Source of the DNA: a virus
Virus record (IMG/VR): IMGVR_UViG_3300028812_000015
Span: 1 to 27,624 of that record
Length of the DNA: 27,624 nt
Strand: one strand, 5' to 3'
Positions within the stretch are counted from its first letter, which is position 1. Each line of letters starts with the position of its first letter. Shown here one piece after another: positions 1-27,624 of the stretch. Below the pieces are notes generated by a model. The model had not been told where the DNA came from and ran no database searches. It worked only from the letters and a program-made list of their open reading frames with translations. The position numbers and the translations under genes were made by a program.

Positions 1-30
1 TAATTCGTTCACAATAGAATCAGGCCATTC

Positions 31-107
31 GCCCGAATAACTCAATGGAAGAGTTCCCCCCTTGAATGGTTGTGGGAAGGGTCCCAGTTCGATTCTGGGT
101 TCGGGCG
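31..107 (+). tRNA. tRNA-like gene with aberrant anticodon arm
   Basis: A cloverleaf can be drawn by eye. The acceptor stem is GCCCGAA (31-37) with TTCGGGC (100-106). The D stem is ACTC (40-43) with GAGT (51-54), with GG in the loop. A perfect T arm CCCAG-TTCGATT-CTGGG spans 83-99. The discriminator is G107 and CCT follows, so CCA is not encoded. The stretch between the D and T arms (55-82) is about five bases too long. The best anticodon stem is CCCCC (56-60) with GTGGG (72-76), which has one mismatch and leaves an 11-nt loop (61-71). No anticodon can be assigned safely. It may be a degenerate phage tRNA, a tRNA carrying an insertion, or a tRNA-like decoy. Confidence 0.6.
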
Positions 108-111
108 CCTT

Positions 112-315
112 CTAGCTCTCGAATTTATCCAAATGGAAGACGAACATGGCAATCAAGACGGCCAGGTAAGGCTTCCCACAATCGGACTTCTGGCATCCGA
201 CTTTTCGATACACCCACTTGAGCTGGTCTTCATCCTCGTAATGAGTCAACTGATCCAGGAGTTCGCGAGCCGTTGCCAACACTTCCTTCCGAGTGAACTT
301 CTTTCTAGAACCCAT
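112..315 (-). CDS. Small conserved-looking protein, unknown function
   Basis: A 67-residue protein when started at the ATG at 315. A GTG at 342 in the same frame would add nine residues. I prefer 315 because the start then overlaps the end of the upstream gene by only a few bases and a weak AAGAG lies just before it. The N-terminus is basic (RKKFTRKEV), followed by an amphipathic helix and the stretch KVGCQKSDCGKPYL, where two cysteines may form a zinc knuckle or turn. It is the last gene of the leftward operon and ends four bases from the tRNA-like gene on the other strand. I do not recognise the family. Confidence 0.55.
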   Translation of the reverse strand: MGSRKKFTRKEVLATARELLDQLTHYEDEDQLKWVYRKVGCQKSDCGKPYLAVLIAMFVFHLDKFES

Positions 316-697
316 AAGGCTCTTGGGGATCGAAGTTTCCACAATAGGGATTCACGCAAGACTTTCGATGCTTCAAACCAATAAAAAAACCACACTCATT
401 ACACCGTCGTCCATTCACCTCGCTGGAGAACTTCATGAGTTTTAAATAGGCTTGCATCAGTTCGACGCTTTTTTTCCTCAAAGTATCTTCGGAAAGCACT
501 GCCTCGCTGAGTTCTCGCATTGCCTCCTTCAGCCTTCTCGATTCTTCTTGGATTTCAGAGGCTGAAAGAGGTTGATAGGAACGCCCGCAACAACTGCAAA
601 CGGTTCCATACGTAGCGGTGTCCACATAGAATTGACATTGGCATTCCCGGCAAGCCTCTCGAACATAAAAATAGGGTGAGTAATCGGGGTTTGACAT
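305..697 (-). CDS. Small protein with two cysteine clusters (putative zinc-binding)
   Basis: A 130-residue protein with two cysteine-rich ends joined by a charged helical segment (about residues 47-92). The N-terminal cluster has Cys16, 19, 21, 34, 36 and 37; the C-terminal one has Cys99, 102, 114 and 119 (CNEC...CVNPYC). Both look like zinc ribbons or knuckles, so a nucleic-acid or protein-binding role is plausible but unproven. It starts five bases after the stop of the preceding gene in the leftward operon. An AGGAG lies upstream of the ATG, although the spacing of about 13 bases is long. No enzyme motif is visible. Confidence 0.7.
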   Translation of the reverse strand: MSNPDYSPYFYVREACRECQCQFYVDTATYGTVCSCCGRSYQPLSASEIQEESRRLKEAMRELSEAVLSEDTLRKKSVELMQAYLKLMKFSSEVNGRRCNECGFFIGLKHRKSCVNPYCGNFDPQEPYGF

Positions 698-702
698 TTT
701 TG

Positions 703-1110
703 TTAAGGTGCTCCTGTTCCTTCGACTTTACGGTGTTCTCGGTCCTTGCGTCGAGACTCCAACCAACCCAAGGCGTTTTTCAGGGCGAGGATGGCCATTT
801 CATTTTCCACGCAAGAGAGTTTCTGATTCAAGCTTTCAATCATGAACTTCGCCACGGCAATTAAAGAATCCACCTGACAACCGTTCACGCCGACTTCTTG
901 AATCGGTCCGCGCTGCAGGGTGAACGAAATCGAGCCCACGTCCTGTCTTACATAAATGAAGTTGAAAGGGCGAATGTCTTTCTCGAACAGGTGATAGTGC
1001 ATGCTTCCGTCCGGCCGGAACATGTCTGGCCGGGTTTCTCGGAGGGCATCCATATCGACTAGGTTAAATCCGCCGATCTTCTTAACTCCTTTTAAGGTCT
1101 CAATTGCCAT
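703..1110 (-). CDS. Phage protein with Acb2/Tad1-like C-terminal hairpin (tentative)
   Basis: A 135-residue protein. From about residue 62 it reads like a widespread phage family: SFTLQRGPIQEVGVNG (62-77), then two helices, CVENEMAILALKNAL (100-114), GWLESRRKDREHR and a closing VEGTG. From memory, relatives end in CRENALAITKLEEALMWL...RGVEGTH. That helical hairpin resembles the sponge domain of anti-CBASS Acb2 and anti-Thoeris Tad1 proteins, which bind cyclic nucleotides. The similarity is my recollection rather than a search result, and the first ~60 residues are unlike short Acb2 proteins. AAGGA precedes the ATG. The operon context (ssDNA-binding-like, zinc proteins) is early or accessory and fits a counter-defence role without proving it. 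Confidence 0.6.
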   Translation of the reverse strand: MAIETLKGVKKIGGFNLVDMDALRETRPDMFRPDGSMHYHLFEKDIRPFNFIYVRQDVGSISFTLQRGPIQEVGVNGCQVDSLIAVAKFMIESLNQKLSCVENEMAILALKNALGWLESRRKDREHRKVEGTGAP

Positions 1111-1124
1111 AAATATCCTTTATT

Positions 1125-1619
1125 TTAAAATGGGATTGTTTCGAATTCGTGACTGAAGTCAGGAGATGCATAGGGTGGGATTTCCCGACTCGTCAACCCT
1201 TGATCCATTTTCAACTTTGGGAGTTGATTAATCTTATCGATGAGCGCGGGATTCACCTCGTCTGGCATCAGTTCCACGAAATACTTCGTATCGCGGAGTG
1301 CGCCTTTCCTCGTGATCTTGATCACGCGAGTTTCGAGGGGAGCCTTTTCATTGATCTCGCGCAAGGACTTGTAGAACTGATAGCCCTGATCCAGGATCTT
1401 GATTCCCATCTTCGGAAGGAAGATCTCCATCCGGAATCGGAAGTTCGACTTCTTCCCTTCCTGACAAAAAGTACAGCCGTCGCCTGAACAGACGTAGCTC
1501 TTGCCTTCTCCCCAGTGGGTTCGATACTCGTAGGGTTCTCCTCGGAGGATCCCGATGACGGACTGATTATCCTCCAAGCGTAACATTTCACTTTCTTGCT
1601 CGACGTGCGGAAATCTCAT
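1125..1619 (-). CDS. Putative phage single-stranded DNA-binding protein (Cys-knuckle, OB-fold-like)
   Basis: The 164-residue start at the ATG at 1619 is supported by AGAGGGGAAG just upstream and by an ATGA overlap with the stop of the preceding peptidase gene; longer versions of the frame run into that gene. Residues 13-27 (MLRLEDNQSVIGILR) lead into CSGDGCTFCQEG (44-55, Cys44/49/52), then FRFRMEIF and a strand rich in KITRKG (101-106). Gp32-like ssDNA-binding proteins of many unclassified phages, as I remember them, share this order: a ligand-like 'G.P..F..HW', a small Cys cluster and 'KFRFRIN...VKITR.G'. The C-terminus is not strongly acidic, which is unusual for an SSB. The functional call is an inference. 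Confidence 0.65.
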   Translation of the reverse strand: MRFPHVEQESEMLRLEDNQSVIGILRGEPYEYRTHWGEGKSYVCSGDGCTFCQEGKKSNFRFRMEIFLPKMGIKILDQGYQFYKSLREINEKAPLETRVIKITRKGALRDTKYFVELMPDEVNPALIDKINQLPKLKMDQGLTSREIPPYASPDFSHEFETIPF

Positions 1620-2527
1620 TTTGCTTCCCCTCTCATTGAAACTTTCTTCACTGACCAAAACAGACAATACCCATTCGCGCAAGAGTCGATGTTGAACCAC
1701 TGGTATCCACCGTCTCCGCAGTTTTTTCCCCAACTCTGCTTCAACTTGGTCCAGAGCACACCCTTGCTCACTTTGTAGCCGGTGAACGGAACAGAGTGAC
1801 CTCCGTTGGTCTGAGGAACGTTGGCCCGAATGTTCACAAAGCAGGAAGCCATGTCCTGGTTGACGGACCCACCCCAATAGACGGGATTCCGCTGGTCGAG
1901 CGATGCAATAATTTTCTGTTTAATCCCCGGTGTGTAATAATCCCCAAGGTATTCGATTTGATCCGCACGATACAGACCGCGCTCCTCGGGCAGCTTGAAG
2001 CTGCGAGCACCAAATGGCCAAGCGGATTCACGCTTCACCCAGGTCTTCTGTGCGGTGTTTACGGCTGCATAGACGGAAGGTTGTCGGTACCAAGCCCAGA
2101 GCGACTCCTGCGAAACGTCGGCAGAAGTGTCAACACTTTGACGGAGTTTATTCTCCATGCCACCGGCCATCGCCTGAGCGGTGCAGTCTCCGCGATACTG
2201 ATTGATGATCCCGGTGTTGAACTGGGAGAAGTCGACCGTTCGATCCGAACCCAATCCTTCAGAGGTCTGAATCGACTTCTGGGTGCGCTTACGTTCGATC
2301 TTATTTTGTTCCTCCACAGGGATAATTTCGTCCAAAGGGAGGTAAAAGGGCTTCGGCTTGGAGGCTTCCTCGGGACTCTCCTGCTTGGGAGACGGTTGAG
2401 GAGAAGGCTGATGAGCCAAGTGGACGGCGCTCATTCCCTTCGGCGTGATCTTCGCAGCTCCTAACACAGGAAATCCGACTCCCAACAAAACGACCAACCC
2501 ACCAACAAATCCATTTGTGATTTTCAT
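1616..2527 (-). CDS. Exported papain-like (C1-type) cysteine peptidase
   Basis: 303 residues. Residues 1-24 form a Sec signal peptide without lipobox (basic start, hydrophobic core, then VLGAA). A Pro/Ser/Glu-rich linker follows (about 40-60). The catalytic region fits clan CA: oxyanion Gln110 and nucleophile Cys115 in NQYRGDCTAQA, then His244 in GGHSVPFTGY, then QSWGKNCGDGGY (264-275), which matches the papain NSWG..WG..GY block. The usual catalytic Asn of NSWG is Gln264 here. Further cysteines (229, 270, 283, 288) could form disulfides in the periplasm or outside. It is the first gene of the leftward operon, reading away from 2606. Such exported peptidases are uncommon in phages. Substrate unknown; envelope or extracellular proteins are possible. 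Confidence 0.82.
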   Translation of the reverse strand: MKITNGFVGGLVVLLGVGFPVLGAAKITPKGMSAVHLAHQPSPQPSPKQESPEEASKPKPFYLPLDEIIPVEEQNKIERKRTQKSIQTSEGLGSDRTVDFSQFNTGIINQYRGDCTAQAMAGGMENKLRQSVDTSADVSQESLWAWYRQPSVYAAVNTAQKTWVKRESAWPFGARSFKLPEERGLYRADQIEYLGDYYTPGIKQKIIASLDQRNPVYWGGSVNQDMASCFVNIRANVPQTNGGHSVPFTGYKVSKGVLWTKLKQSWGKNCGDGGYQWFNIDSCANGYCLFWSVKKVSMRGEAK

Positions 2528-2605
2528 GAGAAAAGTTTTACCTGACCGCTTGGAAATCTGGCAAACTATAACTCTGTGGGGAAGAAAAAGAAGGGCTTAC
2601 CGCTT

Positions 2606-2776
2606 ATGAAGTTTTACCTCGTTCGGTTCCAGGGAGGAGCTGTTCTTACCGTCGCTGCGATCAACCCCCAACACGCTGAAACCTTGGCCTACGAGGAGCT
2701 CCGAAGTCTTCGGGTCCCGCTCCAGTACATTGATTCCATCCAGGAAACCGACCTACATAAAAAGAAAATGAGCTGA
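2606..2776 (+). CDS. Small conserved-looking phage protein, unknown
   Basis: 56 residues from the ATG at 2606 (MKFYLVRFQGGAVLTVAAI). A GTG at 2576 would add ten lysine-rich residues but has no ribosome-binding site, whereas GAAGGG precedes 2606 at a somewhat long spacing. A beta-strand, a turn and an amphipathic helix (INPQHAETLAYEEL) suggest a small alpha/beta fold often seen in phage early proteins. It is divergent from the peptidase gene, so the short gap 2528-2605 must contain promoters for both, though I see no convincing -35/-10 pair. Function not recognised. Confidence 0.55.
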   Translation: MKFYLVRFQGGAVLTVAAINPQHAETLAYEELRSLRVPLQYIDSIQETDLHKKKMS

Positions 2777-2965
2777 CTTTTTTTCGAAGCTTTTTTTCCC
2801 AAGTCGAGGCATGCTGCAAAGCGTATGAAGAGAACTTCCGCCAGAAGTATGAATTACAAACAGGAGTACCAAACCATCGAAAATTTTTATTAGTCGTAGG
2901 CTTATCTAATCATACCCATTCCCCTTCACCCGGGGAAGTTTGTAATCAGGGTCTACGGCTTCTTA
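2777..2965 (+). other. Non-coding leader with hairpin ahead of the replication genes
   Basis: No convincing gene. It holds a T7-CGAAGC-T7 direct repeat at about 2778-2798 and a 22-codon ORF at 2825-2893 without a ribosome-binding site (unlikely to be translated). It also holds a hairpin TTCCCC (2919-2924) - 7-nt loop - GGGGAA (2932-2937) without a T tract, and then the terminator that follows. The combination of two hairpins could be the 3' part of a small RNA or an attenuator leader. Confidence 0.4.
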
Positions 2966-3005
2966 AGGTCCCCCGTCCTGGCGGGTAGGGGACCTCTCTT
3001 TTTTT
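2966..3005 (+). terminator. Rho-independent terminator before the replication operon
   Basis: AGGTCCCC (2966-2973) pairs with GGGGACCT (2988-2995) around a 14-nt loop, followed by CTC and a run of seven T (2999-3005). It separates the small gene at 2606 and the non-coding leader from the replication operon, whose own promoter starts eight bases later. Confidence 0.85.
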
Positions 3006-3012
3006 ATGGTGT

Positions 3013-3040
3013 TTGACACATGACTAGATACAACTGGAAT
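3013..3040 (+). promoter_or_regulatory. Sigma-70-like promoter for the replication operon
   Basis: A perfect -35 box TTGACA (3013-3018), a 16-base spacer and TGGAAT (3035-3040), which matches four of six positions of TATAAT. It lies between the terminator and the initiator gene. A G-rich ribosome-binding site (GGGGGGGA) follows before the ATG at 3060. The -10 box is weak, so an activator or a different sigma factor is possible. Confidence 0.55.
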
Positions 3041-3059
3041 TCTCGGGGGGGACAATTAA

Positions 3060-4088
3060 ATGCCTAGAATTAATTTCGATGACCGTTGGTTAGTGGATCC
3101 GCGGAGAGAAGATCTTTCTGCCGCGCTGGGGAATCCTTTATTGGTGGAAGGCGTCGTCTATCGTCTCTGGAGAGCCAGTCAGGATTATTGGGTGAAAAAG
3201 TTACTGATCCCTGGCCATGTCTTTGTCCGACTGCCTCACGCAGAAACTCTTTTAAAAATAGGATTGGTCCGCGTATACCCGACTAATGAGATTTGGCTTT
3301 ATCCTGATCGGAGTGAGAAGCACCCGAACGTGCCCGAACGGAGCCCGAACGAGACCGAACGAGACTCGAACGCCCATCGAACGACCCCCGAACGACCCTT
3401 AACGGAAGTCGAACGCTGTTATGTTTATGCGAACGGTAGTCGGGAATATCACTTTTGGCTCATTGAAGGTCAACTTCAGAGGGTCCAAGCAGGTAAACGG
3501 TCGGCTGAAAAGCGACGTTTAAAGCATGGTACAGCTCAACCGAAGCCAAAAAATCTCGAACGGAGCCGAACGGAGCCCGAACGACCCCGAACGGTCTCGA
3601 ACTACTCTACCTCTGTCTCTTCCTCTTTCTCTTCTTCTGATTCTGTCTCTTCCTTGGGGGTTGCCGGGCAAGAATCCCGGCCGACCCCTTTGATGGTTCC
3701 GGCTGGTTCTTTGGATGAACTGATTGGGGACTCAGAAGGAACCACCCCTGGGTCTAGGGTTTGGAAAGTCTATGCGGAGGGAATCCAAGCCAAATATAAA
3801 AAACCCCCGATCCGTAACCGGGATACGAACCGGTATTTCAAGCAACTGGTGGAGAAGCTAGGGGAAGACGAGGCTAGGGAGACGGTCCTGTTTTACTTGA
3901 AGGACAATAAAAAATATTATGAGGACAATCTTCACGACCCGAAGACCCTGTTGAACGATGCGGAAAAACTCAGCCTGAAAAGAAGATCTGGAATCGATTC
4001 GCCCATCCGAAAGGATCTGTCCGTCAGCGAACATAATCAGGCCGTCCTGAATAAATACCTGAACGGTAGCGGAGAACACGTGCAATGA
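3060..4088 (+). CDS. Phage replication initiator, lambda O-like organisation
   Basis: 342 residues. The N-terminal ~75 residues look like a small DNA-binding domain (VYRLWRASQDYWVKK, then HVFVRLPHAETLLKIG). A low-complexity Pro/Glu/Arg/Ser middle (about 85-215) is encoded by the CGAACG repeats and a pyrimidine tract. A conserved C-terminal domain (about 228-310) reads WKVYAEGIQAKY, PIRNRDTNRYFKQLVEKLG, VLFYLKDNKKYY and LLNDAEKL; this block occurs in many phage replication proteins next to a helicase loader. The unstructured middle carrying an origin inside the initiator gene is the arrangement of lambda O. The stop overlaps the next start (ATGA), so the two are translationally coupled. Initiator function is an inference from architecture and context. 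Confidence 0.75.
   Translation: MPRINFDDRWLVDPRREDLSAALGNPLLVEGVVYRLWRASQDYWVKKLLIPGHVFVRLPHAETLLKIGLVRVYPTNEIWLYPDRSEKHPNVPERSPNETERDSNAHRTTPERPLTEVERCYVYANGSREYHFWLIEGQLQRVQAGKRSAEKRRLKHGTAQPKPKNLERSRTEPERPRTVSNYSTSVSSSFSSSDSVSSLGVAGQESRPTPLMVPAGSLDELIGDSEGTTPGSRVWKVYAEGIQAKYKKPPIRNRDTNRYFKQLVEKLGEDEARETVLFYLKDNKKYYEDNLHDPKTLLNDAEKLSLKRRSGIDSPIRKDLSVSEHNQAVLNKYLNGSGEHVQ
3325..3435 (+). repeat. Iteron array 1, CGAACG at helical spacing (putative origin)
   Basis: Exact CGAACG begins at 3325, 3335, 3346, 3356, 3367, 3378, 3389, 3410 and 3430, with a degenerate TTAACG at 3399. Steps are 10 or 11 bp (the last one 20). 3325 to 3430 is 105 bp, or 10.5 bp per step if one skipped site is counted, which is the helical repeat of B-DNA. 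Because 10 and 11 are not multiples of three, the repeats fall in different codon frames, so the conservation is of DNA, not protein. All copies face one side of the helix, as expected for binding sites of an initiator oligomer. Confidence 0.85.
3557..3603 (+). repeat. Iteron array 2, CGAACG at helical spacing (putative origin)
   Basis: CGAACG begins at 3557, 3567, 3578 and 3588, and CGAACT at 3598, again at 10-11 bp steps in the same orientation as the first array. It lies about 127 bp after the last repeat of array 1 (close to twelve helical turns) and directly abuts a pyrimidine-rich tract. Confidence 0.85.
3602..3654 (+). other. Polypyrimidine tract beside the iterons (possible unwinding region)
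   Basis: About 53 bases made almost entirely of C and T (short units such as TCTTCC and TCTGTC), encoding a serine-rich stretch of the initiator. It starts where the second iteron array ends. Strand-asymmetric or easily melted tracts flank iterons at many plasmid and phage origins, so this is a candidate unwinding or loading region. It is not A/T-rich, which weakens the comparison with lambda. Confidence 0.45.
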
Positions 4089-4618
4089 GGGCCGACATCC
4101 TCAAAGCGATGTATGGCCTAGGCTCAGTGTTCAAAGAAAAAATAGACGATAATCTGATTCATATCTGGTGCTCGGTCTTGAAAGACCTTTCTCCGCAGGA
4201 ACTGCAAATGGCGGTGGAGGTTTACTGTAAAGATCCAGAGAATAAATTTTTTCCTAGGGTCGGACAGATTTATGGATTGGCTCGACCCAAGCCTAATTTC
4301 GAGACCGAGGCTCAGCTCTTAGCAGACCGGGTGTACTACGCTGGCTGCGCTTACGGTGCGGACTCGGAAGGAATCGAACGCGCCCGAAAGAAAGTAGGCG
4401 AGCTCGGTTGGAAATATATTCAGAACCAGGGTGGGTTTCAGAAGTTCATCGACCTGATCAATGAGATGGGAGACCCTGGAACCATCAAATCCCAGATCCG
4501 GAAGTCAGTCATAGGCTTGATGGAACAGAACGAGAGGCAAACTCGGATGGAATCCTTGGAGCATCAATCGCGGGATGTTCTCAAAAAGCTGGGCGTGGAA
4601 ATGAAAGTGATTCCTTAG
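4085..4618 (+). CDS. Putative replicative helicase loader
   Basis: 177 residues, mostly helical. The segment from ILKAMYGLGSVF through LIHIWCSVLKDLSPQ, MAVEVYCKDPENKFFP and VGQIYGLARP matches the general pattern of phage helicase-loader or replisome-organiser N-domains: a helical bundle in which W...L.dl...el..Av......+fFP..g.i recurs. No Walker motif is present, so it is not a DnaC-type ATPase. It is coupled by an ATGA overlap to the initiator, the usual O-P or DnaD-loader order. It would deliver the host DnaB helicase to the origin in the gene just upstream. The family call rests on pattern and position. Confidence 0.6.
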   Translation: MRADILKAMYGLGSVFKEKIDDNLIHIWCSVLKDLSPQELQMAVEVYCKDPENKFFPRVGQIYGLARPKPNFETEAQLLADRVYYAGCAYGADSEGIERARKKVGELGWKYIQNQGGFQKFIDLINEMGDPGTIKSQIRKSVIGLMEQNERQTRMESLEHQSRDVLKKLGVEMKVIP

Positions 4619-4628
4619 GAGGAAAAAA

Positions 4629-5168
4629 ATGCATCACCACCAAAAAATCCAATGTAGTCTCTGCGCAAAACTCGTCGCCTCGTGCCGGTGTGTGGATCTC
4701 GATCCCGTGGACTGGCAGGTCCAAGAAGTGAAGTACGTGATTTGTGACGACTGCAAGAATGCGCAGCGTCAAGTTCGCGTATCCTCAGCTCTGGATGGGC
4801 TAAGCGGACGATTAGACAACACGGATAGTTACCTAGAAAAAGTCATTGATCACTTCGGGCCCAGCCACCAGATTATGAAAGCCATCGACGAGATGGCCGA
4901 GCTGACAAGCGCACTCGTGCGGTACCAGAATCAGGCCGGATGGAGTACGCTCGTGATTGACGAGATTGCGGACGTCCTGATTATGGCCCGGCAACTCCGC
5001 CTGATTTTCGGACCCGAATTGGTGGACGGTCGGATGCGATTTAAACTCGACCGGCTGGATTGGGTGATGGAGCGTGAGAGGGATCAGCGTTTAACAAACG
5101 AGGCTGATGCGCCAGGCTTTTTTGGAAAGGCCGTTAAGGGGTTGGGTGCGGAGAAGTCAAAAAATTGA
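4629..5168 (+). CDS. MazG-like nucleotide pyrophosphohydrolase with N-terminal zinc knuckle
   Basis: 179 residues. Residues 9-43 hold Cys9, Cys12, Cys19, Cys21 and later CDDC (39-42), a possible treble-clef or ribbon. The core (about 76-150) has the all-alpha NTP pyrophosphatase signature: DEMAEL (87-92, in the place of ExxE) and DEIADV (111-116, ExxD), followed by the helix LIMARQLRLIFG and a C-terminal FKLDRLDWVMERER like other phage MazG-like proteins. These enzymes hydrolyse NTP or dNTP to the monophosphate; phage versions may tune nucleotide or alarmone pools. A perfect AGGAGG stands upstream. It closes the replication operon. The zinc-knuckle extension is not typical of MazG. Confidence 0.78.
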   Translation: MHHHQKIQCSLCAKLVASCRCVDLDPVDWQVQEVKYVICDDCKNAQRQVRVSSALDGLSGRLDNTDSYLEKVIDHFGPSHQIMKAIDEMAELTSALVRYQNQAGWSTLVIDEIADVLIMARQLRLIFGPELVDGRMRFKLDRLDWVMERERDQRLTNEADAPGFFGKAVKGLGAEKSKN

Positions 5169-5196
5169 CGTGGCAAGGATTTTAGGAGGTCAAACC

Positions 5197-5220
5197 ATGA
5201 TGACAGAAATGATGAAATAA
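5197..5220 (+). CDS. Seven-codon minicistron with a perfect Shine-Dalgarno
   Basis: AGGAGG (5184-5189) lies seven bases before ATG ATG ACA GAA ATG ATG AAA TAA. The ORF would encode MMTEMMK, rich in methionine. Its stop is 36 bases before the start of the membrane microprotein. It may be a leader peptide that couples or times translation of the next gene, or the remnant of a deleted gene whose ribosome-binding site survived. Confidence 0.3.
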   Translation: MMTEMMK

Positions 5221-5256
5221 CAAAGCAGTCTGATAAACTATAGGAAGACAAAAAAA

Positions 5257-5355
5257 ATGTATATGCAACCTTCGGGACAGGAAAAGTGGGTGATGTTCGG
5301 AATGTTTTTCGTGGGAATATTCCTGATTGTCGCCGTCCTCCTGGATCAAATCTGA
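5257..5355 (+). CDS. 32-residue single-pass membrane microprotein
   Basis: MYMQPSGQEKW followed by an uninterrupted hydrophobic segment of about 18 residues (VMFGMFFVGIFLIVAVLL) and the short tail DQI. TAGGAAGAC precedes the ATG at a good distance. Topology is probably N-in or N-out with one transmembrane helix. It lies between the replication operon and the terminase genes, a place where phages often keep small host-interaction or superinfection genes. Function unknown. Confidence 0.55.
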   Translation: MYMQPSGQEKWVMFGMFFVGIFLIVAVLLDQI

Positions 5356-5405
5356 TACACTAGAATTGTAGAAAAAAGACTTTTTCTCATGGAAGGAGAA
5401 AGCCT

Positions 5406-5807
5406 ATGGCCAAGCGAGGCCCTAAAGGACCCAGTACGGAAATCGACTGGGACACGTTCGAAAAACTGTGCGGGATCCACTGCACCAAAGTCGAGATTGC
5501 GGAGTGGTTCCACTGCTCCGAAGACACGATCGAGAGACACGTCAAGCGCCACTACGGAGAGAATTTTGCGGTGGTTTACGCTAAAAAGGCAGCCCGAGGC
5601 AACGCCTCTCTCCGTCGCCGGATGTTCGAGACCGCGTTCGGGACTGGAAAGGGTTCCGTCACGATGCAGATTTTCCTCTCGAAGCAGCACCTCGGTTACC
5701 TCGACCGACTCGAAACCAAGAACAAGAACGAGAATCTCAACTACGAGATGCCCGAACCCACCTTGATCGTGCTGCCTCAAAACGGAAGGGAAAAGAAATC
5801 TGAATAA
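5406..5807 (+). CDS. terS: Terminase small subunit
   Basis: 133 residues. A basic N-terminus (MAKRGPKGPSTEIDW) is followed by a helix-turn-helix (KVEIAEWFHCSEDTIERHVKR, about 27-48), the DNA-recognition domain. A helical oligomerisation region (ASLRRRMFETAFGTGKGSVTMQ) ends in the typical FLSKQHLGYLDR, then a variable C-terminal tail. It would bind the packaging site and regulate the large subunit. A GGAG ribosome-binding site lies upstream, and the large subunit begins nine bases after its stop. Confidence 0.85.
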   Translation: MAKRGPKGPSTEIDWDTFEKLCGIHCTKVEIAEWFHCSEDTIERHVKRHYGENFAVVYAKKAARGNASLRRRMFETAFGTGKGSVTMQIFLSKQHLGYLDRLETKNKNENLNYEMPEPTLIVLPQNGREKKSE

Positions 5808-5815
5808 AAAATTTT

Positions 5816-7322
5816 GTGTTCCTTCGCAGACCCGATTTAAAAAAGGAAACCCTCATCCGAGATGGTCCAAAGAGAAAGGAGGGTATTCCTCTGCCGAAAA
5901 TTGAGCTTAAACCTCAACCCGGTCCACAGACAATGTTCCTATCAACCACCGCTGATATTGCATTGTACGGTGGCGCGGCAGGGGGTTGAAGGAGGCAAGA
6001 CCTATGGCAGTCTGCTCGAACCCTTGAGGCACCTCAAGAACTCGGAATTCAGTTCGGTCACCTTTCGACGAACGACCAAGCAGATTCGGAACACCGGTGC
6101 CCTCTGGGATTCGGCCACCTCGGTCTATGCCAAGGTGGGGGGATTCATTTCCACCCCGAGTACGCTCGAATTCCGGTACCGGACCGGGATGAAGATCCAG
6201 TTTGCCCACATGGAGTACGAGAAGAACAAGTACGACTGGCAAGGTACCCAGATCCCGCTCATCCAGTTCGAGGAGCTGACCCACTTCACCTCGGGACAGT
6301 TCTGGTACATGCTCTCCCGAAACCGTTCCACTTCCGGGGTGCCGGGCTACATCCGAGCCACCTGCAACGCGGACTCCGAAAGCTGGGTGCGCGGACTGGT
6401 GGACTGGTGGATCGACAAGGAAAGCGGCTACGCCATCCCCGAACGAGCCGGGGTCATTCGCTGGTTCATCCGGGTGAACGACGAACTCCACTGGGCCGAC
6501 ACCCCTCAAGAGTTGCTCGCCACCTACGGAGACAAACAGATTCCGAAGTCCTTCACCTTCATCCCGGCCAAGTTGGAGGACAATCAGATTTTCATGCAGG
6601 AAGACCCAGCCTACGCAGCCAACCTGGATGCCCTTCCCTATGTGGATCGGATGCAGCTCAAGTTCGGCAACTGGAACATCAAGGCCACGGCCGGAACCCT
6701 GTTCCGTCGGGAATGGTTCCCGGTGCAGGAAGCCCACCCCCCCCTGAAGCGTGTGATTCGGTACTGGGACCGTGCGGCCACCCTTCCCAATCCTCAGAAC
6801 CCCGATCCCGATTGGACCGTCGGGACCAAAATCGGGCTCGGTACGGACGAACGCTTCTACGTGCTTCACGTCGTTCGGTTCCGGAACACCCCGGCGAAAG
6901 TGGAGGAGGCGATCAAGAGAATGGCCCAACAGGACGGCGTCGGCGTGGAAGTGCATCTCGAAATGGATCCCGGACAGGCAGGAGTAGCGGAGAAGAATAC
7001 CTACACCAAACTCCTGCGTGGGTATGACTTGAAGTTCCCTCGTCCCGCTGCGGACAAAGTCACCCGAGCCAAGCCGGCCTCCGCTCAAGCCGAGAATGGA
7101 AACATTGTCCTGCTCCGAGGCAACTGGAACGAGGACTTTCTCACGGAGTGTGAGAACTTCCCCGAGGGCAAGAAGGACCAAGTGGATACTTTGTCCGGTG
7201 GTGTCAATGCTCTGGCAGGCGCTCAAGATGGGGAATATACGGACTCCATGGCCCAGCCCACCGAGGAAGCCCAGCCTCCTGTGGCGAGCGATCCCGAGGG
7301 GACCGTCGATTTAAACTGGTAA
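5816..7322 (+). CDS. terL: Terminase large subunit, frameshifted in the Walker A loop
   Basis: The N-terminal part is read from GTG 5816: ...LKPQPGPQTMFLSTTADIAL, then YGGAAGG, then TGA (5987-5989). The rest continues in the +1 frame: EGGKTYGSLLEPLRH to the stop at 7322. Deleting seven bases (about 5986-5992) would give the canonical YGGAAGGGKTYG and a protein of roughly 499 residues. Later motifs are intact: Walker B IPLIQFEEL, coupling motif RATCNAD, and RNase H-like nuclease aspartates in RYWDRA, EMDPGQAG and DQVDTLSGG. A downstream-frame start at 5862 would encode an unrelated N-terminus and no complete P-loop. The gene therefore seems inactivated, misassembled or recoded. The GTG has no good ribosome-binding site and may be coupled to terS. 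Confidence 0.85.
5981..5996 (+). other. Frame-break in the terL Walker A motif
   Basis: The run is GGGGGTTGAAGGAGGC. In the upstream frame it reads G-G-stop; in the downstream frame G-V-E-G-G. Removing TTGAAGG (or equivalently TGAAGGA) restores GGGKT. The same bases contain AAGGAGG, a strong Shine-Dalgarno sequence eight bases before an out-of-frame ATG at 6004 that opens only a seven-codon ORF. Confidence 0.8.
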
Positions 7323-7352
7323 ACTAGAATCATTTCATTTAAAATTCTCACC

Positions 7353-9608
7353 ATGGGAAGGGAATCTCTGCTCCAACGGATGGGGCGAGCGTTCGTTAAA
7401 CTGGTCGAAGGATCGCCAGTCGAGGACGCCTCGCAAACGAAGCAAACGATTTTGCACGTTCAAGAGACAGGTACGTCAGGTACCGAGATCTACGGTGGCT
7501 ATTTCTACGAAGAGTACTTAGCCGAACTTCGCAGTCGCGAGGTCGCTGAACTCTGGGATAAAATTCGCCGAAGTGAACCTAAAGTCAAAATGTGCCTCAA
7601 GGCCGTCAAGAATCCCATCTTGGGTGCCAACTGGTCGATTCAACCTGCCGAAGGCACCAATCCTGCCTATCAATTACACGCCGACCTGATTCAACAAGTC
7701 TTATTTAAGGATCTCGCGCAGTCCTGGAATCAACAACTGCAAGAGATTCTCACCATGCTCGAATTCGGATACTCCGTGTTCGAAATCACTCACAAGCTGG
7801 TGACGAATGATGAAAGATTTGGAACTTATCAAAGCTTAGCCAAGATTGCTCTTCGCGTTCAGAAGACCATTGAACGCTGGAACCTCGACCCCAAGACTGG
7901 AAAAATCTTGTCCGTCACTCAGTTGGCGAACGGAGATTTGCAAACCTATCAGGACCTCGATGGTCGATTCCTTCTCGTCTTCACGAATGAAAAAGAAGGC
8001 GACAACTACGAAGGCATCAGCGCGCTCCGACCTTGTTATGGAGCCTGGAAGCGCAAGAACATGTTCCTCAAGCTGATCGCCATTGGTTCGGAAAAGGGAG
8101 CGGTCCCCACTCCGTACATGGAAGTGCCCGCTGGGAAAGAAAATTCTCCTGAATTCACGAATGCCAAGAAGGTGCTGGAACGGTATGTCTCTCACCAGCA
8201 GCAGTACATCACCTATCCTCAAGGCTGGAAGCTAGGCTTCCTGACCTCGGATTTCGATTCCTCCAAGCTTCGAAATGATGTCGAGCGCGAGAATGCCGAA
8301 ATGGCAGTCGCCTTCCTGGCCAACTTCCTCGAGCTCGGTCAGTCCGGTTCGGGATCGTGGGCCCTCTCCACCGATCTCTCCGACTTCTTCTTGTCGTCTT
8401 TGGAGACGGTGGCCAAAACGATTTGCGAGACTTTTAATCGGGGTCTGATTCCCGATTTAATTAAATTGAACTTCGGTCCTCAGGCCGCCTATCCCGAACT
8501 CACCTGTTCCGGAATCAAGGACAAGGCAGGAAAAGAACTCGCCGAGATTCTCAAGATGTTGATCGACGGCAAGGCCATCATTCCTGACTTAGATCTCGAA
8601 GTCGCTCTTCGCAAAAAGTACGGACTCCCGAAAAAAGGTTTGCCGGATCCGAGCCGGGTGACTTCTCCTAACCCGAGTGTCCCTGCTCTTCCCGGCCTTG
8701 CGGCTTCGGAGGCTCTCTTCAATTCTCTCCGATTGGATGAGTCTCCGAAGACTCCAAAGGCTTTGATCACGAAAGGCTCAGACGAGCTCCGTGAATTGAT
8801 GAAGACCATGCTCAGTGATGTCGGCAGCCAAGTGATTGCCGATCTCATGGCCAAGAAGAAGCGTGCTAACCCATCCCAGTACCTGTCTCTGACTTCTCAG
8901 GTTGAGCCCAAAGGCTCCCGAGACTACAAGAAGGAGCTCCAGGGGTTCTTGGCCAATCTTTCGACTCAGTCCCTTCGCCAAGCGCGAGGCGAGATTCCTG
9001 GTGGGAAGAAAATCAAGTTGGTGGAAGATCTCGAATCCGTTCAACTCGACGAGGATCTTTATAAAAAATTGCCGAAGTCGATCCAAAAATCCATCGACTC
9101 TCAAGTGGGACTTCTCACCACCTTCCAAATTCAAGATCTACTGAAGGCGATCTATTTTCAGTTTAATTCATCCGTCACCAGTACCGATTCCGACGACACC
9201 GTCGAATCCGATCTTCAAGATAGTTTAGATAAATTCTTAGAAGGTTCTTCTGTGGCCGCAGGAGCCGGGAACACGGTGGCCAAGGCAGTGAACGAATCTC
9301 GCTCCACCTTCTTCTTCGACGAGGACGTTCAGGAAGAAATCGAAAGCTTTACCTTTGTGAACGGAGATCCCGTCTCTCCGATCTGTCAAGACTTGGCCGG
9401 CACCGTATTCTCCAAGGATGATCCGAATATGGAGCGGTATAGCCCACCTCTGCACCACAACTGCAAGAGTTATTTAGTGGCGAATCTGAAAGGGACCAAC
9501 AAGGACGTTGACCCTGACGGATTACAACCCTCGAAGGCTTCTCTGGAGAAATACATTACACTTTCCGAGTGGAATAATTGGCTTTCTCAGTTGAAAAAGA
9601 GAGGATAA
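7353..9608 (+). CDS. Portal protein (DUF935/Mu gp29-like) fused to MuF-like head protein
   Basis: 751 residues, longer than a usual gp29-type portal (about 500). The N-terminal ~430 residues carry portal features: REVAELWDKIRRSEPKVKM, a helix NPILGANWSIQP, FGYSVFEITHKL, and NYEGISALRPCYGAWKRKNM with the long crown helix KLRNDVERENAEMAVAFLAN. The C-terminal part (about 480-751) ends in the MuF/SPP1 gp7-like signature GDPVSPICQDLAG...FSKDDP...YSPPLHHNCKSYLV, a Cys/His pattern of that domain. The portal forms the twelve-subunit packaging vertex; MuF proteins are minor internal or connector head proteins. No clear ribosome-binding site precedes 7353. An ATG at 7383 is an alternative. Confidence 0.85.
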   Translation: MGRESLLQRMGRAFVKLVEGSPVEDASQTKQTILHVQETGTSGTEIYGGYFYEEYLAELRSREVAELWDKIRRSEPKVKMCLKAVKNPILGANWSIQPAEGTNPAYQLHADLIQQVLFKDLAQSWNQQLQEILTMLEFGYSVFEITHKLVTNDERFGTYQSLAKIALRVQKTIERWNLDPKTGKILSVTQLANGDLQTYQDLDGRFLLVFTNEKEGDNYEGISALRPCYGAWKRKNMFLKLIAIGSEKGAVPTPYMEVPAGKENSPEFTNAKKVLERYVSHQQQYITYPQGWKLGFLTSDFDSSKLRNDVERENAEMAVAFLANFLELGQSGSGSWALSTDLSDFFLSSLETVAKTICETFNRGLIPDLIKLNFGPQAAYPELTCSGIKDKAGKELAEILKMLIDGKAIIPDLDLEVALRKKYGLPKKGLPDPSRVTSPNPSVPALPGLAASEALFNSLRLDESPKTPKALITKGSDELRELMKTMLSDVGSQVIADLMAKKKRANPSQYLSLTSQVEPKGSRDYKKELQGFLANLSTQSLRQARGEIPGGKKIKLVEDLESVQLDEDLYKKLPKSIQKSIDSQVGLLTTFQIQDLLKAIYFQFNSSVTSTDSDDTVESDLQDSLDKFLEGSSVAAGAGNTVAKAVNESRSTFFFDEDVQEEIESFTFVNGDPVSPICQDLAGTVFSKDDPNMERYSPPLHHNCKSYLVANLKGTNKDVDPDGLQPSKASLEKYITLSEWNNWLSQLKKRG

Positions 9609-9615
9609 TTTCAAG

Positions 9616-10626
9616 ATGAAAACTTATCGTTCTCCCTGCGTGGAGATTCAACTTTCAGAAGAGGGAGTTTCCAAGAAGATTCAACTTTTCCGAACCGGAA
9701 CTTTTTTCCACTCCGTTTATGGAAAGTTCGACATCACGGCTGAACACCTCCAGGCGATGGAAAAAAACTTCCGAGAAAAGGTTCGAGGAATCGATATCGC
9801 CGTCGATTACAAGCACGCCAGCCAGGACATTGCGGCTGGTTGGATCAAGAATGTCTACCTGGCCGAAGGGGGAACAGAACTCTGGGCCGACGTGGAGTGG
9901 ACTCCTGCAGCCGAGAAGGTTTTGGCGGAAAAGGAATTCCGCTACATCTCTCCTGACTTCGCCTTCGACTATCAAGACAATGAGACTTTAAAGAAATTCG
10001 GTCCTGTTCTTCTCGGAGCAGGTCTCACGAATCGGCCCACCATCAAGCAGATGGAGCCCGTAGTGGAACTTTCAGAAGGTAAACCCATTGATACGAAAGG
10101 AATCAAAACAATGGACTATAAGACCATGGACCCAGCCATGCTGGATAAGATGACTCCCGAACAGTTGAAAGCAGCACTTGTGGATTTGCTCGCGAAAATG
10201 AAAGCGAAAGATTCAGAAGCAGCTACCGCTGGCGAAGAACTCGTCAACGCAGAAAAGAAAGCCGCTGAAATGGCGAAGCAGTGCTCAGAATTGAAGAAGC
10301 AAATTCAATTGGTCGAGAAGAACACTCAGTTCGAAAAGCTTCTGTCCGAAGGCAAAGCCGTTCCTGCTCAGAAGGACGCTTTCTTGTCAGGCGACATGGC
10401 GAAGTTCATTGAACTTCAAGGCGCTGTGAAGTTTTCAGAACAAGGTCACGGAACAACTCCAGCAGCACCTGCGACTGGCAAGTTCAAGACTCGGGAAGAA
10501 GCCGAAGCGGAAGTGATTCGTTTAGCGGAAGTGAAAGTCAAAGAGAACAAAGCACCTTCTCTTGAAGTCGCTTTCCACATGGTTCTTTCTGAGAACAAAG
10601 AATTAAACGAAAAGCTTTATTCATAA
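9616..10626 (+). CDS. Mu gpI-like prohead protease with C-terminal scaffold
   Basis: 336 residues. The N-terminal half (1-155) is a Mu I-type protease: LFRTGTFFHSVYGKFDITAE, GIDIAVDYKHAS (candidate catalytic His within YKHAS), ELWADVEWTPAAEKVL and FRYISPDFAFDYQ, then GAGLTNRPTIKQM. These positions match the conserved D.+H...A.GW..........W.......ISP.......L...ALTN.P pattern of the family. The second half (about 165-336) is a charged, coiled-coil-rich scaffold (KKAAEMAKQCSELKKQIQ). The protease would cleave scaffold and itself during head maturation. It follows the portal at seven bases. Confidence 0.85.
   Translation: MKTYRSPCVEIQLSEEGVSKKIQLFRTGTFFHSVYGKFDITAEHLQAMEKNFREKVRGIDIAVDYKHASQDIAAGWIKNVYLAEGGTELWADVEWTPAAEKVLAEKEFRYISPDFAFDYQDNETLKKFGPVLLGAGLTNRPTIKQMEPVVELSEGKPIDTKGIKTMDYKTMDPAMLDKMTPEQLKAALVDLLAKMKAKDSEAATAGEELVNAEKKAAEMAKQCSELKKQIQLVEKNTQFEKLLSEGKAVPAQKDAFLSGDMAKFIELQGAVKFSEQGHGTTPAAPATGKFKTREEAEAEVIRLAEVKVKENKAPSLEVAFHMVLSENKELNEKLYS
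10111..10626 (+). CDS. Nested scaffold protein from an internal start
   Basis: An in-frame ATG at 10111 (MDYKTMDPAMLDKM...) has AAAGGA nine bases upstream and opens exactly at the border between protease and scaffold parts. It would give a separate 171-residue scaffold, rich in helical, charged segments. In Mu the scaffold gpZ is made from an internal start inside gene I, and lambda does the same with C and Nu3. This makes the nested product likely. Confidence 0.55.
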   Translation: MDYKTMDPAMLDKMTPEQLKAALVDLLAKMKAKDSEAATAGEELVNAEKKAAEMAKQCSELKKQIQLVEKNTQFEKLLSEGKAVPAQKDAFLSGDMAKFIELQGAVKFSEQGHGTTPAAPATGKFKTREEAEAEVIRLAEVKVKENKAPSLEVAFHMVLSENKELNEKLYS

Positions 10627-10659
10627 ACCATTTAATAAATTCCAAGGAGGGATTTAAAC

Positions 10660-11040
10660 ATGGCAAGCCATTCCAAGCCAAGAATTCAGACTTACACAGT
10701 CAGTGCTGCAATCACCAAAGGGAAAGCCGTCAAGTTCGGTTCCAGTGATGAAGCAGTCGTGGTCGGTGCAGCAAACACAGACCGTTGTATCGGCATCATC
10801 CAAAACAGCCCAACTACTTCTGGCGACATGGCCGAAGTGGCTCTTCAAGGCGGTGGTGCGAAGGGTCTTCTCGGGGAAGGCGTCACACGTGGGGACGATC
10901 TCGTTTCTCACACCGACGGCACTCTTGTGAAACCCAACGCAGAAGGTGACCAGATCATTGCTCGCGCAATGGAGTCTGGCGATAGCGGTGATCTGATTGC
11001 AGTAGAAGTCTACATGGCAACAGCTCACGCTTCTCAATAA
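10660..11040 (+). CDS. Capsid decoration protein (DUF2190-like)
   Basis: 126 residues. TYTVSAAITKGKAVKFGSS, then CIGIIQNSPTTSGDMAEVALQGGGAKGLLGEGVTRGD and a C-terminal GDLIAVEVYMA. This is the compact beta-rich pattern of the DUF2190 family (capsid cement proteins) that sits on the outside of HK97-fold capsids. It is preceded by CCAAGGAGGG, one of the strongest ribosome-binding sites in the window, consistent with a protein needed in hundreds of copies. It lies between scaffold and major capsid genes. Confidence 0.85.
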   Translation: MASHSKPRIQTYTVSAAITKGKAVKFGSSDEAVVVGAANTDRCIGIIQNSPTTSGDMAEVALQGGGAKGLLGEGVTRGDDLVSHTDGTLVKPNAEGDQIIARAMESGDSGDLIAVEVYMATAHASQ

Positions 11041-11082
11041 TTTAAAAACAGAATTTTTATACCAAGGGAAGGATAAAAATAC

Positions 11083-12015
11083 ATGGCACAGGTTAAAGCG
11101 ATAGTCGATAAATTGCTCACGAACGTGAGCCAAATGTACAAGCCACAAGGCTTTGTCGCGGATCAATTGTTACCTCTGATTTCCGTAAAGCAGAAGACAG
11201 GGAAACTCGGAAAGTACGGAAAGTCTCATATCCGTATTGAGCACTCTCTGGTGGCTGGCCGTGGTCAGTACCGAAGAGTCGAGCCGATCTTCCGCACGGA
11301 CACCAGCTACTCCGTGGAGAGTCACGGTTTAAGTGGATTGGTGACTGAAGACGACTACGACAACGTCGAGTTGCCTTTCGATGCCGAGAAGGACGAGACC
11401 ATTGGTCTAACTTCTTTGATCGACACCAACAAGGAATACGCTTTCGCACAAGCATTCCAAAACTCCAGCGTGTTGACTCAGACTGCAACTTTGGCAGGCG
11501 ATGATCAGTTCAGCAGCTATTTGACTTCTGACCCATTGGCTGTTTTCAAGACAGCTCGATTGGCAGTATTCAATGGGTGTGGATTCGCTCCGAACAAAGC
11601 GGTCATGAACTGGCCGACCTTCAACACCTTGGCTTACCATCCACAGATTTTGGATGCGCTCGGATACACTCAAAACCGAGCCGGCCAATTGAGTGAAGCT
11701 GAACTGGCTAAAGCGATGGGCATTGAAAAGCTTTTCGTCGCTTCGGGCAAATACAATTCTGCTTCTGAAGGACAGACCGATGCCCTAGCCAATATCTGGG
11801 GAAATCACATCACTTACTACTATGCTCCAGACTCTGCTCAGGTTTATCAGCAAAGCTTGGGCTACCGAGTAGCGATGAGAGGCGGATCTACACGCGTGTT
11901 TAAATACGCAGTGAATAACCCTCCTAACTCCACCGAAATCTTAGTGGACAACTGCTACGATGTTTTATTCTCCGACATCACAGCGGGTTACTTGATCAAG
12001 GATGTGATCGCTTAA
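11083..12015 (+). CDS. Major capsid protein
   Basis: 310 residues. Features of phage capsid proteins of the HK97 fold as found behind Mu-like protease and decoration genes: an N-terminal VDKLLTNVSQMYKPQGFVADQLLPLISVKQ, E-loop-like YSVESHGLSGLVTEDDYDN, the spine helix region LIDTNKEYAFAQAFQN, and a C-terminal beta-rich domain (VFKYAVNNPPNSTEILVDNCYDV). The match to Mu gpT itself is not obvious by eye. The ribosome-binding site is AAGGGAAGG, and a terminator follows the stop. There is no visible large propeptide, which fits a capsid built around a separate scaffold. Confidence 0.82.
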   Translation: MAQVKAIVDKLLTNVSQMYKPQGFVADQLLPLISVKQKTGKLGKYGKSHIRIEHSLVAGRGQYRRVEPIFRTDTSYSVESHGLSGLVTEDDYDNVELPFDAEKDETIGLTSLIDTNKEYAFAQAFQNSSVLTQTATLAGDDQFSSYLTSDPLAVFKTARLAVFNGCGFAPNKAVMNWPTFNTLAYHPQILDALGYTQNRAGQLSEAELAKAMGIEKLFVASGKYNSASEGQTDALANIWGNHITYYYAPDSAQVYQQSLGYRVAMRGGSTRVFKYAVNNPPNSTEILVDNCYDVLFSDITAGYLIKDVIA

Positions 12016-12038
12016 TTTTCATCCCCAATCGGGATGCC

Positions 12039-12070
12039 GTGGGAGGAGTTTTTTTCCTCCCACCGATTTT
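12039..12070 (+). terminator. Hairpin terminator after the major capsid gene
   Basis: GTGGGAGGA (12039-12047) pairs perfectly with TCCTCCCAC (12055-12063) around a T-rich 8-nt loop; CGATTTTTCT follows. It probably attenuates transcription so that capsid and decoration proteins are made in excess over the downstream genes. Confidence 0.75.
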
Positions 12071-12108
12071 TCTAATTTCTATTTAAAAACAAAACTTAGG
12101 AGGAAATC

Positions 12109-12768
12109 ATGCGATTTCTCATTTTAGGATTATCCCTATTCCTTGCTAGCCCATCTCACGCTTGGGTAAAGCGAATTAATTCCGACGTGAAGCTTGCTAC
12201 ACAGGCTGTCGTCGACCGTCAGGATTTCACCAATCCTTTGGCTGCCACTACCACCACCATTTTGAGTGCACACGCAGGTGGCACAGCTGCGGATGCAGTA
12301 ACGGTAACCAGCTTCTCAGGTCAGCCAGATGTTCCAAGAAATTTGGTCATCACTCCGGGTGGAACCACTACCGATATCGAAGATTGTGTGATCGTCGTCA
12401 GTGGAACGAACATCAAGAATGTGGCCATCTCGGAGGATTTCACTTTCGCAGCGAACGCGAGTTCAGCCACCACTGGCGCGAAGGCCTTCAAAACCGTCAC
12501 TTCGATTGTCTTCCCGGGAAACTGTGAGTCCGGCGGATTCGCAGCGACTTGGGGTGTGGGCTTAGGTGAAAAACTCGGACTGAACAAATGCATGGAAGCC
12601 GCTGGGCAAGTCTTCTTCAGCACCTTGAATGGCGCAAAGGAAGGCACCGGTCCTACGATGGCAGCCAGCGCAACTGCAATCGAAAGCAATACCGCGGACT
12701 TCAACGGAACGATGAACGGTTCAAACGATTTCGAATTGTTCTTCATTCAGAATTTCCGCTGCTTATAA
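12109..12768 (+). CDS. Head-fibre-like structural protein with a Sec signal peptide
   Basis: 219 residues. Residues 1-18 form a classical signal peptide (MRFLILGLSLFLASPSHA, cleavage after SHA). The remainder resembles a family often found beside phage capsid genes: SGQPDVPRNLVITPGGTTTD, FTFAANASSATTGAKAFKTVTSIVFP, GVGLGEKLGLNKCM and the closing FELFFIQNFRC. As I recall the family, other members lack a signal peptide. Cys93, 139, 161 and 218 could form disulfides after export. It follows the capsid terminator and has a strong TTAGGAGG ribosome-binding site. A virion protein would not normally be exported, so it may act in the periplasm or at the cell surface. Confidence 0.7.
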   Translation: MRFLILGLSLFLASPSHAWVKRINSDVKLATQAVVDRQDFTNPLAATTTTILSAHAGGTAADAVTVTSFSGQPDVPRNLVITPGGTTTDIEDCVIVVSGTNIKNVAISEDFTFAANASSATTGAKAFKTVTSIVFPGNCESGGFAATWGVGLGEKLGLNKCMEAAGQVFFSTLNGAKEGTGPTMAASATAIESNTADFNGTMNGSNDFELFFIQNFRCL

Positions 12769-12789
12769 ACAGAAAGTAGATAACGGCCT

Positions 12790-13062
12790 ATGTACAAAGT
12801 GATGACGGATTTCTGGTTCAAACGGAAGCTTTATACCAAGGGGACAGAATTCCCTGGAGAACCTACCGATGAGCTGCTGGTGAAGGGTCTCGTCTGTGCG
12901 GATTTGGTTCCTGAAGGGAAGTGTTCAGATGGTTGTCAGAAGGGAGAATCTCCTGAAAATTCTCCACCCTCTGACAAAGTGACATCTGACAATCCAACTA
13001 GTGTGGAGCCTTCTTCTGACGAGGAGTCCGAGAAGTCAAAGAAAAAGAAGAAAAAGGAGTAA
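12790..13062 (+). CDS. Small head-completion region protein, unknown
   Basis: 90 residues: a structured N-terminus (MYKVMTDFWFKRKLYTKGTEF ... ELLVKGLVCADLVPEG, about 1-43) followed by a disordered, Ser/Pro/Glu-rich tail ending in a run of seven lysines. Short proteins with this kind of N-terminal strand-turn-strand often sit between capsid and connector genes of siphoviruses. No strong ribosome-binding site is visible. The lysine-coding tail doubles as the AAAAAGGAG ribosome-binding site of the next gene. Function not known. Confidence 0.6.
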   Translation: MYKVMTDFWFKRKLYTKGTEFPGEPTDELLVKGLVCADLVPEGKCSDGCQKGESPENSPPSDKVTSDNPTSVEPSSDEESEKSKKKKKKE

Positions 13063-13065
13063 TCC

Positions 13066-13518
13066 TTGGCTTACTGTGCGCGAACCGACGTTGAGAGCGA
13101 ATTTAAGTCGATCACCTTCCTGGCAGCCGCTGCAAGTCCCACTTCTCCGGTCACCCAGGAAGATGTCGTCTCGTTTATCGATCAAGTGTCCGCCTACATC
13201 GATGGCAAGATCCAAAACCGATACGAAGTTCCAGTGAGCGGCACCGCTTCCCTTCTCATCCTGAAGATGGTGTGCATCCTGTTCGTCAAGGCGAGGATCT
13301 TGTCCATCCTTTCGGTCAAGACTCCGCAAGATAAGAACAAGCAAGACCCCGACGGCCCGACCTTGGAAAAGAAAGCCGAAGCCATGTTGGACGCCATTGT
13401 GAAGGGGACGCTTGAGCTGATCGATGCGGAAGCCAGCAACACCGACGGGGGTCTCACCTCCTACTTGAAGGATCGAACCATTGAGTACGAATTCAAGATG
13501 GAGAGGGACGCTTGGTAG
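13066..13518 (+). CDS. Head-tail connector (DUF1320/Mu gp36-like)
   Basis: 150 residues from a TTG start, supported by AAAAAGGAG six bases upstream. MAYCARTDVESEFK, DVVSFIDQVSAYIDGKIQNRYEVP and the following helices match the DUF1320 pattern (Y.t..dl...........i...I..As..Id..l..RY..P). Members form a ring under the portal. Context agrees: it lies between capsid and gpG-like genes. It ends in EFKMERDAW immediately before the next start. Confidence 0.75.
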   Translation: MAYCARTDVESEFKSITFLAAAASPTSPVTQEDVVSFIDQVSAYIDGKIQNRYEVPVSGTASLLILKMVCILFVKARILSILSVKTPQDKNKQDPDGPTLEKKAEAMLDAIVKGTLELIDAEASNTDGGLTSYLKDRTIEYEFKMERDAW

Positions 13519-14049
13519 ATGTTCACGAGTTACTCGGTCGATAACGACAAGCAATTCCGGAACGCCCTGAAAAAAGCAGGGAAGGCCACGGACGATCTAC
13601 GGATTCCGTTTACTCTGATCGCAGCGGATTTCTATCGTTCCCAGAAGTCGATCTTTCAGTTGAAGTCGCCGGGTCTCTATCCCGATCTCTCCGACGGTTA
13701 CAAGCAGAAGAAGCAGAAGGAAGTCGGCTTCCTTTATCCGATCTTGAAAAAGAACGGCTACCTGGAAGCCGCGGCCAGCGTTCAATTCGGGCCCGGAAAT
13801 ATTACCCGAATTCAAAGCAGGCAGCTCGACCTGGGCGTAGATGAAAAGGCAGTTCCCTACGCCATCTACCACCAGTCGGATGAACCCAGAAAGGTCATTC
13901 CGCTCCGGAAGTTCTTGTTTATCGGTCCCGAAGCCCCTCGCTTCGCCAACTCCGAACAGCAGGGAAGAATGGAGCGTTGGATGGGCATTCTCGATGGGTT
14001 CATGACTCAGACCCTGAATGACTCAGGTGTCGGGAAGGCGAAAGCATGA
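13519..14049 (+). CDS. Phage virion morphogenesis/tail completion protein (Mu gpG-like)
   Basis: 176 residues. DLRIPFTLIAADFYRSQKSIF, then LYPDLSDGYKQKKQKEVGFLYPILKKNGYLEAAAS, HQSDEPRKVIPLRKFLFIG. The order F..S..P..WpPLs..t...K...G..p.L..+G.L..S .... H..G...++P.R.fl.. is typical of the virion morphogenesis / HK97 gp10-like tail-completion family. It begins directly after the stop of the connector gene and overlaps the next gene by ATGA. Confidence 0.72.
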   Translation: MFTSYSVDNDKQFRNALKKAGKATDDLRIPFTLIAADFYRSQKSIFQLKSPGLYPDLSDGYKQKKQKEVGFLYPILKKNGYLEAAASVQFGPGNITRIQSRQLDLGVDEKAVPYAIYHQSDEPRKVIPLRKFLFIGPEAPRFANSEQQGRMERWMGILDGFMTQTLNDSGVGKAKA

Positions 14050-14519
14050 GGCTCGATCCAGAAACCTACCTGGTCAGAATAGCGGACTTCATGAAGGCGA
14101 ATCTGAACACTCAGATCGCAGCTATGAATACGGAGAAGAACGATTCCATCGTGTTGAATACCGTCAACACCGACGGCTACGCCATCCAGAGCATGAACGA
14201 GGCGATCATGAATTACGATCCCTACATCCTGGTGGGGTTGGACGATATCCAATCTCGCGGAATCGGTCCGGCTGTCGCAAAAACTCTGGTGTTCCAAGTG
14301 ATCATCGTGGTGGCGGATGCCGCTTCCGACTTGAACATGGGACTGCGAATGCTCCGTTACATGCGCGTGATGGAAGATTTCTTTTGCCAGAATTTTAACA
14401 GTATTTTCCCGAGTGCCAAATTTAAAGTGAACAGTTTAGTTCCGGTGGGACCGATCACTTGGAATTCCAATGATCCCTACCGAGCTACAGGAGTAGAGCT
14501 CACCACGGAGTTAGGTTGA
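14046..14519 (+). CDS. Probable tail terminator protein
   Basis: 157 residues of mixed alpha/beta make-up: YLVRIADFMKANLN, YAIQSMNEAIMNYDPYILVGL, TLVFQVIIVVADAASDLNMGLRMLRYMRVMEDFF, VNSLVPVGPITWN. Position between the gpG-like gene and the major tail protein, and length, match tail-terminator proteins (lambda gpU-like) that cap the tail tube. Sequence alone would not identify it. Translation is coupled to the preceding gene through ATGA. Confidence 0.55.
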   Translation: MRLDPETYLVRIADFMKANLNTQIAAMNTEKNDSIVLNTVNTDGYAIQSMNEAIMNYDPYILVGLDDIQSRGIGPAVAKTLVFQVIIVVADAASDLNMGLRMLRYMRVMEDFFCQNFNSIFPSAKFKVNSLVPVGPITWNSNDPYRATGVELTTELG

Positions 14520-14560
14520 GTTTTTAAACAACAAAACGAAAATTTCCAAGGGAGGAAATT

Positions 14561-15448
14561 ATGTCATTGTCAGATCCAAGAATTATATTCGGGATTCACT
14601 CGGTGACCCCTTATTCACGAACGACAGGATTGCCTTACGGCATTCTTCGCGTGTTGGGTGGGTCTTCTCTCGCGCTTTCCGGCGAACTTCAAAAGCTGAT
14701 GGGGGGTTCTTCAAAGTACCCCTGGGCTGTCGAAGATGGAACCATCTCCGCTGAAATGAGTTTGAAGGTGAAGGAATACCCCAGCTTCCTTTTCGAACTC
14801 TTCTTAGGAAAAGCACCGGTCGAAGTGACCACTCCAGACACAGATGGAACCGTTTCCGCAGTCGCCAATAAAAATGGAACCACCATTGCGAATGGTACAA
14901 CTGGGCTGGCTTCTGTTGCTGCCATTCCGTCCACCGGACCAGCGAATTTGAAGTTCGGCAAATACGTATTGAAGGCTACCACCGATGACGATTTGAACAT
15001 TTATTGTTACTCCAACATCGACTTCGCTCGGGGTACCGACGAGAACTACGACGACGATACTTTATTGGTTGGAACAGCGGCGATCGGTGACAGTGGTGCA
15101 ACCGTCGACGTAGCGAGTCTTGGTCTTCAGTTCACAGCTGGCTCAGGTTCAACTGCTTTCACCATCAATGATACAGCCACCTTCGAAGTTCAGCCTCCAT
15201 TCACTAAGACAATGGCTGTTTCCATCGGCTCGAACTCCGATGTCTTCCCTGAGTTCGGAGCTCTTCTTCTGGCTAAACAGCGCTCCAATGGAGAGATGTT
15301 CGAAGTTGACGCACACCGCTGTAAGGGTGTGGGTTTGCCGATCGGTTTTGAAGAAAACGCCTACAGCGAAGCCGAAATTAAAGTGGAATGTTTCTACGAT
15401 TCCCAGTTAGATAAGGTCTTCAGCTTGAGAAATATCACTCCAAGCTGA
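14561..15448 (+). CDS. Major tail (tube) protein
   Basis: 295 residues, strongly beta with Thr/Ala/Gly-rich insertions. IIFGIHSVTPYSRTTGLPYGILRVLGG at the start and FGALLLAKQRSNGEMFEVDAHRCKG followed by FEENAYSEAEIKVECFYD near the end are like tube-forming tail proteins of siphoviruses. The region 95-200 (VANKNGTTIANGTTG ... ATVDVASLGLQFTAG) looks like an inserted surface domain. The ribosome-binding site CCAAGGGAGG is very strong and the gene is followed by its own terminator, as expected for an abundant protein. Confidence 0.75.
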   Translation: MSLSDPRIIFGIHSVTPYSRTTGLPYGILRVLGGSSLALSGELQKLMGGSSKYPWAVEDGTISAEMSLKVKEYPSFLFELFLGKAPVEVTTPDTDGTVSAVANKNGTTIANGTTGLASVAAIPSTGPANLKFGKYVLKATTDDDLNIYCYSNIDFARGTDENYDDDTLLVGTAAIGDSGATVDVASLGLQFTAGSGSTAFTINDTATFEVQPPFTKTMAVSIGSNSDVFPEFGALLLAKQRSNGEMFEVDAHRCKGVGLPIGFEENAYSEAEIKVECFYDSQLDKVFSLRNITPS

Positions 15449-15540
15449 TTTTCGGATAAATCCAATTTTCATGGATTTTAGACACATTGCAAAACCCCGA
15501 GGGTGGAGTTGAAACAAGAGTTCGGCTCCACCCCATTTTT
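15421..15540 (+). terminator. Terminator and two upstream hairpins after the tail tube gene
   Basis: GGGTGGAGTTGAA (15501-15513) pairs with TTCGGCTCCACCC (15521-15533): thirteen pairs including two G-T, loop ACAAGAG, followed by CATTTTT. Two weaker hairpins precede it: CAGCTTG/CAAGCTG (15421-15427/15441-15447), touching the stop codon, and AAATCCA/TGGATTT (15458-15464/15472-15478). The 3' hairpin is a clear rho-independent terminator; the others may protect the abundant message. Confidence 0.8.
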
Positions 15541-15582
15541 CCACTATCTTTTTTAAACAAAGTCAGGGCTATAATCGGGATC

Positions 15583-16122
15583 ATGGAAACGCACCACAAG
15601 GATGAAGGTGTACTCAGTCTCAGTGATTTTCTACCAGAGGCACCTGTATTTGATATTCAAGGGAAGAAGTACGAGCTGAAGATTGTTCGAGTCGGGGATC
15701 GTCCCTGGCTCCAAAATCGATACGGCAAAGATCTCAGCAAATTGGATGAAGCTTTCAAGAATCGGGACTGGGCGGAAATCTGCCTCGTCGTGTTTCACTT
15801 TCTGAAGGACAAATCCGATTTCGAAGCGATCTACGAAGAGGACTACGACGATGACGGAGTGAAGAAAAAACTCTTTGTCACCGGACCTGTCCGACTTCAA
15901 CGTGCTCTTCAAACGCAGGACGAAGCAATTCTCATGCTGGCTGCGATGGTGCAGGCGATTGTCTTGGGGGAACCTAAGCTGAAGCCTCTTGTCGAAGCCG
16001 AGGTAAAAAAAAACCTTCAACAGCTCCAGTCGAACAAGACTGGGGAGAAATTGCCGACGAACTTGCCCATGAATACGGATACACCCCCGACGACATCGCC
16101 AACCTCACCAATCGCCAGTTAG
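15583..16122 (+). CDS. Tail assembly chaperone, short form (G-like)
   Basis: 179 residues from the ATG at 15583 (METHHKDEGVLSL). An upstream TTG at 15487 lies before the terminator and is rejected. An acidic and helical protein: SLSDFLPEAPVFDIQGKKYELKIV, then LQNRYGKDLSKLDEAF and DWAEICLVVFHFLKDKS. Its end (QLQSNKTGEKLPTN...) is low complexity because those bases also encode the GT extension in another frame. It sits between tail tube and tape measure, the constant place of G/GT chaperones, which hold the tape measure during tail assembly. Confidence 0.75.
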   Translation: METHHKDEGVLSLSDFLPEAPVFDIQGKKYELKIVRVGDRPWLQNRYGKDLSKLDEAFKNRDWAEICLVVFHFLKDKSDFEAIYEEDYDDDGVKKKLFVTGPVRLQRALQTQDEAILMLAAMVQAIVLGEPKLKPLVEAEVKKNLQQLQSNKTGEKLPTNLPMNTDTPPTTSPTSPIAS

Positions 16123-16337
16123 TCGGGATGGTGAAGGCCATGAGTAAGCGGACTCATAATCAGTTCGCTGCGGAAGCCGCTCTGCATGGAGTGAAGATTC
16201 CCTTCATTCGATCTGCTGCGGAAGTTGCAGCCAGTGAGCAGGCTCAAGATGTCGAGATCGATCCAGCCGTAGCAGAAAAGGCCATGAAAGAAGCCCAGGA
16301 GCGAGTCCTAGCCCGATTCAGAAAAGCGCGAGGATAA
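15583..16337 (+). CDS. Tail assembly chaperone, frameshifted long form (GT-like)
   Basis: A -1 shift at A AAA AAC (16008-16014) leaves the short frame. The shifted frame reads CCT TCA ACA GCT..., giving DWGEIADELAHEYGYT PDDIANLTNRQLVGMV, then a helical tail to the stop at 16337. This reads like a genuine T domain, whereas the zero frame across the same bases is low complexity. The segment 16128-16337 alone (MVKAMSKRTHNQ...) is the end of this protein rather than a separate gene. In lambda a few percent of ribosomes make GT by the same kind of shift. Confidence 0.82.
16003..16047 (+). promoter_or_regulatory. Programmed -1 ribosomal frameshift signal
   Basis: Zero-frame codons are GTA AAA AAA AAC, containing the heptamer A AAA AAC at 16008-16014. 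A stimulatory hairpin follows after an 11-base spacer: CCAGTC (16026-16031), loop GAACAA, GACTGG (16038-16043), with CTC/GAG able to extend it over a bulge. A weak GAGG lies before the heptamer. Confidence 0.85.
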
Positions 16338-16343
16338 ACGGAT

Positions 16344-18584
16344 ATGTCCAACCTAGTGATCACGATTAGTGCGGATGCGAAAAAGTTTGACGATGCCGTC
16401 AAAGATATCGGGAAAAAAACCGAAGATCTCGAAGGGCAACTCGCAGGAATTGCCAAGATTTCCGGAGCCGCTTTTGCAGGGTTGGTCGCTTCAGCTGGGT
16501 TTGCCGTCAAAGCCTTTGCGGATTCCGAGAAGGCTTCGAAGGGTTTGGAACTCGCCCTCAAGAATCAAGGGATCGCCAGCGACAAGCTGATTGCGAATTA
16601 CAAAGACATGGCCACAGAACTCTCGCTTAAAACCGGGATTGATGACGACGCCCTTGTTTCGGGCGAGGCTGTACTACAAAACTTTCTCGGACAAACGGAA
16701 GCGTCCTCAGAACTGCTCGAGGCCATGGCCAACCTCTCGGTTAAAACAGGAGACGTCGATTCCGCGGCTCAACTCCTCGGTAAAGCGATTAACGGCAATG
16801 TGAAGGTGCTCAAGCAATACGGCATCTCCTTAGATGAGAGCCTCTCTCGGGAAGAGCGGATCGCGAAAATCACCGAAACCGTCAGTCAGAAATTTGGTGG
16901 CTTAGCCGAGTCCGCAAACAAAGGGCTCGGTTCTTTTAAGGGATTAGAAACAGCCTTCGGGAACTTCATGGAAGCGATCGGAGAACGGCTGGCTCCGTTT
17001 GTGACTCAAGCCGTCCTTTCCTTAACGAACTTTTTCAACACTCTGAATGAAAATAAACCCTTGCTCGATTTCGTTTTTGAAGTCGGAAAAATTGCAGCGA
17101 TTGCCACTGGGATGGTGACCGCGCTCGCCACAGCCGGACTGGCCATCGTGAATATTTCCAAGGCCTTTGCCATTGCAGAGGCCGCGGTGACCAGTTTCGG
17201 CTTGGCCTCCAAAGTCGCTGTGGGGGCTACTGGCATTGGATTACTCGTCTTGATTGGGGTGGAGATCTACAATAATTGGAGCAAGATCTTTCCGGTGATT
17301 CAGGCTGTTTACCAAACCTTTGCTGAAAACATCAGTACCATCTCCGGAGGTCTGGGCACGGTTCTGAAGGGGATTGGGAGTTTTGACCTAGCCAAGATCC
17401 AGACCGGGATCAACCAAGTGGGAAGTATTCTAGCCACTGGGTTTAAGAAGATTAAGGATTCCGCACCCAAAGAGGGAGAACTCTCCAGTGCCGTGACAGC
17501 GAGTCCGGAACAGATTGCGGCCGCAAAGAAGGCGAATGAAGAGCTCGTCCAGAATGAGATGCTGAAAAACCAGCGGATCAAAGCCGAAACCGAAGCCATG
17601 CGGCTCACGCTTCAGCAAGCCAGCCAAGCGACGATTGATCTCAAGAAGCAAGAAATCGAAACCTTGAAACTGCTCGAGGGTGAACAGTCAGCCGCACAAC
17701 AGGCAGCCCTTCAAGATCATTTGAATACGATTCGTTCGATGCAAGAAACCCAAGCCGCGATCGAGCGAGATCAGCGACAGATTGCTTTCGATGAACTGCT
17801 TTCCAGTAACTCGAATTATCAGAACTTGTCGAACCAGCAGCAACAGATTTTCCTTCAGACTCGCTTATCTCAGCTTCAAGCGACGATTCAAAGCGAGCGT
17901 ACGATCGAGCGGAAAATGGCCGAGGATCGACTCAGGGAACAAATCGATTCCAACAATCGGTTCCTAGAAAACGAAGAACGATTCAACGTGGTTTATGCGG
18001 GTCTGGTCGAGGCCCAGCAAAGCCGAGTAGTCCAAGGCTACAAGTCGGGATTCACCGAGCTCGGACAGCTCATGAACTCCAAGCAGCGAGCACTCTTTGA
18101 GATCGGGAAAGCCGCGGCCATTGCCAACGTCGTGATTAAAACCGCGGAATCCGCGATGGCGATCTATGCCGGATTCTCGGCGATTCCGATCGTCGGTCCA
18201 GTGCTCGGTCTTGCCGGTGCAGCAGCCGCTGTGGCGTTCGGAGCCGAGCAGATTGCCAACATCTCCTCCGCTGAGCCCAAGCCTGTCGCCATGGCCGAAG
18301 GGGGTCGCGTGACCGGTGGGATTCCTGGCATCGACAGCGTTCCTCTCATGGCTCAACAAAATGAGCTGGTGGTGCCTAGACAAAACTTCAATGAAACCGT
18401 GGAAGCCGTGGCGCTTCAACGTGGCTATCGCCCACCGAGTAGTTCTTCAGGCTCTACGGCTTTTTCTGGAGAGGCTTCTGCAAAGATTGAAATCTCTCTT
18501 ACCGATAACCTCATGGACTTCATTGAGGCCAAACTCGTCGAACGTCAGCGACTGAATATTTCGATTCAAGGAGCTCCTGTATGA
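16344..18584 (+). CDS. Tail tape measure protein
   Basis: 746 residues. Residues 1-45 and 360-500 are coiled-coil-rich. MSNLVITISADAKKFDDAV is a typical tape-measure start. The middle (about 225-310) has hydrophobic segments (IAAIATGMVTALATAGLAIVN, VAVGATGIGLLVLIGVEIY), and a second hydrophobic stretch lies at about 590-640 (IANVVIKTAESAMAIYAGF, VGPVLGLAGAAAAVAFG). The end contains AEGGRVTGGIPGIDSVPLMAQQNELVVPR, common in tape measures. At about 0.15 nm per residue it would set a tail near 110 nm. It is the longest helical gene of the window and follows the chaperones. Confidence 0.88.
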   Translation: MSNLVITISADAKKFDDAVKDIGKKTEDLEGQLAGIAKISGAAFAGLVASAGFAVKAFADSEKASKGLELALKNQGIASDKLIANYKDMATELSLKTGIDDDALVSGEAVLQNFLGQTEASSELLEAMANLSVKTGDVDSAAQLLGKAINGNVKVLKQYGISLDESLSREERIAKITETVSQKFGGLAESANKGLGSFKGLETAFGNFMEAIGERLAPFVTQAVLSLTNFFNTLNENKPLLDFVFEVGKIAAIATGMVTALATAGLAIVNISKAFAIAEAAVTSFGLASKVAVGATGIGLLVLIGVEIYNNWSKIFPVIQAVYQTFAENISTISGGLGTVLKGIGSFDLAKIQTGINQVGSILATGFKKIKDSAPKEGELSSAVTASPEQIAAAKKANEELVQNEMLKNQRIKAETEAMRLTLQQASQATIDLKKQEIETLKLLEGEQSAAQQAALQDHLNTIRSMQETQAAIERDQRQIAFDELLSSNSNYQNLSNQQQQIFLQTRLSQLQATIQSERTIERKMAEDRLREQIDSNNRFLENEERFNVVYAGLVEAQQSRVVQGYKSGFTELGQLMNSKQRALFEIGKAAAIANVVIKTAESAMAIYAGFSAIPIVGPVLGLAGAAAAVAFGAEQIANISSAEPKPVAMAEGGRVTGGIPGIDSVPLMAQQNELVVPRQNFNETVEAVALQRGYRPPSSSSGSTAFSGEASAKIEISLTDNLMDFIEAKLVERQRLNISIQGAPV

Positions 18585-19378
18585 GTTCACAAATTATCTT
18601 TTTCCGAAAAAACGCAGCCGATTACTCAAAGAGTTGGGTCACGGCCACAGCCTCGCAAGGCAATGACTACGCTCGGAACGTTTTAAACAGAAACAATATA
18701 TCGGCTTGGATTACCACCGGCTCAGTGGATGCGGACAACACCACGCTGACCATCAACCTTTCGGATATCCAAGAGGTAACGGACATCCTTCTGTTGAAAC
18801 ACAATTTCAAAGCCTTTACCGTGAAGTACTGGGATGGTTCCGCTTATCAGGATTTTTCTACTCCAATCGTGGAGACGACCAATACGGAAACCTCCAACTC
18901 TTACCAGAGAAGTTCCGTTCAAACGTCTCGCATTCAACTGACCATTACCGGAACCCAAACCCCGGACGTGGACAAGTTCCTTTATCAATTCATCCTTACG
19001 ACTCGAATCGGGAAGCTGGAAAGCTGGCCACAAATTAAAGCACCCGTCCTCAGTCGAAATAAAAGGGTCAGCCAAATGCTTTCGGGGAAGATGAATATCC
19101 AGGAGAATGTGGGGGGATTTTCAACCTCTCTGAATTGGGATTCTTTGTCGATTGATGCCGATCTTGACATTATTGAACAGCTCTTCGATTCCTCGGAAGG
19201 ATTTCTCTACTGGCCTTGTGGAGGAGATGAAGACCAATTCAAAACGCTTCGTCAGGGCTACCGAATGGAAGACATTTTCCTGGTCAAATGTACGAATGAC
19301 TACGCTCCCGAATACAATTCAGGCGTCTACGTCAACGGTATCAAGTTGAGCATGAATCTGGCGGAGGTGATTGATTGA
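18581..19378 (+). CDS. Distal tail-type protein
   Basis: 265 residues. The N-terminal half has a jelly-roll flavour (VTATASQGNDYARNVLNRNN ... WITTGSVDADNTTLTINLSD ... VKYWDGSAYQDFSTP), like galactose-binding/discoidin domains found on tail tips. The C-terminal half (KRVSQMLSGKMNIQENVGGFSTSLNWDSLS ... LDIIEQLFDSSEGFLYWPCGG) resembles Dit-like tail-tip proteins. The order, directly after the tape measure with ATGA coupling, supports a distal tail role. It may attach the tail tip to the tube. Confidence 0.6.
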   Translation: MSSQIIFFRKNAADYSKSWVTATASQGNDYARNVLNRNNISAWITTGSVDADNTTLTINLSDIQEVTDILLLKHNFKAFTVKYWDGSAYQDFSTPIVETTNTETSNSYQRSSVQTSRIQLTITGTQTPDVDKFLYQFILTTRIGKLESWPQIKAPVLSRNKRVSQMLSGKMNIQENVGGFSTSLNWDSLSIDADLDIIEQLFDSSEGFLYWPCGGDEDQFKTLRQGYRMEDIFLVKCTNDYAPEYNSGVYVNGIKLSMNLAEVID

Positions 19379-20610
19379 AAAACAAATGGAGAATTTATCT
19401 CAAGCCGTTTGACTCGGATGGAAATTACACAGACTGGGTTGAAGTCACTGACGACATCATTCTCGATTCTCTGGGTTCGGTGAATTCGGATATCGACAAT
19501 ACGGAGTATGACATCGGGGTGAATCGATTCAGCAACTTCAACATCACCTTCCGCAATGATTCTGGAAAGTACTCAGACGTGGGTGAAGACAAGAGTATCT
19601 TCCGATACAAGCGGTCCGATTCGCTTCTGAAGATCACCTGGGAAATCGAGAATGGTGGACCTTACGTGGGGATTGCCACCTCTGGGAGCGGATACCTTTC
19701 CGAAGAGATCGAAATCTTTCAAGGCCTGCTCAATGATGAAAGTTTAAAAATGGACATCAAAAAGCAGGAGCTCACCTTTACCTGCTTAGGAAGAGAAGCC
19801 ATTTTTCAGAGAACGATTGTCCCGTTCGATACGGTCGACAATGGAGACCTGTATTCTGAAACGCTTTATAAAATCCTTAATCAATCCGCAATTACGAACC
19901 TACTCACGCTCGATGATGCGAACATCGATTGTGGCCTCGATCAAACCATTGATTCGATTGCGAGCCTCCAAAATAAAACCGTTCAAGAAGGATTGAACAA
20001 ACTCCTGCTCGCCAGTAATTCGGTGCTCTATATCGAGAATGGAACCATTTTTATTTCTCCACGTGAGCCAGGGGTGTCGGTGGCGTTTACGTTCTACGGA
20101 CAAGGTTCCCAAGCCGGTCCAGAGAACATTGTGGATCTGAAAAATATTCAAGGGGGGTTGAACAAGACCTTTAACTTCTTCACTTGGAAGGACACGGCAC
20201 TGGTTTCGCAAGATCCGAGCTCGGTCTCCAAGTACGGAGCTCGTAAAAAAGAAGTGTCGTTCGAGTTCACGACCGATGAAACAAAACAACAAAACATTTT
20301 AGATTCGCTGAAAGATGAATTCAAGAATCCACAACAGGAGTTTAATATCACCACGCCGCTGAGTTATCAGTCGCTGGCGGTGAATCTTCTCGACCGCGTG
20401 GCGATTGATTATCCCCGAGTCTACGTGTCTACCGGCAAGCAGATCCCGATCTGTGGAGTGGCGATCTGTGGAGATCCCGAGACGGCCACTCTGCCGAAGG
20501 GACTTTGGGCGTTCACCGTATCCGACGACGATGGCTACAAAGTTTTGGGGAAATCCATCGACATGAAGAACGAGAATATTACGTTTCGGGTCAGGAAGAT
20601 CGAAACCTAG
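19375..20610 (+). CDS. Baseplate hub/tail-tip protein
   Basis: 411 residues from a TTG start that overlaps the previous stop and is preceded by GGAGGTGA. MKNKWRIYLKPFDSDGNYTDW and the beta-rich segment IGVNRFSNFNITFRNDSGKYSD point to a hub-like N-terminus; EIFQGLLNDESLKMDIKKQELTFTCLG and SIASLQNKTVQEGLNKLLLASNSVLYIENGTIFISPRE have the pattern of phage tail proteins with an LysM/hub-like fold (gp27-like). Conserved position three after the tape measure agrees. No enzymatic motif seen. Confidence 0.6.
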   Translation: MKNKWRIYLKPFDSDGNYTDWVEVTDDIILDSLGSVNSDIDNTEYDIGVNRFSNFNITFRNDSGKYSDVGEDKSIFRYKRSDSLLKITWEIENGGPYVGIATSGSGYLSEEIEIFQGLLNDESLKMDIKKQELTFTCLGREAIFQRTIVPFDTVDNGDLYSETLYKILNQSAITNLLTLDDANIDCGLDQTIDSIASLQNKTVQEGLNKLLLASNSVLYIENGTIFISPREPGVSVAFTFYGQGSQAGPENIVDLKNIQGGLNKTFNFFTWKDTALVSQDPSSVSKYGARKKEVSFEFTTDETKQQNILDSLKDEFKNPQQEFNITTPLSYQSLAVNLLDRVAIDYPRVYVSTGKQIPICGVAICGDPETATLPKGLWAFTVSDDDGYKVLGKSIDMKNENITFRVRKIET

Positions 20611-20622
20611 GAAAGGGAAGCT

Positions 20623-21351
20623 ATGGGAACGAACACTTTACCCACCCGAGCCAATGGGCAGTTCATGGATGAAACTTGGTTCGACAAAATTAATGAGGCC
20701 CTGTTCGGAGATCTTGTTCCGAGGAACGCGAGTGGGGTGGCCACCAACAACGCAGGCGCCCTGGGAACCGTGACCTATACCTGGTCCCAAGGGGTGACCT
20801 ACTCAGCCTGGTACCGAGCCTTGAATAATTCGAATGTGATTCGGGTCAAATCGCCCGATTCACTCGCCTCGTCCTACGACCTCATTCTTCCGGAATCCCT
20901 TCCGGCTTCGAAGCTGAATCTCTTTCTCGATGAGAATGGACAGCTCGTCGCCGAAGGAGCCACCCAAGCGATCAGTTCCAGCTCGGGGAACTTCTCCAAT
21001 TCTTCGGGAGACTTTGTTCCGGTGACCAACTTCTCGGTGAACCTGGATGTTCCTGGGGGACGGGATGTGGAGATTTTCGTCATCCCCGATGGGAACACGT
21101 CGAACTCGGCTGCTGTAGGAGGAGAGGTGGCGGACACCCTTTTCCGAGTGATGAGGGATTCGACCGAGGTGGGCCGAATTAAATTCGATCATTTCTTTTC
21201 GTCCGAGGCTGTGAGGTACGCGCCGGGCGTTTTAACCTGGCTCGATATCGAGCCGGCTGCGGGAAATTATGATTACTCGCTCGAAGTGCTCGGGTCTTCG
21301 GCGAATGCGTATGTTCAATATTGTAAAATGGTGGCTCGCTTAGCGTTTTAA
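20623..21351 (+). CDS. Tail-tip or fibre protein, copy A of a tandem pair
   Basis: 242 residues, beta-rich. The N-terminal motif RANGQFMDETWFDKINEALFGDLVPR (about 8-33) is shared with the next two genes. The centre has NNAGALGTVTYTW and RALNNSNVIRVKSPD; the C-terminal half holds VPGGRDVEIFVIPDGNTSNSAAVGG and VQYCKMVARLAF. It lies in the place of tail fibres. Copy B follows 35 bases later and aligns along the whole length. Confidence 0.65.
   Translation: MGTNTLPTRANGQFMDETWFDKINEALFGDLVPRNASGVATNNAGALGTVTYTWSQGVTYSAWYRALNNSNVIRVKSPDSLASSYDLILPESLPASKLNLFLDENGQLVAEGATQAISSSSGNFSNSSGDFVPVTNFSVNLDVPGGRDVEIFVIPDGNTSNSAAVGGEVADTLFRVMRDSTEVGRIKFDHFFSSEAVRYAPGVLTWLDIEPAAGNYDYSLEVLGSSANAYVQYCKMVARLAF
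21312..21335 (+). repeat. 24-bp perfect direct repeat, first copy
   Basis: Identical over 24 bases to 22073-22096, near the 3' ends of the tandem fibre genes and encoding V-QYCKMV. Flanking third codon positions differ strongly, so this patch is far better conserved than its surroundings. Confidence 0.8.
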
Positions 21352-21386
21352 AAAGGCCACAAAGTTTTTTCAAGGAAGGAAAAAAT

Positions 21387-22112
21387 ATGGGTTTAGATAC
21401 CTTAGTCGATCGCGCAGACGATCAAACCATTAGTCAGGACTGGTACAACTCCGTCCACTCAGCCCTGAAAGGAGACTTTGTTCCGAGAGATTCCAGTGGC
21501 GCCCCCACCAACAATGCGGGTGCCTTTGGTTCAACCACTTATACTTGGACCAGGAATGTGGCCTACTCCTACCACCACCGCGCTTTAAACAATTCCAATT
21601 TAGTGCGCGTGAAGGCGCCGGATGACCTTGCTGCCACGATCGATATGATCTGGCCCACCGCTTTGCCCAGTGGAAAGCGCGCGGTCTTCATGGATCAGAA
21701 TGGCCAACTCTATGCGGAGCAAGTGACTCGAACGATCAGTCCGAGCTCAGGTGCTTGGTTTGATTCCACAGGAAGCTTTACCACGGTCACCAATTTCGCC
21801 GTCAGCTTAACGGTGCCTGCCGGAAGAGACGTTGAGGTGTTTGTCATTCCGGATGGGGACACTTCCAATTCCGCAGCGGTCGGAGGACAAGCAGAAGTTC
21901 ATTTCCAACTCCTCCGAGATGCAACAGAAGTCGGCCGAGCCAAGATCGATAACCCTACAACAAGCACACTGATTCGAGTGGGTCCAGGGTGTTTGCGATG
22001 GATCGATGTCAACCCCGGTGCAGGAACTTATCTCTACACCCTCAAGGGCAGAAGCACCACGGACTCGGTGTTTGTTCAATATTGTAAAATGGTGGCGCGA
22101 GTCGCTCCTTAA
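21387..22112 (+). CDS. Tail-tip or fibre protein, copy B of a tandem pair
   Basis: 241 residues, colinear with copy A: RADDQTISQDWYNSVHSALKGDFVPR, NNAGAFGSTTYTW, RALNNSNLVRVKAPDD, VPAGRDVEVFVIPDGDTSNSAAVGG and VQYCKMVARVAP. Most other positions differ, so the duplication is old. A strong AAGGAAGG precedes its start. Divergent copies may assemble as a hetero-oligomer or recognise different receptors. Confidence 0.65.
   Translation: MGLDTLVDRADDQTISQDWYNSVHSALKGDFVPRDSSGAPTNNAGAFGSTTYTWTRNVAYSYHHRALNNSNLVRVKAPDDLAATIDMIWPTALPSGKRAVFMDQNGQLYAEQVTRTISPSSGAWFDSTGSFTTVTNFAVSLTVPAGRDVEVFVIPDGDTSNSAAVGGQAEVHFQLLRDATEVGRAKIDNPTTSTLIRVGPGCLRWIDVNPGAGTYLYTLKGRSTTDSVFVQYCKMVARVAP
22073..22096 (+). repeat. 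24-bp perfect direct repeat, second copy
   Basis: Second copy of the repeat at 21312-21335. Recombination between the two would delete exactly one fibre gene. Confidence 0.8.
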
Positions 22113-22127
22113 GGAAGAGAGGCGAAA

Positions 22128-22577
22128 ATGAGTTTCCAGGAAATACCCATAAGACAAAACGGACAAGTTTTTCTGTACAGTTGGTTTAACAGTCTTCGTT
22201 CAGCCGGAGTGTTGCTCGAACAGTTTATAGGGGAAGACTACATCCCGAATCAAGAATTTTCTTTGGCCAATAACCAGTCTTCTGCGGCCAACGTCACGGG
22301 TCTTTTACTCGACAAAGATGACTACCAGCTCGCGCTTATCTACGTGGGCGTGAAGCGTTCTACGGATTCGGTTGAAGTGATGTCCGGCGGAATTCTGACA
22401 GCTGTTTATCGAACGCTGACCAACACGTGGGAGTTGCTTGATCAGCTGAACGGAGACGATGACGGAGTCACCTTCTCCATCACATCCGGGGGGCAGGTTC
22501 AGTACACCTCCGACAATATGTCGGGGACAGGTTACGCAGGCACAATGCAGTTCCGTGCCATGACATTTGGTTTCTAA
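22128..22577 (+). CDS. Short tail-tip protein sharing the N-terminal NGQ...WFN motif
   Basis: 149 residues. RQNGQVFLYSWFNSLRSAG (about 9-27) and GEDYIPNQ resemble the N-terminal motif of the two preceding fibre genes, although the rest does not. The remainder is a compact beta domain: NQSSAANVTGLLLDKDDYQLALIYVGVKR, EVMSGGILTAVYRTLTNTWELL, and TFSITSGGQVQYTSDNMSGTGYAGTMQFRAMTF. It probably attaches by the same site as its neighbours and carries a different head domain. Confidence 0.6.
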   Translation: MSFQEIPIRQNGQVFLYSWFNSLRSAGVLLEQFIGEDYIPNQEFSLANNQSSAANVTGLLLDKDDYQLALIYVGVKRSTDSVEVMSGGILTAVYRTLTNTWELLDQLNGDDDGVTFSITSGGQVQYTSDNMSGTGYAGTMQFRAMTFGF

Positions 22578-22590
22578 AGGAGAAAATGTT

Positions 22591-24711
22591 ATGAGTTTGA
22601 ATCAGTATACGGATAGTTTAATTGTTAGAACCGTTGCAAAAATGCTCGAAGGCTTGAAGTTAGGATCGACTAGTTCGCCAGATTCGAAAGCTATTTTAGA
22701 TCTCGAAAGCACGACCAAAGGAATGCTTTTTCCTCGTATGACTGAAACTCAACGAGATGCTATTTCCTCTCCTCCTACAGGATTAACGATCTTCAATACC
22801 ACTACAAATAAGATCAACGCCTATAACGGAGTCGCTTGGGCCGAAGTCGGAAGCGGTTCAGGTCAAGGTGGCATCAATTATATTTCTAAAAATAATGGCA
22901 ATTCTGATTTTGAAGTGAATGCTGCTGGATGGTCTGCATACGCAGATGCAGCTGGATCGTCTCCAGTCGATGGCACTGGTGGCAGTCCTACAGTTACGAT
23001 CACTCGAACGACTTCGAGTCCTCTTCGAGACACCGGATCAGGTTTGATCACCAAGGATGCAGCCGATCGACAAGGTGAAGGGGTGAGTTATGATTTCACG
23101 ATCGACTCCGCCGATCAAGCCAAGCCACTCGTAGTCTCCTTCGATTATGAGCCCTCTTCCGATTTCGCTGCAGGAGATTCAAGTGATCTCAGAATCTATA
23201 TCCTTGACGTTACCAATTCTCGATTGATTCAACCTGCTCCCTACACCCTTCAAGGAGGAAGTGGCTCGAAACATCGCTTTCAAGGTATCTTTCAAACCTC
23301 AGCGGATAGCACCAGCTATCGATTGATTTTTCACGTGGCGACGACCAATGCGAATGCTTGGACTTTCAAGTTCGATAACGTTTCAGTCGGTCCTGAGTCC
23401 GTAGCCTATGGTCCACCTGTCACCGATTGGGCCGACTTTAATGCCACGGGAACTTGGACAACCAACACCACCTACCTTGGAAAATTTAGAAGAGTCGGAG
23501 ATACGATTGAACTTTGGTATCAGGTTACTCTTTCCGGCGCTCCTGATGCAACGGATCTTGCCGTCAACCTTCCTGCTGGACTTTCAATCGATACGACGAA
23601 ACTCACTTCGATCGCCGATAATCGCGAGCTAGATGGTTTTGCCATCATTATGGATGGCGGAGGTCATGGCGAAGCAAGTACCCACAAAATAATTTATATT
23701 ACCGCAAGTCAGGTCAAGCCTCTCACTGAGGCAGGTGGAAACTTAACGGATACCGTCCCGATTACCTTCGCCTCTGGAGATCGAATTTTTATTCGAGTCA
23801 ATCTTCCTATTCTCGGTTGGTCTTCAACTGTTCAAATGTCCAATGATACACTGAACCGAGTTGTTGCGGCTCGATATCGGATCAGCTCCAGCAGTGCGAA
23901 TATTTCATTTGCCCATGCGACTGAAGAAATTGTGGATTTCGATGACAAGGTTTTTGATACGACTAATTCCGTGACAACCGGTGCGAACTGGAAGTTCACA
24001 GCTCCTGTTTCAGGAATCTATCGTGTCAGTACTTCGATTCATTGGGACTCTTATACAGACATGTTTCTTGAACAAGTTCAATTATACGTCAATGGTGCGG
24101 TGGCTGCTGTCCTCGTGCAGGCTTCAGTCTCAGAAATTACCAATCGTCAACGCAGTGGAAGTTGTTTAGTTCAACTGAATGCGGGAGATGAAGTCAACAT
24201 TAGAGCCCAACAAAACGACAACGGTGGACTAGCTCGCGATATCGACGACTACTCTAATATTGTCTATGTAGATATCGAAAGACTCTCAGGTCCTTCCGTA
24301 ATCGCTGCAACCGAAACAATTTCTGCAGATTATCGTCAATCTGGAAATCAGGCCATTACTTCAGGAGCAGAGACTCATATCACTACTCTAGATACAAAGA
24401 TTTGGGATACTCATGGGGCTTATTCTGGAAATGTTTTTACAGCCCCTATTAGTGGTAAATATAGAGTCGATTTCAGTATTGAATTTTCTAACAATGGCAC
24501 CTCATATCGATTCATTAACGTCTATAAAAATGGAGTCAAGTATCGAGATCTAGAAGGAGCAGGCACTGTTTCAGGATCAAATACAACACGTCTCAGCGGA
24601 ACAACGGTAGTCCCGATGAATACGGGTGACTATCTCGCTTTCACTGTGAATACGGGAGATGACGTGAATGCGCAGGGTGGGTACTTCACGATCACCCGTG
24701 AAGGAAATTAG
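22591..24711 (+). CDS. Large tail fibre with carbohydrate-binding-like and two C1q-like domains
   Basis: 706 residues from the ATG at 22591 (AAAGGAGAAAATGTT upstream). An earlier frame start at 22567 lies inside the preceding gene and before that ribosome-binding site. Domains: a short N-terminal anchor (MSLNQYTDSLIVRTV); a motif typical of adhesins, LDLESTTKGMLFPRMTETQR ... NKINAYNGVAWAEVG (about 37-88); a jelly-roll region ending AWTFKFDNVSVGP (about 110-270); a linker; then two C1q/TNF-like trimer-forming domains, TGANWKFTAPVSGIYRVSTSIHW and VFTAPISGKYRVDFSIEF. C1q-like heads bind receptors as trimers. Base composition looks more A/T-rich than in neighbouring genes. Confidence 0.82.
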   Translation: MSLNQYTDSLIVRTVAKMLEGLKLGSTSSPDSKAILDLESTTKGMLFPRMTETQRDAISSPPTGLTIFNTTTNKINAYNGVAWAEVGSGSGQGGINYISKNNGNSDFEVNAAGWSAYADAAGSSPVDGTGGSPTVTITRTTSSPLRDTGSGLITKDAADRQGEGVSYDFTIDSADQAKPLVVSFDYEPSSDFAAGDSSDLRIYILDVTNSRLIQPAPYTLQGGSGSKHRFQGIFQTSADSTSYRLIFHVATTNANAWTFKFDNVSVGPESVAYGPPVTDWADFNATGTWTTNTTYLGKFRRVGDTIELWYQVTLSGAPDATDLAVNLPAGLSIDTTKLTSIADNRELDGFAIIMDGGGHGEASTHKIIYITASQVKPLTEAGGNLTDTVPITFASGDRIFIRVNLPILGWSSTVQMSNDTLNRVVAARYRISSSSANISFAHATEEIVDFDDKVFDTTNSVTTGANWKFTAPVSGIYRVSTSIHWDSYTDMFLEQVQLYVNGAVAAVLVQASVSEITNRQRSGSCLVQLNAGDEVNIRAQQNDNGGLARDIDDYSNIVYVDIERLSGPSVIAATETISADYRQSGNQAITSGAETHITTLDTKIWDTHGAYSGNVFTAPISGKYRVDFSIEFSNNGTSYRFINVYKNGVKYRDLEGAGTVSGSNTTRLSGTTVVPMNTGDYLAFTVNTGDDVNAQGGYFTITREGN

Positions 24712-24713
24712 CC

Positions 24714-24977
24714 ATGACCGGGAAAAGAAGATCTCTGATGTTTCGAGTGATGGATGGAAACCCTCAAGTGCTGCCTTATTTACACCACTTTGATAGATAC
24801 CATCGATGTGATGAAATTTTGGCATGGCTCATCAAGAATCGGCTGACTGGGAAGGAGTTCATAGCTTGGGTGAAGGATCTTTATCCTCACCTGACTTTCC
24901 TTTCCGTGGGTCACTATATATTATCTAAGTTGAAAAAAGATAATCGGCCCATTGTCTATGGAAAGGACATGATATGA
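24714..24977 (+). CDS. Small helical protein in the lysis region, unknown
   Basis: 87 residues, basic and aromatic: MFRVMDGNPQVLPYLHHFDRYHRCDEILAWLIKNRLTGKEF, then HLTFLSVGHYILSKLKKDN. No transmembrane segment or signal. Small proteins with an 'FDRYHRCDEILAWLI.N.LTG' block also occur in other phages as far as I recall, but I know of no function. It begins two bases after the fibre stop with AAGGA upstream and overlaps the next start by ATGA. Confidence 0.6.
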   Translation: MTGKRRSLMFRVMDGNPQVLPYLHHFDRYHRCDEILAWLIKNRLTGKEFIAWVKDLYPHLTFLSVGHYILSKLKKDNRPIVYGKDMI

Positions 24978-25213
24978 ATTTCATCAGTGATTCAACAAAG
25001 GTGCCACTAGGCCTTGCGCTTGCAGTCATTGGGGGTGGAGCAGGATGGCTCACCAACATCGCATTTCAAACCAACGCCAACGCAAAAACTTTAGAGGTCA
25101 TGGAAAAAAAACACGATCTCTATTTAGAAAGTCTACAGCGCATCGAAACGGATTTAGCCGTAGTTCGAGGCAAGGTAGAATGGATTGAACGTCATTCCAA
25201 GGAAAGGGAATAA
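24974..25213 (+). CDS. Membrane protein with one TM helix and coiled coil (holin- or spanin-like)
   Basis: 79 residues. One hydrophobic segment, VPLGLALAVIGGGAGWLTNIAF (about 9-30), followed by a charged coiled coil (TLEVMEKKHDLYLESLQRIETDLAVVRGKVEWIERHS). Proteins of this design act as holin partners or as inner-membrane spanin subunits near the endolysin. AAAGGA precedes the start. Confidence 0.6.
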   Translation: MNFISDSTKVPLGLALAVIGGGAGWLTNIAFQTNANAKTLEVMEKKHDLYLESLQRIETDLAVVRGKVEWIERHSKERE

Positions 25214-25217
25214 ACAA

Positions 25218-25388
25218 ATGATAATGAATATCATCAACTTCTTAATCGTAAATTACGAAGTGATTCTTGCAGGTGTGGTGGGTGTCTGCTTGGGATTGAT
25301 CGCTATTTTCACGGTCATTCCTGGTGAACAACCCGAGAAAGCCCTTCAAGGGTTCGTGGACTTCATTAAGAAGTTTTCAAAGAAATAA
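25218..25388 (+). CDS. Putative holin (one TM helix)
   Basis: 56 residues from ATG 25218 (AAGGGA upstream); a longer frame start at 25185 lies inside the preceding gene. MIMNIINFLIVNYEVILAGVVGVCLGLIAIFTVIPG is one long hydrophobic region (about 5-34), followed by a basic amphipathic helix EKALQGFVDFIKKFSKK. Small size, single membrane span, charged tail and location two genes before the hydrolase fit a class III-like holin. Confidence 0.55.
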   Translation: MIMNIINFLIVNYEVILAGVVGVCLGLIAIFTVIPGEQPEKALQGFVDFIKKFSKK

Positions 25389-25397
25389 ATAATCGCT

Positions 25398-25634
25398 ATG
25401 GAAGTCCTACTGGCAATCGGTGCGATTATCCGAGCATGGCCCGAGACGGTTAAGTTTTTGAACCGTCTCGTGGACGTGTTCGAACAACTTAAAAAAGCAG
25501 CGGATGAAAAAGAACTCAACCAATGGTTAGAAGAACTCGACGGCACACTCAAAGTCGTCGAATCCGCAAAGAGTTTAGAGGAGCGAGTGAATGCCGCGAA
25601 AAAGTTGGCTGATCTGGTTCGGCGTCTGGGCTAG
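25398..25634 (+). CDS. Small helical protein of the lysis cassette
   Basis: 78 residues. A mildly hydrophobic N-terminus (MEVLLAIGAIIRAWPETVKFL, possibly membrane-associated) and a long charged amphipathic helix (VDVFEQLKKAADEKELNQWLEELDGTLKVVE, LEERVNAAKKLADLV). The last 44 bases overlap the lipoprotein gene in another frame, the kind of embedding seen for i-spanin/o-spanin pairs, but it lacks a clear transmembrane anchor. Role unknown. Confidence 0.55.
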   Translation: MEVLLAIGAIIRAWPETVKFLNRLVDVFEQLKKAADEKELNQWLEELDGTLKVVESAKSLEERVNAAKKLADLVRRLG

Positions 25635-25974
25635 CCTGACATTATCGGCTTGCAAACATGCTCCGAAGGTGAACTATTGCCTACCCGGCGAGCCGTATTA
25701 TGGCTGTTCGGAAGGACCTCTCGACATGAGACAGGCCGATGGGATGATTTGCACGAGCACTCGGGACCAACGGTCCATTCTCAGGGCGTGCAAACTCGGG
25801 GTCGGTGTACCCGACACCATCGTGATGTGTGTGGCGACCAGTGGGGGGAGCCAAGTCGCATGTTCAGATGGCGGTATTCTCCCTGCTTACGGTGGGGAGG
25901 ATACCTACACCTGCCTGAACACTCGGGACTTCGACCGGCTCATGGTCTATTGCAAACGAAAGCAGGATGACTAA
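25591..25974 (+). CDS. Cysteine-rich lipoprotein with internal repeat
   Basis: 127 residues. Basic N-terminus and hydrophobic core (SWLIWFGVWASLTLSA) end in the lipobox L-S-A-C (Cys21), so the mature protein is lipid-anchored. Eight further cysteines (30, 39, 54, 67, 80, 91, 108, 121) suggest disulfides. Two segments match each other: C-T-STRDQRSILRACK (54-68) and C-L-NTRDFDRLMVYCK (108-122). The start lies inside the preceding gene, with AGAGGAG seven bases upstream. It could be an o-spanin analogue or a superinfection-exclusion lipoprotein; it is too long and too Cys-rich for a simple Rz1. Confidence 0.75.
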   Translation: MPRKSWLIWFGVWASLTLSACKHAPKVNYCLPGEPYYGCSEGPLDMRQADGMICTSTRDQRSILRACKLGVGVPDTIVMCVATSGGSQVACSDGGILPAYGGEDTYTCLNTRDFDRLMVYCKRKQDD

Positions 25975-26406
25975 ATGAACTTCCTCATTCAATACGCGAT
26001 GAGTTTTATCGGGGTGCCTTATCGGTGGGCCGGCGAAAATCCGATTCATGGGTTTGATTGCTCGGGATTGGTTCAAGAGATTTTGCGCTCAGTGGGCATG
26101 GACCCACCCGAAGACCAAACCGCTCAGGCTCTCTACAACCTCCTCGTGAAGAAGACCACGATTCGGGATAACTTCTGTCCAGGTGCAGTTGCCTTCTACG
26201 GCAAGAGCCTGACCCAGATTACCCATGTGGCCTTTATGATCGACGCCTTCCGGGTGGTCGAGGCAGGTGGGGGTGGAGCGACGACCAAGACCAAAGAGGA
26301 TGCCGCTCTACAGAATGCCTTTGTGCGCATTCGACCAGTAAACCACCGGAAGGACTTGCTCGTTACCTTGCTTCCGGACTATCCTGCAGACCTCATCATC
26401 CGTTGA
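25975..26406 (+). CDS. NlpC/P60-type cell-wall hydrolase (endolysin)
   Basis: 143 residues covering a whole NlpC/P60 domain. Nucleophile Cys29 in FDCSGLV, catalytic His84 in QITHVAFMID, and a likely third polar residue near VVEAGG (Glu97). SFIGVPYRWAG precedes the Cys as usual. It cleaves peptide bonds in murein stem peptides (typically gamma-D-Glu to meso-Dap). No signal peptide or cell-wall-binding domain is seen, so export would depend on a holin. It starts immediately after the lipoprotein stop. Like phage lysins and tail-associated peptidoglycan hydrolases of this family it could serve in lysis; position favours lysis. Confidence 0.85.
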   Translation: MNFLIQYAMSFIGVPYRWAGENPIHGFDCSGLVQEILRSVGMDPPEDQTAQALYNLLVKKTTIRDNFCPGAVAFYGKSLTQITHVAFMIDAFRVVEAGGGGATTKTKEDAALQNAFVRIRPVNHRKDLLVTLLPDYPADLIIR

Positions 26407-26773
26407 CCGGAGGAGGGGTGCGGAAGTCGACTTGGGGAACGAAGTCCAAAGAGCTGTGACATGGCCAGCTACGTCCCCTGAGGAACTGCAAAGAAGAGGT
26501 TTTATCCAGCCGACCGCGGTTCTTTCACCCCACAATTTTTACTTATATTTTTCGACTTTCTATAAGCCTTGGTGCTTGTGCGATCTGATCTAGTTTGCAG
26601 AGACATCCGACCCAACTTTGAAAGTACGGTCGGTTGACAGCAATGCTAGGGGATATGCGTAGTTAATGCAGCGCGTCTTAATGTATCGATTCACGCCTCT
26701 TTTCGTTACATCCTCACTAGACAAATTTCGGCAAGCATGACAAGGAAGGCAAGACTGTAAAACTATGATGTTT
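26407..26773 (+). other. Non-coding region with structured-RNA potential
   Basis: No credible ORF in 420 bases between the hydrolase and the next gene. In 26415-26531 the ends GGGGTG and CACCCC can close a large stem; inside are GACTT/AAGTC (26429-26433/26441-26445) and AGCTG/CAGCT (26452-26456/26466-26470). ACAATTTTTACTT follows, resembling a terminated RNA. Between 26540 and 26640 the sequence is A/T-rich with the palindrome described separately. TTAATG occurs as a direct repeat (26663 and 26678). I cannot tell whether this is a small RNA, a packaging or attachment region. Confidence 0.4.
26607..26639 (+). promoter_or_regulatory. 27-bp palindrome next to a TTGACA box
   Basis: CCGACC-CA-ACTTT-G-AAAGT-AC-GGTCGG (26607-26633) is symmetric except for the CA/AC step. 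It is directly followed by TTGACA (26634-26639). No good TATAAT is found at the right distance downstream. It could be an operator that controls a promoter, or a site for another dimeric protein. Confidence 0.5.
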
Positions 26774-26828
26774 AGAGCGAGAGAGTGGTCATTTTTCCTT
26801 AGACCGGAACTCCTCGCTCTTTTTTTTT
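26774..26828 (+). terminator. Strong rho-independent terminator
   Basis: AGAGCGAG (26774-26781) pairs with CTCGCTCT (26813-26820). An inner extension, GAGT and GGTC with GACC and ACTC, makes a long hairpin with two bulges. A run of eight T follows. It would end transcription from the late genes or of a small RNA made in the non-coding region. Confidence 0.9.
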
Positions 26829-26853
26829 GTCATACGAAATCCTCAAATTAAGT

Positions 26854-27147
26854 ATGGGGGATTTTCAATTCAAATTATGGGAGAATTGGACCGGGGGAAG
26901 TCCAATGCTTAAACGAACTGAGAAACCATGGATTCTGGCGGGTGAGATTGTCACCTGCGCTGCGTGCAAAATGGAGATTGCAGAAGTCGTCCGAGACCTT
27001 TATTTCCAGGAACCTTGCCAAGCGGATATGTTCTCCAGCCTCATTGAGGACTACAAGATTCAAGACGGGATGCAGCCCGAATGTCCGGGGTGTAGATCTC
27101 ACTGGTGGACTGGCCGACAGATCCACTTAAGAGGGGGTTGGGTATGA
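26854..27147 (+). CDS. Small CxxC protein (putative zinc ribbon)
   Basis: 97 residues from ATG 26854. An alternative ATG at 26905 has a better ribosome-binding site (GGGGGAAG) and would give 80 residues. A TTG start inside the terminator T run is rejected. CAAC and, 40 residues later, CPGC make a likely zinc ribbon (ILAGEIVTCAACKMEIAEVV ... QPECPGCRSHWW). Overlaps the nuclease gene by ATGA and so belongs to its operon. It begins only 25 bases after a strong terminator with no promoter between. Confidence 0.65.
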   Translation: MGDFQFKLWENWTGGSPMLKRTEKPWILAGEIVTCAACKMEIAEVVRDLYFQEPCQADMFSSLIEDYKIQDGMQPECPGCRSHWWTGRQIHLRGGWV

Positions 27148-27497
27148 AGCCGGCTGCCGCGAAAGCCAAAGGTCGGCGCTGTGCCCAGGAAACCAAGGAC
27201 CTACTGCTGAAGTCTTGCCGACTTCTGGAAGATGCCGACATTGTGGTGACGCCTTCCGGAGTGACCGGTCCGGACCTTCACTTTTCCCCTCGGGCAAGCA
27301 AGATGTTCCCCTTCACGGTGGAGTGCAAGAATCGGGAAGCCATGAACATCTGGGAGGCTCTGGCTCAAGCCGAAGCACACAAAGGAGCTCCTGGGAGCAA
27401 GCCGGTCCTCTTCTTCAAGCGAAACCGGTCAGAGCTCTACGTCAGCATGAAGGCTGAAGATCTGATGCAGCTTCTTCTGAGTCGCAAGGTGAGTTAG
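27144..27497 (+). CDS. PD-(D/E)XK nuclease (Hjc/RusA-like role possible)
   Basis: 117 residues from ATG 27144, coupled by ATGA with AGAGGGGG upstream; the longer frame start at 27105 lies inside the preceding gene. The core has SGVTGPDLHFSP (Asp44) and FTVECKNREAMN (Glu60-Cys-Lys62) after a helix, then a strand (KPVLFFKRNRSELYVSM). This is the PD-(D/E)XK arrangement D...ExK. A basic N-terminus, MKPAAAKAKGRRCAQETKDLLL, resembles phage Holliday-junction or VSR-like nucleases. It may resolve replication intermediates or trim DNA before packaging. Confidence 0.72.
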   Translation: MKPAAAKAKGRRCAQETKDLLLKSCRLLEDADIVVTPSGVTGPDLHFSPRASKMFPFTVECKNREAMNIWEALAQAEAHKGAPGSKPVLFFKRNRSELYVSMKAEDLMQLLLSRKVS

Positions 27498-27624
27498 GTT
27501 GATCCAACTTATAACTCAACCACTTCCAGAGGAAGTCTGAATGCTTCTCTAAATCCCGAATCCGTTTTTCTAAAAGGATGGCTCTTCCGTAGGCAAAGGA
27601 CGCGAGTAAGGCGTAAAGGCTGGC
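27442..27624 (-). CDS. C-terminal end of a leftward gene, membrane/coiled-coil protein
   Basis: The - strand is open from the window end to TGA at 27442-27444. The 60 residues read ASLYALLASFAYGRAIL, then LEKRIRDLEKHSDFLWKWL and a polar tail. A hydrophobic start plus charged coiled-coil segment looks like real protein rather than a shadow. The start is outside the window. It converges with the nuclease gene and overlaps its last ~56 bases. Confidence 0.5.
   Translation of the reverse strand, partial: ASLYALLASFAYGRAILLEKRIRDLEKHSDFLWKWLSYKLDQPNSPCDSEEAASDLQPSC

Follow-up and report, generated by a model that had tools for sequence, protein, structure and literature searches.

In bacteriophage λ, the replication origin lies in the middle of gene O and comprises iterons and an AT-rich tract (PMC7466680). 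RK2 TrfA binds both to iterons and to one strand of the repeated 13-mers in the DUE (PMC4081077), and in bacterial oriC double-strand sites are followed by short-unit repeats that act as strand-specific single-strand sites (PMC10201434). For the Obolenskvirus phages Brutus and Scipio, an origin has been proposed at short direct repeats located mid-gene, upstream of the helicase; the accessible part of that account describes neither one-turn phasing nor an iteron-plus-tract layout (PMC10888812). It is established that initiator genes can contain origins, and individual phages have been described with repeats in these genes.

The locus considered here belongs to a 27,624-nucleotide stretch of viral DNA (IMG/VR record IMGVR_UViG_3300028812_000015), referred to below as the window (Table 1). 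As in λ, it has a mid-gene position, repeats that are candidate initiator-binding sites, and a special tract on one side. The λ O/P module has a helicase-loader gene next to the initiator, and in the window the next ORF is a candidate loader with a weak match. The differences are in the repeats and the protein. λ has four 18-bp iterons at steps of 20–24 bp (we computed lags of 20 and 23), whereas the window has a 6-bp core at steps of 10 or 11 bp; the single AT-rich tract of λ has no clear short unit, whereas the tracts of the window and of the families described below are built from tandem units of 5–7 bp. Homology to λ O itself is missing, and only the C-terminus matches an annotated O protein of a Pseudomonas phage. 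RK2 oriV resembles the window in combining double-strand iterons with repeated units in an unwinding element (a candidate element in the window), but TrfA belongs to a different protein family. Plasmid iterons also have greater length, and the rep gene does not usually contain them. The basal unwinding system of oriC (DnaA boxes and DnaA-trios; DnaD recognition element) has a similar order of sites followed by short repeats, but with units of 3 and DnaA, where the phage layout has units of 5–7 and no DnaA. Given the λ and RK2 precedents, with iterons beside an opening tract and single-strand binding by the initiator, we consider it highly probable that this region is a phage origin within its own initiator gene, with an N-terminal winged helix that would bind one-turn iterons and a tract that may open or be used for loading.

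Table 1. Features of the candidate origin region (window coordinates)
Feature	Position	Strand	Basis
Initiator ORF, 342 aa	3060–4088	+	ORF list; C-terminal match to phage O
Iteron array 1: nine exact CGAACG and one degenerate copy, steps of 10/11 bp	3325–3435	+	
Iteron array 2: four exact CGAACG and a terminal CGAACT, steps of 10/11 bp	3557–3603	+	
Tandem pyrimidine tract, 6-bp CTCTNN-like unit, eight copies; candidate unwinding/loading tract	3605–3652	+	
Downstream ORF, 177 aa; candidate helicase loader	4085–4618	+	phrog_2289 'helicase loader', E = 9e-5 (weak)

The initiator ORF is predicted to consist of an N-terminal winged-helix-like domain, one or more disordered linkers and a C-terminal helical domain, according to a low-confidence AF2 model with a mean pLDDT of 49. 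Residues 234–303 match the 'replication initiation protein O' of Pseudomonas phage LESphi3 (E = 3e-5), in agreement with the original prediction that the arrays lie inside a replication-initiator gene. A Pfam search of the ORF gave no credible match, including to phage replication families, DUF1376, Lin1244_N and DUF6291; hhalign detected no significant homology between its N-terminal domain and the DUF1376 and Lin1244_N profiles, and the model was too poor for a fold search to give a usable result. The candidate loader ORF overlaps the initiator ORF by 4 bp. This gene context supports the earlier proposal that the region is a probable origin. The ORF after the candidate loader (4629–5168) is MazG-like and matches phrog_2245, nucleoside triphosphate pyrophosphohydrolase (E = 8e-21). 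Inspection by eye of the DNA immediately ahead of the initiator gene showed a GC-rich inverted repeat and then a T run (2955–3007), probably an intrinsic terminator or attenuator that precedes the replication operon. The GC-skew minimum of the window falls near 2.0–3.0 kb, where it is confounded by a switch in gene direction near 2.55 kb.

Exact CGAACG copies start at 3325, 3335, 3346, 3356, 3367, 3378, 3389, 3410 and 3430 in array 1 and at 3557, 3567, 3578 and 3588 in array 2, and the degenerate copies are TTAACG at about 3399 and CGAACT at 3598. The place skipped in array 1, at 3420, holds no recognisable CGAACG site. Mean steps are 10.5 bp for array 1, with the skipped site included in the count, and 10.25 bp for array 2, with the degenerate end copy included. 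The 13 exact copies lie where they had originally been reported. Together the arrays, which sit 265–540 bp inside the gene, hold 13 of the 36 CGAACG sites of the window when both strands are counted. Copies in the ORF are spread over all three codon frames. When the protein was held fixed and its codons were redrawn from the usage of the window (20,000 draws), the mean CGAACG count was 1.69 and the maximum 8, compared with the 13 observed, and phased steps averaged 0.25 with a maximum of 5, compared with 11 observed. Because synonymous redrawing never yields more than eight copies, the DNA itself is constrained at the arrays, as had been argued when they were first noticed.

Directly after array 2, and absent from the original prediction, is the longest pyrimidine tract of the window. 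Its units are CTCTAC, CTCTGT, CTCTTC, CTCTTT, CTCTTC, TTCTGA, TTCTGT and CTCTTC, and its lag-6 self-match is 0.73. Although strand-asymmetric, the tract has an AT content of only about 58%, near that of its gene, and on the coding strand it is pyrimidine-rich, whereas the tracts of the DUF1376, Lin1244_N and DUF6291 families are A-rich. This base composition and the opposite strand polarity make an unwinding role less certain for the tract of the window.

We searched viral contigs for CGAACG occurring three times at steps of 10 or 11 bp and found at least 120 such stretches in other contigs. The original prediction of a new type of system is not supported; the layout seen in the window is very widespread, and functionally it would be an in-gene origin of the λ type. 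Among the matches listed, the arrays are usually in sense orientation in the middle of phage replication-initiator genes (DUF1376, DUF6291, Lin1244_N and others): 98 run in the sense direction of the longest ORF that covers them, 16 run antisense and seven have no ORF. All 98 of these sense ORFs use more than one codon frame, and the copies are divided 155/147/135 among the three frames. The check proposed with the original prediction, for relatives with arrays at other codon positions, succeeds both here and in L085/L190, described below. Steps of 13 or 14 bp, used as an off-phase control, gave 62 matches in all, mostly 7-bp tandem runs and unrelated genes, with a sense:antisense ratio of 25:31. 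In cellular genomes the same ratio was 57:54, and the CGAACG scan there returned mostly background repeats without orientation bias. Four cellular matches (L326, L363, L369, L373) have phased CGAACG in initiator-like genes and are likely prophages.

Among 73 in-phase ORFs from the matches listed, the commonest PHROGs are primosomal, replication-initiation or DnaD-like, with phrog_9327 in 41, whereas in the 37 off-phase control ORFs no replication-initiation PHROG has more than 3 matches. The orientation counts provide the cleaner contrast, since the in-phase set comprised sense ORFs of at least 140 aa but the off-phase set took the longest ORF irrespective of strand. The longest ORF just downstream of the array gene contains DnaB_C in 12 of 53 cases and is a DnaC-like ATPase (IstB) in four. 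A tandem tract lies within 90 bp downstream of the array in 38 of 57 CGAACG-selected genes, and upstream in none. In four initiator-type genes (L126, L168, L171, L187), the same CGAACG core recurs at steps of 4, 8, 9 or 13–14 bp, a different iteron grammar.

Because its spacing is fixed by the pattern, this search alone cannot show phasing. We therefore also sampled initiator families by protein, with no spacing assumed. Across 77 DUF1376 genes, identical 6-mers are found again at distances of 11, 22 and 33 bp; their recurrence at 7, 14, 21 and 28 bp is stronger still, and both series stand far above flanking DNA. The 7-bp signal comes from a tandem tract of AACCAAT, CACCAGA and ACACAAG types that in most genes begins about 37–55 bp after the start of the array. 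With a threshold of at least 0.70 lag-7 self-match over 40 bp, the tract is present in 84% of 76 DUF1376 genes and in 0 of 147 flanking controls; array and tract occur together in 58 of the 76 and in none of the 147. Lin1244_N genes have 11-bp arrays and a lag-5 tract in 79% of 72 genes (controls, 0/141), and DUF6291 genes (n = 19) have a lag-6 tract in 79% and a lag-10 array signal in 58% (controls, 0/37). Overall, tract frequency is 79–84% in the family samples compared with 0/325 in flanking controls, although the family percentages are not independent counts because each sample consists of the best matches to one array-bearing query and many of the sequences are related. The layout of these families, with 10–12-bp iterons followed by a 5–7-bp tandem tract, mid-gene on the coding strand, is matched by the window.

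A search with the heptamer tract alone led back to the same genes. It returned 118 sites, 111 of them sense within an ORF at a median position of 377 and 102 in ORFs with a DUF1376-type start, and an 11-bp array was present upstream of 31% of the sites and downstream of 1%. Cultured phages with the tract include Vibrio phages 1.183.O and Seahorse, Thalassomonas phage BA3, Methylophilaceae phage P19250A and Chlorobiaceae phage CV-1-33. A Porphyromonas phage has a 6-bp version in a gene annotated as replication initiation protein, which is followed by a DnaC-like loader. The next gene is DnaB in Seahorse and in the Obolenskvirus IME285, where the period signal is weak. The DnaD motif TnnT was considered as an explanation of the tracts and ruled out, since it showed no consistent excess over shuffles across the three families. 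The annotation of Vibrio phage 1.183.O includes a 'CRISPR spacer' within its DUF1376 gene, immediately ahead of the heptamer tract (L396:1861-1890); these are probably repeats mistaken for CRISPR. Many DUF1376 genes also have a second mini-cluster of 11-bp GCGTTCGC/GCATTGCG-like repeats, at around nt 145–190 of the gene in L207, L241 and L244-L249, within the very part of the gene that codes for the winged-helix domain.

The closest N-terminal relatives of the window protein, L085 and L190, are 29% identical to it over residues 4–175 (E = 4e-14). Their genes contain nine CGAAC copies at steps of 11, 11, 10, 11, 12, 11, 10 and 10 bp, and in L190 a pyrimidine tract of the CTCTTT type begins immediately after the array, giving the same array-then-tract order as in the window. 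Array 2 occupies the position that corresponds by homology to the L085/L190 array, after an AGKRSAE..GTAQP motif. Array 1 is an insertion relative to L085 (about residues 88–123), which the low-confidence model shows as a disordered loop linking the two strands of the wing. The original prediction treated homologous initiators lacking the phased repeats as evidence against it. Such cases do exist in part: LESphi3 O, with repeats of 17 and 22–23 bp, and the protein of Serratia phage Parlo, with repeats of 13 and 24 bp, have other repeats, but they share only the C-terminal domain with the window protein and have a different N-terminal DNA-binding domain. Since that domain is unshared, their different repeats fit an iteron type that tracks the N-terminal domain.

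Mapped onto the N-domain tree, iteron type requires 13 changes, where shuffling gives a mean of 29 and a minimum of 22; on the C-domain tree it requires 24, where shuffling gives a mean of 29 and a minimum of 23. Iteron type is co-inherited with the N-terminal DNA-binding domain and not with the C-terminal one, which is what recognition of the iterons by the N-terminal winged helix would predict. A DUF1376 model (mean pLDDT 80) has a confident N-domain of winged-helix topology and a helical C-domain; residues 121–144 are of low confidence, and secondary structure is lacking up to residue 156. In this family, the DNA that contains the iterons and tract codes for the end of the long helix and for the disordered linker. 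A fold search with the model gave no PDB match reaching E 0.001, the DUF1376 profile matched no PDB sequence, and an NCBIfam search returned nothing useful.

We considered whether the arrays could instead be operators at which the initiator or a repressor silences its own operon. Cooperative repressors, too, typically bind to phased arrays, and the sites are inside the first gene of the replication operon. This explanation is nevertheless improbable because the sites lie 265–540 bp into the gene and not at a promoter, the layout recurs beside DnaB or DnaC-like genes, and an operator has no need of a one-sided tandem tract of 5-, 6- or 7-bp units; autoregulation could exist alongside origin function. 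Partition, packaging or some other cis function located by chance in an initiator gene is harder to credit. Iteron-like repeats do occur at parS-type and pac-type sites too, but these arrays go with replication-initiator genes and not with terminase or par genes.

The remaining explanations assign no role to the DNA sequence as such. Slippage does generate tandem repeats, and a region predicted to be disordered might tolerate them without function. Such neutral expansion is very unlikely to account for a core that stays exact while the spacers differ in sequence and by 1 bp, for out-of-frame periods of 11, 7 and 5 bp, for a fixed order and direction, or for an iteron sequence that tracks one protein domain, and the tract periods are absent from all the flanking controls. 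Alternatively, selection could act on a repeated peptide with the DNA pattern as a by-product, and some tracts of 6-bp period do encode dipeptide repeats (KEKE, DTDT; SxSx in the window). We give this possibility almost no weight, as neither steps of 10/11 nor tract units of 5 or 7 amount to whole codons, the three frames are about equally used among the matches listed, and the synonymous null is rejected. Frame use and the synonymous null rule out a protein repeat as the source of the iterons, a ruling that covers the iterons and not the 6-bp tract of the window taken alone.

An in-gene origin remains the preferred reading, and we propose that it could operate as follows. The N-terminal winged-helix domain of the 342-aa protein would bind CGAACG sites one helical turn apart and, because of that spacing, several copies could load on one face of the helix, as the original prediction supposed, across the two arrays, at up to 13–15 sites. 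The resulting nucleoprotein complex would strain the adjacent 6-bp repeat tract, which would open. One exposed strand might then be held by the C-terminal domain of the initiator or by the candidate partner loader, which would deliver the host DnaB helicase. The protein can tolerate this DNA code because the sites lie in a disordered linker.

A tentative extension, which may well prove wrong, is that many tailed-phage initiator families use a general two-part origin code. One-turn iterons, read by an exchangeable N-terminal winged helix, would be followed by a family-specific tandem tract whose unit of 5, 6 or 7 nt might be the single-strand footprint of one initiator C-domain or loader subunit, as a phage counterpart of the DnaA-trio with the opposite tract polarity in the family of the window. 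In the open literature searched, no account was found of a family-specific short-unit tract paired with one-turn iterons across initiator families, although subscription literature could contain part of this; the layout common to several families appears undescribed. It suggests a probable function, and an exact candidate origin, for the very common 'unknown function' families DUF1376, DUF6291 and Lin1244_N, and offers a sequence-only route to phage origins in metagenomes. It also provides a test system for the passage of an initiator from double-strand binding to strand opening, and the out-of-frame codes in a disordered linker clearly illustrate how a single DNA segment can carry two overlapping codes.

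Two further metagenome contigs contain an identical 1561 bp of the window (100% identity). In the tail/fibre region, the adjacent ORFs 20623–21351 and 21387–22112 encode clearly similar proteins of about 242 and 241 aa with common motifs such as NNAGA.G..TYTW, and constitute a tandem duplication.
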